Assembly: GCA_903901875.1 (NCBI GenBank)
Contig: CAIUSO010000054.1
Coordinates: 1 to 64,000, forward strand
Origin: an uncultured Geobacteraceae bacterium
GTDB taxonomy: Bacteria > Desulfobacterota > Desulfuromonadia > Geobacterales > Pseudopelobacteraceae
Reading direction: 5' to 3'
DNA: 64,000 nt
Shown in pieces: positions 1 through 64,000 of this stretch. The notes under the pieces were generated by a model, which searched no databases, was not told where the DNA came from, and saw only the letters and a program-made list of their open reading frames with translations. The position numbers and the translations under genes are program-made. Position 1 is the stretch's first letter, and each line of letters starts with the position of its first letter.

Positions 1-1
1 G

Positions 2-1270
2 GTCACTGTCCGGGAGATTGGCTACGGTCCGGAACCCTATGCAATTGTTGACGCCCTCATGTATGCCGATGGCAAGGCCATTGTTGAAATTACCAGTATG
101 TCGGCACGCTTGACCGGCACCACCAGGGAACAGCTTGAACAGCTCTGGTGGCCTGCATCACAACCAGACGCGGCAGCGGCGATAAAACCCCCTCTCTACA
201 CAAAAGAGCAGATTCTTGCCTACAGCAACGGCAAGCCATCGGAAGGATTCGGCGATCGTTACCAGGTCTTTGACGCAGAGCGCAAAATTGCCCGGCTTCC
301 CGGGCCGCCGTTCCAGTTCATGGATCGGGTCACCGCTGTTTCCGGCACACCATGGCAGATGACCGCCGGCGCCCGGGTAGAGTCACAGTACGACCTTCCG
401 GTTGATGCCTGGTTCATTGCCGTAGAACGTCAGAAGCGCATGCCCTTTTCGGTGCTGCTTGAAGCGGCCCTGCAGCCGTGTGGCTGGCTGGCAGCCTATG
501 TCGGTTCTGCATTGACAAGTCCCACAGACATTTCCTTCCGCAACCTGGGGGGGAGTGCCATTCAACATCGAACGGTCACTCCCCAAGCCGGAGTTCTCAC
601 CTGCTGTGCAGCACTCAAAAAAGTTGCCACCAGTGGCGGTATGATTATTCAGGAGTATGATTTTTCCGTTGCCGACAGGCGGGGAGTACTGTACGAAGGG
701 GAAACCATGTTCGGTTTCTTCGCCAAAGAGGCTCTGGCACAGCAGGTCGGTATTCGCGACGGGAAGCCGTATCAACCGGCCGATGACGAGATTGCCCGGG
801 GAGAGAGCTTCCCCTACCCGACCGAAGCCCCCTTTCCTGACACCCGGCTCCGTATGATTGACCGGGTTGAAATGTACGTTGCCACTGGTGGTCCCGGTGG
901 TCTGGGCTATATTCGCGGCGTTAAGGACGTTAACCCCGAGGAGTGGTTCTTTAAGGCCCATTTCTATGAAGATCCGGTCACCCCCGGTTCCCTGGGGCTG
1001 GAATCTTTTATCCAGCTGATGAAATATGTGGCGTATCGTCGCTGGGGATGGCAGGATACCGCAACGCTGTCTGCCGTTGCCCTGAACCATACGCACCGTT
1101 GGCTCTATCGGGGACAGGTTGTGCCGACAAACAGCCGGGTAACGGTTCATTGCTGGATTACCGCCGTGGATGATATTCACCGGATTATTACTGCCGATGG
1201 TTTTCTGGAGGTTGACGGAAAGTTAATCTATCAGATGAATGATTTCACCGTATCTATGGAGAATATATGA
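2..1270 (+). CDS. pfaC: PfaC-type PUFA synthase, C-terminal end (partial)
   Basis: The reading frame is open from the first bases of the window, so this is the 3' end of a larger gene. The residues before the first Met (GYGPEPYAIVDALMYADGK) match the linker that precedes the dehydratases in PfaC-type secondary lipid synthases. Two FabA-like hot-dog regions follow. The first (roughly residues 90-230 of the visible part) lacks the catalytic His, as PfaC DH1 usually does. The second carries FKAHFYEDPVTPGSLGLE, the FabA-like His motif. The product would dehydrate 3-hydroxyacyl-ACP intermediates during anaerobic polyunsaturated fatty acid synthesis. The stop overlaps the oleA start by 4 nt (ATGA), so the two are translationally coupled. 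Family assignment is firm; the upstream KS and CLF domains lie outside the window. Confidence 0.85.
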   Translation, partial: VTVREIGYGPEPYAIVDALMYADGKAIVEITSMSARLTGTTREQLEQLWWPASQPDAAAAIKPPLYTKEQILAYSNGKPSEGFGDRYQVFDAERKIARLPGPPFQFMDRVTAVSGTPWQMTAGARVESQYDLPVDAWFIAVERQKRMPFSVLLEAALQPCGWLAAYVGSALTSPTDISFRNLGGSAIQHRTVTPQAGVLTCCAALKKVATSGGMIIQEYDFSVADRRGVLYEGETMFGFFAKEALAQQVGIRDGKPYQPADDEIARGESFPYPTEAPFPDTRLRMIDRVEMYVATGGPGGLGYIRGVKDVNPEEWFFKAHFYEDPVTPGSLGLESFIQLMKYVAYRRWGWQDTATLSAVALNHTHRWLYRGQVVPTNSRVTVHCWITAVDDIHRIITADGFLEVDGKLIYQMNDFTVSMENI

Positions 1271-2310
1271 AGTACCGAAAAGTTGTCATAGAGGCTCTTG
1301 GCTATGAACTGGCACCGGTAGTCGTCACGACCGCCGAACTGGAAGGGCGCCTTGAACCGCTCTACCGGTACCTCCGTATCGCTCCGGGGCAGCTTCAGGC
1401 ATTGACCGGCATCCGGGAACGGCGCTGGTGGGAACCGGGTTATCCCCTTTCGTCGGGAGCCATCGCGGCTGCCCGGAAAGTACTTTCGGCCACCGGAATT
1501 TCTCCCGCTGAAATTGGAGCATTAATTTATGCCGGAGTCTGCCGTGAACAGTTCGAACCGGCAACCGCCTGCCGGGTCGCTTCAAAGCTCGGTATCGGTG
1601 GAAAGACGGCAGTGTTTGACATCTCCAACGCCTGCCTCGGTGTCCTGAACGGTATTCTCGATGTGGCGAACAGGATAGAGTTGGGGCAGATCAAGGCCGG
1701 CCTGGTTGTTTCCTGTGAAAGTGCCCGGGAAATCAATGAAATCATGATCGCCAAGATGCTTGAAGAACGGACCATGCAGCACTTTGCCGCTTCCCTCGCC
1801 ACCCTGACCGGCGGCTCCGGTGCGGTGGCAATTCTGCTGACCGACGGTTCTTTTTCTGGTTCCACCCGTCGCCGGTTACTGGGGGGAATAACCCAGGCAG
1901 CCCCCGAACATCACCGTCTCTGCCTCTGGGGTATCACACCCGATGGCAAGGGGGGCTACGATCAGTCCATGTCCACCGACGGTGTCAATGTCATGAATTA
2001 CGGCATCGAACTGGGACGTCGAACCTGGGATGCCTTCCTCCCCCAGGTTGGCTGGAAAACCGAAGATATCGATCGGGTGGTCTGCCACCAGGTCGGCTCA
2101 GCCCATCAGAGTGCCATTCTTAAAACGCTCGATATTCCACCGGAAAAGGATTTCGCGACCTATGAATATCTGGGCAATATGGGAACCGTGTCACTGCCAT
2201 TGACCGCAGCCATCGCCGATGAACGGGATATTATCGAAGCGAAGGACAAGGTGGCATTTTTAGGAATTGGCAGTGGTCTCAACTGCCTCATGCTGGGGAT
2301 GGAATGGTAA
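1267..2310 (+). CDS. oleA: OleA, acyl-CoA head-to-head condensing thiolase
   Basis: 347 aa, thiolase superfamily, KAS III-like. OleA condenses two activated fatty acyl chains to a 2-alkyl-3-ketoacid. Visible catalytic residues: Cys123 in SNACLGVLNG, His274 in VVCHQVGSAHQ, and Asn304 in YLGNMGTVSLP. The length and the RERRWWEPG region near residue 50 fit OleA and its relatives. KAS III is the alternative, but the following oleB, oleC and oleD make OleA much more likely. It starts inside the pfaC stop codon, which suggests that the condensed acyl chains come from the PUFA synthase. An RBS-like GGAG lies just upstream. Confidence 0.9.
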   Translation: MKYRKVVIEALGYELAPVVVTTAELEGRLEPLYRYLRIAPGQLQALTGIRERRWWEPGYPLSSGAIAAARKVLSATGISPAEIGALIYAGVCREQFEPATACRVASKLGIGGKTAVFDISNACLGVLNGILDVANRIELGQIKAGLVVSCESAREINEIMIAKMLEERTMQHFAASLATLTGGSGAVAILLTDGSFSGSTRRRLLGGITQAAPEHHRLCLWGITPDGKGGYDQSMSTDGVNVMNYGIELGRRTWDAFLPQVGWKTEDIDRVVCHQVGSAHQSAILKTLDIPPEKDFATYEYLGNMGTVSLPLTAAIADERDIIEAKDKVAFLGIGSGLNCLMLGMEW

Positions 2311-3203
2311 GCGAAGCTCTCACATCCGAATACCCGTTCATCGGAAAACGGTGTGCCATCGGTGACCTGTCGTACCACTATCTTGATGAAGGAAGTGGCC
2401 CACCGGTGGTCATGGTACACGGCAATCCTTCCTGGTCATTCTATTACCGGAATCTGGTGCTGGCTCTCAGGGATCGGTACCGCTGTATTGTGCCGGACCA
2501 TATGGGGTGCGGCTTTTCCGATAAACCGGATGATGACCGCTATGAGTATACCCTGTCCCGACGAGTCGATGACCTGGAATATCTCCTGGAGCAGCTGGCT
2601 ATTACCGACTCCATTACCCTGGTGGTCCATGACTGGGGGGGGATGATCGGCATGGCCTATGCGTCACGCCATCCGGAACGGATTGTTCGGCTCGTTATCC
2701 TCAATACGGGGGCCTTCCATCTCCCCACCGCCAAGCCACTCCCCCTGGGGCTGCGCATCTGCCGTGACACGTTCCTCGGCACACTCCTGGTGCGCGGCTG
2801 TAATGCCTTCAGTGTGGGTGCTTCCCATGTGGGATGTAAGCGGCACCCCATGAACGGCACCCTCCGTTCCCTCTACCAACTCCCCTATGACTCATGGAAA
2901 AATCGCATTGCGACGCTCCGCTTTGTGCAGGATATTCCGCTGTCACCGGGTGACAAGGGGTACGAACTGGTCAGTACGGTGGCGGCAGCTCTTCCCCGGT
3001 TTCGCTCCCTGCCCATTTTGATCCTCTGGGGGGAATTGGATTTTGTCTTTGACCACCATTTCCGTGCCGAATGGCAGAAACTGTATCCGGAAGCCGAACT
3101 GCATCAATTTGCCGACTGTGGTCATTATATCCTTGAAGATGCCCCGGAAGAGGTTATTCCACTGATATCATCGTTTCTTGGGCGGAGCAGCCTGACGCCA
3201 TGA
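2304..3203 (+). CDS. oleB: OleB, alpha/beta hydrolase (beta-lactone decarboxylase)
   Basis: 299 aa alpha/beta hydrolase of the haloalkane-dehalogenase-like group. Nucleophile Asp110 is in VVHDWGGMIG, the oxyanion region is VHGNPSW, and the catalytic His264 is in DCGHYILED. Within ole clusters this family converts the beta-lactone made by OleC into the cis-olefin and CO2. The start overlaps oleA by 7 nt and the end overlaps oleC by 4 nt. By sequence alone it could be called a haloalkane dehalogenase; the operon decides the assignment. Confidence 0.88.
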   Translation: MVSEALTSEYPFIGKRCAIGDLSYHYLDEGSGPPVVMVHGNPSWSFYYRNLVLALRDRYRCIVPDHMGCGFSDKPDDDRYEYTLSRRVDDLEYLLEQLAITDSITLVVHDWGGMIGMAYASRHPERIVRLVILNTGAFHLPTAKPLPLGLRICRDTFLGTLLVRGCNAFSVGASHVGCKRHPMNGTLRSLYQLPYDSWKNRIATLRFVQDIPLSPGDKGYELVSTVAAALPRFRSLPILILWGELDFVFDHHFRAEWQKLYPEAELHQFADCGHYILEDAPEEVIPLISSFLGRSSLTP

Positions 3204-4837
3204 CCGATGCCGAAAACGTCAATATCGCCCTCCCCCTCACCAGGATGGCAACGTTACAGCCCGACACCCCTGCGATCATCTTTCCCCAGGAAGGCCGTAC
3301 CCTCACGTTCCGCGAACTTGACCATGAAAGCAACCTGTTGGCCACGGGATTCGGTAAAATCGGCATATGTCGCGGCATGCGTGTCGCGCTGCTGGTTCCC
3401 CCGTCACCGGAGTTGTTCACAGTAACTTTTGGACTCTTTAAGGCGGGAGCGGTACCGGTATTCATCGATCCGGGCATCGGTGCGCACAATTTGAAGGGGT
3501 GCCTGAACGAGGCCGAGCCAGAAGCTTTCATCGGCATTCCCCGCGCCCATGTGGCTCGTCGTCTCCTTGGCTGGGGGAAAAAAAGCATACGTATATCTGT
3601 GGTTGTCAACGGTGGTTCCCTCTGGGGAGGGATAGCACTTGGCGCCATACGAAGTTCAGCCGTCGGCAGCTCCTTTACCATGGCGGTTACGGGACGACTT
3701 GACACGGCCGCAATTCTGTTTACCAGCGGCAGTACCGGCTCTCCCAAGGGGGCAGTGTATAGTCACGGCACCTTTGCCGCCCAGATTGACACTTTACGGG
3801 AGCTGTACGATATCCGTCCCGGCGAAATAGATCTGCCGACCTTTCCGCTCTTTGCTCTCTTTGCCCCCGCCCTCGGTATGACCGCCCTGATCCCCGAGAT
3901 GGACTTTACCCGTCCCGGTAACGTCGATCCCCAACGGATTTTTGGTCCGGCAGCTTCCTATTCAGCAACAACCATGTTCGGCTCACCGGCCTTATTGAAC
4001 AGGGTTAGTCGTTACGGGGTAACTAACGGCAGCAGGTTATCCACCATCAAGCGCGTCATTTCAGCCGGTGCGCCGGTTCCTGCCTCAGTGCTGGAACGTT
4101 TCATTAAACTGTTACCGCCTAACGCTGAGATATTTACCCCCTATGGTGCTACGGAAGCTTTGCCGGTATGCTCCATAGGCAGTCGTGAAATCCTTGGTGA
4201 AACGGCCGCTTTAACCGGTGAAGGCCATGGCGTCTGTGTCGGATATCCGGTTTCAACAATCACGCTTGCCATCATTCACATCACCGATGAACCGGTTCCA
4301 CTGTGGTACGACCAACTCCAACTCCCCCCCTATGAAGTTGGTGAAATTGTCGTGAGGGGACCACAGGTCAGTCGTGAATATCTGAATCGTCCCGAAGCGA
4401 CCAAACTGGCTAAAATCAGTGACTCATCGGGGGATGTCTGGCATCGTATGGGGGATCTGGGGTACTGTGACAGCCTGGGACGGGTCTGGTTTTGCGGCCG
4501 CAAGAGTCATCGGGTTATCTCGGAAAACGAGACACTTTTTACCATTCCGGTAGAAGGAGTTTTCAACAGTCATCCCTCCGTATTCCGCACGGCACTGGTG
4601 GGAGTCGGAACCGGGGGTAACCAGCACCCCGTACTCTGTGTCGAGCTTGAACATGACAAAGTTACTGCGTCACATAGCGTTCTGCGTAACGAACTATTGG
4701 AATTGGGAAACCACTATCCCCACACAAAGAATGTCCGTACCATCCTGTTCCACAAGGCTTTTCCGGTGGATATTCGTCATAATGCCAAAATTTTCCGTGA
4801 AAAACTGGCGGTCTGGGCCGGGGAACAGTTAAGATGA
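3200..4837 (+). CDS. oleC: OleC, AMP-dependent beta-lactone synthetase
   Basis: 545 aa member of the ANL (acyl-CoA synthetase/luciferase) superfamily. The P-loop ILFTSGSTGSPKGAVYSHG is at about residues 170-190, followed by an ANL core (TPYGATEALP; HRMGDLGYCD) and a short C-terminal domain. OleC activates the 2-alkyl-3-hydroxyacid with ATP and closes the beta-lactone. Overlaps of 4 nt with oleB and with oleD show tight coupling. Confidence 0.9.
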   Translation: MTDAENVNIALPLTRMATLQPDTPAIIFPQEGRTLTFRELDHESNLLATGFGKIGICRGMRVALLVPPSPELFTVTFGLFKAGAVPVFIDPGIGAHNLKGCLNEAEPEAFIGIPRAHVARRLLGWGKKSIRISVVVNGGSLWGGIALGAIRSSAVGSSFTMAVTGRLDTAAILFTSGSTGSPKGAVYSHGTFAAQIDTLRELYDIRPGEIDLPTFPLFALFAPALGMTALIPEMDFTRPGNVDPQRIFGPAASYSATTMFGSPALLNRVSRYGVTNGSRLSTIKRVISAGAPVPASVLERFIKLLPPNAEIFTPYGATEALPVCSIGSREILGETAALTGEGHGVCVGYPVSTITLAIIHITDEPVPLWYDQLQLPPYEVGEIVVRGPQVSREYLNRPEATKLAKISDSSGDVWHRMGDLGYCDSLGRVWFCGRKSHRVISENETLFTIPVEGVFNSHPSVFRTALVGVGTGGNQHPVLCVELEHDKVTASHSVLRNELLELGNHYPHTKNVRTILFHKAFPVDIRHNAKIFREKLAVWAGEQLR

Positions 4838-5829
4838 AAGTTCTGGTCACCGGAGGGGGGGGCTTTCTAGGCAGTGCCATCGTCCGCCTGCTCTGTCAAC
4901 GGGGCGATCAGGTCCGCAGCTTTTCCCGTGGCGAATACGCGGAACTGTCTGCACTCGGTGTGGAGCAGTTTCGTGGTGACCTTGATGACCGTGAAGCTGT
5001 CAGTCGCGCCGCGAAAGGGTGTGACCTTATCTTTCATGTTGCCGCCAAGGCCGGCATATGGGGAAGCTACCACGATTTCTACCGTTCCAATGTAACCGGC
5101 ACCGCCCACATTCTTGAAGCATGCCGACTGCATGGCATTTCGCGTCTTGTGTACACCAGTTCTCCCAGTGTGGTTTTTGACGGTACAGACGTCGAAGGGG
5201 GGAATGAATCCCTCCCCTATCCTTCCCGATATGAAGCCCATTATCCCCATACCAAGGCACTGGCTGAACAGATGGTACTCGCGGCCAATTCGCCGGATTT
5301 GGCGGTTATCTCCCTGCGACCCCATCTGATATGGGGACCGGGCGATAACCATCTTGTGCCGCGCATACTTGCGAAAGGGAGGAAGGGACAACTACGCAGA
5401 ATCGGTTCTCGTCCCAACCTGGTGGATACGATCTACATTGATAATGCCGCCCAGGCCCATATTCAGGCTGCGGACAGACTGTTTTCCGGCAGTGTGGTAG
5501 CCGGTAACTGTTATTTTATCAGCAACAACGAGCCACTCCCCCTCTGGGATATGGTTAACCGCATTCTTGCTACGGCATGTATCCCTCCGGTGACCAGAAC
5601 CATTTCCCCCGCTCTGGCCTCCGGGATAGGTGCTGTCTGTGAAGTGGTCTGGAACCTGTTCGGAGTGGCTGGAGAGCCCCCCATGACCCGTTTTGTTGCC
5701 CATGAATTATCGACGGCCCATTGGTTTGACATCTCTGCAGCCCGGTCTGATTTTCACTATCATCCGGAAATTTCCATCGAAGAGGGGCTTCTTCGGCTTC
5801 GACAATGGGTGCAATCAGCAGGAGTATGA
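4834..5829 (+). CDS. oleD: OleD, 2-alkyl-3-oxoalkanoate reductase
   Basis: 331 aa short-chain dehydrogenase of the extended type, close to NAD-dependent epimerases and 3-beta-HSD-like enzymes. The nucleotide-binding motif VTGGGGFLGSAIVRLL is at residues 4-19, the active-site Ser lies in the YTSSPSVVF region, and the YxxxK pair is in HYPHTKALAEQ. It reduces the OleA product to the 3-hydroxyacid used by OleC. It completes the oleABCD set in the usual order. The end overlaps the next gene. Confidence 0.9.
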   Translation: MKVLVTGGGGFLGSAIVRLLCQRGDQVRSFSRGEYAELSALGVEQFRGDLDDREAVSRAAKGCDLIFHVAAKAGIWGSYHDFYRSNVTGTAHILEACRLHGISRLVYTSSPSVVFDGTDVEGGNESLPYPSRYEAHYPHTKALAEQMVLAANSPDLAVISLRPHLIWGPGDNHLVPRILAKGRKGQLRRIGSRPNLVDTIYIDNAAQAHIQAADRLFSGSVVAGNCYFISNNEPLPLWDMVNRILATACIPPVTRTISPALASGIGAVCEVVWNLFGVAGEPPMTRFVAHELSTAHWFDISAARSDFHYHPEISIEEGLLRLRQWVQSAGV

Positions 5830-6548
5830 GCCGATTTTCCCGTCCAGAGAATGGCGAAGTACACCTCCATTCCGCACATTTCATTCATGATTTCTCTCTG
5901 ATAATACACTCGGCGCGGTATCTGTCCGATGAAGAGGCGACACGGGCTGATCGTTTTAAATGTGAAGAATCGATGCGTCATTTTCGTGTTGCCCGGCTGT
6001 TTCTGCGAACCATACTTTCCGGATATCTTGACTGCACCCCAGAAAAAGTACCCATTAGCATCAGCATACATGGCAAGCCTTTTCTGGCGGGTGATGATCA
6101 TCACCTCCGCTTTAATATGGCCCATTCCGGTGACAGATTGCTACTTGCCGTTAGCCAATCCCATGACGTCGGAATAGATTTGGAAACAATAGCTACGGGG
6201 CGTCCCTTTAAGCAAATGGCACGCCTGGTCTTCTCACCGCGGGAGCAACACGAACTGAATGCGGTTAATTCAGCTGAACTGCCGCCCCTGTTCTCTCGCT
6301 ACTGGGTTCGTCGAGAAGCCTGCCTGAAGGCGGCGGGGAGCGGTTTTTCCCTCCCCCGGAGTACCACTTTTGATGTCTGTGGCACTACCCATGCTCCCCA
6401 TCGTTTCAGTATAAACCAGAACGGTTTCCAGTTCACCGTTGCCGATATTGATGCACCGGATGGCTTCTGCGCTGCAATTGCTGTCACGGGGCACCACAGT
6501 GCCTCTCTACGTGAACCGGTGTGGATGACAAATAAACTGACTGATTGA
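5826..6548 (+). CDS. 4'-phosphopantetheinyl transferase (Sfp/PfaE type)
   Basis: About 240 aa. Motifs of the Sfp-type family are DVGIDLETI (Mg-binding Asp and Glu) and WVRREACLKAAGSGF, the usual W-x-x-K-E-A-x-x-K motif with Arg in place of the first Lys. Such an enzyme would load phosphopantetheine onto the ACP repeats of the PUFA synthase, the role of pfaE. ATG at 5826 overlaps the oleD stop as ATGA, like the other junctions here. An ATG at 5805 in the same frame is also possible; neither has a well-spaced RBS. It is the last gene of the pfa-ole block that looks functionally linked. Confidence 0.85.
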   Translation: MSRFSRPENGEVHLHSAHFIHDFSLIIHSARYLSDEEATRADRFKCEESMRHFRVARLFLRTILSGYLDCTPEKVPISISIHGKPFLAGDDHHLRFNMAHSGDRLLLAVSQSHDVGIDLETIATGRPFKQMARLVFSPREQHELNAVNSAELPPLFSRYWVRREACLKAAGSGFSLPRSTTFDVCGTTHAPHRFSINQNGFQFTVADIDAPDGFCAAIAVTGHHSASLREPVWMTNKLTD

Positions 6549-6575
6549 AAAGAATAATATCTGAGGAGAATATAC

Positions 6576-6980
6576 GTGGGAAATTATATGGGCGGCATAC
6601 GAACCGTGGCAGCACTCACTCTTGTACTGTTCCCGGCCGTAGCCGTGCTGGCACTGGAACCACCGGACAGAAAAAGAGTGACAGAAGAGGATAAACTCTA
6701 TTTTGCCACCAAACTTGATAAGGAACAGGTGGAGCGAATCGGTAAAATCATCAATCACACCTATCTTGGTAACAAAAAAGCCTGTGAGAAATATAAAACA
6801 ATGAAAAGCACCCTGAGATTCATCAAGGAAATGCAGCCGATTATTCGTGAAGCTTCAAAGAGTGCCATGATCAGCTCGTATGCCCGGAAATATTCAAAAG
6901 AATTATCAACGGAGCTGTCTGAGACCAGTACGGCTCTCAACGAGATCATGCCACGCTATGCATCACGCTGTGGGGATTGA
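6576..6980 (+). CDS. Small secreted protein of unknown function
   Basis: 134 aa with a GTG start preceded by GAGGAG at good spacing. An N-terminal hydrophobic segment ending near AVLALEPP looks like a signal peptide cleaved around residue 27. The mature part is Lys-rich and helical, with two cysteines (one in KKACEKYK, one near the C-terminus in SRCGD) that could form a disulfide in the periplasm. I do not recognise a family. It lies 27 nt after the phosphopantetheinyl transferase gene and may be co-transcribed with the pfa-ole operon. Confidence 0.6.
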   Translation: MGNYMGGIRTVAALTLVLFPAVAVLALEPPDRKRVTEEDKLYFATKLDKEQVERIGKIINHTYLGNKKACEKYKTMKSTLRFIKEMQPIIREASKSAMISSYARKYSKELSTELSETSTALNEIMPRYASRCGD

Positions 6981-7032
6981 GGGCGAAACGTTGCCTACGT
7001 GCAAAAATAAAACGGACATCACGGGGAAATTT

Positions 7033-8949
7033 TCAGTGAAAACTTCCGCCGGTAATGGCTTCTATCATGCTTGTGTCTACACTCTCCTCAACAAACGACG
7101 TTGGTAAAAAGAGGCGGAAAACTGTTCCAACACCCAATTCACTCTGCACATCAATTGTTCCACCATGCTGGGAGATAATGCCAAAGACGATGGCAAGGCC
7201 AAGACCGGTCCCCTTACCAACCTCTCTGGTCGTGTAAAAGGGGTCAAATATTCGGCGCCTTGTATCTTCATCCATACCATGCCCGGAATCTTTTACCGAA
7301 ATGATGACATACTCAACATCACGGCGTTTCACGTAGTGAGGGATGGCAGAGGACACAGAATCTGAGTTCACTATTTCTGCAGAGACAAGTAACGATCCCC
7401 CGTCAGGCATCGCATCCTGGGCATTGGTGGCGAGATGTGTCAGCACTTGTCTCATCTGAATGGGGTCAATTCCCATAATAATCGGTGTGTCAGGCAATGA
7501 CACCGAAATGAGTATATCCTTTCTGAGGAACTGGCTGATAAAGGAACAAGCTGTCGTTATCAAAGCGGAAAGGTCGATTTCTTCTCGCCGTATTGACAGC
7601 TTGCGACCATAGGCAACCATGCCGTAGGTGACATTTTTGGCAGCTTGAATCGCCGTCATAATATGAGCAATATTTTTCAATTGGTGCGGTTTCAGCTCCT
7701 CTATTTCCAGAAGGCTGGCGTACCCGCTGATCACACTGAGAATATTATTAAGCTCATGGGCCAAGCCACCTGCCAACTGCCCGATGGATTCGGCTCGTTG
7801 TGCATGAATCAGCTGATCTGTCAGGCTCTTTTTTTCAGTAATATCCTCTGCAGCTGAGATAAAATTAACAATTGAACCCTGATCGTCATAAATGGGAGAA
7901 ACAATTCGATGTATCCAAAAGGTAACACCATCCTTACGGTCACATCTGAGATCACCCTGCCATACCCCACCCGATATGATGGTTGACACCATATCAGAAA
8001 ACATCTGTGGCGGATTTTTATCAGACTGCAGAAAACTCCAGTTCCGTCCAATCGCCTCCTCGGCAGCGTAACCGGTAGTGGTAGTGAAGCTTTGATTAAC
8101 AAACTCGATGGTACCCAGCGCATCTGTGATGATGATGGATGCGGGATTTTGCGCAATTGCCTGTGACAGCTTTTTGAGGATCTTTTCCGAATTCTTGCGC
8201 CAGGTTATGTTCTCATGGGCTATGACCGCAAACACCTCACCAGCAACGTTGAAAGGGTTCACATGGCAGATGAACCAACGTTCTTCCGTTGGTGAATGGC
8301 AGGGGTATTCCAGGCTGAATTCCGACAAAGAACCATCAAGCACTCCCCGTATACCGTTGACATACGATCCAGACGACTGTCGTTCATCACCTTCTCCGAC
8401 AAGGCATACCGCAAGATAATTTGCCCCTACGCAACACTTTTCGTGAGAATCACTGTTTTCTCTGGCAAAGCTGTTCCAGGCCTGATTGGTGGTGACAATA
8501 ATCCCCTGTGTATTAATGACACAGATATGTGCCGGCAACCCATCCAGAATGGCTGCGCGGTGTGAAAGTTCCTTTTCTGCTTGTTTGAGCGCGGTAACAT
8601 CAGTAAACACGACCATTACTGTATCCACACCGGTCCTATGGATGCGTACCTCCAGTTCCAGGCTGTAGCGGGACATGATACCGGCGGCTACTGAGATATG
8701 GAGTTTATCACACACAACACCATGGGGGAGGTTAAAACCATTGATACGTTGCTGTATCTGCGGTGCTACGGTGGTAAGGACACTAAAAAGGTTGTCGAAA
8801 TTACTTGACGCAGCAAGGGGAGCAAGTAACCCGGCAGCTTGTGGCGTCATCATCTTGATATGGCCATCAAGTGCAATCTGTATCAGTGCCGTAGGCATCC
8901 AATACAGAAAGGACATTAATTCATTGTTGTCAGGTTCTTGCTCAATCAC
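7033..8949 (-). CDS. Multi-PAS sensor histidine kinase
   Basis: 638 aa. Domain order: PAS-like (about 11-125), PAS (130-255), PAS (262-382), HisKA with phospho-acceptor His398 in GQLAGGLAHELNN, then HATPase_c with G boxes (DSGHGMDEDTR; TTREVGKGTGLGLAIVFG). No membrane segments, so it is cytosolic. The first PAS-like region (FLYWMPTALIQIALDGHIK...LLAPLA) resembles the N-terminal part of the HD-GYP protein in the same operon. The start lies 8 nt inside the end of the PYP-like gene, so it probably acts with that small protein. No receiver domain is present. Confidence 0.88.
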   Translation of the reverse strand: MIEQEPDNNELMSFLYWMPTALIQIALDGHIKMMTPQAAGLLAPLAASSNFDNLFSVLTTVAPQIQQRINGFNLPHGVVCDKLHISVAAGIMSRYSLELEVRIHRTGVDTVMVVFTDVTALKQAEKELSHRAAILDGLPAHICVINTQGIIVTTNQAWNSFARENSDSHEKCCVGANYLAVCLVGEGDERQSSGSYVNGIRGVLDGSLSEFSLEYPCHSPTEERWFICHVNPFNVAGEVFAVIAHENITWRKNSEKILKKLSQAIAQNPASIIITDALGTIEFVNQSFTTTTGYAAEEAIGRNWSFLQSDKNPPQMFSDMVSTIISGGVWQGDLRCDRKDGVTFWIHRIVSPIYDDQGSIVNFISAAEDITEKKSLTDQLIHAQRAESIGQLAGGLAHELNNILSVISGYASLLEIEELKPHQLKNIAHIMTAIQAAKNVTYGMVAYGRKLSIRREEIDLSALITTACSFISQFLRKDILISVSLPDTPIIMGIDPIQMRQVLTHLATNAQDAMPDGGSLLVSAEIVNSDSVSSAIPHYVKRRDVEYVIISVKDSGHGMDEDTRRRIFDPFYTTREVGKGTGLGLAIVFGIISQHGGTIDVQSELGVGTVFRLFLPTSFVEESVDTSMIEAITGGSFH

Positions 8950-9328
8950 ACGAAAGTCGATGAACCAGTATATATCTTGTCTGATATTCCGCTGCAGCCA
9001 GCAAACGAAGCAGTACCTTTGTGGGACGCATTCGCCAGGTCAGGACGTAATCAATGGTCATATCCAATGGTGTGCCATTTTCCAATGCGTCCTCAAATCG
9101 TTGGGCAACGAGGAAATTGTTCATACACTGAGCAACGGAAGTAAAAAACGGATGCCCCAGGGCTTTGCCCGGTTCAAGAGAGGCAGCTTTTGATTCAAAG
9201 GTATTATATCGGCACACAAGAGTATCCTGATCAATACCGATGACACCAAAGTCAAGCTCATTCAAGCCAGCCTCATCAAGGTTTTCAAGCTGTTGTAGTA
9301 TGTCTTGTTGATTAAAAGAGATATTCAT
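8942..9328 (-). CDS. Photoactive-yellow-protein-like PAS protein (copy 1)
   Basis: 128 aa, single PAS domain. Read against Halorhodospira PYP, the framework is collinear: LDFGVIGIDQD, RYNTFES (Tyr41 and Glu45, the equivalents of PYP Tyr42 and Glu46), FFTSVAQCMNN (Cys68, the equivalent of chromophore Cys69), and MRPTKVLLRL (PYP has MTPTKVKVHM). PYP Thr50 and Arg52 are replaced (Ala, Leu). It may bind p-coumarate or another thioester-linked or redox ligand; light sensing is inference. A GAGGGAG-like RBS precedes the ATG. It overlaps the histidine kinase gene by 8 nt. Confidence 0.72.
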   Translation of the reverse strand: MNISFNQQDILQQLENLDEAGLNELDFGVIGIDQDTLVCRYNTFESKAASLEPGKALGHPFFTSVAQCMNNFLVAQRFEDALENGTPLDMTIDYVLTWRMRPTKVLLRLLAAAEYQTRYILVHRLSCD

Positions 9329-9417
9329 TCGTACTCCCTCTACACGAAGTCTTTCGCTTGATTTCTACAATACTTTTTTCTGCTTGTCTGTAGATATATT
9401 GCTACATTTAAATATTT

Positions 9418-11634
9418 TTATATATCATCAGTGTTGTCTATCACCTCTACCTCGCTGTTTGTAAGGGCCCGGTTGATATAATCATTGAGAATCGAAAAGT
9501 CGTACGGTTTTTGAATAAAACTGATATTTTCCTGGGATACTTCCTGCAGTAATTCGTGCCCGGTAGAATACCCGGAAGCAACAATATATTTAAGATCGTG
9601 CCTGATTTCCCGCATCTGTTCCATCATAACGAGTCCATTCATTCCGGGCATGACAAAATCGGTGAGTACCAGATCAAAATGCAGGGAAAAGTCCCGCGCA
9701 AATTCTAAAGCAACATGGGGCGTTGCTGCTTCATAAACCGTATGGCCGATCTTTTTCAGATAAAGTGCGGTAACTGTTCGTACCGCATCCTCATCTTCGA
9801 CGAGTAAAATGGAAGCACTGCACTGAGTGGGGATTTCAACACGTTCAGAAGCCACCTGTACCGGTATGTCGCACCGGGGAAAATAGATGTTGAATTCTGC
9901 TCCCTGACCGGGCTTACTTGCAACTTTCAACAGACAGTTATTCTGTCCTGCTATGCCGTAGACGGTGGCAAGACCAAGTCCGGTCCCTTTGCCGATCTCT
10001 TTTGTGGTAAAAAATGGTTCAAATATATGGGTAAGTGTGTCGCTATCCATGCCGGTTCCGGTATCGGTGAACGTGATCCTCACATAATCCCCCGGCAGGG
10101 CATTCAGGATGGTACCGCAGGCGTCACTGTCCAAGGTGATGTTTCTTGTTTCAATGGCAAAGGTTCCACCATCGGGCATGGCATCGCGCGCGTTGATGGC
10201 CAGATTCATAACGATCTGGTCCAACTGAGACGGATCAATCCGGATAGACCAGAGCTTGTCATCAGCGTCCAGGGTAATGGAAACATGTTCACCAATGAGG
10301 CGAGTCAGTGATTTAAGAGAGTCGGCTATGAGCAGGTTGGCATTCAGACTTTGCGGGCTCATCACCTCCTGCCGTGAAAAAGCCAGCAGCCGGTTCGTAA
10401 TATACCGCGAATGTTCGGCGGCCCGGTGGATCTCCTCCAGATATCCCATCATCTTGTTGCTGTCAAAAATATCCATCATGGCAAGATTGGAGTTACCCAG
10501 TATCACCATAAGTTTATTATTAAAATCATGGGCAATACCACCAGCAAGCTGTCCGATGGCCTCCATCTTTTGAGACTGGGATAGCTGCCGCGTGAGCTGT
10601 GTTCTAACATCCTCTGCTTGTCTCCGTTCCAACTCACCAGCCGCCCGAATAGCAACCAGTCTCAACACACTTTCAGCAAAGCCGGCATTCAAGAGTTTAT
10701 TGCGACCGATGACCGTAATCAGGCCAATCGGTTTCATATCATAACTCCAGAGAGTTATCCCCATGTAGCTTTCCGCCTGTAAGTCCTGCAACAGCGTATC
10801 ATTTGGAAAGAGCTTTTGGACTTCACAGGTGAAAACGGACACCTTTTTACTGACAACAGCACCACGGGGAGAGTCCTTCAGGGTGTACTCCGCAGAGTCT
10901 TTAAACTTACCATCGTGGTAAACAGCGAGAGATCGGGTGGAAAGGCTATCACCCAGAAGTCGGTCGATGCAGACGTAATCAATGTGGAGTGTTCTTGCGA
11001 GAAAAAGAGCCAAAGATTCAAAAATATCCTCGCCGGGGTGGAGGGAGCTTATCTGTAACAGGCAGGATTGAACGTCATCGATCTGTTTACGTTCGGAACC
11101 ATCAATAATGAACCATTCAGAGCCAACAATTTCACCGGAATAGACAACCGGTTGGGCAGAAAATATATGATAGCCTACGGTGCCATCCTTACGACGACAG
11201 GCAAATTGTCCGGAGGAAATCGGTACACCTCTCTTCAGTTCGGCAAGGTGAGCATTGACTGCTTTGGATTCACTCTCTACCTTCACCACAGTAAAGTGTT
11301 TTCCAAGAACTTCATCCCGTGATTCATAGCCATACATACGCAGCCAGGCATTATTAACTTCCTGTATATACCCTTCACAGTTGATATAAAAATAACCGGC
11401 TGGTATCTGTGTAATAATATTTCTGAGGTGAGTTACATGGTCACTCTTTTCTGAATTGGTTTGACGCAACTCATCGTTCTGCATTTCCAGTTCTTCCTGA
11501 TATACCTCAAGTTCATGCAACAAACGCCGTGAGTCTATGTGATTATTTAAGTCATTTGTTTCAACGCGAGGGTTGGCGACTCTTTCCTCGGCTTTTCTGC
11601 GAAGTTCAGCGGTAAACAATGGAATTTCACTCAT
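9418..11634 (-). CDS. Hybrid sensor histidine kinase (PAS-GAF-HisKA-HATPase-REC)
   Basis: 738 aa. It begins with a coiled coil (about 10-65), then PAS (about 68-180, IPAGYFYINCEGYIQEVNNAW), a GAF-like region (about 190-345), HisKA with His in GQLAGGIAHDFNN (about residue 370), HATPase_c (DTGTGMDSDT; KGTGLGLATVYG), and a C-terminal receiver with phospho-acceptor Asp in LVLTDFVMPGMNG. No transmembrane segments. Its start overlaps the HD-GYP gene stop by 4 nt (ATGA). The receiver likely serves as an internal phosphorelay or a decoy for the second kinase of the operon. Confidence 0.9.
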   Translation of the reverse strand: MSEIPLFTAELRRKAEERVANPRVETNDLNNHIDSRRLLHELEVYQEELEMQNDELRQTNSEKSDHVTHLRNIITQIPAGYFYINCEGYIQEVNNAWLRMYGYESRDEVLGKHFTVVKVESESKAVNAHLAELKRGVPISSGQFACRRKDGTVGYHIFSAQPVVYSGEIVGSEWFIIDGSERKQIDDVQSCLLQISSLHPGEDIFESLALFLARTLHIDYVCIDRLLGDSLSTRSLAVYHDGKFKDSAEYTLKDSPRGAVVSKKVSVFTCEVQKLFPNDTLLQDLQAESYMGITLWSYDMKPIGLITVIGRNKLLNAGFAESVLRLVAIRAAGELERRQAEDVRTQLTRQLSQSQKMEAIGQLAGGIAHDFNNKLMVILGNSNLAMMDIFDSNKMMGYLEEIHRAAEHSRYITNRLLAFSRQEVMSPQSLNANLLIADSLKSLTRLIGEHVSITLDADDKLWSIRIDPSQLDQIVMNLAINARDAMPDGGTFAIETRNITLDSDACGTILNALPGDYVRITFTDTGTGMDSDTLTHIFEPFFTTKEIGKGTGLGLATVYGIAGQNNCLLKVASKPGQGAEFNIYFPRCDIPVQVASERVEIPTQCSASILLVEDEDAVRTVTALYLKKIGHTVYEAATPHVALEFARDFSLHFDLVLTDFVMPGMNGLVMMEQMREIRHDLKYIVASGYSTGHELLQEVSQENISFIQKPYDFSILNDYINRALTNSEVEVIDNTDDI

Positions 11635-12761
11635 AATAGTACCTCCAATTCTGGCTGAACTTTGGAAGAATAATGTCGAGGGAATGACGACTGGAGATTT
11701 GGCTGGTCATGGTCGCAACTCTCACAAAGGGGGGCACGACAGTCGTAATGGGGGGTAATAAACTGCCGTATTTCTTCATACACTTCAACCAAAAGAGGGT
11801 CAAGATGGGTACCTTTCAACTCCAGAATCATGGCATCAGTTTTCTCGTGGGAATAGGCTTCCTTATAGACTCTCTTTGAGCGGAGTGCGTCATACACATC
11901 GGCCAATGCCATGATTCTGGCCGCCAACGGGATATCCTCTCCTTTCAGTCCGTCGGGATAGCCGGTACCATCCCACTTTTCGTGATGATAGTTGGCAATG
12001 AGCCGGCCCATATTTAAAAGATTGTTAGTGGGGAATTTTCTGATGACTTCAAGCAGGGTATTGGCTCCAATTATTGGATGCATCTTCATTTCATTAAATT
12101 CTTCGTCAGTGAGTTTACCTGGTTTCAGAAGAATGTTGTCCTTGATGCCAACCTTGCCGATATCGTGAAGGGGACTTGCCAAAAATATGTTCTGAATATA
12201 ATCTTCGGTAATAAGACCGTTGAAGCGCTCCATGGTAGAAAGTTTCTCCGCAAGCATTCGACAGATTTTCTGAACCCTTTCCAGATGTTTCCCGGTATCA
12301 TCATCACGTGATTCAGCCAATTTTGCCATGGCAAAAATGGTTGCCGAATGGGCTTCCAGCAAACCTTCATGCTGTTTTATCTCTTCAAGCTCCATGAGAA
12401 GAGTAATATTTTCAACTATGAAAACAAGTGTGTTCTCCCCGATACGCGAGCATTTGATACGAATATGTTTTATACCGCCCCGGCTGACACGTACATCCCG
12501 GTTATCGAGAAGATTTTTCTTTTTTGATGCAATCCCTTCAGCAATGGTTTTGGTGATGCTTTCGTCAAGGGTACTCAGTACGTCAAAAAAGTTGGGAATT
12601 TCAAGACCGTCATAGGTACCGATGAACGCGAGCAGTAATTGGGTCATATGGGGATTGATCTTCATAATCATTCCATCAGTATCCGTTTCGCAGATACCGA
12701 TGGGAGTCTGATAAATGAAGTTAAGAAGCTCTTCGTTAAGTTCAGCGTCTGATGAGCACAT
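11631..12761 (-). CDS. PAS-HD-GYP cyclic-di-GMP phosphodiesterase
   Basis: 376 aa. N-terminal PAS-like region (about 10-120, FIYQTPIGICETDTDG), then an HD-GYP domain at about 140-335 with HDIGKVGI, HHEKWDGTGYPDGLKGE and ARIMALADVYDAL, the metal and GYP motifs of c-di-GMP hydrolases. The C-terminal 40 residues are Cys/His-rich (PHYDCRAPLCESCDHDQ), which may bind a metal. The gene starts 20 nt inside the end of PYP-like copy 2, so the PYP-like protein probably controls it. It would lower c-di-GMP in the cytosol. Confidence 0.88.
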   Translation of the reverse strand: MCSSDAELNEELLNFIYQTPIGICETDTDGMIMKINPHMTQLLLAFIGTYDGLEIPNFFDVLSTLDESITKTIAEGIASKKKNLLDNRDVRVSRGGIKHIRIKCSRIGENTLVFIVENITLLMELEEIKQHEGLLEAHSATIFAMAKLAESRDDDTGKHLERVQKICRMLAEKLSTMERFNGLITEDYIQNIFLASPLHDIGKVGIKDNILLKPGKLTDEEFNEMKMHPIIGANTLLEVIRKFPTNNLLNMGRLIANYHHEKWDGTGYPDGLKGEDIPLAARIMALADVYDALRSKRVYKEAYSHEKTDAMILELKGTHLDPLLVEVYEEIRQFITPHYDCRAPLCESCDHDQPNLQSSFPRHYSSKVQPELEVLL

Positions 12762-13098
12762 AATTCAACGTGAGGTGCGGATGTTTGATAAGGCGCAGGG
12801 AAACGGGCACCGGCTTCATCTTGAAACTGAGAATATAAGGAATAATTTCATCAAGTTCGTCACGCTCCTCAAACTTCAGGGCAACCAGATAATTATTCAT
12901 GCAGGGTGCAACATCGATAAAAAGATGGCTGCCAACAACCGTCTCTGCCCTCAAGCCGGATAATAGCGATTCGGTCTGGTTATAAAAAACAACAACACAA
13001 TTCTCATCAAATCCAATGACACCGAAATTGGCTGTATCTAGCTCGTTCGGCGATACGGTTTCGATAAGAGCAATCAGATCACTATGATCGAATGTCAT
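12742..13098 (-). CDS. Photoactive-yellow-protein-like PAS protein (copy 2)
   Basis: 118 aa from the ATG at 13098, chosen because CGGAGG lies 6-10 nt upstream. An in-frame start 21 nt earlier has no better RBS. Key residues by PYP alignment: Tyr39 and Glu43 in FYNQTES, Cys66 in LFIDVAPCMNN (PYP has FFKDVAPC), and MKPVPVSLRL in place of MTPTKVKVHM. The VAPC match around the chromophore cysteine is closer to true PYP than copy 1. It is the first gene of a five-gene operon and overlaps the HD-GYP gene by 20 nt. Whether it carries p-coumarate is unknown; no TAL or coumarate ligase gene is in the window. Confidence 0.75.
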   Translation of the reverse strand: MTFDHSDLIALIETVSPNELDTANFGVIGFDENCVVVFYNQTESLLSGLRAETVVGSHLFIDVAPCMNNYLVALKFEERDELDEIIPYILSFKMKPVPVSLRLIKHPHLTLNYVLIRR

Positions 13099-13142
13099 AA
13101 AACCTCCGTACTTTCTCAATTAGAACTCAATAGTTAGCGTCG

Positions 13143-13171
13143 AATATACCATCTGTCTGGTGAATCGTCAA
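13143..13171 (-). promoter_or_regulatory. Sigma-70-like promoter of the PYP signalling operon
   Basis: On the minus strand, TTGACG (13171-13166), a 17-nt spacer, and TATATT (13148-13143). It lies about 45 nt upstream of the PYP copy 2 start and between it and hpnH, so the signalling operon has its own promoter. Confidence 0.65.
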
Positions 13172-13193
13172 TAAAACGGTACGCCATTGAACA

Positions 13194-14192
13194 TTACGTC
13201 AAGTTCCAAATCATCATTTCAAGAATATCCCTCCAGCTTTTACCGATTTCCGCAACAACGGTCGGTTCAAAACCGCAGTGCATCATACATTGGGCACAAC
13301 GGGTATCCCTGCCAACACCATACCGGTCCCAATCGGTGCGGGACATCATCTCAGCAAAAGTAGCGTAATGATTGTCAGTAATCAGATAACAGGGTGCTTT
13401 CCAGCCCTGGGGATTGCGGGTGGGATTACCCCAGGGGGTGCACGTAAGTGCTTTCTCCCCTTTCAAAAATCTGAGGTACATCGGTGTGGAAAAGAAACGG
13501 TGCTTTTTGCTCATTTCATACACCGTGATAAATTTCTTTTCTATTTCCTGCCGTTCCATAAACAGCTTCTCACCAACCGCTTCATAGCCAAAGCCGGGTG
13601 CCACCAAAATTCCATCAACGCCGATTTCCTCAAGCTGGCTGAACAGCATGTCAATCTCGACGAGATCGGTCTCACGAAAAATTGTGGTGTTGGTGCATAC
13701 GCGGAAACCCCGTCTCTTAGCAGCAATAATTGCTGAAATGGCAGTTTTGAAAGCACCTCTTCGCTCAAGTATCCGGTCATGGGTCTCCTCAAGCCCGTCA
13801 ATATGGATATTGAGTGTCAGGTTTGGATGTGACGGCAGGGTAGCAAGGGCATTTTCAAGAAGAATGCCGTTTGTACAGAGATAGATATGCTTGCCCCGCT
13901 CAAGTACGGCAGTAACTAATTCATTCAGGTGTGGATAGAGAAAAGGTTCACCGCCGGTAATGGTAACGACCGGAGCCGGACACTCATCCACCGACGCCAG
14001 ACACTCCTCAAGTGACATCATTGCTTGAATGGTATCGGCGTATTCCCGGATCCGGCCGCACCCGGAACAGGCAAGGTTGCAGAGATGGGTCGGCTCAAGC
14101 ATCAGAACAAGGGGATAGCGGGTAGTTTTGGAGAACTTGTTACGGATGATGTATCTGGTCAGATCGTAGTTGAGACGAAGGGGAAAGCGCAT
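13194..14192 (-). CDS. hpnH: HpnH, hopanoid biosynthesis radical SAM protein
   Basis: 332 aa radical SAM enzyme with the cluster motif CNLACSGC near residue 40, TITGGEPFLYP, and a C-terminal Cys set (CAQCMMHCGFEPT). This arrangement and length match HpnH, which adds an adenosyl group to diploptene, the first step of C35 hopanoid side-chain extension. The start has GAAGGA upstream. No other hpn genes are in the window. It could share a transcript with the liv genes upstream (60 nt gap) but probably stands alone. Confidence 0.88.
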   Translation of the reverse strand: MRFPLRLNYDLTRYIIRNKFSKTTRYPLVLMLEPTHLCNLACSGCGRIREYADTIQAMMSLEECLASVDECPAPVVTITGGEPFLYPHLNELVTAVLERGKHIYLCTNGILLENALATLPSHPNLTLNIHIDGLEETHDRILERRGAFKTAISAIIAAKRRGFRVCTNTTIFRETDLVEIDMLFSQLEEIGVDGILVAPGFGYEAVGEKLFMERQEIEKKFITVYEMSKKHRFFSTPMYLRFLKGEKALTCTPWGNPTRNPQGWKAPCYLITDNHYATFAEMMSRTDWDRYGVGRDTRCAQCMMHCGFEPTVVAEIGKSWRDILEMMIWNLT

Positions 14193-14252
14193 TGCTGAGG
14201 TTCCTTCACAGGGATTCTTTTCTCCCTGTTAGCGACAAAAAGCCGCCGTTAA

Positions 14253-14996
14253 TTACCGCTCCCACATTTCTTTTTTATCCTTGCCGAGGTAAGCACGCTT
14301 AACTTCGGCATTTTCTAACAGCTCATCAGCCGGTCCCTCAAGGATAACTTTACCGGTTTCGAGTACATAGCCACGGTCAGCCAGTTTGAGTGCCGCCTTG
14401 GCATTCTGCTCAACCAGCAATATGGTTGTTCCCTGTTCCTGCCTCAGACGCTCCAGAACACGAAATATTTCCTGCACGACAAGTGGTGCCAAGCCCATGG
14501 AAGGCTCATCCAGCAAGAGCATTTTGGGATTGGCCATCAGAGCCCGTCCAATGGCAAGCATCTGCTGTTCACCACCGGACATGGTGCCAGCCAACTGCTT
14601 ACGCCGTTCTTCCAGTCGGGGGAAAAGGGTGAAAATGGTATCCATATCCCGGTGAATGGATTTTTTCCCCTCCCTGCTTCGATAGCGCAGATAGGCACCC
14701 AGTTCAAGGTTATCTTCGACCGAAAGCGGTTTAAAAACCTGACGCCCCTCGGGAACCTGAGAAATACCCCGTTGAACAATTTTATCCGGTGTGAGGGAGA
14801 CTACCGTTTCCTTACAAAACAAGATTTCCCCCGCCGAAGCCGGAGTCACCCCCGATATGGTATTCAAAATTGTGGTTTTACCGGCACCATTGGCACCAAT
14901 CAACGTCACAATCTCACCGGCAGCCAGATGAAGGGACACATTCTTCAACGCATGGACTTTGCCGTAATAGGTATTGATATTTTTCAGCCTCAGCAT
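14253..14996 (-). CDS. livF: LivF, branched-chain amino acid ABC transporter ATPase
   Basis: 247 aa ABC ATPase. Walker A GANGAGKTT at about residue 36, signature TMSGGEQQMLAIGRAL, Walker B LLLDEPSMGLAP, and the H-loop region TILLVEQNAK. Length and motifs fit LivF. It is the last gene of the liv transporter and abuts livG at the same base (14996). Confidence 0.92.
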   Translation of the reverse strand: MLRLKNINTYYGKVHALKNVSLHLAAGEIVTLIGANGAGKTTILNTISGVTPASAGEILFCKETVVSLTPDKIVQRGISQVPEGRQVFKPLSVEDNLELGAYLRYRSREGKKSIHRDMDTIFTLFPRLEERRKQLAGTMSGGEQQMLAIGRALMANPKMLLLDEPSMGLAPLVVQEIFRVLERLRQEQGTTILLVEQNAKAALKLADRGYVLETGKVILEGPADELLENAEVKRAYLGKDKKEMWER

Positions 14997-15751
14997 CAGT
15001 CATCATCTCCGAGATAGGCGGCAATGACTTCAGGACTTTCCTGGATTTCCCGTGGAGTTCCCTCAGCCAGTTTTTTACCGAGATTGAGTACCACAATGCG
15101 GTCGCAAATATCCATCACCAGTTCCATATCATGTTCCACAAGAACCACCGTAATGCCCAGATCCCTGATCCGTTTGATCAGACTGGCCAATCCAAGTGTC
15201 TCCTGACTGTTAAGTCCTGCGGCAGGTTCATCCATTAATATGATACGAGGCCCCACGGCCAAGGCACGGGCAATTTCCAGCAGGCGTCCCTTACCAAAGG
15301 GAAGACTTCCCGCCGTATGGTCGGCCAGATCTAAAATTCCCGTAAAATCAAGCCATTTGAGTGCTCCGGCGCAGATACGATGCTCTTCCGTAATGCTCCA
15401 GGGCATTTTCAAGGCACAGGCCAGTAATCCGCTGGTGCTCTTAGTATGCATGCCCACCATGACATTTTCCAACACGGTCATAGCTCCAAACAGTTCGATA
15501 TTCTGGAAGGTGCGAACCATTGCACGCCGTGCCAGCTTCTCTGGCGGCAGTCCGGTAACATCCTTTCCCTCAAGCGTGACCGTGCCGGCGCTCTGTGTGT
15601 AGATTCCGGTAATAATGTTAAACAGAGTGGTTTTTCCGGCACCATTCGGTCCGATAACACCGGTTATATCACCCTTCCGGATCGAAAAAGAGACGGAATC
15701 CAGGGCGGTAACACCACCGAAAATCTGGGTAATACCGGAAACCTCAAGCAT
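14996..15751 (-). CDS. livG: LivG, branched-chain amino acid ABC transporter ATPase
   Basis: 251 aa ABC ATPase with Walker [13 protein letters not shown], a LivG-type long insert after the Q-loop (about 95-135), signature [16 protein letters not shown] (degenerate, as is common in LivG), Walker [14 protein letters not shown] and [12 protein letters not shown]. It overlaps livM by 8 nt and is the partner of LivF. Confidence 0.92.
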
Positions 15752-16706
15752 GACCAGGCTCCCCTTTTTTTGACTTCACCAGATATCGGTAGAGCGACGG
15801 AATACCACGAACCAATCCACCCGGCATGTACATCACCATTACCATCAGAAGTCCGCCATAGATGATAATATCATAATCGTTGGCACCCCGGAGAAACTCG
15901 GGAAGCAGCGTCAGCAGAGCTGCACCAAGAAAAGAACCATAGATGCTACCTAAACCTCCGATTACCACCATGGTCAACAGTTCTATGGAAAAATTGAAGC
16001 CAAAGGATGCGGGGGAGATAAAGGTCATGGTATGGGCGTAGAGACTGCCTGCCAGTGACGAAATTACCGCAGAAAGAGCGAATATCTGTACTTTGAGAAT
16101 TCGGGAATTAACCCCCAAAACCCTGGCAGCGACCTCCGAATCATGGACGGCGCGGAGAGCCCGGCCAACCCGTGAACCGGCAAGATTAAGGGAAAAAATC
16201 ATCACAAGCAACGTGGCGGTCCAGATCAGGTAATAATTTTTCACATCGGAGTCAAAGGTAATTCCGGCTATTTTCAGGTTTGGTATGCCGGATAACCCGG
16301 AGGGGCCACCGGTCAATTCAACGGTTTCGTTGAAGACGATGTATATGATAATGCCGAGGCCAAGGGTCGCCATTGCCAGATAGTGACCTTTAAGTTTCAG
16401 AATCGGGAAGCCGATCAGAAAGGCCATACCACCCACCACCGCAGCAGCCAGCGGCATGGCAAACCAGGGATCAAGAGCGTAGGTGGTGGTCAAAATACCG
16501 GAAAGATAGGCTCCCAATCCAAAGAAACCGGCGTGGCCGAGGGAAATCTGTCCTGCATAGCCAAGGAGGAGGTTGAGGGCAATGGAGAGCATGGTATTAA
16601 TACCGACAAATACCAGCACATTCATCAGGTATCCGCCACTGAACAGCTGGGGAGCCAGCAGAACCAGCAGGGAAAAGCCGATAAAAAGCAGAAGATCACG
16701 TTTCAT
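15744..16706 (-). CDS. livM: LivM, branched-chain amino acid permease
   Basis: 320 aa from the start [11 protein letters not shown] longer in-frame version would run 87 nt into livH and is less likely. Eight to ten hydrophobic segments are visible, with [22 protein letters not shown] and the cytoplasmic EAA-like loop [20 protein letters not shown]. Inner-membrane permease subunit pairing with LivH. One base separates this start from the livH stop. Confidence 0.9.
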
Positions 16707-16707
16707 G

Positions 16708-17589
16708 TCAGACCCGCTCCGAATCGGCTTTACCAAAGAGCCCCTGGGGCCTGATAAAGAGAATGAGAAGCAGGATGATAAAGGCAATTGCATCCTTGTA
16801 CCCGGAGGAAATCAGACCGGCCCCCAGTGATTCCAACACTCCGAGTATCAGACCACCGATAACCGTGGAGATACCGCTGCTCATTCCTCCGATAATGGCT
16901 GCACAGAAACCTTTCAGCCCCAGCATGACCCCCACATCGTAGGCGGTCATGGTGAGCGGTGCGACAATGATACCGGCGACCGCCCCCATGGCCGAACTGA
17001 TGATGAAAGAGAAGAGAACCATGCGGCGCACATCAATACCGACAAGTCCTGCGGCACGGCGGTTGTAGGCACAGGCACGCATCGCTTTTCCGCTGATGGT
17101 ATGGTAAAAATAAATCTTGTTAATAATGATAATAATCAACGTAATTGCCAGAATCCAGAGATGCTGGGGAAGAATCGTCGCTCCCCCCACCGGGATCGGC
17201 GTGTCACCAGAAAAAGGGGGGATAGCGTGGGTGTCCTTACCCCACACCAGCATGGCCAGACCGCGAATCAGAATACTGCCGCCAATGGTGATAATAACGA
17301 GGTTTATCGGTGTTGGCTGCTTAAGTGGCCGGATGGCCAGTCGCTCAAAGAGTATTCCTATCACCGTTGAAAAGGCAACAGAACAGGGAATTGCAGCCCA
17401 GAGTGGCAACTTGAGCAGCTCAAGAGATGACAGGGTTAAGAGCCCGCCCAGCATGACAAACTCACCCTGAGCAAAATTTATGATGCCGGTGGCATTATAA
17501 ATGATGGAAAAACCGATGCCGATAAGCGCATAGATGGCACCGGTTGAGAGCCCGGACAACGTATATTGGAGCAACTGATCGAACTGCAT
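16708..17589 (-). CDS. livH: LivH, branched-chain amino acid permease
   Basis: 293 aa polytopic inner-membrane protein starting MQFDQLLQYTLSGLSTGAIY, typical of LivH. It carries IINFAQGEFVMLGG and the coupling loop GKAMRACAYNRRAAGLVGID. First gene after the solute-binding protein genes, with a strong hairpin in the gap. Confidence 0.92.
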   Translation of the reverse strand: MQFDQLLQYTLSGLSTGAIYALIGIGFSIIYNATGIINFAQGEFVMLGGLLTLSSLELLKLPLWAAIPCSVAFSTVIGILFERLAIRPLKQPTPINLVIITIGGSILIRGLAMLVWGKDTHAIPPFSGDTPIPVGGATILPQHLWILAITLIIIIINKIYFYHTISGKAMRACAYNRRAAGLVGIDVRRMVLFSFIISSAMGAVAGIIVAPLTMTAYDVGVMLGLKGFCAAIIGGMSSGISTVIGGLILGVLESLGAGLISSGYKDAIAFIILLLILFIRPQGLFGKADSERV

Positions 17590-17603
17590 TATACCTCATA
17601 AAT

Positions 17604-17630
17604 GTGGGGGCGAACGTTGTTCGTCCCCAC
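17604..17630. promoter_or_regulatory. Intercistronic hairpin between livK and livH
   Basis: 12-nt arms (17604-17615 and 17619-17630) with one G-T wobble and a 3-nt loop. No U-run follows on the minus strand. Such hairpins between binding-protein and permease genes often limit read-through or protect upstream mRNA, giving more binding protein than permease. That role is inferred here. Confidence 0.6.
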
Positions 17631-17655
17631 GTGGAAGAATCGGTTACAAGCCGTC

Positions 17656-18798
17656 TTATTTTACAATCATCCAATCTTTGTTCTTAATCTCAACCAGTAC
17701 AAAGGCATCCTTGCCCAGCCCTGCGTGGTCCTGGGGAGAATAGGTGAAGCTGCCACCGATACCGGCAAAAGCGCGGGTCTTTTCAAGCTGGTCACGGATG
17801 GCGGCGGGTGTCACCGCTCCACTTTCGATGGCAGTTTTAATCAGATTGACGGCATCCCAGGCATGGCCGCCAAAATGATCCCCCTCTGCTTTGTAATGTT
17901 TCTGGTAATCCTTGACAAAGGCCAACAACGATTTTTTCTGTTTATCGGAACCGGACAGCGTGTCGGCGACCACAACTTTTCCCGAAGGAAGTTTAATACC
18001 TTCTGCAGCTTCTCCCGCAAGTTCAATGAATTTCTTTGAAGAAACACCATGACTCATGAAGAGGGGGGTCTTAATGCCCAGTTGACGGGCATTTTTGGCA
18101 ATAACTGCCGGTCCGGGATTAGTTCCCCAGCAGATAATGGCCTGTGCGTGGCTACCGCGAATTTTGGTCAATTGGGCGGTCATGTCGGTATCTTTTGGTC
18201 CATAGGTATCGTCGGAGACAATGGTGATACCATGTTTAGCAGCCTGGTTTTTCAATTGTTCCCGCCCGGAAGCACCAAATCCATCGGAAACCGTCAGGAT
18301 AGATACGGTTGTCTGCTTGTTTTTCTGAAGATATTCGTAGATTTTGCCAACAGCCAATGCGTCATTCTGGGCGGTTTTGAAAATCCATTTTTTGAGCGGA
18401 TCGGTGATCTTACTGCCGGCAGAACAGGATATCAGCGGGATCTGTTCCTTTTCAGCAACCGGAATGACCGCCATTGTTTCGCCGGTGGTACTAGGTCCAA
18501 TGATGGCAACGACTTTGTCATCCTTGATCAGTTTTGTGGCAAGCTGAACAGCCTTGGTGGCGTCCCCGGAGGTATCATAGGCAACCAGCTCAAGTTTATG
18601 TCCCTTTACCCCTCCGGCCTTGTTAATTTCATCGATAACCATTTTTGCACTGTTGCGTTCCGGCTCTCCAAGAAAAGCAGCGGGGCCGGTGACGGCAAAC
18701 AACGCACCGATTTTAATCGGTGCTGAAGCGGCAAAGAGTGTTGTGGAAAAGAATAACGTAGTGAAGGCACATAGTAAACCCAGACATTTCATCTTCAT
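17656..18798 (-). CDS. livK: Branched-chain amino acid-binding protein LivK (copy 1)
   Basis: 380 aa periplasmic solute-binding protein (PBP type I). Signal peptide of about 23 residues ending TTLFAASA, then IKIGALFAVTGPAAFLGEPE, the usual family start. It is closely related along its whole length to the next gene upstream (18825-19967), with shared blocks such as VVAIIGPSTTGETMAVIPV and YGPKDTDMTAQLTKIRG. It delivers the amino acid, or an aryl acid, to LivHMGF. Confidence 0.9.
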   Translation of the reverse strand: MKMKCLGLLCAFTTLFFSTTLFAASAPIKIGALFAVTGPAAFLGEPERNSAKMVIDEINKAGGVKGHKLELVAYDTSGDATKAVQLATKLIKDDKVVAIIGPSTTGETMAVIPVAEKEQIPLISCSAGSKITDPLKKWIFKTAQNDALAVGKIYEYLQKNKQTTVSILTVSDGFGASGREQLKNQAAKHGITIVSDDTYGPKDTDMTAQLTKIRGSHAQAIICWGTNPGPAVIAKNARQLGIKTPLFMSHGVSSKKFIELAGEAAEGIKLPSGKVVVADTLSGSDKQKKSLLAFVKDYQKHYKAEGDHFGGHAWDAVNLIKTAIESGAVTPAAIRDQLEKTRAFAGIGGSFTYSPQDHAGLGKDAFVLVEIKNKDWMIVK

Positions 18799-18824
18799 TG
18801 ATTGTCTCCCTGATTAATGTTTTA

Positions 18825-19967
18825 TTATTTCAACAGTGTCCAGTCACCCTTAACAACTTTGACCATTTCAAATGCAGAGAGGTCAAGACCGTTGTGATCT
18901 TTCGGTGACATGGTGAAAACGCCCGAAATACTGACGAGTTTACTGGTATGCTCTATACCATTACGAATCTGCTCAGGTGATGAGCCATTTTTCTTGATAG
19001 CACCGGTTGCGAGCAAAAATGCATCGTAGGCATAACCACCAAAGGTTGAGGATTCAACTCCGTAGCTCTTTTTGTATGACTGGTCATATCCTTTCAGCAG
19101 CTTGTACTGCACATCGCTTTTCTGAAGTGCGTCATATACGGCAAGTTTACCTGCGGGAAGCATGACACCTTCGGCAGCGTCAGCACCAGCCAACTCGATG
19201 TATTTCTTTGAAGCCACACCATGGCTCATGTAGAGTGGTGTTTTTATACCGAGCTGTTTCACGTTTTTGGTGATGACCGCCGGTCCCGGGTTGGTGCCCC
19301 AGCAGATGATTGCATCCGGTTTGATGCCACGGATTTTTGTCAACTGTGCCGTCATGTCTGTGTCCTTAGGACCATACACTTCATCGGCAACGATGGTGAA
19401 CCCCTTCTGCTTGGCAAGGGTTTTGATCTGCTCACGTCCCGACGCCCCAAAGCCATCGGTGACAGTCAACAGAGCAATGCTTTTTTGTTTCTTTGATGTC
19501 ATATAATTAAAAATCTTTTCCGCAGCAATATGATCATTGGCCGGAGTCTTGAAAACCCATGACCTGACCGGATCGGTAATTTTAATACCGGCTGCGCAGG
19601 AGATAAGTGGAATCTTCTCTTTTTCAACAACCGGAATAACCGCCATGCTCTCACCGGTGGTACTTGGTCCGATGATAACGCTTACTTTGTCATCCTTGAT
19701 TAACTTCGTTGCCAGTTGCTGGGCCTTGGTTGGGTCTCCCATGGTGTCATAAATAACCGCTTCCAGCTTTTGCCCACCGATTCCCCCCTTTTCATTTGCC
19801 TCCTTCACCAACAGTTCCAGGGTTCTCTTTTCCGGTTCTCCAAGGAAAGATGCCGGCCCGGTTACAGCGAAAAGGCCACCAATTTTAATGGTGCCAGCTG
19901 CACAAGACAGCGAAACGGTCATGAGCACGAGACTGAGACAACTGATGAGAATGGTCAATTTTTTCAT
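18825..19967 (-). CDS. livK: Branched-chain amino acid-binding protein LivK (copy 2)
   Basis: 380 aa, the same length as its downstream paralogue. Signal peptide ends SLSCAAG, then IKIGGLFAVTGPASFLGEPE. It is a tandem duplicate of livK copy 1 with the same domain layout but a diverged C-terminal half, so the ligand may differ. It is read together with ACT, paaK and ior upstream. Confidence 0.9.
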   Translation of the reverse strand: MKKLTILISCLSLVLMTVSLSCAAGTIKIGGLFAVTGPASFLGEPEKRTLELLVKEANEKGGIGGQKLEAVIYDTMGDPTKAQQLATKLIKDDKVSVIIGPSTTGESMAVIPVVEKEKIPLISCAAGIKITDPVRSWVFKTPANDHIAAEKIFNYMTSKKQKSIALLTVTDGFGASGREQIKTLAKQKGFTIVADEVYGPKDTDMTAQLTKIRGIKPDAIICWGTNPGPAVITKNVKQLGIKTPLYMSHGVASKKYIELAGADAAEGVMLPAGKLAVYDALQKSDVQYKLLKGYDQSYKKSYGVESSTFGGYAYDAFLLATGAIKKNGSSPEQIRNGIEHTSKLVSISGVFTMSPKDHNGLDLSAFEMVKVVKGDWTLLK

Positions 19968-19988
19968 GGAAACCTCCGAAATTAGTTC

Positions 19989-20420
19989 CTACATATTATA
20001 CAAACGGCTACCTTCAAGCATGTTAAAGTTTTCTTCGGTCAGGGCTGCTATGGCCTTGTCCGTTTCGTCAAAGCGGAAGATAATGACCGCATTTCCCCCG
20101 CACCGTTCGACAAAAGCATACATATATTCAACGTTAATCAGTTCACGATCCAGTGTCTGCAGTATTGCCGAGAGACCACCGGGGCGATCCGGCACCTCCA
20201 CTGCGACGACTTCCGTCATGCTGACGGTAAATCCCTGCTCTTTCAGAACGGCTGCAGCGGTTTTACCATCGTTGACAATCAGGCGCAGGATGCCGAAATC
20301 AGAGGTGTCGGCAAGGGAAAGTGCTCTGATATTGATGGTTGATTCACCCAGAATGCGGGTGATCTCCGCCAGTCGCCCCGATTTGTTTTCAATAAAAATG
20401 GATATCTGTTCAACTTTCAT
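19989..20420 (-). CDS. Tandem ACT-domain protein
   Basis: 143 aa with two ACT repeats ([20 protein letters not shown] at the start; [20 protein letters not shown] at about 70). ACT domains bind amino acids. In this neighbourhood, between paaK and livK, the protein probably senses aromatic or branched-chain amino acids and acts on the pathway enzymes or transporter. No catalytic domain is present. An AGGTACC-type RBS precedes the start. Confidence 0.85.
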
Positions 20421-20489
20421 AGGTACCTCCCGCTTTTCTACCAGTGATCGAAAAAGTGCTGTTCGTATAAACGGCTATTATTAAAAAAA

Positions 20490-21791
20490 TCAGCGTTTAC
20501 GGTTGTCAATAACCCGGGTCGCCTTCCCCTCACTGCGCTGAATCGTCTTCGGCTCCACCAGTTTTGCCGTACAGGTCACCCCCAGCATATCCTTGATTTC
20601 TTTTTCAATACGCCGGGACAGGGCCTGGAGAACCTTGATTTCATCGGAGAACAGATGTTCACTTACTTCTACCTGTACCGTAAGAGTATCAAGGGTTCCT
20701 TGACGGTCTACAATCAGCAGATAATGGGGCTCTACCCCCTCGATACCAACCAGAACCGCTTCAATCTGAGAGGGGAAAACATTGACCCCTCTGATGATCA
20801 GCATATCGTCGGAGCGACCGCTCATGCGGGCAATACGGGCATGGGTGCGTCCGCAGATACAGGGTTCATAGGAGAGACTGGTGATATCCCTGGTACGATA
20901 CCGAATCAGTGGAATCCCCTGTTTGGTAATGGTGGTTATGACCAATTCGCCCCGTTCACCTTCCGGGAGACGCTCACCGGTCTCCGGGTTGATGATTTCC
21001 GGTATGAAGTGATCTTCCCAGATATGGAGGCCATGCTTGGCTTCAATACATTCAATGGCCACACCCGGTCCCATTATTTCAGAAAGACCATAAATGTCAA
21101 TTGCGGTCAGATTGAGTTTGCTTTCAATTTCCGTGCGCATCTCTTCCGACCAAGGCTCAGCACCAAAAATACCGACCCGTAATTTGAGACTTTTGATATC
21201 AATGCCTTCGGCACGTGCCTCTTCAGCCATAAACAACGAATACGAAGGGGTACAGGTGAGGACCGTAGAACCAAAATCCTGCATAATCATAATCTGCCGT
21301 TTGGTATTGCCGCCTGAGATAGGTATGACGGAAGCACCAAGTCGCTCGGCACCGTAGTGGGCACCAAGGCCCCCGGTAAACAGTCCGTACCCATAGGCAT
21401 TGTGGATAATATCACCTTTGTGAGCTCCCGCTGCAACAAAAGAACGTGCCATCAACTCTGACCAGATAGCGATATCACTCTGTGTGTAGCCAACGACAGT
21501 CGGTTTACCCGTTGTACCGCTTGAGGCATGTATCCGGACTATTTCTTCCATCGGGGCGGCGAACAGGCTGTAGGGATAGGAATCCCGCATATTCTGCTTG
21601 GTGGTAAACGGCAGCTTCTGAAGGTCATCCAAATTTTTTACGACGGCGGGTGTTATGCCTGCCGCATCGAATGAAGCCCGGTAAAACGGTACGTTGGCAT
21701 ATACTTTCCCAAGTACAGCCTGAAGTCGCTTCAGTTGCAGTGCGTCAAGTGCGGGACGCGGTAATGTTTCAAATTCTTCGTTAAAAAACAT
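20490..21791 (-). CDS. paaK: Phenylacetate-CoA ligase family protein
   Basis: 433 aa from ATG 21791, which has AGAGG upstream. An in-frame start 42 nt earlier would run into iorB and is less likely. ANL-type PaaK fold with [42 protein letters not shown] and [11 protein letters not shown]. It forms an aryl-CoA thioester from the aryl acid produced from indolepyruvate or phenylpyruvate oxidation by the adjacent Ior enzyme, or recovers it in reverse. Substrate is inferred from context. Confidence 0.88.
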
Positions 21792-21802
21792 TGTCACACC
21801 TC

Positions 21803-22381
21803 TTACAGGGCGCGCCCCATCTGAAAGGCGCACACATTTATTTCAAGAGCTTTTACCGGCACCATTTTTTTAAGGGCCGCCAGCCAGAATTCTTCGGCAA
21901 TTGTCAGGCGTTTTGAGATGGCTCCCAACAGGACGGTGTTGGCTGCCCGCACATTTCCCGCATCGGCAGCAAGCTTCTGACCATCAACAAGAAGAAAGTC
22001 GGCAAACTGTTCACCAATCCGCCGTGCTAAACCTTCCGGATAGACTTCCTGCCCCATTAATACGGAAGGAGGTGAGATCTGAAGGTCATTTGCCACCACC
22101 GTGGCCCCTGTTCTCAGTAACGGCAAGGAACGAGCCGTTTCCATCAATTCAAATCCGAAAAGGATATCCCCCTCCCCTTCGGGAACGATGGGAGAGAAAA
22201 CCTCCGAACCGTAACGGACGTGGGAGACCACACTCCCCCCGCGCTGGGACATCCCATGTATTTCACTTTTTTTGACATCGAAACCGGCAAGCATGGCCGC
22301 TTCAGACAGAATTTCCGATGCCAGCAGTATGCCCTGACCACCGACACCGACGAGGAGAATATTGGTTATCTGGTCGCTCAT
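21803..22381 (-). CDS. iorB: Indolepyruvate ferredoxin oxidoreductase beta subunit
   Basis: 192 aa, the pyruvate ferredoxin oxidoreductase gamma-type domain ([39 protein letters not shown]). It pairs with IorA for oxidative decarboxylation of aryl pyruvates to aryl acetyl-CoA with ferredoxin as acceptor. Overlaps iorA by 4 nt. Confidence 0.92.
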
Positions 22382-24138
22382 TTCACACTCCCGATGGCAT
22401 TAAATCCACATAATTGACGACATACATCACAACCGGTGCAGAGCTGCGGATCTATGGCAGCCTTGCCTTTTTTTCCGCCACCGGCAGCCGGACGCCATTC
22501 AATAGCCGGGCAGCCGATCTTCAGACAGGCACGACAGCCGATACATTCGTCGGGGTCAACCCGGTAGACCGGTCCCTTTGTGAATACCTCATCCCGCTTG
22601 ATCAAAACACACGGCTTATTGGTTATGATAACGGAAGGTTCGGAACGCTCCATCTCTTCGGCAATAGCCTTTCGGGTTTCATTGAGATCAAGTGGATTGA
22701 TAACCCGTACATGCTTGACTCCCAATGCAGTGCAGAGCAGCGGAATATTCAAGGCGGTTGTTGGCGAGTCGGACAGGGTAAAGCCGGATGCCGGATTATC
22801 CTGCCTTCCGGTCATGGCGGTAATACTGTTGTCAAGAATAATTACCGTGGCCGGGGAATTATTATATACCATGTCCATCAAACCATTGATGCCGGTATGA
22901 AGGAAGGTTGAGTCACCAATGACGGCAACTACTTTTTTCTTTTCTTCGGCTGAAACCACCTTGGTGACGCCGGTTGCCATGCCGATGGAAGCCCCCATGC
23001 AGACACAGGTATCCATGGCAGACAACGGTGGCATGAAGCCCAGGGTATAGCAACCAATATCGCCGGTCACATAGGCTTTCAGCTGGTTAAGTGCATAGAA
23101 AACACCCCGATGTGGGCAGCCGGGACACATGTTTGGCGGACGCCCCGGAAGCTTCTCAGGGGGCGCAGACACTGTCAGGGGAAGATTAAAAGCACTTCTC
23201 AGTCTGCCGGGGGTCAACTCACCGCAGAGGGAGGTGATATTTTTCCCGCTGGCAGCAATGCCCATGGCTTTAACCTGATCTTCAATGAAAGGGTCCAACT
23301 CCTCGACAACATAGAGCACGTCAACCTGGGCGGCAAAATCGCGGATGAGCTGATGGGGCAACGGATGGACCAGGCCAAGCTTCAGCGTGGATGCATTCGG
23401 CAACACCTCTCTCACGTACTGGTAGCAGATACCGGCGGTAATGATGCCTATCGAAGTATCACGCAGCTCAACACGATTAAACGGCAGTGATGAAGCGGCC
23501 GCAGAGAGATTGGTCAGACTCTGTTCAACAAGAGGATGACGGACACGTGCATTGCCGGGGAGCATGACAAGCTTGGCAGGATTCTTTGTCAGGACAGGGG
23601 TGGGGAGATCCGTTACCCGCTCCCCCAGTTCCACTATGGATTTCCCGTGGGAAATACGGGTACTGCTCCGGAGCATAACCGGCGTATCATACTGTTCCGA
23701 TAATTCAAACGCCAACCGGGTAAATTCCTTGCACTCCCGCGAGTCGGCCGGTTCAAGCATCGGGACTTTTGCAAACCGTGCATAGTTACGACTGTCCTGC
23801 TCATTCTGAGAGGAGTGCATTTCCGGATCATCGGCTGCAACCAGTACCAAGCCACCACGCACACCGGTATAAGACAGGGTGAACAACGGGTCTGCAGCAA
23901 CGTTGACACCAACGTGTTTCATGGTACACAGGGCTCGGCCACCGCCAAAAGACGCACCAATGGCAACCTCAAGGGCAACTTTTTCATTGGGAGACCAGGA
24001 ACAGTCAATTTCCGGATATTTAATGGCGTTCTCAAGAATCTCTGTAGAAGGGGTACCGGGATAGGCACTTGCAACCAGACAACCGGCTTCATAGGCACCC
24101 CGTGCAATAGCCTCATTACCGGAAAGAATTTCTTTCAT
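22378..24138 (-). CDS. iorA: Indolepyruvate ferredoxin oxidoreductase alpha subunit
   Basis: 586 aa. N-terminal pyrimidine-binding domain (SGNEAIARGAYEAGCLVASA), central transketolase-like region, TPP site (IGDSTFLHTGINGLMDMVYN) at about 405-430, and a C-terminal two-cluster ferredoxin region (CIGCRACLKIGCP; CTGCDVCRQLCG). Anaerobic enzyme. First gene of the minus-strand operon running to livF. Confidence 0.93.
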   Translation of the reverse strand: MKEILSGNEAIARGAYEAGCLVASAYPGTPSTEILENAIKYPEIDCSWSPNEKVALEVAIGASFGGGRALCTMKHVGVNVAADPLFTLSYTGVRGGLVLVAADDPEMHSSQNEQDSRNYARFAKVPMLEPADSRECKEFTRLAFELSEQYDTPVMLRSSTRISHGKSIVELGERVTDLPTPVLTKNPAKLVMLPGNARVRHPLVEQSLTNLSAAASSLPFNRVELRDTSIGIITAGICYQYVREVLPNASTLKLGLVHPLPHQLIRDFAAQVDVLYVVEELDPFIEDQVKAMGIAASGKNITSLCGELTPGRLRSAFNLPLTVSAPPEKLPGRPPNMCPGCPHRGVFYALNQLKAYVTGDIGCYTLGFMPPLSAMDTCVCMGASIGMATGVTKVVSAEEKKKVVAVIGDSTFLHTGINGLMDMVYNNSPATVIILDNSITAMTGRQDNPASGFTLSDSPTTALNIPLLCTALGVKHVRVINPLDLNETRKAIAEEMERSEPSVIITNKPCVLIKRDEVFTKGPVYRVDPDECIGCRACLKIGCPAIEWRPAAGGGKKGKAAIDPQLCTGCDVCRQLCGFNAIGSVK

Positions 24139-24179
24139 CGTATAATCCTTGTGGCAGGAATAGTTTATTGTAGCTGGTG

Positions 24180-24208
24180 AATATACTAAAATCGTGCTGA
24201 TAATGCAA
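24180..24208 (-). promoter_or_regulatory. Candidate promoter for the ior-paaK-liv operon
   Basis: Minus strand TTGCAT (24208-24203), 17-nt spacer, TATATT (24185-24180), about 42 nt before the iorA start. A near-consensus -10 and correct spacing support it. Confidence 0.55.
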
Positions 24209-24282
24209 TTTGTTTAAGGAATATAACGGCATTTTTTTGACAATTATTTTCATCGCACAGAGCCACATTCGCCGCTCACCAC

Positions 24283-24311
24283 TTGACAAAATGATCGTGG
24301 GGGTTCAATAA
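24283..24311 (+). promoter_or_regulatory. Candidate promoter for nadB
   Basis: TTGACA (24283-24288), 17-nt spacer, CAATAA (24306-24311). The -35 is perfect and the -10 weak. It lies about 40 nt upstream of nadB in the divergent gap with iorA. Confidence 0.5.
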
Positions 24312-24351
24312 TCCACTTCGCATCCTTATTCTCTCCAAAAGGAAGTTTACA

Positions 24352-25947
24352 ATGCGCATTGAAAGCGACTTTCTCGTTATCGGCAGTGGTATTGCCGGCC
24401 TATCCTATGCCCTTCAGGCAGCCAACCATGGCAGCGTCGCCATTGTAACCAAACGTGATATTTCAGAATCAGCCACCAAGTATGCCCAGGGGGGAATTGC
24501 CTCCGTCTATTCAAACGATGATTCTTTTGATGCCCATGTCGATGATACCCTGGTTGCCGGGGCCGGCATTTGCCATGAAGATGTCGTGAGAATGGTTGTC
24601 GAAGAGGGGCCCCAGACCATCGGTAACCTGATCGACTGGGGAGTTAAATTCACCACCAGCGGTGAATCCTATGACCTGACCCGTGAGGGGGGACACAGTG
24701 CCCGTCGCATTCTCCATGCCGAGGACATCACCGGCCGGGAAATTGAGCGGGCACTCGTTGCAGCGGTGGTACAGCATCCGGCTATTACCATTTATGAAAA
24801 TCATATTGCCATAGACCTGATCACCTCGGCGAAGATAGAACGTCGTCAGCTTGAGCAGAACCGTTGTCTTGGTGCCTATGTGCTCGACATCCCCCATGAC
24901 ACCGTGCTGACCTTCAGTTCGAAGATAACCCTGCTTGCCAGCGGTGGAGCCGGTAAAGTCTATCTGTATACCTGTAACCCCGATGTGGCGTCGGGAGATG
25001 GTGTTGCCATGGCCTACCGAGCCGGAGCAACCATCGCCAATATGGAGTTCATGCAGTTCCATCCAACCACTCTGTTTCATCCGCTGGCAAAATCTTTTCT
25101 GATTTCCGAAGCGGTTCGTGGTGAGGGAGCAATCCTCCGTCGTCGTGACGGTACGGCTTTCATGGAGAAGTATCACAAGCTGAAGGATCTTGCTCCCCGT
25201 GACATTGTTGCCCGTGCCATTGACAATGAAATGAAAATAAGTGGTGATGACTGTGCCTTCCTTGATATTACCCATGAACCGGCCGATGTCGTCAGGAACC
25301 GTTTCCCCAATATTTACCAGACCTGCATGGAGTTTGGTCTGGACATGACCACTGATTGGTTGCCGGTAGTGCCGGCAGCCCATTATCTTTGCGGGGGAGT
25401 CGCGGTTAATTTTGATGCGGAGACCGATATTCCGGGCCTCTACGCCATCGGAGAAACCGCTTTTACCGGTCTCCATGGTGCCAATCGGCTTGCCAGTAAC
25501 TCTCTACTCGAAGCGGCCGTGTATGCGGGACGCGCCTATCGACATTCTTGCAGCGTCATTTCATCACTCGCCATAGACCACCGCGAGATACCAATTTGGG
25601 ATTCGGGTACCGCCACCAACAGTGATGAGATGGTTGTTGTCTCCCAGAATTGGGATGAAATACGCCGAACCATGTGGAATTATGTCGGCATAGTCCGCTC
25701 AGACAAGCGTCTTGCCCGTGCCATGAGTCGCATCAAGCTGATACAGGGTGAGATTGAGGAGTATTACTGGAATTTTAACGTTACCTCTGATTTGATTGAG
25801 CTGAGGAACATCGCAACCGTTGCCGAACTTATCGTTACCTGCGCTCAAAAGCGCAAGGAATCACGGGGTCTCCATTACAATCTGGACTATCCGACCCCCG
25901 ATGACCTGAATGGGAAGAAAGACAGCTTTGTCAAGAAACAGTTTTAG
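24352..25947 (+). CDS. nadB: L-aspartate oxidase
   Basis: 531 aa flavoprotein of the succinate dehydrogenase/fumarate reductase family. FAD site FLVIGSGIAGLSYALQAA, substrate and active-site blocks TREGGHSARRILHAEDITG and FHPTTLFHP, and the C-terminal NadB three-helix region. It oxidises L-aspartate to iminoaspartate, the first step of NAD synthesis; in anaerobes fumarate or a quinone is the electron acceptor. RBS AAAAGGAAG. Confidence 0.94.
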   Translation: MRIESDFLVIGSGIAGLSYALQAANHGSVAIVTKRDISESATKYAQGGIASVYSNDDSFDAHVDDTLVAGAGICHEDVVRMVVEEGPQTIGNLIDWGVKFTTSGESYDLTREGGHSARRILHAEDITGREIERALVAAVVQHPAITIYENHIAIDLITSAKIERRQLEQNRCLGAYVLDIPHDTVLTFSSKITLLASGGAGKVYLYTCNPDVASGDGVAMAYRAGATIANMEFMQFHPTTLFHPLAKSFLISEAVRGEGAILRRRDGTAFMEKYHKLKDLAPRDIVARAIDNEMKISGDDCAFLDITHEPADVVRNRFPNIYQTCMEFGLDMTTDWLPVVPAAHYLCGGVAVNFDAETDIPGLYAIGETAFTGLHGANRLASNSLLEAAVYAGRAYRHSCSVISSLAIDHREIPIWDSGTATNSDEMVVVSQNWDEIRRTMWNYVGIVRSDKRLARAMSRIKLIQGEIEEYYWNFNVTSDLIELRNIATVAELIVTCAQKRKESRGLHYNLDYPTPDDLNGKKDSFVKKQF

Positions 25948-25996
25948 GACGGGTGGTCAGCAGAAATTAACACAGTTATATGGTGACGGCCACCGG

Positions 25997-26040
25997 GAGG
26001 AATACCGAAGATTCAGCTTGCCGAATCTTCGGTATTCCTC
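25997..26040. repeat. Perfect 18-bp inverted repeat after nadB
   Basis: Arms 25997-26014 and 26023-26040 are perfect reverse complements around an 8-nt loop. No U-run follows on either strand, so it is not a classical intrinsic terminator, although it could act as one or as an mRNA-protecting stem for nadB. It could also be a dispersed palindromic element. Confidence 0.7.
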
Positions 26041-26131
26041 AACGGCATATTTCCGAAATGTGCGGTGTAAGAGGAACATTGGCACGGAGAGAGCCAAGAA
26101 GCTGAGTATAGAGTTGTACTGCGATTGGTTA

Positions 26132-26504
26132 TCAATCACCGTGAATCCTTACTCGCCGTTCATCAACACTCCAGATGGTTCCAGCAAGCTTCTCCCGTTG
26201 CAGCAACCCCACAACTTTTTCCATAATTGCTGATACGTGGGGGATGCTGTGATTATGTATCCGCAACACAAATAATACCGGGATACTCTTTAGGCGGATA
26301 GGTTCTGATATTAGAAAAATCCAGGTCTAGAGTTATCAATGCTCGTACCTCTTCCTTGCAAACAGCCGCAAGAGTTGTATCTAAGGCCCCCCCCAACCCT
26401 TTATTCAAAACCGTTTCCGCATCAAAACCGGCATCCCGCAGAATTTTAGCAGCAGCTTAAGGAAGGTTTTCATCAACCTTGAATTTATAAATTTCAGGCT
26501 GCAT
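26132..26504 (-). pseudogene. DUF5615 (PIN-like) toxin gene, broken twice
   Basis: Reading from ATG 26504, which overlaps the DUF433 stop, the frame gives MQPEIYKFKVDENLP, then TAA at 26457-26459, then AAAKILRDAGFDAETVLNK and LITLDLDFSNIRTYPP, the DUF5615 pattern. After YPGII there is what looks like an extra TT; in the shifted frame RIHNHSIPHVSAIMEK and WSVDERRVRIH continue the family to a stop at 26132-26134. So one nonsense and one frameshift mutation disable a toxin-like PIN-fold RNase. The frameshift is placed by family pattern, not by alignment. Confidence 0.75.
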
Positions 26505-26724
26505 CGAGATAAACCGTCCGCTCACGAGTCAGCTCAGCCCCATATGCAATGGCAGCCCGAATATCGTCATGTTTCAAGGAAGGATACTGCCGCAGAATTT
26601 CGTCCTCTTTACATTCATCCGCAAAGCTGTCCAGGATTGTTGAAACCAGAACCCTTGTACCAGTTACGCACGCTTTGCCATGACATACTGCCGGATTAAC
26701 CGATATTCTCTCTTGCCAGTTCAT
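26494..26724 (-). CDS. DUF433 antitoxin-like protein
   Basis: 76 aa, complete. RISVNPAVCHGKACVTGTR and a C-terminal helix-turn-helix-like part (EILRQYPSLKHDDIRAAIAY) are typical of DUF433 proteins, which pair with DUF5615 toxins. The partner gene overlaps its end but is broken, so this antitoxin appears to be an orphan. It probably binds its own promoter region. Confidence 0.85.
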   Translation of the reverse strand: MNWQERISVNPAVCHGKACVTGTRVLVSTILDSFADECKEDEILRQYPSLKHDDIRAAIAYGAELTRERTVYLDAA

Positions 26725-27016
26725 AGTTTATCTTCTTTTTCGTTCCGGCTGAAATGTTGTATCACTATACTCCATCTTATTCCAAGAAATGTTTACAGAG
26801 GGCAATGACTCGAAGGAAATGGCGAAACTCTCAATCGTTGATTTTCATCTACACCCGAAACTAAACATTAGCAACAATAATTCGGTTACCATATCAGGGC
26901 ACCCGGCTTTTGTTTATGTTGTTGACCAGATGAGTGCCGGGATGATATCTTTCTGTCAAATAAAGCAGTATGTTGCATTTCAGCTTCAAGAAACAGTTTT
27001 GAAAGGAGTCGTCCGA

Positions 27017-27295
27017 GTGGAGATACAGGAAATCAGAAAAAGAATCGATCTTCTTGATGACGTGTTATTGAGAATTTTCAATGAACGTGCCCGGCTTGCC
27101 CTCGAAATCGGTCATGCAAAAAAAGAATTGAATCTGCCGGTATTTGATCCGGCCCGTGAAAAGCGGATTTTTAACCGTATGAAAGAGGATAATCCGGGAC
27201 CACTGGACGACGAAGCGATTGTCAGGATGTTTGAGCGGGTTGTCGATGAATCACGTCGACTTGAGCGCATCATGTCACATAAAGAAGAAGAGTAA
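27017..27295 (+). CDS. Chorismate mutase, AroQ type
   Basis: 92 aa from GTG 27017, which has GAAAGGAG 9 nt upstream. The frame is open further upstream (to 26789), but that part has no family signal. All-helical AroQ pattern: IQEIRKRIDLLDDVLLRIFNERARLALEIGHAKKE, then REKRIFNRMKEDNPGPLD and FERVVDESRRLE, carrying the expected Arg, Arg, Lys and Glu residues. Converts chorismate to prephenate for Phe and Tyr synthesis. It is followed 15 nt later by an orphan DAHP-synthase N-terminal domain. Confidence 0.85.
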   Translation: MEIQEIRKRIDLLDDVLLRIFNERARLALEIGHAKKELNLPVFDPAREKRIFNRMKEDNPGPLDDEAIVRMFERVVDESRRLERIMSHKEEE

Positions 27296-27310
27296 GGGAG
27301 TGTATGTATT

Positions 27311-27520
27311 ATGCTGATTATAATGAAGAAACATGCTGAGGAAATCACACTGGACTCCATTAAGGAATACCTGATTACCCGAGACTTTGATATCCACCAG
27401 TCAACCGGGGCAAACCGTACCATTATCGGTGTCATTGGCGATACCGATTCGCTGAATGACCATGAAATAGAGATAATGGCCGGGGTCAGTCAGGTAGTGC
27501 GGATTCGAAAGGATGATTAA
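27311..27520 (+). CDS. Orphan ferredoxin-like N-terminal domain of DAHP synthase
   Basis: 69 aa. The sequence (LIIMKKHAEEITLDSIKEYL; RTIIGVIGDTDSLNDHEIEI; GVSQVVRIRK) follows the N-terminal regulatory domain of AroF-type 3-deoxy-7-phosphoheptulonate synthases, which normally continues into a catalytic barrel of about 260 aa. Here a stop follows at once and rpsT begins 97 nt later, so no catalytic domain exists. Being next to chorismate mutase, it may act in trans as a regulatory subunit, or be a remnant. Confidence 0.75.
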   Translation: MLIIMKKHAEEITLDSIKEYLITRDFDIHQSTGANRTIIGVIGDTDSLNDHEIEIMAGVSQVVRIRKDD

Positions 27521-27541
27521 ATTGTTGAGCAGACAAATCGC

Positions 27542-27570
27542 TTGACACCGATTACTAAATAATGTAAAAA
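27542..27570 (+). promoter_or_regulatory. Candidate rpsT promoter
   Basis: TTGACA (27542-27547), 17-nt spacer, TAAAAA (27565-27570), about 47 nt upstream of the rpsT start. Confidence 0.5.
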
Positions 27571-27617
27571 AGGTAGCTTAAATTTAGATACTTACTTAAC
27601 AGTTTTGGAGGTGTAGT

Positions 27618-27881
27618 TTGGCTCATCATAAGTCGGCAATCAAGAGGATCAAGCAGACCATTAAAAAGACCGCCCGTAATCGTCATGTATCATCGACGTT
27701 GAAAACATATATCAAGCGTGTTCGTGAAGCGGTAGAAGCAAAAGACAAGGAAGCTGCGGTAGCAGCACTTAAAGTTGCCATCCCCGTTATTGACTCAACC
27801 GCTACGAAAGGTGTTATTCACAGCTCAACCGCTTCCCGTAACGTGTCACGGTTGACGAAACTGGTTAACACACTCGGTTAA
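27618..27881 (+). CDS. rpsT: 30S ribosomal protein S20
   Basis: 87 aa from a TTG start preceded by GGAGGTG at 27607-27613. The N-terminus (M)[20 protein letters not shown] and C-terminal [20 protein letters not shown] are standard S20. A non-ATG start is common for rpsT and fits low-efficiency, autoregulated translation. Followed by a strong terminator. Confidence 0.96.
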
Positions 27882-27890
27882 TTCGATTTC

Positions 27891-27944
27891 TACGCAACGT
27901 AAAAAGGGGACCTGCTTGAGCATGTCCCCTTTTTACGTTGCGTA
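27891..27944. terminator. Bidirectional terminator between rpsT and holA
   Basis: Perfect 21-bp inverted repeat (27891-27911 and 27924-27944), 12-nt loop. The stem contains A5-GGGGAC and GTCCCC-T5, so each strand shows a GC core followed by U5. It serves both convergent genes. Confidence 0.88.
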
Positions 27945-27956
27945 AATCTACCCGAT

Positions 27957-28958
27957 TCACCAGTTACCGGTACAGATACCCATGGTCAATCGATGAAGCA
28001 GAGTATATGGCTGTCCACCGGTCTTTGATGACAGGTCACTCCGGTAAAGTTCATCAAAAATACGTTTTATCTCCCTGCGGGAAAAGTTACGGGCCTGTGT
28101 GACAATTTCTCCGAGGAAAAAGGTGTTTATGCCAAGCTCCCTGCTAATATCGGCCGGGGGCATTTTTTTGTCCAGTAACTCCCTCACTCGCCATAATTGA
28201 CGGAAATGACGAGAGAGGGCTCCAATCATCATCGGCGCATCCTCCCCATGTAAAAACAGGGTATCCAGACTCTTGAGCGAGGCGGTCAGGTCGCGCATCC
28301 CCAGATATTTAGCCAGTTCAAAGGCGGTGAACGCCTTGCTGTTACTGGCTATGGTCCGCACATCATCTACGGTAATACGGGATTTAACTCCCACATAGGC
28401 AACCAGTTTCTGAATCTGGGAATTCAGTTCCTGGAGATTGTTACCGATCAGAGCCGCCAGAAGTTCGGCACCGGCCGTTTCAATTGTTTTACCCTGCAAT
28501 GTGGACTCTGACTGAATGAACCCCGGAAGCTTATTATCATACATCCGTTTGTACTCGACCAGAACACCATATTTCTTAAATTCTATGAAGAATTTTTTCC
28601 GTTGATCAATTTTAACACCGGTAAGTATCAGGCAGGTACTCGCCAGGGGATTCATAACATAGGGGAGCATTATCTCAAGGGCATCTGCTTTCAGCTGTTC
28701 AGCCCTCTTGACCAGTACGGCCCGCCGTTCGGAAAACATCGGCAGGGTTTGTGCCGCATCAATGATATCGATCCCCTTTGACTCATTGCCAAAGAACTGA
28801 TTAAAATTAAAATCCTTCAAGCCGGGATCCACTGCCCGCTCCAGCAGCATCTGAACACTTCGATCAAGAAGAAACGCTTCTTCTCCATAGAGAAAACAGA
28901 TCGGCGGTATGACACCCTTTTTCAGGGCGGTTTCAAATTCCTGGGGGGTCATAATCAA
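27957..28958 (-). CDS. holA: DNA polymerase III subunit delta
   Basis: 333 aa, AAA+-like clamp-loader subunit. N-terminal IPPICFLYGEEAFLLDRSVQ, then FNQFFGNESKGIDIIDAAQTLP and VLVKRAEQLK, and the C-terminal HolA collar (MIGALSRHFRQLWRVRELLD). It opens the beta clamp. Overlaps lptE by 4 nt, in the common leuS-lptE-holA order. Confidence 0.92.
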   Translation of the reverse strand: MIMTPQEFETALKKGVIPPICFLYGEEAFLLDRSVQMLLERAVDPGLKDFNFNQFFGNESKGIDIIDAAQTLPMFSERRAVLVKRAEQLKADALEIMLPYVMNPLASTCLILTGVKIDQRKKFFIEFKKYGVLVEYKRMYDNKLPGFIQSESTLQGKTIETAGAELLAALIGNNLQELNSQIQKLVAYVGVKSRITVDDVRTIASNSKAFTAFELAKYLGMRDLTASLKSLDTLFLHGEDAPMMIGALSRHFRQLWRVRELLDKKMPPADISRELGINTFFLGEIVTQARNFSRREIKRIFDELYRSDLSSKTGGQPYTLLHRLTMGICTGNW

Positions 28959-29482
28959 TAGGACTCTTCCAATGCTGAAATAAATGAATGGGCTATGGTT
29001 CGCGCCACCGCATCAAGTGCCTGCTCCTCAGCGTTTCGCTGCCGGGCAAGATCACTATTGGCGGGATACTGACGGGAACCGGAGAGCTGTCCCTTCCAGA
29101 GTGGTGGCACGTCACCTGAACGGGCAATTTCGAGCTCTACATCCAATGCAAGAGAGTAGACAAGGGCCTGATCGAGGGGATTGAAGGAGACCGCTTTACC
29201 GGCGTATTTAACCAGCTTGGCTTTCATTACCAGATCGGCCCTGGCCTCGCTTTCCGCCGGGGTCAATCCGCGCAGGGCATGGAGTTCTTCATAAAAAGCG
29301 CGACGAAGTACGGTTTGAGCTGTTGGACTGATAGTTTCATTGGTGAAAAAGGGTACCCACACCGTCCGTGCTGTCCCCAGACGACCGGTCTGACCGTTGG
29401 TCACCCGATACCCGCACCCTGCAGACAGCAGCAGTAGCAAAACAAGTATCAGGTGACCTGTTCTCCAAACCGCAGAAGTCAT
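28955..29482 (-). CDS. lptE: LptE-like LPS assembly lipoprotein
   Basis: 175 aa. Signal peptide with lipobox [12 protein letters not shown], the family GYR start after the Cys, [25 protein letters not shown], and a C-terminal helix. It is the plug subunit of the LptDE outer-membrane LPS translocon. Between leuS (4-nt overlap) and holA, as in many Proteobacteria. Confidence 0.88.
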
Positions 29483-31956
29483 CCCTGGGAGGCCACAATA
29501 TTCACAAGTTTACCCGGTACACTGATTACTTTACGCACCGTGGCTCCTTCGAGAAATTGCATGATTTTCTCGTCTGCCAGGGCGGTGGCTTTTACTTCAT
29601 CTTCTCCGGTCCCTGCCGCAACCGTTATTTTTGAGCGGAGCTTACCATTCACCTGCACCACAATCAGCAGCTCTTCATCAATAGTGGCACTCTCATCAAA
29701 AGACGGCCAATTGCTGCTTGTCAACGGAGTGCTGTTACCGATCCGCTGCCAGAGCTCTTCGGTAATGTGGGGAACGAAGGGGGCCATGAGCAGTACCACA
29801 CTCTGAAGAGCCTCTTTCATTACCGCTGGGAATTGTGGAGACGGAAGGTCCGCCGGCTGCAGCACATTGAGCAGTTCCATCACCGCAGCAATGGCCGTAT
29901 TGAAATGAAACCGTTCCTCAAGATCCTCGGTGACCTTACGAATGGTTTTATGAACAGCCCGGCGCAAACTCCGTTCTTCAGGGGTAAGTGCAGAGATGTC
30001 AAGGTTGCCGGCCCCGGTAATCATTTCAAGACGATCATGGACCAGCTTCCAGATTCTCCCGAGAAAGCGGTATGAACCCTCAACTCCCTGATCATTCCAG
30101 TCCAGATCCTTTTCGGGGGGGGCTGCAAAAAGAGAGAACAGACGGGCGGTGTCGGCACCATATTTTGAAATCAGAGCATCCGGATCCACCACATTTCCCT
30201 TCGATTTACTCATCTTTGAGCCGTCTTTGATAACCATGCCCTGGGTGAGAAGATTTACAAAAGGCTCATCGGCTGAAATATGACCCAGATCCCTCATTAC
30301 TTTGGTAAAAAAGCGTGCGTACAGGAGGTGAAGCACGGCATGTTCAATTCCGCCAATGTACTGATCAACAGACATCCAATGATCAACTTTATCACGATCA
30401 AGAATCCCCTCGGTAAAATCGGGGCAGCAGTAACGGAGGAAATACCATGACGACTGCACAAACGTATCCATCGTATCGGTTTCCCGTCGAGCGGCTTTTC
30501 CGCAGGCAGGACAACTGCACTTCACAAAGGAATCCATCTGGGCCAACGGACTTCCACCTTCACCACTGAAGGCAACATCCTTTGGCAATACCACCGGCAG
30601 ATCGCATTCCGGCACCGCAACAACACCACAACTGTCACAGTAAATAACCGGAATAGGATTTCCCCAGTAACGCTGACGCGAAATTCCCCAGTCACGGAGT
30701 CGGTAATTGACGGTCTTTGTCCCCTCTCCCCGTGACTGGAGATAATCAGCTATGGCACTTTTGGCGTCTCCACTGGCCATGCCGTCAAACTGTCCCGAAT
30801 TTGCCAGAACACCCGCATCGGTAAAAGCCTCTGTCATGGTAGCCGGATCAAGGGTTTCACCGTTCGGCTGAATGACCACTTGTAACGGCAGGTCGTACTT
30901 ACGGGCAAACTCAAAATCCCGCTGATCATGGGTAGGAACAGCCATAACGGCTCCGGTTCCGTAGTCCATCAGCACGAAATTTGCCAAAAAAATCGGCATG
31001 CGGCTACCGGTAAGGGGATTAATACTGTATGATCCAGTGAACACCCCCTCTTTTTCAAAATCGTCGGCGGTGCGCTTTATCCGGTCGGTCTTGCGTGTTT
31101 TTTCGATGAATGCGGCAACCGCCTCGACCCGGTCCGGGGTAGCCAATTCAGTGGCACGGGGATGTTCCGGTGCCAGAGACATAAAGGTGGCACCAAACAC
31201 CGTATCCTGGCGGGTCGTAAATACTTTTATGGCAAGCGGACTGTTTTCAACAGGAAAATCAATTTCGCAGCCAAAACTCTTGCCGATCCAGTTACGCTGC
31301 ATGACAAGAACACGTTCGGGCCAACCGGGAAGCTTATAGGTGTTTTCCAGCAGCTCTTCCGCATAGTCGGTTATGCGGAAAAACCACTGATCCAGCTCCT
31401 TTTGATTCACTTCGGAATCGCATCGCCAGCAACCGCCGTCCTCAACCTGTTCATTGGCAAGCACCGTTTCGCATTTTGGGCACCAGTTAACAAAAGATGT
31501 TTTCTTGTACGCCAATCCCTTTGTGAACATCTCAAGAAAGAGTTTCTGTTCCCATCGGTAATACTCAAGGTCACAGGTTGCCAGTTCACGGTCCCAGTCA
31601 TAGGAGAAGCCCATTTTTTTAATCTGGTTACGCATATAGGCGATATTCTCATGGGTCCAGGTCGCGGGATGACTTTTGTTCTGAATGGCGGCATTTTCTG
31701 CCGGCATCCCGAAGGCGTCCCACCCCATGGGATGCATGACATTAAAACCGCGCATCCTCTTAAATCTGCCGATTACGTCGCCAATGGAATAATTACGGAC
31801 ATGCCCCATATGAATCCTTCCTGACGGATAGGGAAACATTTCGAGAAGGTAGTACTTCTGCTTTTCGGCATGGGGCTCAGCTTTGAATGTTTTTTCAGTA
31901 TCCCAGAGGGATTGCCACTTCTGTTCAACCTCTTTTGGTAAATATTTCAGTTCCAC
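29479..31956 (-). CDS. leuS: Leucyl-tRNA synthetase
   Basis: 825 aa class Ia synthetase. HIGH motif in [15 protein letters not shown], editing domain (about 220-415), zinc-like CxxC pairs ([20 protein letters not shown]), [13 protein letters not shown], anticodon-binding C-terminus. Full length. 18 nt separate its start from the end of cheB. Confidence 0.97.
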
Positions 31957-31974
31957 AGCACGGTCCTTTCGTTC

Positions 31975-33090
31975 TTAAGTAAAACCACCGAGAGTTAATA
32001 TTTCATACGCTACCTGGGAAAGCGGTACACAACGGTCAACGACTCCGGTTGCCACCGCTTCCCGTGGCATACCATACACAACCGCTGACTCTTCCGACTC
32101 GGCAATTACGCCGCCGCCCTGTTCTTTGATACTCCGCACACCTTTACTACCGTCATTACCCATGCCGGTCAGGATGACCGCAACCACCCGTTTGTGATAC
32201 ACCTCCGCGCAGGATTGAAGCATAACATCAACGGATGGTATATATCTGTCAGACTTTGTCGGTTCAACAATTCGTACTTTCACCACCCCGCCACTTGCCT
32301 CAAGTACCATGTTCTTACCACCTGGTGCAATCAATATTGTTCCCGAAAGGACATGATCGCCATCTTCCGCCTCTTTTATGTCAAAGGGGGACGTCTGGTT
32401 GAGACGATCTGCAAATGCCTTGGTGAAACCAGGAGGCATATGCTGGGAGACCACGACGGCAAAGGGATATTTTTTCTCAAACGTTGAAAAAATTTGTTTA
32501 AGAGCCGGAGGCCCTCCCGTTGAAGAACCAATTGCCACCAGGTCAAACTGATGGGAACCGGAACTGGCAGGACGGGCATCGAATGCAGTAAAGGAGGACC
32601 TTAAAGGCTTTGCTCCCGGATCTCCAGTCGGTTTTACGGCAGATAGAACAGAATATCCGGGGAATTCCCTGTTCACAGGTATCTTCCGCAACGAAGGAAG
32701 GGACATAACTTGCAGTACTTTTTTCTGAAGATCCTCTTTGATGGAGAGGAGGTCAAATGAAGCATTCGACGATGGCTTTGGGATAAAGTCGAGGGCACCG
32801 AGCTCCAGTGCCCGGAAGATCTTATCTGCACCGCTTAATGCACTGATAACAATCACCGGGAGAGAGAAACGGATGGTCAATATCCGAAGCAGGGTAAATC
32901 CGTCCATCTTTGGCATTTCAAGATCAAGGGTGACCAGGTCGGGCTTAAGAGCGATGACTTTCTGAATCCCCTCTTCTCCGTCAATTGCATAGCCAACGAC
33001 ATCAACGGCCGGCATCCCCTCCAGCATGCGGGTTATGGTACGGCGGCTGAATGCGGAGTCATCAACAACAACGACTTTCAGTTTTTTCAT
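31975..33090 (-). CDS. cheB: CheB, protein-glutamate methylesterase/deamidase
   Basis: 371 aa. Receiver domain with phospho-acceptor Asp56 in [14 protein letters not shown], a linker of about 55 residues, then the methylesterase with the catalytic Ser in [12 protein letters not shown], His in [16 protein letters not shown] and Asp in [10 protein letters not shown]. It removes methyl groups from chemoreceptors. Overlaps cheR by 4 nt. Confidence 0.95.
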
Positions 33091-33962
33091 AACCGACCTC
33101 CCGTTTTTGCCAGTGGTTTCTGGTAGATCATATCATTTTTAAAATGCCTCAGGGTGAATGAAGTGGAAATATTCATCAATGATTCCGAATGTCCGAGCAG
33201 GAGGAATCCGCCGTCATAGAGTGCCGCGTTGAAAGATTCGATAACCCGTTTTTTTGCAGCACTATCAAAGTAGATGATGACATTACGACAGAATATCAGG
33301 TCTACCTTGCCAAGCATCGCCAGTTTGTTGGTATCAAACAGATTCAGATGACTGAAGGTAACCAGCTCCCGTATGGAGTCTTTAACTTTGTGGCCCCCTT
33401 CCTGCCGGTTAAAATAGAGATTAAGATCCTTTTCAGCAGTGGCCCTGAAGGAAGATGTGCCATAGATAGCCCTCCGGGCATGCTGTAGAACCCGCTGACT
33501 GATGTCGGTACCAATGATTTCGACTTTCCACCCAAACAGTTCTGGCAAAGACTGTATCAGCATGGCAATGGTATATGGCTCTTCACCGGTGGAACATCCG
33601 GCACTCCAGATGCGCAGGGTACGATTTCCCCGTACGGATTTTGCCTTAATGATTTCGGGGATAATTTCATCGGTAAAGGCTTTGAGCTGGAACGACTCCC
33701 GGAAAAAATAGGTTTCGTTTGTCGTCAAAATATCCATGATATCCATCAGTTCTTGATCCTTGCATCGATTAAATCTCAGATAGTGATAATAATCGTTATA
33801 CGTCTTGAGATTCAGTTCGGTAAGACGTCGGGAAAGACGTTTTTCCAAAATATATTTGGAATCAAGTTCAAAAGAGATACCGCAATGCCCGTAGATGAAA
33901 TCTCGCAGAAGGCGAAAATCTTCGTCGGACATGGCAAGACTATTTGATTGAAAGAACTTCAT
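33087..33962 (-). CDS. cheR: CheR, chemoreceptor methyltransferase
   Basis: About 291 aa from [20 protein letters not shown]. The frame is open 51 nt further upstream into the HEAT-repeat gene, but those residues do not look family-like; the start is uncertain. CheR N-terminal helical domain, then SAM-binding [28 protein letters not shown] and [12 protein letters not shown]. It methylates receptor glutamates. Confidence 0.92.
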
Positions 33963-33981
33963 AATTGCCCAATAGATGTAA

Positions 33982-35835
33982 TTAACTTTGAAATGTAGGG
34001 ATGAACCGGTCACGCTGCGTCAGCATTCTTACTGCCTGCCGGGCGATATCGGGATCACTACTGCCCGCTGCAAATCTGACAACAGCTTCAGAATCCAGAT
34101 CCGGCAGTTCTTCAAGTATCGTCAGGCACGTAATCATCAGCAACCCATCGGCTTTGGTGTACATACGGAGAATAACATCCCACACCCTCTCCGTATCAAT
34201 GGATGCAATTGATTTTAATACGGCGGACTGGACCCAGACGTCATCTTCACTCAATGCCTGTTCAAGAGCATCGAGGGTTGAAGGGTCCCGAATGTTTCCC
34301 AGGGCTTCCGCTGCAGCAATTCGGACATCGGGATCTTCGTCGGCCAGGGCAAGGAGAAGCGTGGATTCAAAATCCTTGACTCTAATATCCCCGATGGCAT
34401 TGACTGCCGCCCTGCGTACCTGGGGATCTTCATCTCTCAAAAGAAGTAACAGATGCTCCCGGCCGTTGAGCGAAGCAGACAGATGTGCGGCGGCTTTTCT
34501 CCGGTTTGGCAGTGAAGAGGAGCAGAGCTGGGAAGCATGGGTCTCAATATTCGAACGGCTTAACTGTGAAAATGATTGCAATGTGGAAACGACAGCACCA
34601 TATACCCGCTGGTCGTCATCATCGATCAAAGAGATTAATTGCGGTATCAATGAATGGGCCCCAAGTTTACCGGCTGCATTCACGGCCGCGTGACGTACCT
34701 CGGGTGACGAGTCTTGTAAGCATGTTTTTATGATAGAAATATCATCCACAAAACCGCATTCGGCAATCAGTTTACAGAGAACAGCACGGCTGCACTCATC
34801 GGATGAACCTCTGGCTACCAGCGACTGAACGGCTTCTCGGCCAAAACAGGTTAAAGAGACAAAGGCTTCATCGGAAAAACGCTCATCGCTGTAAACCTCA
34901 AGTAAAAACGGAATACATCGGGCATCACGCGAAATAACAGTTATCCAGAGTAAAGCGGTGGTTAACTCGGTATCATGTATGTCATGGAGTGGCAGGACTC
35001 CTGTTATGATATACGAACCAACCGATTCCCGTAACGTAGATTCAATAGACGCCCTGGACAGTTGAGACGCTCGCAGGTAGATGTTATGAAGAGCTTTCAG
35101 AGCGGCCCCACGACAATGGCGATCACTTCTGCATAAACCGGAAATCAACAGGCCAAGGGAGCTTTCATCGGATATCGCTCCCAGACATTCATAGACCTCT
35201 TTTTTGAGAATATCCTGTTCGGAAAGAAGTATTACCCCCTCGGGAACGGCAGACGGCTGGGCCAGAGTTTTCAAAGCTCGAAGTACGCTGAAACGAAACA
35301 GCACATCATCACGCTCCAACAAAACCTCAATCAGGCGACTGGCCATTTCAGGTCCATTCGTGAAAGAGTCACGCCCCATATTACCCAACTGTTCCGACGC
35401 CGCCGCAGCGACGTTAATATCCGGGTCACGCAGTAAACGAAGCAATACCGGAATAAAAAGCTGATCACCGATGCTTCCCATGGCATCTACGACGATTTTA
35501 CGTACATCAACGTCCGGGTCATCTGCCATCTCAATCAGAGGGCGAACAGAGACGATGCCAAGCCGAATGACCGCCTCGGCGGCTGAATTTCTCAGTCCGG
35601 CATTACCCTCACTTCGAATAAGCGGGAGAAGTCTCTTGACGTCGGAACTTCCGGGAATACGCGCGACATAACAGTCAACAGCCTCCTTGCGAACGCGCCA
35701 GTTTTCGTCCCCCATGGCAGCGAAATAAGCTTCCTCTGCGGACGGGAGCGGCACCTTTTTAAGCTCCTGCAGGATAGCCCGCCGTACCTCTTCATCTGGT
35801 GAATGAAGTGCAGTATGTATCTCCTGAAAATCCAT
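33982..35835 (-). CDS. HEAT-repeat protein in the chemotaxis cluster
   Basis: 617 aa almost entirely made of HEAT/PBS-lyase-like repeats (for example DEDPQVRRAAVNAIGDIRVK, DEDPDVRIAAAEALGNIRDP, PDVDVRKIVVDAMGSIGD). No enzyme motif, signal peptide or membrane segment, so it is a cytosolic scaffold. Placed between cheW and cheR, it may assemble the CheA-CheW-CheR complex. This is an inference from position. Confidence 0.85.
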   Translation of the reverse strand: MDFQEIHTALHSPDEEVRRAILQELKKVPLPSAEEAYFAAMGDENWRVRKEAVDCYVARIPGSSDVKRLLPLIRSEGNAGLRNSAAEAVIRLGIVSVRPLIEMADDPDVDVRKIVVDAMGSIGDQLFIPVLLRLLRDPDINVAAAASEQLGNMGRDSFTNGPEMASRLIEVLLERDDVLFRFSVLRALKTLAQPSAVPEGVILLSEQDILKKEVYECLGAISDESSLGLLISGLCRSDRHCRGAALKALHNIYLRASQLSRASIESTLRESVGSYIITGVLPLHDIHDTELTTALLWITVISRDARCIPFLLEVYSDERFSDEAFVSLTCFGREAVQSLVARGSSDECSRAVLCKLIAECGFVDDISIIKTCLQDSSPEVRHAAVNAAGKLGAHSLIPQLISLIDDDDQRVYGAVVSTLQSFSQLSRSNIETHASQLCSSSLPNRRKAAAHLSASLNGREHLLLLLRDEDPQVRRAAVNAIGDIRVKDFESTLLLALADEDPDVRIAAAEALGNIRDPSTLDALEQALSEDDVWVQSAVLKSIASIDTERVWDVILRMYTKADGLLMITCLTILEELPDLDSEAVVRFAAGSSDPDIARQAVRMLTQRDRFIPTFQS

Positions 35836-35874
35836 TTTGACCTACTCCCGATCTACAAAAACAGTGGTTGGAAA

Positions 35875-36324
35875 CTACACTCTGCTGCTAAAAAGAGAAT
35901 CAATATCCAGAATCATAAAAACATTTTCAGCCGACAGGCAAACACCCAAAACATACTCCATACCCACTCCGGTAATGGTCTGCAAAGGGGGAAGAATGTC
36001 GGAAACCGGAACGGTAATTACCTCTGTAACATCATCAACCTGAAGGGCAATTAACTGACCGGTCAGCACAACAATGAGCAATTTACCCTGATGTGCCGGG
36101 ATTTCATCGGCCATTCCAAGTCGCTTACGCATGTTCATCACCGGAATGACGGTCCCGCGCAGCGTTATCACGCCATCCAGTATATCGGAAGCACAGGGAA
36201 GTGGTGAAAGATTCTGAGGCACCAGAATCTCACGAATTCTCATGATATCAACGGCAAACAGCTTGTTACCCAGGCTGAAAGTTGCCAACAGAATATGTGT
36301 GACGGTGTGGGGCATGGAATTCAC
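35875..36324 (-). CDS. cheW: CheW coupling protein (short)
   Basis: 149 aa single CheW domain: ILLATFSLGNKLFAVDIMRI, LDGVITLRGTVIPVMNMRKR, LLIVVLTGQLIALQVDDVTE. It couples receptors to CheA. Seven nt downstream of the longer CheW gene. Confidence 0.92.
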   Translation of the reverse strand: MNSMPHTVTHILLATFSLGNKLFAVDIMRIREILVPQNLSPLPCASDILDGVITLRGTVIPVMNMRKRLGMADEIPAHQGKLLIVVLTGQLIALQVDDVTEVITVPVSDILPPLQTITGVGMEYVLGVCLSAENVFMILDIDSLFSSRV

Positions 36325-36330
36325 CGGCTC

Positions 36331-37113
36331 CTACATCAGATCAATATCGGCAATCGTAGTCAGATTCAGAATAATGAACAGTTTTCCGTTACAACGACCG
36401 AGGCCCGATATGAAATCACGATCTATTCCGTCAATAACGACTGGAGCAGCCTCAACGGCATCAGCGGCAATCTGAACAACCTTCATAACTTCATCAACCA
36501 GTAAACCACACAAGGAGTTATTATTTTTTATAACGACAATGCGTTCCTTGCCGGTTACCTCGCCGCTGGAAAGTCCCAGTCGATAACGCATATCAATGAC
36601 AGGGATTATGGTACCTCGAAGCGAGAGTATGCCGGCAATAAATTCAGGTGAACGGGGCACCTCGGTTACGGCCCTCGCTTTGATAATTTCCTTGATATCC
36701 ATGATGTTCACACCATAGACTTCGTTTGAGACCCTGAAGGAGAGATATTCAAGATGGGAGACCGTAACGGCGACTTCTAACACCTCATCTGTAAGGATTG
36801 ACAGTTCATGACACCCGGCGGATTCCCTTCCTGCAAGTATGATTTCAAGGGGTGACTGTGCGGAAGCACCCCGGCTAAAACCGGTGACGTCAGCCCGTGG
36901 TTCCGATGTTTCAGGTGAAGAATGTAAAGAAAGTGAAGACAACCAGGGAAACATCTGGACGTCCATGTCCACCATATCGGCAATCAACACATTTTGACCA
37001 GGCATTTCACACAGCTCGACGGCATGTGGGTGCGGAGCAACGGCGGGCAGAGTGACAGCACCCTCTCCCGGTTTCTCAGACAATGATTTTTTTCTTATTT
37101 TAGCGAGATCCAT
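36331..37113 (-). CDS. CheW-domain protein with N-terminal extension
   Basis: 260 aa. A CheW domain occupies residues about 115-255 (YLSFRVSNEVYGVNIMDIKE; IAGILSLRGTIIPVIDMRYR). The first 110 residues are low-complexity and Pro/Ser/Met-rich, without a recognised domain, and may be a docking segment. Two CheW proteins in tandem suggest they serve different receptors or different array positions. Confidence 0.88.
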   Translation of the reverse strand: MDLAKIRKKSLSEKPGEGAVTLPAVAPHPHAVELCEMPGQNVLIADMVDMDVQMFPWLSSLSLHSSPETSEPRADVTGFSRGASAQSPLEIILAGRESAGCHELSILTDEVLEVAVTVSHLEYLSFRVSNEVYGVNIMDIKEIIKARAVTEVPRSPEFIAGILSLRGTIIPVIDMRYRLGLSSGEVTGKERIVVIKNNNSLCGLLVDEVMKVVQIAADAVEAAPVVIDGIDRDFISGLGRCNGKLFIILNLTTIADIDLM

Positions 37114-37124
37114 GAACGTTTCAC

Positions 37125-37925
37125 CTACACTAACAGTTCATCTTTAATATCATTGATAATAGCAGAGTCAACCAGAGCCGAATTGGAGCCGTAGGCCACA
37201 AGCAGCGCATGTGTTGCCAGTGTATTTATTTTACGGGGCACACCACCACTCAATTCAAAAATACGCTGTACGGCATCCGGCGTAAAGAGCCCGGCAGTGC
37301 CCCCTGCTGCTTCAAGCCTATAATCCAGATACTCCATGATTTCGTCGAGCATAAGCGGCAGTAAATGATAATGGAGCGAAATCCGTTGCCGGAGCGGGTC
37401 AAAGCGGCGTGAAGCCATCAATGGGCGCAGTTCCGGTTGCCCCATGACAATGACGCCAAGCAGGTTACGATCATCGAGCTGAAAATTGGTGAGCAGTCGT
37501 AATTCATCAAATACCTCGGCATCGCTGATCATCTGGGCTTCATCAATCACCAGCACAGGACAGATATCCTGTTCATTGAGAGAATAGACCGCAGAATGAA
37601 TCTGATCAATCAACATATCCTTTGACGCTGCCGGTTGTTCAACATCGAGTATTCTGGCAATGGTTCTCAAAAACTCACATGCGTTAAGACGTGGATTGAT
37701 AATATAACAGAATCGATAACGTGCCCCCATACGATCCATCAACACCCGTGACAGCGTTGTTTTGCCACAACCTATTTCACCGGTCAGCACCGCCAACTCA
37801 CGCTCTTCTACCACATATTCGAGTCTGGCAAGGGCTTCCTCGTGGCCATGACTCAGATATAAAAAACGGGGATCTGGAGTCTTGCTGAACGGTTTTTCCC
37901 GAAAACCAAAATACGATTTGTACAT
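37125..37925 (-). CDS. ExeA/GspA-like AAA ATPase
   Basis: 266 aa. Starts MYKSYFGFREKPFSKTPDPRFLYLS, the standard ExeA-type N-terminus. Walker A LTGEIGCGKTTLSRVL, Walker B PVLVIDEAQMI, sensor and ELSGGVPRKINTLATHALLVA. It lacks the C-terminal membrane and peptidoglycan-binding parts of full ExeA, so it is a cytosolic ATPase, perhaps positioning the chemosensory array or a polar machine. It lies between cheA and cheW. Confidence 0.88.
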   Translation of the reverse strand: MYKSYFGFREKPFSKTPDPRFLYLSHGHEEALARLEYVVEERELAVLTGEIGCGKTTLSRVLMDRMGARYRFCYIINPRLNACEFLRTIARILDVEQPAASKDMLIDQIHSAVYSLNEQDICPVLVIDEAQMISDAEVFDELRLLTNFQLDDRNLLGVIVMGQPELRPLMASRRFDPLRQRISLHYHLLPLMLDEIMEYLDYRLEAAGGTAGLFTPDAVQRIFELSGGVPRKINTLATHALLVAYGSNSALVDSAIINDIKDELLV

Positions 37926-37930
37926 GGCCT

Positions 37931-40048
37931 TCAGCTCCCGGATCTCATGGTTTCATGTATGATACCGCTGATGTCCAGAATAAGAATGGTACGTTGATCG
38001 CCAAGGTCGGCAGCACCGGAAATTCCACGGAACTGTTTGAACGATTCCCCCAGCGGTTTTATGACAATATCCTGTTGACATATCAGATCATCAACGACGA
38101 GACCAAGCCGTTTTTCAGCCGCTCCGACAACAACGACATAGAATTCGGCTGGAGGAACGGAGTCGCGCCGAATATTAAAATAACTATCCAACCTTAAAAG
38201 CGGCAGAGTTGAGTCGCGGAGATGCACAACCTCTTTCCGTTCAATGGTCATGATATCACTGTCTGTCATCAATAATGATTCGAGAACTGACGTAATGGGC
38301 AAGCCGTAGGTTCTGCCGTTGCAATTGACGATAAGCACTTTGATGATGGCCAGGGTAATCGGCAGTGTGATGATAAAACGACTCCCTTTCCCCTTACTGG
38401 TATCAACATCCACCATTCCGGAAACTTCGGAGATGTTGTTTTTAACCACATCCATACCAACGCCCCTGCCTGAAACCTCACTGACACTGTCGTTGGTGGA
38501 AAAACCGGGAAGAAAAATAAAGTCAATGGCCTCATGGTCGGTAACCGAACGGATGTCGGTTACCAGCCCCTTTTGCAGTGCCTTCTTCTTTACCTTTTCA
38601 ATATCGATACCGGCTCCATCATCCTCAATTTCTATAACAACATGGTTGCCTTTTTGAAAGGAAGAAACCTGTATGGTGCCCAGCTCACTTTTTCCCTGCG
38701 AAACACGAACATCTGACGACTCAATGCCGTGGTCAATGGCATTACGTATAATATGCATCAACGGATCGGAAATATCTTCAACAATCAGCTTATCCAGCTC
38801 GGTGTCTGAACCAAAAAACTTCAATTCAACCCGTTTCCCTTGCTCCCGTGATATTTTTCTGACAATACGTGCCATCTTTTCATAGAGTTGACCGATCGGA
38901 ACCATACGGATCTCCATGACTCCCCGTTGGAGATCAGAAAGTCTTCGCTCAAGTTGTTTAGCCGCTTTACCCAACTCTATGGAAATGTGCGAATAACCTT
39001 CATTGCGTAAGCGGGAAGCTACCCCGGCAATTGCAGAGTTAGCCAGTACCAGCTCACCGACAATATTCATTAATTCATCGAGCTTGACAATATTAACCCG
39101 TACTGTCCGGCTCATGCTTTTGGCGCTGAGGTTGATATCATCACCCCGTGTCCCTTCTAAGACACGGGGTGACATATCCTGCGAGGGGAGAAACGAAGAG
39201 GGTGAATTCTCTTCGGATGCAGGGCTGTTCAATACACAGGGGATATTCGGTAACTCGGAAGATGTATATACATCCAGTGCGGCTGACGAAATCAATTGAG
39301 TAACCGTGATATCTTTCAGATATTCAACGAGAGTCTGTAACTCAGAACGACTGATTTTCGTGCCGAATATGAACTCAAAATCAATCTGCGATTCAAGGTT
39401 ATCGCCAACACTGGGCAGAGTACTTATAAGCTCTCCTGATTTTTTCAGAATAGTCGTCAGAGCAGACAGTTCAGTGTCGAATGTTGTTAAATCAAAAGAA
39501 GCTTTCACAATGAATATGGAACGTCCCCGTGCCATATTATCTTTGAGACGGTGTTCTTCATACTCGGTTAAGGCACCACGTATATGTTCGGGCAGGCGAA
39601 ACTCATCCACCAGTGATTCTTCGACCGAAGGATCGGAGGGAGCGAGACAGGCATTGATGGTTGAGATACAGTGGGCAATAGCCGTATCCATGGAGGAGTG
39701 TTCTCCACCATCAAGAGTTCGTATCAAAGAATGGAGCAATTCCTGAGCGGTAAACAGTGCTGAAATAACCGCCGGCGAGAGGGTTAATTTACCTAACCGC
39801 AACAGGTCCAGCAGATTTTCCATATTGTGTGACAGGTCAGCAATTCCGGAAAAATTGAACATGCCTGCCAAACCTTTCAGTGAATGGGCTCCTCTGAAAA
39901 TAGAGTTCAGGATGTCCGGATCAACCTCATCACCTTCGCTGCCATCAAGAAGATCGGCAAGTTCAGAGCCGAGTTGCTCGACAATCTCTTCCGCCTCGGC
40001 AAGAAAATCCTGTACTGCTTTCGTATGTGAGGCATTTTGATCAGCCAT
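37931..40048 (-). CDS. cheA: CheA chemotaxis histidine kinase
   Basis: 705 aa. P1 HPt domain with His55 in FRGAHSLKGLAGMF, variable P2-like region (about 170-260), P3 dimerisation at about 315-380 (KLDELMNIVGELVLANSAI), P4 kinase (MHIIRNAIDHGIE; DDGAGID; GRGVGMDVVKNNI), and P5 CheW-like domain at the end. It feeds phosphate to CheY and CheB. Confidence 0.95.
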   Translation of the reverse strand: MADQNASHTKAVQDFLAEAEEIVEQLGSELADLLDGSEGDEVDPDILNSIFRGAHSLKGLAGMFNFSGIADLSHNMENLLDLLRLGKLTLSPAVISALFTAQELLHSLIRTLDGGEHSSMDTAIAHCISTINACLAPSDPSVEESLVDEFRLPEHIRGALTEYEEHRLKDNMARGRSIFIVKASFDLTTFDTELSALTTILKKSGELISTLPSVGDNLESQIDFEFIFGTKISRSELQTLVEYLKDITVTQLISSAALDVYTSSELPNIPCVLNSPASEENSPSSFLPSQDMSPRVLEGTRGDDINLSAKSMSRTVRVNIVKLDELMNIVGELVLANSAIAGVASRLRNEGYSHISIELGKAAKQLERRLSDLQRGVMEIRMVPIGQLYEKMARIVRKISREQGKRVELKFFGSDTELDKLIVEDISDPLMHIIRNAIDHGIESSDVRVSQGKSELGTIQVSSFQKGNHVVIEIEDDGAGIDIEKVKKKALQKGLVTDIRSVTDHEAIDFIFLPGFSTNDSVSEVSGRGVGMDVVKNNISEVSGMVDVDTSKGKGSRFIITLPITLAIIKVLIVNCNGRTYGLPITSVLESLLMTDSDIMTIERKEVVHLRDSTLPLLRLDSYFNIRRDSVPPAEFYVVVVGAAEKRLGLVVDDLICQQDIVIKPLGESFKQFRGISGAADLGDQRTILILDISGIIHETMRSGS

Positions 40049-40075
40049 TAGTATCGACCGTGTACAGTCATCAGG

Positions 40076-40447
40076 TTAAACCAGATACTTTGACAGCAGT
40101 TTCTGAAGTGAGTCGGGGGGAAAGGGTTTAACCAGATATTCGCTTGCACCGAGCTTAATTCCCCTTTCAATGTCCTGACCGCTTCCTTCCGTGGAGATAA
40201 TGAATACGGGAATAGCGGTGTAATTGGGATTTGACTTCAGGTATCTGATCAGTTCCAGTCCGTTGATGTCGGGCATATTAATATCAGTCAGAATCAGGTC
40301 AATGCTAAATCTTGGCAACAGTCGCAATGCTTCAAAACCACTGGATGCCTCAATAACATGATAATCACCATGGGCTCCCACAATGGCACTCACCATGGCA
40401 CGCATGGTGGCAGAGTCATCGACTATAAGAATATTCCTGGTGTTCAC
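40076..40447 (-). CDS. CheY-like single-domain response regulator
   Basis: 123 aa receiver. ILIVDDSATMRAMV, phospho-acceptor Asp55 in LILTDINMPDINGLEL, conserved Thr/Ser in FIISTEGS, Lys in YLVKPFPPDSLQKLL. Directly upstream of cheA, so its likely kinase. Confidence 0.94.
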   Translation of the reverse strand: MNTRNILIVDDSATMRAMVSAIVGAHGDYHVIEASSGFEALRLLPRFSIDLILTDINMPDINGLELIRYLKSNPNYTAIPVFIISTEGSGQDIERGIKLGASEYLVKPFPPDSLQKLLSKYLV

Positions 40448-40482
40448 GGTTACATCCCTTCGTCTGGTAAAAATAAGAATCG

Positions 40483-41388
40483 TTACGTTAAAATAATTTC
40501 CTTGGTTACCGCAGCGACGAACCGGTCAACGACAGCTCTGACAGCCAGTTCATTTGATTTCGGTTTAGCAACAATTGGGTAACCAAGAGTCCGTATAGCT
40601 TCCTCAGCTTCACTGTACGTATAGTCTCTAAAGATAATAAGCTGTAATTCTTTAAAATTATTATGGAGCAGTTCTAAAAGTTCCAAGCCGCCCAAAACAC
40701 CGGAGCCATCCATTTTCGGCATTATCAGGTCAATGAGAACAATCGGACGTTCACCAGATCTAAAGAGTGAGTCAACCCGTATGAGTGTATCTTCAGTACG
40801 CTCAAAAGCTTCTACGTTGAAACCGGCCTCACTAAGCGCCTCATACATGGTATGAAGTGTTGGGCGATCATCATCAACCATAATCAATCTGTATCCACTC
40901 CGTTGTCGAGCTACTTCAGAAGCATCCCAGCGATCAGTGTGGAGAACATCATCATCGGCACTCTGCTCCAGAAATGTACGCACACTATTTTTTGATGCAT
41001 TATGGCGTAGTTCGTCAAGGATTCTGGTCCCCTCCAGTGCAAGGAATTGTGGATTCAATCCCTGCTCAAGCATGAATCGCATCTGATCCGTTCCTGCGCT
41101 GGCAACAAGTGCATCGAACTCCATGACCTGAAAACGAAAGGTACCTTCCCCCCACTCAAAAAGTGAAAAAATGATATTTTCTATCTGCTCCCGAATGCTA
41201 AACAGCGGATCACTCACTGACAACGGATTGTCGCTTAAAGATGCGCTGACAACATCTCCCTGACGAAAAAAAACCGTACATTCCCTTCCCGCACTGCATA
41301 TGGAGAGAACGCCGGTCTTTCTTCCAAGACTGACAATCTGTAAAATATCACCGAGTCCAAGCTCCGCAAGATTTCCTACCAGGCTCAT
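40483..41388 (-). CDS. DUF4388 (PATAN)-receiver protein
   Basis: 301 aa. Residues 1-110 match the DUF4388/PATAN pattern (NLAELGLGDILQIVSLGRKTGVLSI; FFRQGDVVSA; EGTFRF). After a linker comes a receiver (YRLIMVDDDRPTLHTMYEAL; IVLIDLIMPKMDG; IVAKP). Such proteins are common in Geobacter and Myxococcus signalling. It heads the chemotaxis cluster, 36 nt before cheY. Confidence 0.85.
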   Translation of the reverse strand: MSLVGNLAELGLGDILQIVSLGRKTGVLSICSAGRECTVFFRQGDVVSASLSDNPLSVSDPLFSIREQIENIIFSLFEWGEGTFRFQVMEFDALVASAGTDQMRFMLEQGLNPQFLALEGTRILDELRHNASKNSVRTFLEQSADDDVLHTDRWDASEVARQRSGYRLIMVDDDRPTLHTMYEALSEAGFNVEAFERTEDTLIRVDSLFRSGERPIVLIDLIMPKMDGSGVLGGLELLELLHNNFKELQLIIFRDYTYSEAEEAIRTLGYPIVAKPKSNELAVRAVVDRFVAAVTKEIILT

Positions 41389-41510
41389 TACTTACTGTCC
41401 GTTTGCATGGCGACACTGAAACATCTGTGAAAATCCACCGTACAGGTAATATGGATAACTACGTAAAAAATATAACGCAACAGAGTGGGCAAGTAAAGCC
41501 TTTAAAGGGA

Positions 41511-42860
41511 TTAACGATCTGCAGCAGGTTTTCTGCGACTATCCACACTCTTTTCCCTGCCCCGGAACATGAGTCGCAACGGCACACCATCAAAGCCAAA
41601 TGCTTCACGGAATTTGTTAATAAGATAACGTTCATATGAGTAATGAATATTATCGGGCTGATTGGTGAAAATGACAAATGAGGGGGGACGGGTGGCAACC
41701 TGGGTGGCGAAGTAGAACTTTACCCTCCGACCATGGGAGAGCGGAGCGTGGTGGGACTCAATGGCATCGGTAAAGACATGCACCAGTTCGGAAGTGGTCA
41801 CACGACGACAATACTGCCCCATAACTTCATCGACCGTTGCAATGATCTTACCGGATCGTTGTCCGGTTTTAGCAGAAACACAGACTATGGGAGCGTACGC
41901 AAGATATTTGAAGCCATCCCTGATTTTGGCAATATACACACCAAGTGTCGCATTATCCTTTTCGATAAGATCCCACTTGTTAATTACGAATACGCACCCT
42001 TTGCCCGCCTCATGAATATAGCCGGCAATACGTTCGTCCTGTTCGGTAACACCTTCTTCGGCGTTAACCACCATCAGAACCACATCGGCCCGTTCGATAC
42101 TGCGTAACGCATCGCACACACTGTACTTCTCAAGTTTTTCTGTGGTTTTTCCCTTGCGTCGAATACCAGCGGTGTCAATAAGCACATAGGGCTTTTTGTT
42201 ACAGCTAAACGGAGTATCTACCGAATCACGGGTCGTTCCGGCTGTCGGATTTGCGACCACCCGCTCGTAACCCAACAGACGGTTTACCAGAGAAGACTTG
42301 CCCACATTGGGACGACCAACCACGGCAATTCGGGTAACATTTTCCTCAGCTACCGTATCGGTATCAGGAGGAAAAACCTCCATAATATGTTCAACAAGAT
42401 CAATGACACCGCGATTATGCTCGGCTGAAATAGTAAACAGTTCGCCAATGCCAAGTGCATAGAACTCTGCCGATTCATTTTCCAGTTTATCCCCATCAAC
42501 CTTGTTGACCACGAAAAAAACCGGTTTTTTAACCCGCCGTAACATTTCAGCGACTTCTTCGTCTGCCGGAGTCAACCCACTCCGGGCATCCATCATAAAA
42601 ATGATTATATCAGCCTCTTCAATGGCGAGGCGGGACTGCTCCCGCATCTGCTGAAGCAGCCGATCTTCAGTAACCGGTTCAAAGCCACCGGTATCAATAA
42701 GAATGAACTGTTTTTCAAAGCGGGTTATGTTGGCATAGTTCCTATCCCGCGTCACACCGGGGGTATCATCAACAATGGCACGACGATGACCGAGCAAACG
42801 ATTAAAAAGAGTTGATTTGCCCACATTGGGACGGCCGACGATGGCTACTAATGGTTTCAT
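41511..42860 (-). CDS. der: Der (EngA), double GTPase for ribosome assembly
   Basis: 449 aa. Two G domains ([20 protein letters not shown] with [30 protein letters not shown] with [10 protein letters not shown]), each with NKxD (NKVD; NKWD), then a KH-like C-terminal domain. Needed for 50S assembly. Upstream of the chemotaxis cluster, with a gap of about 120 nt. Confidence 0.95.
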
Positions 42861-42909
42861 TGAAATTCCCGGTTTTCAGGCTACTGAGTAATTATCTCGT
42901 TTTTAAAGG

Positions 42910-43803
42910 TTATTCGTAACCAAGCTCACGAAGTTTTGATGGGCGCTCGCTCCAGTTTGTAACTACCTTGACAAACAGTTCCAGATAAATTTTGGTGGCA
43001 AGGAGGCGTTCGATATCGTGGCGTGCCTGGGTGCCGATTTTTTTAAGCATCTCACCCTTTGCACCGATAATAATACCCTTTTGGGTATCCTTCTCAATCA
43101 TGATGGCTGCCGATATAGCAATAACGCCATTTTCACGCTCTATGAAGCTTTCCACAGTAACCGCCGTTGAATAGGGCACTTCATCGCGAGTCAAACGAAA
43201 AACTTTTTCGCGAATCATTTCAGCAACGATGAATTTTTCCGGCATATCGGTCAAAATATCATCGGGAAACATGGCTTCCCCTTCGGGAAGATACCCGCTG
43301 ACTACAGAGACCAGGTGCTCAACTCCGTCATTACGGCCCGCCGAAATGGGAACAATCTCCCGGAATGGAAATAGTGTTGACCAGTCGGCAATTTTCTTTA
43401 AAACCTGACTCTTGTCGGTGAGGAGATCTATTTTGTTAATAACCAGCACCACCGGAATTGAGGTTACCTTACCGATAACTTCCGTGACAAACTCCTGATC
43501 GGCAGCCGTAGTCGCCTCAACAACAAGCATTAGCAAGTCCACACCACTGATGGCAGAACGCGCCGTATCAACCATGCTCCGGTTTAAACGGGACCTGCCG
43601 GCGTGAATTCCCGGGGTGTCGATAAAAACAATCTGACCATTGGGAATATTATGGATACCCTGAATCCGGTTGCGGGTTGTCTGGGGTTTGTCGGAGGTGA
43701 TGACGATCTTCTCGCCAATGATGCTGTTGAGCAGTGTGGACTTTCCCACATTGGGACGACCGATGATTGAAACAAAACCGGAAGTAAATGTTTTTTTATT
43801 CAT
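42910..43803 (-). CDS. era: Era GTPase
   Basis: 297 aa from ATG 43803 ([20 protein letters not shown]). A GTG start 45 nt upstream inside glnS is possible but extends beyond the usual N-terminus. G1 [14 protein letters not shown]3 DTPGI, NKID, and a C-terminal KH domain ([23 protein letters not shown]). Binds 16S rRNA during 30S maturation. Confidence 0.94.
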
Positions 43804-43829
43804 AGAGTTAGGTACCAATCCTTCATAAG

Positions 43830-45512
43830 TTACTTCTTTGTGATCCACGCATCTCGCAAGGTTACAATACGATTAAATACCAGAGCATCGGGCCGGGAAT
43901 CATCGGGATCCTGACAGAAATACCCCTGTCGTTCAAATTGAAATTGAGTCTCAGCAGCGGACAGGGCCAAAGAAGCCTCCAATTTGCAGGTTGTCACCAC
44001 TTCAACAGAATTCGGGTTCAGAAATTGTTTATAATCTGCACCGCCACGGTCCGGATTCGGGTCACTGAACAGACGGTCAAACAGGCGCACTTCAGCTGTC
44101 ACAGCACTGTCTGCGGACACCCAGTGGATAACACCTTTGACCTTTCTGCCATCGGCAGTATGGATCCCCTCACGTGACGCAGGATCGTACGTGCAATGAA
44201 GTTCAATAATCATCCCATCGCTATCTTTCACCACTCCGGTACAGGTGATGATATATCCGCAACGAAGCTTGACCACCCCACCAACAGTCAATCGATGAAA
44301 TCCTTTGCTCGGAGTTTCCATGAAATCGTCACTATCGATCCAGAGCTCCCGAGAAAAGTGGATTAAACGGCTCCCCATTTCCGGTTTCTGGGGGTGATTG
44401 GCCGCTTGGAATTCCTCGGTGTGGCCGACCGGGAAATTGTCAATAATCAGCTTTACGGGGCGTAAAACAGCCATGGCCCGGGGTGCCGTTTCATTAAGTT
44501 CTGACCGCACACACTCTTCAAGAATTGAAACGTCAATCCATGAATCGCTTCTCCCCACACCAATCAGTTCACAAAAATTACGGACTGATGCCGACGGGTA
44601 GCCGCGACGCCGTATGCCGGCAAGAGTTGGCATGCGGGGATCATCCCAGCCGGACACGATACCCTGTTGCACAAGTTCCTGCAATTTGCGCTTACTCATC
44701 ACCGTATAGGTAAGATTAAGGCGCGCGAATTCATATTGACGGGGACGGGCAGGAATCGGCAGATTGTCGAGAAACCACTCATAAAGCGGCTTGTGTGATT
44801 CAAACTCAAGGGTGCAGATAGAATGGGTAATTCCCTCAATTGCATCGGTCTGGCCATGGGCAAAATCGTACATTGGATAAATTTTCCAGGCATCTCCCAC
44901 ATGGGGATGGGGAGCGTTCAGAATCCGGTACAGGACCGGATCCCGTAAATTGATATTCGGTGAGGCCATATCGATTTTACCCCTCAGCACATGGGTACCG
45001 TCAGGGAACTCACCGGATCGCATCCGGGCAAACAGGTCCATGTTTTCGGCAACTGTCCGGTTTCTAAAGGGACTTTCGGTTCCCGGCTCTGTCAGCGTGC
45101 CACGATAGGCACGAATCTGATCAGCGGTCAGATCATCAACATACGCTTTACCCTGCTCAATCAGATATACGGCCCATTGGTACAGTTGTTCAAAATTATC
45201 GGAGGCATAATAAAGATGGGTACCCCAATCAAAACCGAGCCACTTCACACTCTCCATGATTGAATCGATATATTCCTGCTCTTCTTTGGCAGGATTGGTA
45301 TCATCGAAACGGAGGTGACAACGACCGCCAAAATCACGTGCCAGGCCAAAATTAATGCAGATGGACTTTGCGTGACCGATGTGGAGATATCCATTGGGTT
45401 CCGGAGGGAAACGGGTGACAACCGAGTCATGCTTCCCGCTTTTCAGATCTTCCTCAATAATATTTTTCAAAAAATTATTGACTGTCGATACAGCCGTTTC
45501 ATCGGTACTCAT
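43830..45512 (-). CDS. glnS: Glutaminyl-tRNA synthetase
   Basis: 560 aa class Ib synthetase: [20 protein letters not shown] (HIGH), [11 protein letters not shown] (KMSKS variant), then the two beta-barrel anticodon domains. Length and C-terminal [11 protein letters not shown] match GlnRS rather than GluRS, so the organism charges tRNA-Gln directly. Confidence 0.95.
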
Positions 45513-45530
45513 GGTAACCTCGTCACTATT

Positions 45531-46844
45531 CTATCGTTCACCCAAAAAAGAGTTCGGGTAGGCCTTACTGATTTTTACATCCACAAAAGAGCCAATCAGG
45601 GAAACGTCTCCGGGAAAATTCACAATCCGCCCGTTATTGGCCTTTCCCGACACCTGGCCCGGCAACTTACCCTCCCCCTCAACAAGTACGGACATGACCG
45701 AATCAATCATTTCCTGAGATATTTCCCTGGTATGTTGACGTTGCAGGGCCATTAATCTATCAAGTCGGGACTTCTTCACTTCACGGGAAACATCATCATT
45801 AAGAGCCGCTGCTTTTGTCCCAGGTCGGGGCGAGTAGACAAAAGAAAAGATGTCAATATAACGGACTTCCTCCATCAGAGAGAGGGTCAGTTCAAAGTCA
45901 ACATCACTCTCACCCGGAAAACCGACGATAATATCACCGGTAACGACGATCTCAGGTCTGACACTACGGAGCTTTGTAATCTTTTCCAGATAGGATTGGC
46001 GAGTGTATCCTCTCCCCATCTGTTTTAATACAAAATCGCTGCCGGATTGTGCCGGCAGATGAATGTGACCGCTCAACTTTGCTATGTCACCAAAGCAGCT
46101 GATCAGTTCATCTGACATATCCTTCGGATGCGATGTGGTAAAACGAATACGCTCAATACCGTCAATTACTGCAACCCGACAGAGCAGTTCCGCAAAAGAA
46201 AAGTCCGATTCACCTTTCAGTCCATAGGAATTAACATTCTGACCAAGGAGAATAACCTCCCGCACCCCATCATCGGCAAGCTGCCGAACCTCCTCAAGGA
46301 TATCGGAAGAGCGACGGCTGATTTCACGTCCTCGAACGTAGGGTACGATGCAATAGGAACAGAAATTATCACATCCCTGCATGACCGTAACAAAGCGTGA
46401 CAATCTGGATTCACCCTTTATGGAGGGAAACAGGTCCAGACGCTGTTCCTTGTCGATAAAAGCTGTTTCCGAACGTCGTTCCCCACGCTCTGCTGACTGG
46501 ACCATCTCCTGAAGCAGGTGCAGATTATGGGTACCCACAACAAGATCAACGTAGGGAAGGCGCCTCAACAGCTCTTCCCCCTCCTGCTGTGCCACGCAGC
46601 CACCCACGGCAATAATTTGTTTCTTGCCATCACGTTTATAAATTCGCAGGTTGGCTAACCGGTTGTAAACCTTCTCTTCAGCACCGCCACGAACGCTGCA
46701 CGTGTTAAGCAGTATCATATCCGCCACGGAGGGGTCACCGGTGGAAACATACCCGCAATCAGCCAGTAATGAAACAATCCGTTCGGAATCATTCACATTC
46801 ATCTGACAGCCGAACGTTTCTATGTAAAGGAGTTTATCGTGCAT
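45531..46844 (-). CDS. miaB: MiaB, tRNA methylthiotransferase
   Basis: About 437 aa from ATG 46844 (MHDKLLYIETFGCQMNVNDS). A TTG start 42 nt upstream is possible but adds non-family residues. N-terminal UPF0004 cysteines (GCQMN; NTCSVR; GGCVAQ), radical SAM CDNFCSYCIVPYVRG, and C-terminal TRAM domain. Converts i6A37 to ms2i6A37 in tRNA. Confidence 0.94.
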   Translation of the reverse strand: MHDKLLYIETFGCQMNVNDSERIVSLLADCGYVSTGDPSVADMILLNTCSVRGGAEEKVYNRLANLRIYKRDGKKQIIAVGGCVAQQEGEELLRRLPYVDLVVGTHNLHLLQEMVQSAERGERRSETAFIDKEQRLDLFPSIKGESRLSRFVTVMQGCDNFCSYCIVPYVRGREISRRSSDILEEVRQLADDGVREVILLGQNVNSYGLKGESDFSFAELLCRVAVIDGIERIRFTTSHPKDMSDELISCFGDIAKLSGHIHLPAQSGSDFVLKQMGRGYTRQSYLEKITKLRSVRPEIVVTGDIIVGFPGESDVDFELTLSLMEEVRYIDIFSFVYSPRPGTKAAALNDDVSREVKKSRLDRLMALQRQHTREISQEMIDSVMSVLVEGEGKLPGQVSGKANNGRIVNFPGDVSLIGSFVDVKISKAYPNSFLGER

Positions 46845-46930
46845 AGGGAATTGATTTTTATACGCGACAAATGGATGAAAAGTCAATACCTTCCTGAGTC
46901 GCGACTTTCTCTAACATAGGTACCCGGTAA

Positions 46931-47659
46931 CTACTGCTGGTACAGCAGGGAGAGCGGGTAGAGCTTGAAATTGGATATTTGGGGTATAAAAGTTTCATGG
47001 GCCAGTGATGTGTTGACCTCGGGATCGTCAAATTTAACGGTAAGTTTGTCTTTACCGGCAGTTTCGCAGATAATTTCAAGCGGTAAGGCAACGCCTTGAA
47101 CTGTGGTATACCTGCGATATTTAACGGAACTCCCGCGAGCTGTCGACTTTTCTGATACCAGGCCATTCTCGAATACGACCCGTTCGGACTCACCATGGCT
47201 CCCTACCCTCTCAACGGTTTTATCACCGTTCGCCCTGAGAGGAATATCATTGTCCACCAACCAGTGAATGTATTTCCAGCCACTAAAATAACTCTGCTCA
47301 GGCAATTCGGCAAGAAGTCCTTTAAATGCGAGCTTATTGCCGGGATCAACAATGGTAATATCCTGATTGTGAATAAATATTTCCTGGAGTACTGAGCCAA
47401 ATGGTGAAAGAACGACAACCCGGAATTGTGCCGGTTTTTGATACATAATGATGCCACTTCCGGAAATACTCTTTTCAGATGAAGAGTAAGAAAGCGAAAC
47501 GGAACTGGAAAGTGTAGAAACGATTGCACCATCGCTGTAGGAGACATCTTTTATAGACGGCACCGAGGAACAACCGCTCAGCATGAAAGAAAAAAATACT
47601 GGCAAGAGAATCAGATTCCGGATACTACCAAGCATGATTCCACGAAATATTTGTTTCAT
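46931..47659 (-). CDS. LolB/DUF4292-like outer-membrane lipoprotein
   Basis: 242 aa. N-terminal lipobox FMLSGCSSVPS; the mature part is a beta-rich fold with GIIMYQKPAQFRVVVLSPFG and ITIVDPGNKLAFKG, the LolB-type lipid-binding pattern. Probably accepts lipoproteins or other lipids at the outer membrane. Three nt after the Cas6-like gene, so the two are co-transcribed. The family call is by pattern only. Confidence 0.65.
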   Translation of the reverse strand: MKQIFRGIMLGSIRNLILLPVFFSFMLSGCSSVPSIKDVSYSDGAIVSTLSSSVSLSYSSSEKSISGSGIIMYQKPAQFRVVVLSPFGSVLQEIFIHNQDITIVDPGNKLAFKGLLAELPEQSYFSGWKYIHWLVDNDIPLRANGDKTVERVGSHGESERVVFENGLVSEKSTARGSSVKYRRYTTVQGVALPLEIICETAGKDKLTVKFDDPEVNTSLAHETFIPQISNFKLYPLSLLYQQ

Positions 47660-47662
47660 ACG

Positions 47663-48571
47663 TCAATGTACCTCAAGGCTGAAGTGACCAAATCCATAGG
47701 TAGCACCTTTGCCGACATTAAAGTAACTGCCAAGTCGCAGTAATGAAAACATAGGTTCTACCAGACCGATGCATTCTACCGTACCAAGCAGACCGGAAGA
47801 TGACAAGCTTTTTAACCAGGGTGACGGAACATAGTGAACGGTACTGTCATAACAGTTTACTTCAATGGATGCATTTGAAAGGAAACTGAAATCAAGTTCA
47901 AGTTGACCGGAACCGTAATAGGCGATCAAGGCAGACATGCGACGCAGCAACGAGCGAAAAAAAGGGGCAAAGTCAAACCGCTGAACGGTTGATCCATTAC
48001 TTAACAGTCGGAGAGGCGTCTTCAAATTAATGGTGACTGAATCGCCCTGAACCATGTCTTGCAGCACATGACATGCCGACAGCAGTACCATCGAATCGGT
48101 AAGGGTATCCGCCGTACCAATGAGGTGGCGATTACCCTGATAATCAACACTATACCCGGTAAGAGAGAAAAAGTCGCTCGACATAACCGCTTTCAATGTT
48201 GTTCCAATCATGTTGAGAAACGCTTCATAAAACAGGGAAAGATAATTGAGAGCGGTTCCAGCAATAACTAACGATACCGAAGATGAACGTACCGGCATTA
48301 CATCGGCACTAATGGAGAATGCAAATGGCAGGGAAGGTTTCTGGTGCAATTTGACAATAGTGGGATTAAGCGAAAGATCTTGACTAAAAAGTACTCGGTA
48401 AGGGCAAGAATCAGAATCAGTACAGGGGTGGCACCCTACCCGATGGGTTGTACAGCATGTCGCCTTGAAATAAAGCGGGAAGGTACGTAACGCAGCTTGA
48501 AATAATAATCCCAGCTCCAAGGGAAAAGACAGGTCAATGTCACATTCAAGCCGGGTAAAATCAAGCTCCAC
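47663..48571 (-). CDS. Cas6-like RAMP protein without a CRISPR array
   Basis: 302 aa. An N-terminal Cys-rich segment (CCTTHRVGCHPCTDSDSCPY, followed by RVLF) resembles the CxxC...CPYxxLFE insert of the Cas6 group covered by the Cas6 C-terminal domain family. The C-terminal SYFNVGKGATYGFGHFSLE is the Gly-rich RAMP loop. In CRISPR systems this family cuts pre-crRNA. No repeats, cas1, cas2 or effector genes are nearby; the neighbours are a lipoprotein gene and miaB. It may have another RNA role, or serve a distant array. Confidence 0.7.
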   Translation of the reverse strand: MELDFTRLECDIDLSFPLELGLLFQAALRTFPLYFKATCCTTHRVGCHPCTDSDSCPYRVLFSQDLSLNPTIVKLHQKPSLPFAFSISADVMPVRSSSVSLVIAGTALNYLSLFYEAFLNMIGTTLKAVMSSDFFSLTGYSVDYQGNRHLIGTADTLTDSMVLLSACHVLQDMVQGDSVTINLKTPLRLLSNGSTVQRFDFAPFFRSLLRRMSALIAYYGSGQLELDFSFLSNASIEVNCYDSTVHYVPSPWLKSLSSSGLLGTVECIGLVEPMFSLLRLGSYFNVGKGATYGFGHFSLEVH

Positions 48572-48593
48572 GTTTCCTCACTCCAAATAAAGA

Positions 48594-48616
48594 GGGGCAG
48601 CCATTGAGGCTGCCCC
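48594..48616 (-). terminator. Hairpin terminator, host-prophage junction region
   Basis: 9-bp perfect stem (48594-48602 and 48608-48616), 5-nt loop. On the minus strand it is followed by TCTTTATTT. It would stop transcription coming from the integrase side before the Cas6-like gene. Confidence 0.65.
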
Positions 48617-48733
48617 TGCTGTTAAACAGACAACAACATCATTTAAACAAACTGAGCCTTTAAGAACTCACGATTCATACTGCTTTTCGGGTCAAATAAT
48701 CAATTTATCAAAGAATATGCTAAAAAATAGATA

Positions 48734-48762
48734 TTCAGAGAGTCTGATTCAGAATATCTGAA
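48734..48762. promoter_or_regulatory. Two overlapping operator dyads
   Basis: Copies of the prophage dyad TTCAG-N5-TCTGAA at 48734-48748 (last base T for A) and 48748-48762 (perfect), sharing one base. They lie just past the integrase stop, possibly in the attP arm. Confidence 0.6.
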
Positions 48763-48826
48763 TAAATATTCATAATCATAGCAGTTTGATTTAATTATAT
48801 TTTTCATGATACTGCATAATAACGAA

Positions 48827-50110
48827 TCATACGGATGTTACCGAACTGCTACCGAAATTTGTCGCTGGAAACATCTGATCGCCAAACGACTTCATAGAGG
48901 CGTGATCCTCATTACCCAAACTGTGAAGATATATCTTGGTAATGTACTCAGTAGAATGTCCCAAGATCATAGACAACTTGTATACGGCAACTGTATTACC
49001 ATATTCAAGGGATGTTTTGTAAAGATAATGCGTGGCAAACGTATGGCGTAAATGGTGCGGTGTCAATGCTCGGAACTTGGCAGCAATGGCCGGTTTTTTC
49101 ATCACGTCAAAATGTTCTGCAACTCTTAGACAAGTATTATCCCATCCAAATAGAGAATTGACAGATAAACATTCTCCCGGCTTTTTGGTATTGGGAAATA
49201 GGTATCTTTGAATAGTGAGCATACGCCTTATTTTGATCCAGTTTTTGACGTATTCCTGATATTGAGTTGTTAGGGGTATAATAACCTCTTTATTGCCCTT
49301 CACAGTTGTCTTAATCTCCCCCCTCTCCCAATCAAATTCATTTTCTTTGAGTTTCAAAATATCCTTATGCCGAAGGCCGGTATTAAGAGTGCCAAAAATA
49401 AAGTGATGCAATATCGGATTCTTTTCCGCATAGTTCAGGAAGGTTTCAATCTCTTCTTGAGTTTCAAGAATTATCTCCCGGCGTGGCCCCTTGTTCAACC
49501 GTTCTATTTTGAATATATCGGTATAGGCTTCATGCAATCGTGGATACTGACGAGCCTTCAACCGCTTACAAACAAGCTTGAAAAGAATCTTCAGAATAGC
49601 AATATTTCCGTTCACTATCGAATTTCCCACAGCCTTATTGCGCTCTTTCATAAAGGTTTTTACATGGTGTTCCTCTATATTCTGAAGATGCATTTTGCCA
49701 AAGTATTCTTTCAAGGTAAGCATACAAGATCGGTAATATTTAACGGTTGCCTCAGACTTCCCGCGCATAAGTCGGTCTTCCATGTCATCTTCAAAAATCT
49801 TGTCTGCTTCCTTCCAAGAAATCAGCTTCTCTTCACCAGGTAGCAGAGAGCCTGAATGCCTGGACGTAACACAGTGGGCAAGGTACGCCTCAGCATCCCC
49901 CTTGCTTGTCAAACCCTTTGACCGAGTGAATGAAACTCCATCCTTCATTATCCGAGTGGTATGGTTCTGAGATAGCACCATTGACGAACCACAATGCTTG
50001 CAGAGAGCCGATTTCTCCCCGGTACATACTTTCTTATATCCCCGATGTTTACCTGCTTCATTCTTGCACTGACTATTCGTGCAACGCCACATTTTACGGA
50101 TGGTAGCCAT
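48827..50110 (-). CDS. int: Tyrosine recombinase (phage integrase)
   Basis: 427 aa. Begins with a zinc-ribbon-like piece (MWRCTNSQCKN ... CKHCGSS), then a core-binding SAM-like domain (KSEATVKYYRSCMLTLKEYF) and a catalytic domain with Arg in LNTGLRHKDILKL, His-x-x-Arg in HHLRHTFATHYL and GHSTEYITKIYLH containing the Tyr. Integrates and excises the prophage. Three nt after the HTH gene, so the two are co-transcribed leftward. Confidence 0.92.
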   Translation of the reverse strand: MATIRKMWRCTNSQCKNEAGKHRGYKKVCTGEKSALCKHCGSSMVLSQNHTTRIMKDGVSFTRSKGLTSKGDAEAYLAHCVTSRHSGSLLPGEEKLISWKEADKIFEDDMEDRLMRGKSEATVKYYRSCMLTLKEYFGKMHLQNIEEHHVKTFMKERNKAVGNSIVNGNIAILKILFKLVCKRLKARQYPRLHEAYTDIFKIERLNKGPRREIILETQEEIETFLNYAEKNPILHHFIFGTLNTGLRHKDILKLKENEFDWERGEIKTTVKGNKEVIIPLTTQYQEYVKNWIKIRRMLTIQRYLFPNTKKPGECLSVNSLFGWDNTCLRVAEHFDVMKKPAIAAKFRALTPHHLRHTFATHYLYKTSLEYGNTVAVYKLSMILGHSTEYITKIYLHSLGNEDHASMKSFGDQMFPATNFGSSSVTSV

Positions 50111-50113
50111 ACG

Positions 50114-50470
50114 TCACCCCCCCAAGTTATCCAGCATGTCCGATACAAGTTTAGTTTTTTTAGTATCACCCTTCAGGGCGCGATACTTTTCAATAACTTT
50201 CTGTTCTTCAGCGGTTAAAGATGTTGGTGCAATCCATGCTGCAACTTGTCTTTCTCCTCTGGCAAGTAATACCTCTTTCAATTCGTCAACGGTATAATTC
50301 AGATCAGCGGCCATTTTAAGAAGCGTTTTGAGCTCAGGTTTATTGCCACGGTTTAATACAGCCCCCCATGTTTCCTGAGTTAATTCGCTTTTAACATCAC
50401 GCACGAAATCTGATATTTTATCATGTCCAAGAGCCTTGAACTTCTTTTGCATCAATGCTTTTTCGTCCAT
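50114..50470 (-). CDS. XRE-like HTH regulator next to integrase
   Basis: 118 aa. Residues about 15-70 (FVRDVKSELTQETWGAVLNR, then NKPELKTLLKMAADLNYTVDELKEVL) fit an XRE-type helix-turn-helix, and LTAEEQKVIEKYRALKGDTKK is a tail common in phage HTH proteins. It could bind the palindrome in its own leader, 50497-50515, or the dispersed TTCAG-N5-TCTGAA sites. Neither is proven. Confidence 0.65.
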   Translation of the reverse strand: MDEKALMQKKFKALGHDKISDFVRDVKSELTQETWGAVLNRGNKPELKTLLKMAADLNYTVDELKEVLLARGERQVAAWIAPTSLTAEEQKVIEKYRALKGDTKKTKLVSDMLDNLGG

Positions 50471-50496
50471 ATTAGCCCCTTTTTTTAATCTGAATT

Positions 50497-50552
50497 TTCA
50501 GCGAACAATGCTGAATGATATGACACTATAACGCACGATATGAATAAGTCAA
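50497..50552 (-). promoter_or_regulatory. Promoter and 19-bp palindrome of the HTH-int operon
   Basis: Minus strand TTGACT (50552-50547), 16-nt spacer, TATAGT (50530-50525). Just downstream of the expected start lies TTCAGC-N7-GCTGAA (50497-50515), using the same half-site as the 15-bp dyads but with wider spacing. Placement fits autorepression. Confidence 0.6.
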
Positions 50553-50560
50553 GCCGGAAA

Positions 50561-50998
50561 TTATTGAACGGAGAATGTACCTTGTAGCGGATAAGAGGGA
50601 TTACCGGCAGCATCATTGACGTGAATATTGAAAATACTGCTCTGCTTGCTAGTGGTATCAACAATCACTGTATAGTTAATCGTACCGCTTGTGGCCCCCT
50701 TGGTGTCAAAGGGCTGATGTATCGTATTCCGATTTGCATACGTTACTGCATCCTAAACATTCATGTTGACCTGGTTAATATCTCCCCCCAGATCGTAAAA
50801 GTTAAATGATAAGGCAACGGCTATTTGACCGCCTCCCGAATTGAGAACAGCAGTCTTTGGAGAGTAGGAAAGATTGCTTATAGCGGGAATATGTGCCGCA
50901 GGTTGTTGTGTGGTTGCCGTATCACTTCCACTTCCACAAGCCGATAGAAACAGACAGATAAAAAATATTTTCACTACCATCATTTTTTTGATTGACAT
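50561..50998 (-). pseudogene. Lipoprotein gene interrupted by an in-frame TAG
   Basis: The frame begins with a lipoprotein signal (MSIKKMMVVKIFFICLFLSA, then CGSG), followed by an Ig-like/adhesin-type stretch, and meets TAG at 50753-50755. The same frame continues without another stop for 63 codons (DAVTYANRNTIHQPFDTKG; SIFNIHVNDAAGNPSYPLQG) to TAA at 50561-50563. The second half reads like the rest of the same beta-rich domain, so a single point mutation truncates the protein. Possibly a lysogenic conversion gene. The truncated 81-aa form could still be made. Confidence 0.6.
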
Positions 50999-51036
50999 GA
51001 TTCAGAGCCTCTGATAAAAGATTCAGTAACGCTGCA
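50992..51036 (+). promoter_or_regulatory. Operator-bearing promoter before the antirepressor region
   Basis: TTGACA (50992-50997), 17-nt spacer, TAAAAG (51015-51020). The spacer is filled by the dyad at 51001-51015 (TTCAGAGCCTCTGAT). A degenerate second copy starts 21 bp later (51022-51036). Repressor binding would block the polymerase directly. Confidence 0.65.
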
Positions 51037-51240
51037 TTATACGGAACGATATTAAACTAAGGCGCATAATATGAACACGTTTTCTTTAATGAACAACAAA
51101 AAAATAAACTTTAAAAAAATAGTTGACAAAACTATGGTTTGCGGTTTACCGTCTGGCTACCTGCTGAACACAGGTAACCCGGCAACCGCACCCGTGAGTA
51201 TTGCGGTATCTTTATGTCCGACATTTAAAGGAGTGTCGGG

Positions 51241-51330
51241 ATGGACAGGGAATATATTGAATACCTGTCGCAGCTGGTTACGCTGTGTTCAACATCCCGG
51301 CACTTTGCCGAATCCATTGAACAGGAGTAA
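51241..51330 (+). CDS. Small 29-aa ORF before the antirepressor gene
   Basis: ATG with AAAGGAG 8 nt upstream; product MDREYIEYLSQLVTLCSTSR plus nine residues. It ends 4 nt before the antirepressor start. No family recognised. It may be a leader peptide or a tiny regulator. The good RBS and tight spacing are the only support. Confidence 0.45.
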   Translation: MDREYIEYLSQLVTLCSTSRHFAESIEQE

Positions 51331-51334
51331 CTTT

Positions 51335-52048
51335 ATGAACAACACCCCCGCAGTATTACGTTTTGAATCCCATGAAGTGAGAATAATCAACCTAGATGGT
51401 GGACCATTATTTGTAGCAGCGGATATTTGCGCTGTTCTTAATGTGGGCAACCCCTCACAAGCACTGTCCCGTCTTGACGATGATGAAAAGGGTATCATTT
51501 CAAATGATACCCTTGGCGGTAAGCAGAATATGACGGTTGTCAACGAATCCGGTCTATACTCACTTATTTTATCCAGCCGCAAACCCGAAGCCAAACGCTT
51601 TAAAAAGTGGGTAACGTCTGAAGTCCTCCCCGCAATCCGTAAGACCGGATCATACAACCAAGAGCCGCAATCACATACCATCCCAACAGGGCGATACATT
51701 GAGTTGCTGGAAGCTGAAAATAAGTTTCTTCGCGACAGCACTACCGTAACGATCAGCGACAAGCCCCGCACTCTGGCAAAGAACCAGCTTCTTGACAAAA
51801 CCGGAATAAATAAGATGCTCTATGAAAAGTATCTTGAGCTCCACGGAGAAAAGAGTGTTATGCAGTGGTGGAGAGAAACCGACATTCCGCTTTGTCATGA
51901 AACTGTAACTGCTGCATTGCTTCGCAATCATCGTAAATCAGCTCCTACTATCGGGGTTATTGCCAGAGCTTTAAAGTTCCCTTCACATGACATTCGGGTA
52001 ATGTTACTAAAACTGAGACATGGGGAAGCGGCTGTATTATTGACTTGA
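51335..52048 (+). CDS. BRO-N antirepressor-like protein
   Basis: 237 aa from ATG 51335. The frame is open upstream to 51071, but the BRO domain starts here. BRO-N pattern: VRIINLDGGPLFVAADICAV, ALSRLDDDEKG, VNESGLYSLILSSRKPEAKR and FKKWVTSEVLPAIRKTGSY. The C-terminal part (about 115-237) has an HTH-like DKTGINKMLYEKYLELHGEK and differs from KilA/ANT types. Such proteins counter the phage repressor or regulate host genes. RBS AGGAG. Confidence 0.85.
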   Translation: MNNTPAVLRFESHEVRIINLDGGPLFVAADICAVLNVGNPSQALSRLDDDEKGIISNDTLGGKQNMTVVNESGLYSLILSSRKPEAKRFKKWVTSEVLPAIRKTGSYNQEPQSHTIPTGRYIELLEAENKFLRDSTTVTISDKPRTLAKNQLLDKTGINKMLYEKYLELHGEKSVMQWWRETDIPLCHETVTAALLRNHRKSAPTIGVIARALKFPSHDIRVMLLKLRHGEAAVLLT

Positions 52049-52077
52049 CAGCCCCCCCCCCCCCGATATGAGATAAT
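52045..52077 (+). promoter_or_regulatory. Promoter-like site with a C13 tract in the spacer
   Basis: TTGACA (52045-52050), then G and thirteen C (52052-52064), then GATATGAGATAAT. The best -10 (GATAAT, 52072-52077) is 21 nt from the -35; TATGAG gives 16. Length change of the C tract would alter spacing, as in phase-variable promoters. Confidence 0.45.
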
Positions 52078-52108
52078 AGTAATTAACTATATTTTAAGGA
52101 GTCTGAAA

Positions 52109-52294
52109 ATGAAAATCATGAAAGCGATAGCATTGTTGGCCGGTATTGCAGCGACACACGGGAATGTACGGGTTTTTATGGGTGATTGCACTCCGATTAA
52201 GAAGCTGCACTTCAGCGTTTATGAACCGATAACTGAATGCCCGACAGAAAAGAAGAAACTTGGGAAGCTGTATCTGCATATCGGGGAACATTGA
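52109..52294 (+). CDS. Small protein with signal-like N-terminus
   Basis: 61 aa, RBS AAGGAG. The N-terminus MKIMKAIALLAGIAATHGNV is hydrophobic, possibly a signal peptide; two cysteines follow (GDCTPIKK; TECPTEKK). No family recognised. Downstream of the poly-C promoter-like site. Confidence 0.55.
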   Translation: MKIMKAIALLAGIAATHGNVRVFMGDCTPIKKLHFSVYEPITECPTEKKKLGKLYLHIGEH

Positions 52295-52348
52295 TTTTAC
52301 CGGGGAGGGTGACAGCCTCCCCTATCCCAAACGAAAGGAGGTGATGGC

Positions 52349-52627
52349 ATGGCAGATAAGAGAATCAAGACAGTAAAGAATGAATGTGGAGTTAAGGCAG
52401 TAACAGCTTTTGAAGCATCAAAGATTTATCCCGGTATTGAAGAAAGGCAGTTTGCCCGAATGTGTTTGAAGGGTCAAAGAATGGTAAGGATTTATGGAAA
52501 CGAAGTCCCACCGGATAAATTGGCAAAGGTTCTGTTTGGTAAGAAAGTTGGTAAATACTGGCTGATTCCATTGGAAGAGTTAGACCGTGTTTTTTTATCC
52601 ACAGATTCAGCGACGCTGAAAGTTTAA
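52349..52627 (+). CDS. Small DNA-binding-like protein (excisionase-like)
   Basis: 92 aa with strong RBS GGAGGTGAT. The C-terminal half (VLFGKKVGKYWLIPLEELDR) has the pattern of helix-turn-helix excisionase/AlpA-type proteins in which a YWLIP element follows the recognition helix. Could be the excisionase or a regulator. Moderate support. Confidence 0.55.
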   Translation: MADKRIKTVKNECGVKAVTAFEASKIYPGIEERQFARMCLKGQRMVRIYGNEVPPDKLAKVLFGKKVGKYWLIPLEELDRVFLSTDSATLKV

Positions 52628-52667
52628 TCAGAATACCAAGGGTTGCGGTGATGGATCGGATGGAAAG

Positions 52668-52727
52668 TTGAAAGCTAAAGTCTGGTACAGGCTGGATGAT
52701 AACGGGAATTTTGTGGAGGTGCTGTAA
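52668..52727 (+). CDS. Possible 19-aa peptide ORF
   Basis: TTG start, product (M)KAKVWYRLDDNGNFVEVL, ending in TAATG that starts the next gene. The frame is also open upstream without an ATG. Weak; the stop-start overlap is the main argument. Confidence 0.25.
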   Translation: MKAKVWYRLDDNGNFVEVL

Positions 52728-52924
52728 TGCAAGCACGGTGCAAGCACGGAAACTGTAACGGTTTGATGCAGATTGAATACGACAGAATTAAATGCGTGAA
52801 GTGTGGTCGGTCGATATGGCGCAACTTTGAAATGAGAAAGCCAAGTAAAGATGATCGTAATTTGGGTTGTCCTCCTGGTTCAAGGAATACCGGAAAAGAT
52901 CATATTGAAGCGAGAATACGATAA
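52727..52924 (+). CDS. Small zinc-ribbon-like protein
   Basis: 65 aa with CKHGNC and CVKCGRS, a four-Cys arrangement likely to bind zinc, and a basic C-terminal tail. Unknown role. Its stop overlaps the next start by one base (TAATG). Confidence 0.6.
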   Translation: MQARCKHGNCNGLMQIEYDRIKCVKCGRSIWRNFEMRKPSKDDRNLGCPPGSRNTGKDHIEARIR

Positions 52925-53106
52925 TGTGGCGCATGGTACAGTACCCCCGTTACAATGTTGTGTCAGTACGGTTGTCAGAAACAGAAATGAGGCTGCTAAA
53001 AGAGTTTGTTGAATATCGGAAGAGTTCACGGCAGGAAGTAGTACACCACGCCTTAATGGAGTGGATCAAGAGCATCATACCACAAGGAGGAAACGAGAAT
53101 GAGTAA
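52924..53106 (+). CDS. Ribbon-helix-helix-like regulator
   Basis: 60 aa. NVVSVRLSETEMRLLKEFVE and SSRQEVVHHALMEWIK follow the beta-strand, helix, helix pattern of Arc/CopG proteins. Likely a DNA-binding repressor. Overlaps the next gene by 8 nt. Confidence 0.6.
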   Translation: MWRMVQYPRYNVVSVRLSETEMRLLKEFVEYRKSSRQEVVHHALMEWIKSIIPQGGNENE

Positions 53107-54016
53107 TGAATTGGTAACAACAAGCGGTAACGGAGCTTTGACAGTCCATGAGTTGAAAGACAGGGTAAACATGGTTCAACAGGCAATGGGTGCGGTCATG
53201 CGTGATAAGGTGCATTACGGTACGATCCCCGGAGTGTCTAAGCCGTCACTCTGGAAGCCGGGGAGTGAATTACTCCTGTCAATGTTCCGTATCGCCGTAA
53301 TTCCGAGGGTTGAAGATTTGGGTATCAATGGAGAGGTGCATTATCGCGTGACCTGTCAGGGAGTTTTGCCAAATGGCGAAATTGTTGGTGAAGGTTTGGG
53401 GGAGTGTTCCAGCGAGGAAGAAAAGTACAAGTGGCGGTCTGCTGTCTGCAAGGAAGAGTTTGACGACACCCCGGATACGAAACGCCGTCTGAAGTACACA
53501 AGGGACGGAAAGAAGTTTCAGCAAGTCCGGGTGAACCCTGCTGACGTTGCAAATACTATCCTGAAGATGGCGAAGAAACGGGCGCAGATGGATATGACGT
53601 TGACCTGTACCGGGGCAAGTGACGTATTCACTCAAGACCTTGAAGATTTACCACCTGAATTTATTAACCAGAAGGCTTCACCAGCGGCAGCAGCTTCACG
53701 CCCTGCCCCTCCGAAAGCGGCATCACCTCCACCAATAAAGCAACAGGCCGAAGATGCAGACGTTACCGTGGAAATGAGCGTTTCTGAACAGATTGATCTT
53801 GCCTTGGATCATTTATCCGGTGGAGATGATGCAGCAAAGAAAAACCTTCTGCTTGAGGCAAGTCGCGGTGGTAAGAGTTCAGGAGCTTTCTTGACCTATG
53901 CAAAGTTGCACCTTCCTGAAACTTCAAAGCCGTGGCTCCATAAAATACTTGAGTATCTTAAGGCCAAGATTCAGGAAGCCCCGGGAGATGAAACAGGGGA
54001 AGATATGCCATGCTGA
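53099..54016 (+). CDS. Phage recombination-associated protein (SSAP-like)
   Basis: 305 aa, RBS AAGGAGG. It carries VMRDKVHYGTIPG, KPGSELLLSMFRI, YRVTCQGVLPNGEIVGEGLG, NPADVANTILKMAKKRAQMD and TLTCTGASDVFTQDLED. I know this pattern from phage proteins usually left unnamed, found beside nucleases and ssDNA functions. With the nuclease gene that overlaps its end, it resembles a single-strand-annealing protein plus exonuclease pair. The C-terminal 110 residues are Ala/Pro-rich, then helical. Function inferred. Confidence 0.6.
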   Translation: MSNELVTTSGNGALTVHELKDRVNMVQQAMGAVMRDKVHYGTIPGVSKPSLWKPGSELLLSMFRIAVIPRVEDLGINGEVHYRVTCQGVLPNGEIVGEGLGECSSEEEKYKWRSAVCKEEFDDTPDTKRRLKYTRDGKKFQQVRVNPADVANTILKMAKKRAQMDMTLTCTGASDVFTQDLEDLPPEFINQKASPAAAASRPAPPKAASPPPIKQQAEDADVTVEMSVSEQIDLALDHLSGGDDAAKKNLLLEASRGGKSSGAFLTYAKLHLPETSKPWLHKILEYLKAKIQEAPGDETGEDMPC

Positions 54017-54630
54017 AGTTTGATGAACTGACACATACCTATTACTGGAACGGTGTCAAAGTGCCGGGGGTGACAACTATCCTTGCAGACTTCATCAAGG
54101 TAGTTATCAACAATACCCCGTACCATATCGGGCGCAACAGCGGGGCTGTTATACCTTCTGAAGTTATGGAAGCAGCAGCGGCCAAGGGTACGGATATTCA
54201 CAAGGGCTGTGAACTGATCGCAAATGGTGGAGTTGATTGGAGTGCTCTTGATGGTGCGTATGTTGGACCATTGCGGGAGTTTGAAAAGTGGCTTACTGAC
54301 TACAAACCGGCAATCATGTTCACTGAAGCACCGTTCTACTCTGTGCGTTATGGTTACGCCGGCACGATTGACATTATTGCCAATATCGGCGGTAAAATCT
54401 GCTTAATCGACATTAAGACCGGGGCGAGTTCTTCAGTAGGGCCGCAATTAGCAGCATATCAGCATGGATGGTGCGAACAGGAGAAGTACAAGGCATCAAC
54501 TCAACGGTGGGCGTTATGGATTCCAAAGAACGGTGATCCGTACAAGTTTGAGAAATTAACCGGATTACAGGACTTCGATTATTTCAAATCATGCCTGTTT
54601 ATCCACAACTATCTAAAGGGGGGAAAGTAA
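54010..54630 (+). CDS. PD-(D/E)XK exonuclease-like protein
   Basis: 206 aa. HTYYWNGVKVPGVTTIL is the start typical of Cas4/RecB-type phage nucleases; the core is YAGTIDIIANIGGKICLIDI followed by KTG (Asp...D-x-K), then QLAAYQHGW. Likely the 5'-3' exonuclease partner of the preceding protein. Overlaps it by 7 nt. Confidence 0.78.
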   Translation: MLKFDELTHTYYWNGVKVPGVTTILADFIKVVINNTPYHIGRNSGAVIPSEVMEAAAAKGTDIHKGCELIANGGVDWSALDGAYVGPLREFEKWLTDYKPAIMFTEAPFYSVRYGYAGTIDIIANIGGKICLIDIKTGASSSVGPQLAAYQHGWCEQEKYKASTQRWALWIPKNGDPYKFEKLTGLQDFDYFKSCLFIHNYLKGGK

Positions 54631-54830
54631 TGATTCATCATCATGTAACCAGCAGCAACATTGAAAGTGTGGCTCACAAAGGAACAGTTCTTCATGTCAA
54701 GTTCAAGCACGGTGGAACGTATGAGTATCTTGATGTGTCACAAGAGCAGTTCCTTGGGCTGAAACACGCCGAGAGCGTAGGCAAGCATCTTAACAGCATG
54801 GGTCTGAAGGGAAAGAAGGTGACACAATGA
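54630..54830 (+). CDS. KTSC-domain protein
   Basis: 66 aa from ATG 54630, which overlaps the nuclease stop (TAATG). SSNIESVAHKGTVLHVKFKH and GGTYEYLDVSQEQFLGLKHA, then ESVGKHLN, match the KTSC fold, found fused to synthetases or alone in phages. Possibly RNA-binding. An extended start 39 nt upstream lies inside the nuclease gene and is unlikely. Confidence 0.75.
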   Translation: MIHHHVTSSNIESVAHKGTVLHVKFKHGGTYEYLDVSQEQFLGLKHAESVGKHLNSMGLKGKKVTQ

Positions 54831-55645
54831 CAACAGCACTTACCACAGCAGCGACAGACTCCCTGAAGGCCGAAGTTTCACCGGTCAAGGCAAATGCTCA
54901 AAAACTCGTAATCAGCGAGGCTCAGCACGTAGAAGCGGCAAGGGATTTTATCAGAACTATCAAGGAACGCCGGAATAAAGTTGATGCAACCTTTGACATT
55001 CATATCAAAGCGGCTCATGCAGCACACAAGGCACTTGTTGCCACCAAGAAAACTTTTACCGACGATCTTGACGATGCTGAACGGATTATTAAGGGAAAGG
55101 TTGGAGCGTACCAGCTTGAATGTGAACGTCTGGCAAAGATTGAGCAGGAAAAAGCCCGTATTGCAGCCGAAGCAGAACAGCGTAAGATTGTAGAGGCCGC
55201 ACAGAAGAAGATTGCCGCCACTCTGGCCAAGTCCGGCACGGTCAATGAGAAAATTGCTTATCTGGAATACTCCTTGATTCATGACAGTCTGGACGATACC
55301 ACAAGGGGCTTGTGTGAACGTCAACTTGAAGTGTTACGCCTGCAACTTCAGGGTTTGGAAGATAAGGCAGCAGTGGCACAGCGCAAGGCTGAAGAGGCAG
55401 CAGAAGCACCGGCCTACATTCCCCCGGCAGCAGTAGCAGAAAAGACAGCAGGGGTTTCTGGAAAGAAAACCTATCTTGTCACCGTCACCGAACCAATGAC
55501 GCTTATCAAGGCCATTGCAGACGGTAAAGGGAGTGCCGGACTCGTCAAGGCGTGGGATGAAACCATGATTAAGAAACTTGCGCTAATGGGGATCTTTCTT
55601 CCGGGTGTTCAGTACCAAGAGGAACGCATTGTTTCTGTGCGCTAA
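54827..55645 (+). CDS. Coiled-coil phage protein
   Basis: 272 aa, overlapping the KTSC gene by 4 nt. Residues 30-200 are strongly helical and Ala/Lys/Glu-rich, forming coiled coil (AARDFIRTIKERRNKVDATF; LAKIEQEKARIAAEAEQRKI). The C-terminus (KKTYLVTVTEPMTLIKAIAD; ALMGIFLPGVQYQEERIV) is a small alpha/beta end. Similar proteins sit in phage recombination modules; exact role unknown. Confidence 0.7.
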   Translation: MTTALTTAATDSLKAEVSPVKANAQKLVISEAQHVEAARDFIRTIKERRNKVDATFDIHIKAAHAAHKALVATKKTFTDDLDDAERIIKGKVGAYQLECERLAKIEQEKARIAAEAEQRKIVEAAQKKIAATLAKSGTVNEKIAYLEYSLIHDSLDDTTRGLCERQLEVLRLQLQGLEDKAAVAQRKAEEAAEAPAYIPPAAVAEKTAGVSGKKTYLVTVTEPMTLIKAIADGKGSAGLVKAWDETMIKKLALMGIFLPGVQYQEERIVSVR

Positions 55646-55647
55646 GA

Positions 55648-55662
55648 TTCAGAGCGTCTGAA
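55648..55662. promoter_or_regulatory. Operator dyad before 55682
   Basis: TTCAGAGCGTCTGAA, a perfect copy of the prophage dyad, 3 nt after the coiled-coil gene stop. TATTTT follows directly and could be a -10. No good -35. Confidence 0.6.
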
Positions 55663-55681
55663 TATTTTATCAGGAGGTTTT

Positions 55682-55957
55682 ATGCAGAAGTATCTTGAAA
55701 AGTTGAAAGAGTTTTTTGCAACAACATTACGTTTGCCCGGAGCCGGTTTTTATGTCGGTTGTGGCCGGTATCAAGGATTCAGACCGTCATGCAGCCGGTA
55801 CGGTTTGGTTATCAACGTTGGCTTCGTATGGTTCATGTTCATTACTTACGATTTCATAGCGTCCAGCCAAGAGGTAATGAATGAAGTCATGGACAAGCGG
55901 AAAGAGATTCTTGAATTACGGCAGATGTACGGCAACAGAACGCCACGCCGGAGGTGA
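55682..55957 (+). CDS. Small membrane protein
   Basis: 91 aa, RBS CAGGAGG. One strong hydrophobic segment (YGLVINVGFVWFMFITYDFI), with two Cys before it and a basic C-terminal tail. Unknown function, under the operator at 55648. Confidence 0.65.
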   Translation: MQKYLEKLKEFFATTLRLPGAGFYVGCGRYQGFRPSCSRYGLVINVGFVWFMFITYDFIASSQEVMNEVMDKRKEILELRQMYGNRTPRRR

Positions 55958-55960
55958 ATC

Positions 55961-56140
55961 ATGGAATATCACGACACGCCACTTTACCGGGGCAACGCAC
56001 TGAGGAAAAAACGTAATGCCGGATTCATAGCGTTTATTACAGCGGTAATAATTGCGGCAATGCTTGGGATGTACTGGATCGATCAGCAGATTGACCGACC
56101 ACTACACAAAAATAGTCAGGGGTTAGTATGGCTCGTATAG
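55961..56140 (+). CDS. 59-aa single-pass membrane protein
   Basis: ATG 55961 with GGAGGTGA upstream. Product has a basic N-terminal part (LRKKRN) and one membrane segment (AGFIAFITAVIIAAMLGMYW). Overlaps the next gene by 13 nt. Holin-like in size, but its place among early genes argues against that. Confidence 0.6.
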   Translation: MEYHDTPLYRGNALRKKRNAGFIAFITAVIIAAMLGMYWIDQQIDRPLHKNSQGLVWLV

Positions 56141-56415
56141 ATATGACAAGAGAACAGCTTTTAACTATGGCTGCAAGTATTGCAATTTGTACGCTAACAG
56201 CAATTGAACGGACTTCACCAGCTCATTCAACATTATCCAGAAAGATAAAGAAGGTTGAGGATGCTATTGCCGAACTCGCAGCCCTGAATAAATCTTCTCT
56301 CAATCAAGAAATGCGCGATTTGGGAATTAAGGCGTGGGGTAAGGCAATGGATTGCGTTTCAAACAATATCAAAGGCATGGTTGAAACTGTGCCAAACTCA
56401 AAAGGGGGGAAATAG
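56128..56415 (+). CDS. Small helical phage protein
   Basis: 95 aa, helical. MARIDMTREQLLTMAASIAI and LSRKIKKVEDAIAELAALNK are visible. No family recognised. Ends 2 nt before the next gene. Confidence 0.6.
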   Translation: MARIDMTREQLLTMAASIAICTLTAIERTSPAHSTLSRKIKKVEDAIAELAALNKSSLNQEMRDLGIKAWGKAMDCVSNNIKGMVETVPNSKGGK

Positions 56416-56417
56416 GC

Positions 56418-57020
56418 ATGAACAGAGGAATTTTCAGAAGTGAATTGGAATGTGTCTTGACTGAGGCCGAAGCCAAGACCTACAGCGGGGAGTTGGCGCG
56501 ACTGACTCAAACTCAGGCAGAGCTTGAAGATCGAAAGAAGGAGATTACCAGCGATTACAAGAGCCGTATTGATGCTTGTATTAGTCAGACGCGAGTAATT
56601 GCCCGGAAGGTTTCAACCGGTAAGGAAATGCGTGATGTTGAAGTACGTTGGGAATTTGATTTTCCGGCAAACGTTAAGTATCTTATCCGCCTGGACACTT
56701 ACCATACAATTGACAGCAAGGCTTTGACTGACAATGAACTTCAGATGTGCCTTGACCTGGAAGAGGCGGCGAATGCTGAAGAGGTGGAAGAAACACCAAT
56801 TAACGTCGTTGTTCCTGGACCTGATGGGGTACTTCCAGCCGGAGCGAACGAAAGTGATTATCAACCTGAAGATGATGGAACAGAAGGTAATCTTCCTGAT
56901 ATGGAAGAGGCCGGGGAACCGGAGATAATTGACCCTCCTGAAACTGATTCGTTTGAGTGCAAGAGTTGCGTCACCAAGAAAAAAGCGAAGAAGTGCGGCG
57001 CAGATTGTAGGCAAGTATAA
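56418..57020 (+). CDS. Phage protein with acidic linker and Cys-rich tail
   Basis: 200 aa. An N-terminal coiled coil (about 15-55), then a beta-rich part (VRWEFDFPANVKYLIRLDTY), a long acidic Pro-rich linker (about 110-170) and a short Cys-rich end (FECKSCVTKKKAKKCGADC) that may bind zinc. No family recognised. Confidence 0.62.
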   Translation: MNRGIFRSELECVLTEAEAKTYSGELARLTQTQAELEDRKKEITSDYKSRIDACISQTRVIARKVSTGKEMRDVEVRWEFDFPANVKYLIRLDTYHTIDSKALTDNELQMCLDLEEAANAEEVEETPINVVVPGPDGVLPAGANESDYQPEDDGTEGNLPDMEEAGEPEIIDPPETDSFECKSCVTKKKAKKCGADCRQV

Positions 57021-57349
57021 TGGAACTCAACCATTATCAAATGCTTGCCGAAGAAACAGCAATCTACCCGAAGTTCACCGATGCACCAATTTATCCGGCA
57101 CTTGGTTTAGCTGGTGAGTCAGGCGAAGTCGCAGATAAAGTGAAAAAGTTACTTCGTGATTATAACGGAAAGGTTTCAAGTGGAGCTCGTCACGAACTTG
57201 GTAAAGAGCTTGGTGATGTTTTGTGGTATGTCGCAATGTGTGCTAGAGATTTAGGATATTCTCTTGACCAGATTGCCATGATGAACATTGTAAAATTATC
57301 TGATAGAAAGCGTCGTGATAAGATCAGCGGTGAAGGTGACAACCGATGA
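57020..57349 (+). CDS. MazG-like nucleotide pyrophosphohydrolase
   Basis: 109 aa. GLAGESGEVADKVKKLLRD (metal-binding ExxE), ELGKELGDVLWYVAMCA (ExxD), and a C-terminal NIVKLSDRKRR. All-alpha NTP-PPase fold common in phages; hydrolyses NTPs or alarmones to protect nucleotide pools. The start overlaps the previous stop by one base. Confidence 0.88.
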   Translation: MELNHYQMLAEETAIYPKFTDAPIYPALGLAGESGEVADKVKKLLRDYNGKVSSGARHELGKELGDVLWYVAMCARDLGYSLDQIAMMNIVKLSDRKRRDKISGEGDNR

Positions 57350-57744
57350 TTGAATTATTCGTTCACGGTGAGCCAGTAGCACAAGGAAGGCCAAGAGCGT
57401 ACCGCCGTGGCAATATGGTAGGCTTCTACGATCCGAAGGAGTCAAAGGGATGGAAAACGGAGATAGCCAAGGCAGCGAAGGATGCAACACCATTTATTCC
57501 CGGTATTCCGTTGTCAATGAAAATGGTTTTCTACCTGACAAAACCTAAATCAGTTAAGAGGTTATACCCGATAGTTAAACCAGACATTGATAATTTTGTG
57601 AAAGCAGTTATGGACGCTCTAAAGGACATTTGGGGGGATGATTGCCAAGTGATCCAGATCAGTGCCGGGAAACGGTACGTAGGAACCGGGGGGATATGGA
57701 ACGGCCCCGGAGTGTTTGTTGCAATCAGCGAGTACAAGGAATAA
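57346..57744 (+). CDS. rusA: RusA-type Holliday junction resolvase
   Basis: 132 aa. GEPVAQGRPRAYRRG at the N-terminus, central VKPDIDNFVKAVMDALKDI with the catalytic Asp residues, and GDDCQVIQISAGKRYV. Resolves phage recombination intermediates. Overlaps MazG by 4 nt. Confidence 0.9.
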   Translation: MIELFVHGEPVAQGRPRAYRRGNMVGFYDPKESKGWKTEIAKAAKDATPFIPGIPLSMKMVFYLTKPKSVKRLYPIVKPDIDNFVKAVMDALKDIWGDDCQVIQISAGKRYVGTGGIWNGPGVFVAISEYKE

Positions 57745-57750
57745 TTACGC

Positions 57751-57779
57751 TTGACGATTCAGAGCTTCTGAATTATAAG
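57751..57779 (+). promoter_or_regulatory. Promoter with operator filling the spacer
   Basis: TTGACG (57751-57756), 17-nt spacer, TATAAG (57774-57779). Fifteen of the 17 spacer bases are a perfect operator (57758-57772, TTCAGAGCTTCTGAA). Expected transcript start near 57786. Best example of the promoter-operator design in this prophage. Confidence 0.75.
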
Positions 57780-57785
57780 ACAGCA

Positions 57786-57922
57786 AAACTGAATATTAAA
57801 CACGTTGGCTAGAACGTGGATTACCGAGTGGGTGATAGCGGGAAACCGCTTAACCTGAAAGACCGTTAGGAGTGCTAGCCCACTTTTAGCGGTCTTTCTA
57901 TTTCCAACCGGGACGGCGGTTG
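57786..57922 (+). ncRNA. Structured leader RNA with a predicted kissing loop
   Basis: Four hairpins can be read. H1: 57801-57805/57814-57818, loop containing GGCUAG (57807-57812). H2: 57837-57841/57846-57850 closed by a GAAA tetraloop. H3: a continuous 18-bp stem with three G-U pairs, 57857-57874/57881-57898, with hexaloop CUAGCC (57875-57880). H4: 57905-57910/57917-57922 just before the RBS. The H1 and H3 loops are exact 6-nt complements, so a kissing interaction is possible. No long U-run follows H3. It could be a cis leader of the replication genes or a separate small RNA. No known class recognised. Confidence 0.6.
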
Positions 57923-57938
57923 ACCGGGAGGGTTCAGA

Positions 57939-58676
57939 GTGGACAGAGGATACATAAAACTTTGGAGGTGCATTAGGGAAAATCATTTCTGGCATGATCG
58001 ACCTTTTGACAGGTGCAGAGCATGGATTGATTTACTTATGTTGGCAAATCATTCTGAAGGGGTATTGAGATCAAGAGGCATATCAACAACTATTCTTCGT
58101 GGTCAGGTCGGGTGGTCGGAAGTTGCTCTTGCTGAAAAATGGGGATGGAGCCGGGGCAAGGTCAGGAGGTTCTTGAAAGACCTCCGAGAACAGGGACAAA
58201 TAGAACAGCAAAATAATAACGTAACCAGTTTAATTACAATAACTAATTATCACATATATCAATCAGACGGTACAGCAGACGGTACAGCAGACGGTACAGC
58301 AGACGGACAGCAGACGGACAGCAAACAGTACCCTAAGAAGAATAATAAGAATGAAAAGAATAATAAGAATGAAAATAGTTTGTCTGCTGATGAAGTCGAA
58401 AAGGCTTTTGAATGGTGTTGGAAAAAATACCCCATGTCTGACGGTAATAAAATCAAGGCACTCGCTAAGTTTCAAAAAGCCGTGAAGGTTAAAGAGGATT
58501 TCCACCGATGGAGAGCAGCCTTTGACGCTTACATGGAAAGCGTAGAGGAAAGAAGAATTACCTTTCCCGGCTTGAGTTACCAGAACAGACAAACATTCTT
58601 CAATAATTGGGAAGGTCTTGTCCCTGATAATTGGCGGGATTGGATACCGGAGGCAACTAATGCAGCCACCGAATAA
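57939..58676 (+). CDS. Phage replication initiator-like protein (winged helix)
   Basis: 245 aa, GTG start with GGGAGGG 6 nt upstream. The N-terminal 100 residues (YIKLWRCIRENHFWHDRPFD; LRGQVGWSEVALAEKWGWSR; VRRFLKDLREQGQIE) are a winged-helix domain typical of O/DnaD-like phage replication proteins. Then a repetitive linker (DGTADGTADGTADG; Lys/Asn-rich) and a C-terminal helical domain (FEWCWKKYPMSDGNKIKALA). Followed directly by a helicase gene. Confidence 0.75.
   Translation: MDRGYIKLWRCIRENHFWHDRPFDRCRAWIDLLMLANHSEGVLRSRGISTTILRGQVGWSEVALAEKWGWSRGKVRRFLKDLREQGQIEQQNNNVTSLITITNYHIYQSDGTADGTADGTADGQQTDSKQYPKKNNKNEKNNKNENSLSADEVEKAFEWCWKKYPMSDGNKIKALAKFQKAVKVKEDFHRWRAAFDAYMESVEERRITFPGLSYQNRQTFFNNWEGLVPDNWRDWIPEATNAATE
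58264..58321 (+). repeat. 12-bp/11-bp tandem repeat in the replication gene
   Basis: Three 12-bp units (cagacggtacag) followed by two 11-bp units (cagacggacag). They encode the DGTADGTADG linker. Slippage could change linker length or frame. Confidence 0.85.
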
Positions 58677-59592
58677 GAAAGGCCCATTCAAGCCAATGCT
58701 TTCACACATAACGGACTTTAACGGAAGATCGGAAAAATATACCGCTTATGTGAAGAAGGTTGAACAGAGCCGATTCACAACCGGATTCGATATTGTTGAC
58801 AAAGACATCCGGGGCATTGCAGCCGGTGAAATGATGATTATTTCCGCTTATTCCGGCACGTTCAAGAGTGCTTATCTGCAAAATATCCTGATGGGTTATT
58901 CATCCAGAAGCGGCCTTTATTCCCTGTTCTTCTCTCTGGAAATGCCGAATGAAAAAGTTTACGAGCGGGAAATGCAGATTGCCAACAGCATCACCAGCAA
59001 GGAAGTTGAACACCGTGCGCTGAATGTTCACCAAAGGACGCTTGACCAGTTGAATAAATGCCGGACAAGCGGAGCAAGTAAAGTGCTGACGGTTGAACGG
59101 CCAAAGCTGACACTTGAGCATATTGCTGAATATATCGAACTGGCAAAGGTCAAATATGAGCTTGGAGTAGTCGGCATTGACTATCTTGGCTTGATGAAAG
59201 GCGGGGCCGGTAGATCATCGGCAGACCTTACCGAGGATTTGAGCAATGGCGCGAAAGAGCTTGCCAAGGAAGCAAACCTTCCTGTGATCCTGCTGACTCA
59301 GATCAACAGAGCGGCAGCAAGGGCGCAATCCGATGAAGGCTCAGAAATTGAGCTGCATCACCTGAAGTATGGCGGAGAAGCCGGGGCCGATATTGTCCTG
59401 GGCTTATACCGGGATCAGGAAGAATCTCTTGTGCTGAAGATACTCAAGAACCGGGGCGGGGTTATCAATAAGCGATACAAAGCGGAGATTATACCCCATG
59501 CCATGAGGTTTGAAGGTTTCAGCGACTATATACCGCCTCCGAAGAAGCGGGGAGGGTACAAGAAGCAGCAGCAAGACGACTTGCCAATATGA
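58660..59592 (+). CDS. DnaB-like replicative helicase
   Basis: 310 aa from ATG 58660 (RBS GGAGG), overlapping the initiator gene by 17 nt. RecA-fold core only: FTTGFDIVDKDIRGIAAGEM, Walker A-like MIISAYSGTFKSAYLQ (GTFKS rather than GxGKT), FFSLEMPNEKVYEREM, VVGIDYLGLM, LPVILLTQINRAA, KILKNRGG. No DnaB N-terminal domain, so it resembles short phage helicases loaded by the initiator. Confidence 0.85.
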   Translation: MQPPNKKGPFKPMLSHITDFNGRSEKYTAYVKKVEQSRFTTGFDIVDKDIRGIAAGEMMIISAYSGTFKSAYLQNILMGYSSRSGLYSLFFSLEMPNEKVYEREMQIANSITSKEVEHRALNVHQRTLDQLNKCRTSGASKVLTVERPKLTLEHIAEYIELAKVKYELGVVGIDYLGLMKGGAGRSSADLTEDLSNGAKELAKEANLPVILLTQINRAAARAQSDEGSEIELHHLKYGGEAGADIVLGLYRDQEESLVLKILKNRGGVINKRYKAEIIPHAMRFEGFSDYIPPPKKRGGYKKQQQDDLPI

Positions 59593-60053
59593 AGCCGTGG
59601 CAGATCAAGAAACATGCTGAAGAGTTTGGTATTTATCTCAAGGCCGCTTGTGAAATGAGAATACGATACTTGCTGCAAGTGATTGACCTGTGGCCGGGGT
59701 ACATTGAAAACGGCGGGAAAGTACCGGAGCTTGGAGAATGGGAAGCGTTCGACCAGTTGACCGCAATAAAACAGTTTGAAGCACGGCAGAAAAGACCACT
59801 CCGGGAAGATCGGATAACAGAAGAGATGATACAGGCTGCGAAGGATACACCGATTGAATCACTGATTACCTTTGACCGTACCGGAAAGGCACTGGCTTTC
59901 TGCCATGCTGATAAATCCCCTTCCCTTTCTTGGAACCGGAAGGGCAACAAGGCACACTGTTTCCCATGCGGTAAGAGCTTCAATGCTGTTGATGTGCTGA
60001 TTCACAGAGATGGAATGACGTTTATTGATGCTGTAAAGGAGTTGGCAAGATGA
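59589..60053 (+). CDS. CHC2 zinc-finger primase-like protein
   Basis: 154 aa. C-terminal half has the DnaG-type zinc motif: FCHADKSPSLSWNRKGNKAH, CFPCGKSFNAVDVLIHRDG (C-H...C-x2-C). No TOPRIM domain follows, so it carries only the template-recognition part of primase. Overlaps the helicase gene by 4 nt. Residues 1-70 are of unknown type. Confidence 0.82.
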   Translation: MKPWQIKKHAEEFGIYLKAACEMRIRYLLQVIDLWPGYIENGGKVPELGEWEAFDQLTAIKQFEARQKRPLREDRITEEMIQAAKDTPIESLITFDRTGKALAFCHADKSPSLSWNRKGNKAHCFPCGKSFNAVDVLIHRDGMTFIDAVKELAR

Positions 60054-60229
60054 AATCAAAAGCAGAAATCATCAAAGAATTACGCTATCTGTTAAAACGC
60101 ATGATTAAGTGTGGTGTAAATATGTATTACTACGGGGGATTTAACCATATCGCAGAACATGGTATGCAGATGATCGGAGCCGGACTTATTGCAAAAGATT
60201 GGGCGGATCAGTGGGAGGCCGAACCGTGA
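60050..60229 (+). CDS. 59-aa phage protein of unknown function
   Basis: ATG 60050 overlaps the primase stop (ATGA), RBS AAGGAG. Product starts MKSKAEIIKELRYLLKRMIK and is helical, with a YYYGGF patch. No family recognised. Confidence 0.55.
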   Translation: MKSKAEIIKELRYLLKRMIKCGVNMYYYGGFNHIAEHGMQMIGAGLIAKDWADQWEAEP

Positions 60230-60540
60230 AAATGCCAAGACCTGTTCCCTGTAATGGCTGCACCCTCTGCTGTCACCATGATGCTATCAGAATACTCCCG
60301 GCTGATGATGCGTCATTGTACCAAACTGTACCGCATGAACATTACCCCGGCCATTTGATGCTGGACCATAAGCAGAACGGAGATTGCGTGTACCTGGGGG
60401 ATGCTGGTTGCACGATACATGACCATTCTCCGCAACAGTGCCGGGAGATGGATTGCAGAAATTTGAAATCAATACCAAAGAAAAATGCCAAGAAAATGAG
60501 AATATTGAAAGTCTGGAATAAAGGGAGGTCAATGGTATGA
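60226..60540 (+). CDS. YkgJ-like Cys-cluster protein
   Basis: 104 aa from GTG 60226, overlapping the previous stop by 4 nt. PCNGCTLCCHHDAIRILPAD and GDCVYLGDAGCTIHDHSPQQ, then CREMDCR, are the YkgJ (zinc- or iron-chelating) pattern. Rare in prophages; may be a metal-binding or Fe-S protein. Confidence 0.8.
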   Translation: MKMPRPVPCNGCTLCCHHDAIRILPADDASLYQTVPHEHYPGHLMLDHKQNGDCVYLGDAGCTIHDHSPQQCREMDCRNLKSIPKKNAKKMRILKVWNKGRSMV

Positions 60541-60668
60541 AATTAGTTATCACGGTTGAGATACCCGAAGATTATACAGACGTCCACCCGGATATAATCG
60601 TTGATGACTTACTGAGGGACGTTGACCGTAGTTACTGGATTGTTGAAAATGTAGAGGTAGAACCGTGA
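60537..60668 (+). CDS. 43-aa small acidic protein
   Basis: ATG 60537 overlaps the YkgJ stop (ATGA), with GGGAGG upstream. Product MKLVITVEIPEDYTDVHPDI, then VDDLLRDVDRSYWIVENVEV. No family recognised. Typical of tiny phage early proteins. Confidence 0.6.
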   Translation: MKLVITVEIPEDYTDVHPDIIVDDLLRDVDRSYWIVENVEVEP

Positions 60669-60937
60669 TTATTATCAAGTGGCAAGATAAGAGCATGACC
60701 GCCCCGAACTGGTTTGACTTCCCGGTTTCGAATATTGCACACATGCCGTTGTCTCATGCCGTGGCTCTCTTCTCTGGCAAGATTCCAGTAATCATCAAGG
60801 AAGGGGCGCAATATATCGTCAATACTGCTGAACTTCTGGCAAGCTATAAGAAGAAAGGAAGCAGGGTGATGATGATCGGTGACGTTGATACCGCTCGGAT
60901 GAATCAAAAACTGTCAGTTTCGGGTTTTGTTTCGTGA
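60665..60937 (+). CDS. 90-aa phage protein of unknown function
   Basis: GTG start overlapping the previous stop (GTGA). Contains DFPVSNIAHMPLSHAVALFS and ELLASYKKKGSRVMMIGDVD. No family recognised; soluble. Confidence 0.55.
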   Translation: MIIIKWQDKSMTAPNWFDFPVSNIAHMPLSHAVALFSGKIPVIIKEGAQYIVNTAELLASYKKKGSRVMMIGDVDTARMNQKLSVSGFVS

Positions 60938-60942
60938 AGTGT

Positions 60943-60957
60943 TTCAGCAAGGCTGAT
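60943..60957. promoter_or_regulatory. Weak operator dyad
   Basis: TTCAGCAAGGCTGAT fits the dyad with G-C changed symmetrically in the arms. Five nt after the preceding stop. The 126 bases to the next gene hold nothing else I can identify. Confidence 0.4.
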
Positions 60958-61084
60958 TATTTATTCAGAACCATAAGCGGAAGCCATCGGAATCCATTCA
61001 GGAGCTAATTACAATAATGAAGGCATACCGTGATAAGGGGTAATGCGAGTTATGGCCTCAGAAACGAAATTTGAAAGGAGGCTT

Positions 61085-61237
61085 ATGTTGACAAATGACC
61101 AAAAAGAGGCAAGAGCCGAAAGAGTGTCAATAATGAGAGCTGAAAATGTACCTGATGAATTCATCCAGCAAGTTTTAAACAATTACCCAGAGCTGTACGG
61201 CCATAGTGCCGAAATCATAGAGGAGGTAGCACAATGA
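61085..61237 (+). CDS. 50-aa phage protein
   Basis: ATG 61085 chosen for the strong GAAAGGAGG 4-12 nt upstream. Product MLTNDQKEARAERVSIMRAE, then NVPDEFIQQVLNNYPELYG; UBA-like helical pattern but no firm family. Overlaps the next gene by 4 nt. Confidence 0.55.
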   Translation: MLTNDQKEARAERVSIMRAENVPDEFIQQVLNNYPELYGHSAEIIEEVAQ

Positions 61238-61410
61238 ACAAGTTTGAAGAAATCAAGAAGGTAATCGAAGAGGCAGAGAAGGACGCAGCCAAGTTTTACA
61301 GCGGCAACAGCAAGGCAGCAGGGACCAGAGTCCGGGCGGCACTGCTGAAGATCAAGGAACTGGCCCACGAAGGTCGGAAAGAAATCACAGAGCTGAAAGG
61401 GGGTGAATAG
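61234..61410 (+). CDS. Histone H1-like (Hc1-type) nucleoprotein
   Basis: 58 aa, RBS GAGGAGG. FEEIKKVIEEAEKDAAKFYS, then GNSKAAGTRVRAALLKIKEL and RKEITELK follow the N-terminal helical half of the Hc1/histone H1-like family, normally extended by a Lys-rich tail that is absent here. Likely DNA-binding. Its stop overlaps the next start. Confidence 0.75.
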   Translation: MNKFEEIKKVIEEAEKDAAKFYSGNSKAAGTRVRAALLKIKELAHEGRKEITELKGGE

Positions 61411-61916
61411 TGGAAGAGTTGAATTTATACCATTGCCATAAACGAGTCAGAGCCGGACTGATTACCGGTATAAGCCCGTTAAATACAGATGGATCAGCAG
61501 AGCTGTACATTTTTGAGTCTGGAAAGGTTTACCCTGTTGACGCTGCTTGGCTGGCAAGAAATCCCAAACTTGCCGTTGGCGGGTACTTCGTTGTGTATGT
61601 TGACAATCAGGATCAGTACACATCCTATTCACCGGCTGAACCGTTTGAAAGCGGTTATACTCTGTCTGGCAATATGAATTTCGGTGGTGCTATCGAAGCA
61701 ATGAAGCAGGGCAGCAAGGTTGCTCGAAAGGGCTGGAACGGGAAAGGGATATTTATTCAGATACAGTTTCCCGATGAACACAGCAAAATGACATCCCCAT
61801 ACATTTACATCAACACAACCGGATTGCAGACAGATAACCCCGATGCTCCAAAAAGCCTTGTACCGTGGCTTGCTTCTCAAACTGATATGTTAGCTGAAGA
61901 TTGGGAAATTGTCTAA
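61410..61916 (+). CDS. DUF2829 (Tad2-like) protein
   Basis: 168 aa, GTG start. Residues 1-88 form a beta-rich N-terminal part (VGGYFVVYVDNQDQYTSYSP) often found before this domain in phages. Residues 89-168 are DUF2829: MNFGGAIEAMKQGSKVARKG, WNGKGIFIQIQF and LVPWLASQTDMLAEDWEIV. DUF2829 proteins include Tad2, which binds the cyclic ADP-ribose signal of Thoeris immunity. Whether this member does so is not shown. Last + gene before a terminator. Confidence 0.82.
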   Translation: MEELNLYHCHKRVRAGLITGISPLNTDGSAELYIFESGKVYPVDAAWLARNPKLAVGGYFVVYVDNQDQYTSYSPAEPFESGYTLSGNMNFGGAIEAMKQGSKVARKGWNGKGIFIQIQFPDEHSKMTSPYIYINTTGLQTDNPDAPKSLVPWLASQTDMLAEDWEIV

Positions 61917-61926
61917 GCAGGAAAAG

Positions 61927-61958
61927 AAAAAGCCCTTCCAGATCGGAGGGGCTTTTTT
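61927..61958. terminator. Terminator after the DUF2829 gene
   Basis: Stem 61927-61939/61945-61957 with one G-T pair, 5-nt loop, ending in T6 on the plus strand and A-rich on the other side. It also closes the minus-strand set of small genes that converge here. Confidence 0.88.
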
Positions 61959-61967
61959 GTTGGCAGG

Positions 61968-62096
61968 TTATTTATTCCAGGCTCTTGATTTACATTCTGG
62001 GCAGGCTTTCGGGTGATCCTTTCGTGGTGTCCATGTGTACATACATTTCTTGCAGAGACAGATTAACTCCGGTGGTGTTGTCAGTTCCTTTTTCAT
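61968..62096 (-). CDS. 42-aa zinc-ribbon protein
   Basis: ATG 62096, overlapping the stop region of the next gene by 4 nt. ICLCKKCMYTW and ACPECKSRAW form two CxxC pairs, a complete zinc ribbon. RBS GAGGA. Unknown role. Confidence 0.65.
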   Translation of the reverse strand: MKKELTTPPELICLCKKCMYTWTPRKDHPKACPECKSRAWNK

Positions 62097-62287
62097 TTTG
62101 ATTCCTCCTCGTAGTGTGACCGTGCCGTGATGTAGCATTCTAAAAAGTTAATTCCCTGTTGTTCGCATAAGTGGTGAAGATCGGTAAGAACGTCAATGAT
62201 GCATTCTTCAAGATCCTCGTTGCAGGCGTAATCGTCTATATATTCATAGACTCTATCGGCCCGTTGTTCGTTTGTTGGCTGGTTCAT
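62093..62287 (-). CDS. 64-aa acidic helical protein
   Basis: MNQPTNEQRADRVYEYIDDY, then ACNEDLEECIIDVLTDLHHL. Acidic and helical. A similar arrangement is seen in many phage small proteins, but I name no family. Overlaps both neighbours by 4 nt. Confidence 0.6.
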   Translation of the reverse strand: MNQPTNEQRADRVYEYIDDYACNEDLEECIIDVLTDLHHLCEQQGINFLECYITARSHYEEESK

Positions 62288-62496
62288 ATATCCCCCTTCG
62301 CTACAGGTATCACCTTTGCACAGTTCGCATACATTTCGGATTTTGGGCCGGTGATATGGTGAGCAAAAGTAATATTACCCTCATGCCTTTTGATTTGGAT
62401 CATATTACCGCTGTAATCAACTGCGAATGTCCCGATAGGCAAAGAGTCAATTGTTACCGCTCTGTTTTCCCATTGTGAATACTGCTCTCTGTCCAT
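62284..62496 (-). CDS. 70-aa phage protein of unknown function
   Basis: MDREQYSQWENRAVTIDSLP, then beta-rich FAVDYSGNMIQIKRHEGNIT. No family recognised. Starts one base after the stop of the interrupted gene upstream. Confidence 0.58.
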   Translation of the reverse strand: MDREQYSQWENRAVTIDSLPIGTFAVDYSGNMIQIKRHEGNITFAHHITGPKSEMYANCAKVIPVAKGDI

Positions 62497-62497
62497 T

Positions 62498-62857
62498 TCA
62501 GTATTCCTCCATCAGTTCAGCCGGATACCGTTTTATAACAGCTTCAGGGAAATAGTCTTTGACGATGTCCAGGGCTTCGCTGTCATCCCCGGTATATCCA
62601 CATTAATGATTACCGAACTCGTAATTATAAACGTCTTGAGGGTCACAGTTGGCAATGATCCGCTGTCTGAGTTGTGCCAGTTCTTCCATAAACAGCGTGA
62701 TACCTTCATCCGTACCGTACAGGCCATGGTTTGCAGATAAAACCTTGGCCCCTTCTGGAATACTCTTTGCTTTCCCCTCTTCAAACTGCTGGTTGCCGAA
62801 TGCAAAGAAACACTCTTTCATTGATGGATTAAATTGTTTAGCCTCTGAGTATTTCAT
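62498..62857 (-). pseudogene. Phage gene interrupted by one TAA codon
   Basis: From ATG 62857 the frame gives 84 aa (MKYSEAKQFNPSMKECFFAF ... YNYEFGNH), then TAA at 62603-62605. The same frame then reads CGYTGDDSEALDIVKDYFPE, AVIKRYPAELMEEY to TGA at 62498. NH-E-CGYTGD would be natural, so GAA to TAA is the likely change. The downstream part fills the gap to the next gene exactly, as expected of an intact ancestor. Confidence 0.65.
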
Positions 62858-63078
62858 GGTCTGGCCTCCTCTGCGTATTCCAGCCCGTCAGCAATTTCCT
62901 GAAGCTGGTCAGTGTATCCCTGATATTCATCACCCTTTTCTGATTCCTGCCACTTCTCTGATTTTTCGCTGTAATAATCTTCCCGCTCCTGAACTATGTC
63001 AGCGAGTTCCATTTGTGCGGAGCTTAAAGCGTCCAGTATTCGGTTGATTCTCTTGTTCATGCTCTCAGGCTTTTTCAT
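62854..63078 (-). CDS. Coiled-coil small protein
   Basis: 74 aa from ATG 63078 (MKKPESMNKRINRILDALSS), with GGGAGG upstream. A longer frame to 63135 has no RBS. Helical and acidic (LADIVQEREDYYSEKSEKWQ). Overlaps the next gene by 4 nt. Confidence 0.6.
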   Translation of the reverse strand: MKKPESMNKRINRILDALSSAQMELADIVQEREDYYSEKSEKWQESEKGDEYQGYTDQLQEIADGLEYAEEARP

Positions 63079-63082
63079 TGTC

Positions 63083-63154
63083 TTACCTCCCTTTGATTGT
63101 TTCGTAGATTGACCAGCACAGGCACAACAGGCCACCGATAGTTAATAACTCCAT
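63083..63154 (-). CDS. Possible 23-aa membrane peptide
   Basis: ATG 63154 inside the end of the upstream small gene; product MELLTIGGLLCLCWSIYETI KGR is one hydrophobic segment. Weak RBS. Small but in keeping with the overlapping gene style. Confidence 0.3.
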   Translation of the reverse strand: MELLTIGGLLCLCWSIYETIKGR

Positions 63155-63252
63155 TGCATTACCGCCCTTCCCGCCCTGGTGATCCGGGTGATCTTGTACC
63201 CTCTGGACATGAGCAAGTACATTGTGACTGATTCGTATTCTACCTCGATCAT
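63142..63252 (-). CDS. 36-aa phage peptide
   Basis: ATG 63252 with CAGGAGG upstream; product MIEVEYESVTMYLLMSRGYK, then ITRITRAGRAVMQWSY. No family recognised. The operator dyad at 63275-63289 lies 22 nt upstream. Confidence 0.5.
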   Translation of the reverse strand: MIEVEYESVTMYLLMSRGYKITRITRAGRAVMQWSY

Positions 63253-63274
63253 GGCTGTACCTCCTGAAAGTTTA

Positions 63275-63289
63275 TTCAGCGACTCTGAA
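63275..63289. promoter_or_regulatory. Operator dyad
   Basis: TTCAGCGACTCTGAA, one arm mismatch. Overlaps the region just before the 36-aa gene (minus strand) and just past the 70-aa gene stop. Confidence 0.5.
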
Positions 63290-63502
63290 TTAGTGGACGT
63301 GATTAGGCAGATCAACAACCGTATAACCAAGTTGACGCATTGACTTTGCTACCTTTTGCACCTGTTGGTATGTCATGTTATCGGTTAGATACTTGCGAGG
63401 GTAAGCGGTGCGGATATAATACCGCTTGCTTGTTTTCAATGCTTCATCTGTGATTGTGTCTTTACGGATTTCATAGGTTACATCATCAATTTGGACGTTC
63501 AT
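63290..63502 (-). CDS. 70-aa phage protein of unknown function
   Basis: MNVQIDDVTYEIRKDTITDE, then YQQVQKVAKSMRQLGYTVVD, an alpha/beta pattern. No family recognised. RBS GGGGGAG. Confidence 0.58.
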   Translation of the reverse strand: MNVQIDDVTYEIRKDTITDEALKTSKRYYIRTAYPRKYLTDNMTYQQVQKVAKSMRQLGYTVVDLPNHVH

Positions 63503-63547
63503 AACTCCCCCTTAAAGCCGGATAACGCCCCGGCTGGCGGTAAGTAG

Positions 63548-63769
63548 TTAAGCCTCAGTGCCACCGTAGATATACTGCCCATTCATTCCGGGCTTACCTG
63601 CATAGTAATGCAGCTCCCCATACTGCTTATCAATGAACAGTGTCCCACCCTGCCCTTTAACCGTTTTGTACTTGGTTGGTATAAAATCAATGCCGTCTGA
63701 TTCATCCAGTGAATAATCGTTGCACACGTCATAAAGTACCTGCATTACCCCACCAACCAAGATCAACAT
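63548..63769 (-). CDS. 73-aa phage protein of unknown function
   Basis: MLILVGGVMQVLYDVCNDYS, then a beta-rich part rich in Gly and Tyr (YAGKPGMNGQYIYGGTEA). A start at the second Met (residue 9) is possible. GGGGGAAAT precedes the first Met. Leftmost gene of the minus-strand early set under the double operator. Confidence 0.55.
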   Translation of the reverse strand: MLILVGGVMQVLYDVCNDYSLDESDGIDFIPTKYKTVKGQGGTLFIDKQYGELHYYAGKPGMNGQYIYGGTEA

Positions 63770-63785
63770 AATTTCCCCCTTTTTC

Positions 63786-63894
63786 TTCAGTGTGTCTGAA
63801 CCGTTGTTCAGTATGTCTGATTATTACTATTATCATTATTACTATGTCAAGCGAATAATTCATCGACTCTGAAAATAAATTCAGCTACTCTGAC
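63786..63894. promoter_or_regulatory. Divergent control region with four operator dyads
   Basis: Dyads at 63786-63800, 63807-63821, 63859-63873 and 63880-63894. Within each pair the spacing is exactly 21 bp (two helical turns). The gene to the left runs leftward and the one to the right rightward. A perfect minus-strand -35 (TTGACA, 63850-63845) lies between the pairs; the -10 is unclear because the region is AT-rich. This looks like the main lysis-lysogeny switch. Confidence 0.72.
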
Positions 63895-63923
63895 GCATCC
63901 AGTAAACAAGGGGGTTCACAACA

Positions 63924-64000
63924 ATGTCAATTGAGAAGGAAGAAGTCAAAAAGCTGATCGTCAGCAAGTTGTCAGAGCTTTACGAGGTTAAAACAAACCT
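63924..64000 (+). CDS. Start of a phage gene (partial)
   Basis: ATG 63924, RBS-like AGGGGG; MSIEKEEVKKLIVSKLSELY EVKTN is visible, helical. The gene sits right of the quadruple operator, the place where a repressor or Cro-like gene would be, but too little is visible to say. Confidence 0.4.
   Translation, partial: MSIEKEEVKKLIVSKLSELYEVKTN

Follow-up and report, generated by a model that had tools for sequence, protein, structure and literature searches.

Photoactive yellow proteins (PYPs) of clade C have been described as single-domain proteins that retain Tyr42, Glu46, Cys69 and Met100 and are encoded adjoining signaling genes, with GGDEF proteins reported beside them (Xing, Gumerov and Zhulin 2022, PMC9664959). 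The pyp operons described by Dohmen et al. 2025 (PMC12826048) include HisKA/HATPase genes, with kinases mostly upstream of pyp, as well as GGDEF/EAL genes and, in two operons, BLUF. In Ppr of Rhodospirillum centenum, a PYP is linked to a phytochrome and a histidine kinase within one fused protein (PMC9664959). The PYP signal chain was named as an important gap in 2025 (PMC12826048), and the partner of Halorhodospira halophila PYP was still described as unidentified in 2026 (PMC13250908). A shared partner domain appears neither in the Results and Discussion of PMC9664959 nor in the abstract and sections 4, 5, 8 and 9 of PMC12826048; the words HD-GYP, Geobacter and Burkholderi are absent from the main text of the latter.

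We analyzed a 64,000-nucleotide stretch of DNA from an uncultured Geobacteraceae bacterium (the window), for which a preliminary description had proposed two PYP-like proteins in one signaling operon. Both open reading frames are present on the minus strand: PYP1, a clade-C PYP homologue of 128 amino acids (positions 8942 to 9328), and PYP2, a divergent clade-C homologue of 117 amino acids from its ATG (12742 to 13098). A TTG start for PYP2 (up to 13119) is less likely, because ggagg precedes the ATG of 13098. PYP1 is followed on the same strand by a histidine kinase (7033 to 8949) with matches to PAS, HisKA and HATPase domains, the gene for which has a GTG start and an 8 nt overlap with the PYP1 end. 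PYP2 is followed by a predicted c-di-GMP phosphodiesterase of the HD-GYP type (11631 to 12761, minus strand; HD_5 from Pfam, E = 2.6e-28), the gene start of which overlaps the PYP2 end by 20 nt; its sequence contains the HD and HHExxDGxGYP motifs of HD-GYP phosphodiesterases. Both effectors begin with a domain of ~125 residues, the partner domain (PPD). A hybrid histidine kinase with a receiver domain (9418 to 11634, minus strand) is encoded between the two pairs by a gene sharing 4 nt with the HD-GYP gene, and it had no match with the PPD profile. The window resembles clade C in its single-domain PYPs and adjoining signaling genes, and the pyp operons in its HisKA/HATPase gene, but differs in its Geobacterales host, in its histidine kinase and HD-GYP outputs, in having the kinase downstream of the PYP and, compared with Ppr, in encoding sensor and kinase by two genes that overlap but are not fused, the kinase having a receiver-like domain.

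A promoter-like sequence before PYP2 (13143 to 13171, minus strand; 10/12, with TG ahead of the second hexamer) is weak, because the region has 7 such sites, fewer than the 11.4 in shuffled sequence. A search of the window with Rfam returned nothing at gathering thresholds. The GC content of the operon genes (0.44–0.48, against 0.47–0.55 in other parts of the window) did not clearly point to a recent insertion.

We consider it reasonably likely that the operon encodes two sensor-effector pairs, PYP1 with the histidine kinase and PYP2 with the HD-GYP protein, and that the PPD effectors are the receivers of a light signal from clade-C PYPs. The computed observations behind this explanation are the PYP family, the PYP1 fold, the conservation of Tyr, Glu and Cys, the overlapping genes, and a PPD that both effectors share and that co-occurs almost perfectly with PYP. 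Cys69 would bear a p-coumaroyl-type thioester that is isomerized by blue light, and the changed PYP surface would then bind or release the PPD, with docking switching the kinase in the case of PYP1 or the phosphodiesterase in the case of PYP2. The output would be phosphorylation and a change in c-di-GMP level that may affect attachment or motility, possibly allowing cells to respond to light within a redox gradient.

Matches to the PYP family were far above chance for both proteins. PYP1 and PYP2 matched the TIGR02373 photo_yellow model over almost their whole length (E = 6e-21 and 3.9e-16), with scores of 74.8 and 59.3 bits that are below the equivalog cut-off of 143; about 20% of PYP homologues fall under this model (PMC9664959). 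The best PDB sequence matches were also PYPs, 1gsx for PYP1 (E = 3.7e-14) and Ppr, 1mzu, for PYP2 (E = 7.4e-10). As judged by sequence, PYP2 matches the PYP family over its length. As judged by its structural model, PYP1 has the PYP fold: the model aligned to H. halophila PYP with a TM of 0.86, and PYP rows reached Z scores of up to 18.6, with the first other PAS domain at 11.8. Model confidence was lowest near the Cys (mean pLDDT 63 for residues 61–70). A third PYP is encoded elsewhere in the same genome. Among viral sequences, 77 stretches matched a pattern and 0 were confirmed as relatives of PYP.

The three key residues named in the preliminary description, Tyr41, Glu45 and Cys68 in PYP1 and Tyr39, Glu43 and Cys66 in PYP2, are indeed those of the H. 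halophila PYP active site, despite an overall identity of about 26–29%. Conservation extends to the relatives, with Tyr42, Asn43, Glu46 and Cys69 present in 95/95 rows of our alignment (88 distinct, since 7 rows repeat contigs). A scan with two patterns, one of which included the Cys, contributed relatives, of which the top 80 out of 220 confirmed were kept; nonetheless, the Cys-containing pattern requires Met at position 70, so that it could not have picked up the 19 rows with a different residue there, yet all of these have the Cys. Similarly, a profile search of the window's order yielded 11 full small PYPs, and 11/11 keep Tyr, Glu and Cys. Weighing against the light explanation, PYP1 carries Gln in place of Pro68 and Trp in place of Tyr98. 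Neither protein has Thr50 or Arg52, as previously noted: PYP1 carries Ala and Leu at these positions, whereas PYP2 carries Ser and Leu. This does not hint at another function, because a consensus drawn from 984 PYPs has Ala50 and Leu52 (PMC12826048); in our alignment they are found in 84/95 and 86/95 rows, respectively.

The window PYPs fit clade C, a branch of the family that has received little study. Both keep Met100 and have lost Phe92, Phe96 and Trp119, and residues 72–82 and 107–121 separate clade C from canonical PYPs. A quick tree separated 83 clade-C rows from 16 canonical rows, H. halophila among them, with a support of 100; PYP2 fell inside the clade-C group on a long branch (2.03), and its position is unsure. 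Among the best 80 of 220 stretches, the nearest sequences outside the phylum were from Burkholderiales. The phylum is not new for PYP, since Thermodesulfobacteriota are already listed, with under 1% of PYPs, in PMC12826048. Clade C itself being known, the new point is its conserved PPD neighbor.

We looked for genes of chromophore supply. The window's own genome (99.76% complete) had no match to the PF00221 lyase and nothing above 24.2 bits for the TIGR02372 pyp-type ligase; neither a lyase nor a pyp-type ligase was thus recognizable, and general acyl-CoA ligases were present. A full-length pyp-type ligase (over 200 bits) was found in 0/6 Geobacterales/Desulfobacteraceae hosts, compared with 22/44 other hosts tested, one of the 22 (G177) being split in two pieces. 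In 19/43 Glaciimonas family genomes with clade C as the only intact PYP, TIGR02372 lies no more than 1.4 kb from the clade-C gene; this count leaves out G269, in which the ligase is 1.8 kb from one PYP match and beside broken pieces of another. Moreover, 35/36 genomes with the ligase are PYP hosts. The location of the ligase beside clade-C genes, and its occurrence mostly in PYP hosts, suggest that clade-C PYPs of the Glaciimonas family very likely carry a p-coumaroyl chromophore.

The failure to find the lyase and pyp-type ligase in the window's genome, the 0/6 count for Geobacterales/Desulfobacteraceae hosts, the presence of general acyl-CoA ligases and the retention of Tyr, Glu and Cys would also be consistent with the Geobacterales PYP being a chemical sensor. 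In that case, a general CoA ligase would activate plant-derived phenolics, the Cys would take up the resulting thioester (hydroxycinnamoyl or another aromatic one), and PPD effectors would respond to this loading rather than to light. We consider this unlikely: the conserved Tyr42 and Glu46 tune the photocycle in known PYPs, relatives have a dedicated ligase beside clade-C genes, and a BLUF blue-light sensor gene directly after the PYP/kinase pair of one relative points to light. Moreover, uptake of p-coumarate from outside could equally feed a light sensor.

The proposed receiver of a light signal, the PPD, spans positions 8560 to 8949 in the kinase and, as identified with the PPD profile, 12372 to 12761 in the HD-GYP protein (both minus strand). 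The kinase PPD matched 0 Pfam families at E ≤ 0.01 and 0 NCBIfam families at E ≤ 0.001, and the PPD of a relative (L067, 8391 to 8780) had 0 NCBIfam matches; residues 12–43 of the HD-GYP protein gave a sub-threshold PAS match (E = 0.086). The kinase PPD model (pLDDT 86.6) matched PAS domains in Foldseek (best E = 2e-5) and aligned in VIA-align with Z up to 10.7 and an rmsd of 2.8 over 114 residues, PAS families missing from the VIA-align rows not being counted as excluded. A PDB search with the PPD sequence profile gave one weak match, to a VicK-like kinase (E = 0.02). On the strength of the model, we conclude that the PPD is a PAS-fold domain without a catalogued Pfam or NCBIfam family. It does not appear to be a degenerate PYP copy: profile comparison aligned equivalent PAS positions with a probability of only 1.1 and did not show close kinship.

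The next gene begins with a PPD after 83/85 clade-C PYP copies, within 273 nt and with a median gap of 20 nt; the 85 copies leave out 7 contig-repeating loci, 5 canonical PYPs and hits of fewer than 60 profile positions. Eighteen of the 85 pairs served to build the PPD profile; outside these, a PPD follows the PYP in 65/67 cases. PYPs L041 and L044 have no PPD after them, the L044 stretch ending 284 nt later. The examined loci also contain 5 canonical PYP copies, and none of these has a PPD directly after it. A second PPD was found within 3 kb of 52 clade-C copies, excluding L038, in which one domain is split by a frame break. Treating related genomes as independent, and scoring at most 10–30 candidates per genome, such that absences may include missed matches, we observed the PPD in 5/141 genomes of the window's order, exactly those with a small PYP; in the Glaciimonas family (294 genomes), 58 had both, 1 had a PPD only and 1 had a weak PYP match only, with G281 (37.3 bits, 687-aa frame) not counted as a small PYP; and among 398 genomes spread over the phylum and screened with the PPD profile alone, the PPD was found in 2, both PYP hosts. 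In the genomes covered, the PPD is thus found almost only together with such a PYP. PYP and PPD distances are correlated (r = 0.80 for 82 pairs; 0.95 for 10 Geobacterales/Desulfobacteraceae pairs).

Co-occurrence and correlated distances do not prove contact, because inheritance as a cassette would give both too. PYP and PPD proteins could accordingly form a mobile cassette without contact, the PPD being a regular PAS domain that binds a ligand of its own, as would fit the patchy presence of the small PYP in the window's order (5/141 genomes). The pairing is also not one to one, because for several PPD kinases the surrounding stretch contains no PYP (G000:C31, G107:C5, G107:C86 and G110:C85). 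We regard a cassette without contact as improbable, given that genomes lacking PYP almost never have a PPD, that the gene overlaps suggest coupled translation, and that the PPD is constant while the output part after it is swapped, the window having a histidine kinase and an HD-GYP domain where Burkholderiales have GGDEF and EAL. We favor, as fairly likely, the PPD being a dedicated receiver of free-standing clade-C PYPs and a swappable socket for kinase, HD-GYP, diguanylate cyclase and EAL outputs. Its location after nearly every examined clade-C PYP makes it a concrete candidate partner for a free-standing PYP; if this is true, single-domain PYPs would gain their first conserved partner that is defined by sequence, and a module with naturally swapped outputs would be of use for optogenetics.

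Redox sensing was among the preliminary suggestions. That the Cys acts as a chromophore-free redox or thiol switch, as would suit an anaerobe, is very unlikely, since the one pointer to a redox or thiol-ligand role is that chromophore genes were not recognized in the genome, beside which Gln replaces Pro68 next to the Cys in PYP1, whereas the alignments show no second conserved Cys nearby, and a lone redox Cys needs neither Tyr42 nor Glu46, yet both are invariant.

Light sensing by the PYPs would raise the question of its role in Geobacter-like bacteria. Gas vesicles (PF00741), considered as a sign of planktonic life, were found in 6/141 genomes and 0 of the 5 PYP hosts and gave no support, and photolyase (PF00875), present in 2/5 PYP hosts versus 32/136 other genomes, was uninformative. 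The earlier argument that a sediment bacterium has no use for light is doubtful, as named MAGs with these PYPs from the window's own genus or order (E14, MJ-2014, A-4 and VK3) seem to come from a stratified lake water-column dataset (PMC8121793); for the labels MJ and VK only, we infer the lakes to be Mekkojarvi and Valkea Kotinen.

The PYP profile TIGR02373 covered nearly the full length of both PYP1 (6e-21) and PYP2 (3.9e-16), each scoring below the equivalog cut-off, and the best PDB sequence matches for both proteins were also PYPs. The two PYP-family proteins of the preliminary description are real, in a family that was already known; a third PYP is encoded elsewhere in the genome (G000:C114:46168-46527). 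Both PYP1 and PYP2 have kept Met100 and lost Phe92, Phe96 and Trp119, and so match clade C as defined by Xing et al., which the accessible text of that paper terms uncharacterised (PMC9664959). A quick tree of 99 rows set 83 clade-C rows apart from 16 canonical rows, including H. halophila PYP, with support of 100; PYP1 and the third PYP fell within a 17-row group (support 96) with Sphaerotilus/Leptothrix forms, and PYP2 formed a long branch. Among the best 80 of 220 matches, the closest named relatives of PYP1 were from Geobacteraceae MAGs (up to 73%), Glaciimonas (65%) and a Desulfobacteraceae MAG (63%), and also included further Burkholderiales, among them Leptothrix, Sphaerotilus and Massilia. 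Small PYPs were found in 5/141 Geobacterales genomes, four of them from one genus, and this patchy spread suggests transfer. In some Burkholderiales (loci L049, L050, L111, L118, L126 and L127), an additional PYP of the canonical kind lies next to a pyp-type ligase, and in each of the 15 Glaciimonas-family genomes where a hit exceeds the TIGR02373 cut-off, a clade-C PYP and the ligase are present as well.

In the window, PYP2 (13098-12742) is followed on the minus strand by genes for an HD-GYP protein (12761-11631) and a hybrid histidine kinase (11634-9418), and PYP1 (9328-8942) by a histidine kinase gene (8949-7033). PYP2 overlaps the HD-GYP gene by 20 nt, the HD-GYP gene overlaps that of the hybrid kinase by 4 nt, and PYP1 overlaps its kinase gene by 8 nt, suggesting translational coupling of each PYP with the enzyme encoded after it. 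With its kinase and HD-GYP outputs, this Geobacterales operon represents a new variant. Directly upstream on the same strand, perhaps by coincidence, lies hpnH (13194-14192; adenosyl-hopene transferase, TIGR03470). Branched-chain amino acid transport genes are nearby (14253-17589); the same genes (80-89% identity) occur near a different PYP pair in a relative, G110 (L043:347-3671), with other genes intervening.

We observed a common N-terminal domain of ~125 residues, here called the partner domain, in the PYP1 kinase, the PYP2 HD-GYP protein and a Massilia diguanylate cyclase encoded after its PYP. The kinase copy had no match in Pfam (E ≤ 0.01) or NCBIfam (E ≤ 0.001), and the HD-GYP copy gave a sub-threshold PAS hit (E = 0.086); modelling predicts a PAS fold (mean pLDDT 86.6). 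The PYP literature searched, in the portions available, yielded no description of this domain. Using a profile built from 18 examples, we found the partner domain no more than 273 nt after 83/85 clade-C PYP copies (median 20 nt), or 65/67 when the 18 profile-building pairs were excluded, and directly after none of five canonical PYP copies in the same loci. The two clade-C copies without it (L041 and L044) are near relatives of PYP1, and L044 stops 284 nt past the PYP. In 52 cases, almost exclusively from Burkholderiales, a second partner-domain copy came within 3 kb; the L049 protein, the sole one run through Pfam, is GGDEF/EAL, and the others were typed by motif alone. Thirteen partner-domain proteins from Geobacterales and Desulfobacteraceae were run through Pfam: 12 are histidine kinases, and one is the HD-GYP protein of the window.

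The partner domain also tracks PYP across genomes, in counts that treat related genomes as independent and consider the 10-30 top candidates in each. Within Geobacterales it occurred in 5/141 genomes, the same five that carry a small PYP (Fisher p = 2e-9). In a sample of 294 genomes from the larger Glaciimonas family, 59 had a TIGR02373 hit at 1e-8, 59 had the partner domain and 58 had both; the exceptions were G281, which lacks the domain and whose weak PYP hit falls inside a long frame, and G255, with the domain only. A phylum-wide sample gave 2/398 genomes, both of them PYP hosts from the Glaciimonas-family search. Distances between PYPs correlated with those between partner domains (r = 0.80 for 82 pairs; r = 0.95 for 10 Geobacterales/Desulfobacteraceae pairs), which is what inheritance as a cassette would give. 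Clade C differs from canonical PYPs at 26 positions, eight of them at residues 72-82 and another eight at 107-121; these two segments are a candidate docking face. PYP and partner domain do not pair one to one: in the window's genome, three PYPs stand against five partner domains, one of which sits on a kinase (C31) with no PYP in the stretch retrieved around it, and the relatives G107 (C5, C86) and G110 (C85) likewise have such kinases. It is possible that PYPs act on partner-domain proteins in trans. Another of the five copies in the window's genome (L150, G000:C23:1950-2327) looks broken by a stop codon inside the domain; its 6.6 kb contig also has an ORF that, by eye, is transposase-like.

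Tyr42, Asn43, Glu46 and Cys69 were conserved in 95/95 PYP rows (88 distinct); the Cys formed part of one of two scan patterns behind these rows, but it is retained in the 19 rows unable to match that pattern, and the 11 full copies from Geobacterales were collected by profile. Positions 50 and 52 (canonical Thr50 and Arg52) were Ala in 84/95 and Leu in 86/95 rows, which is the family consensus in the accessible text of PMC12826048. PYP structures were the best matches of the PYP1 model (TM 0.86; Z about 18), which had a mean pLDDT of 79 and only 63 at residues 61-70, by the Cys. PYP1 has two unusual residues, Gln in place of Pro68 and Trp in place of Tyr98, which most Geobacterales copies share.

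We detected no lyase (PF00221) in the window's genome, and the ligase profile TIGR02372 gave just weak partial matches there (24.2 and 21.5 bits), in general acyl-CoA ligases. We tested 50 clade-C hosts, namely the window's genome and those of 49 of 75 loci, and found a full-length ligase in 22 of them: 0/6 from Geobacterales/Desulfobacteraceae versus 22/44 others. By contrast with 1/236 other Glaciimonas-family genomes, 35/58 PYP hosts in that family have the ligase, and it lies within 1.4 kb of the clade-C PYP in 19/43 genomes with clade C as the sole intact PYP. Because the ligase tracks and adjoins these PYPs, a p-coumaroyl-type chromophore is very likely for clade C in hosts that have kept the ligase. 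For 113 published pyp operons, the accessible text of PMC12826048 reports a lyase in seven and a ligase in a minority (42), and suggests p-coumarate uptake.

Light sensing via the partner domain is the best explanation of these data, with a putative chromophore and a putative PYP contact. Named Geobacteraceae MAGs carrying these PYPs are E14, MJ-2014, A-4 and VK3; the labels MJ, VK and Loc (the last from the Desulfobacteraceae MAG) fit Mekkojarvi, Valkea Kotinen and Loclat, and would tie the MAGs so labelled to a lake water-column dataset (PMC8121793, from its accessible text). In G107, a relative from the same genus, a gene for a BLUF blue-light sensor (L039:12169-12588 on G107:C31; PF04940, 1.1e-30) begins 47 nt past a PYP/partner-kinase pair, and three other loci (L106, L108 and L087) also have BLUF-like stretches close to PYPs. 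Brown lake water strongly absorbs blue light, so that light, if used at all, would be used close to the surface. The window's genome also contains a DNA photolyase match (PF00875; G000:C55:82238-82717).
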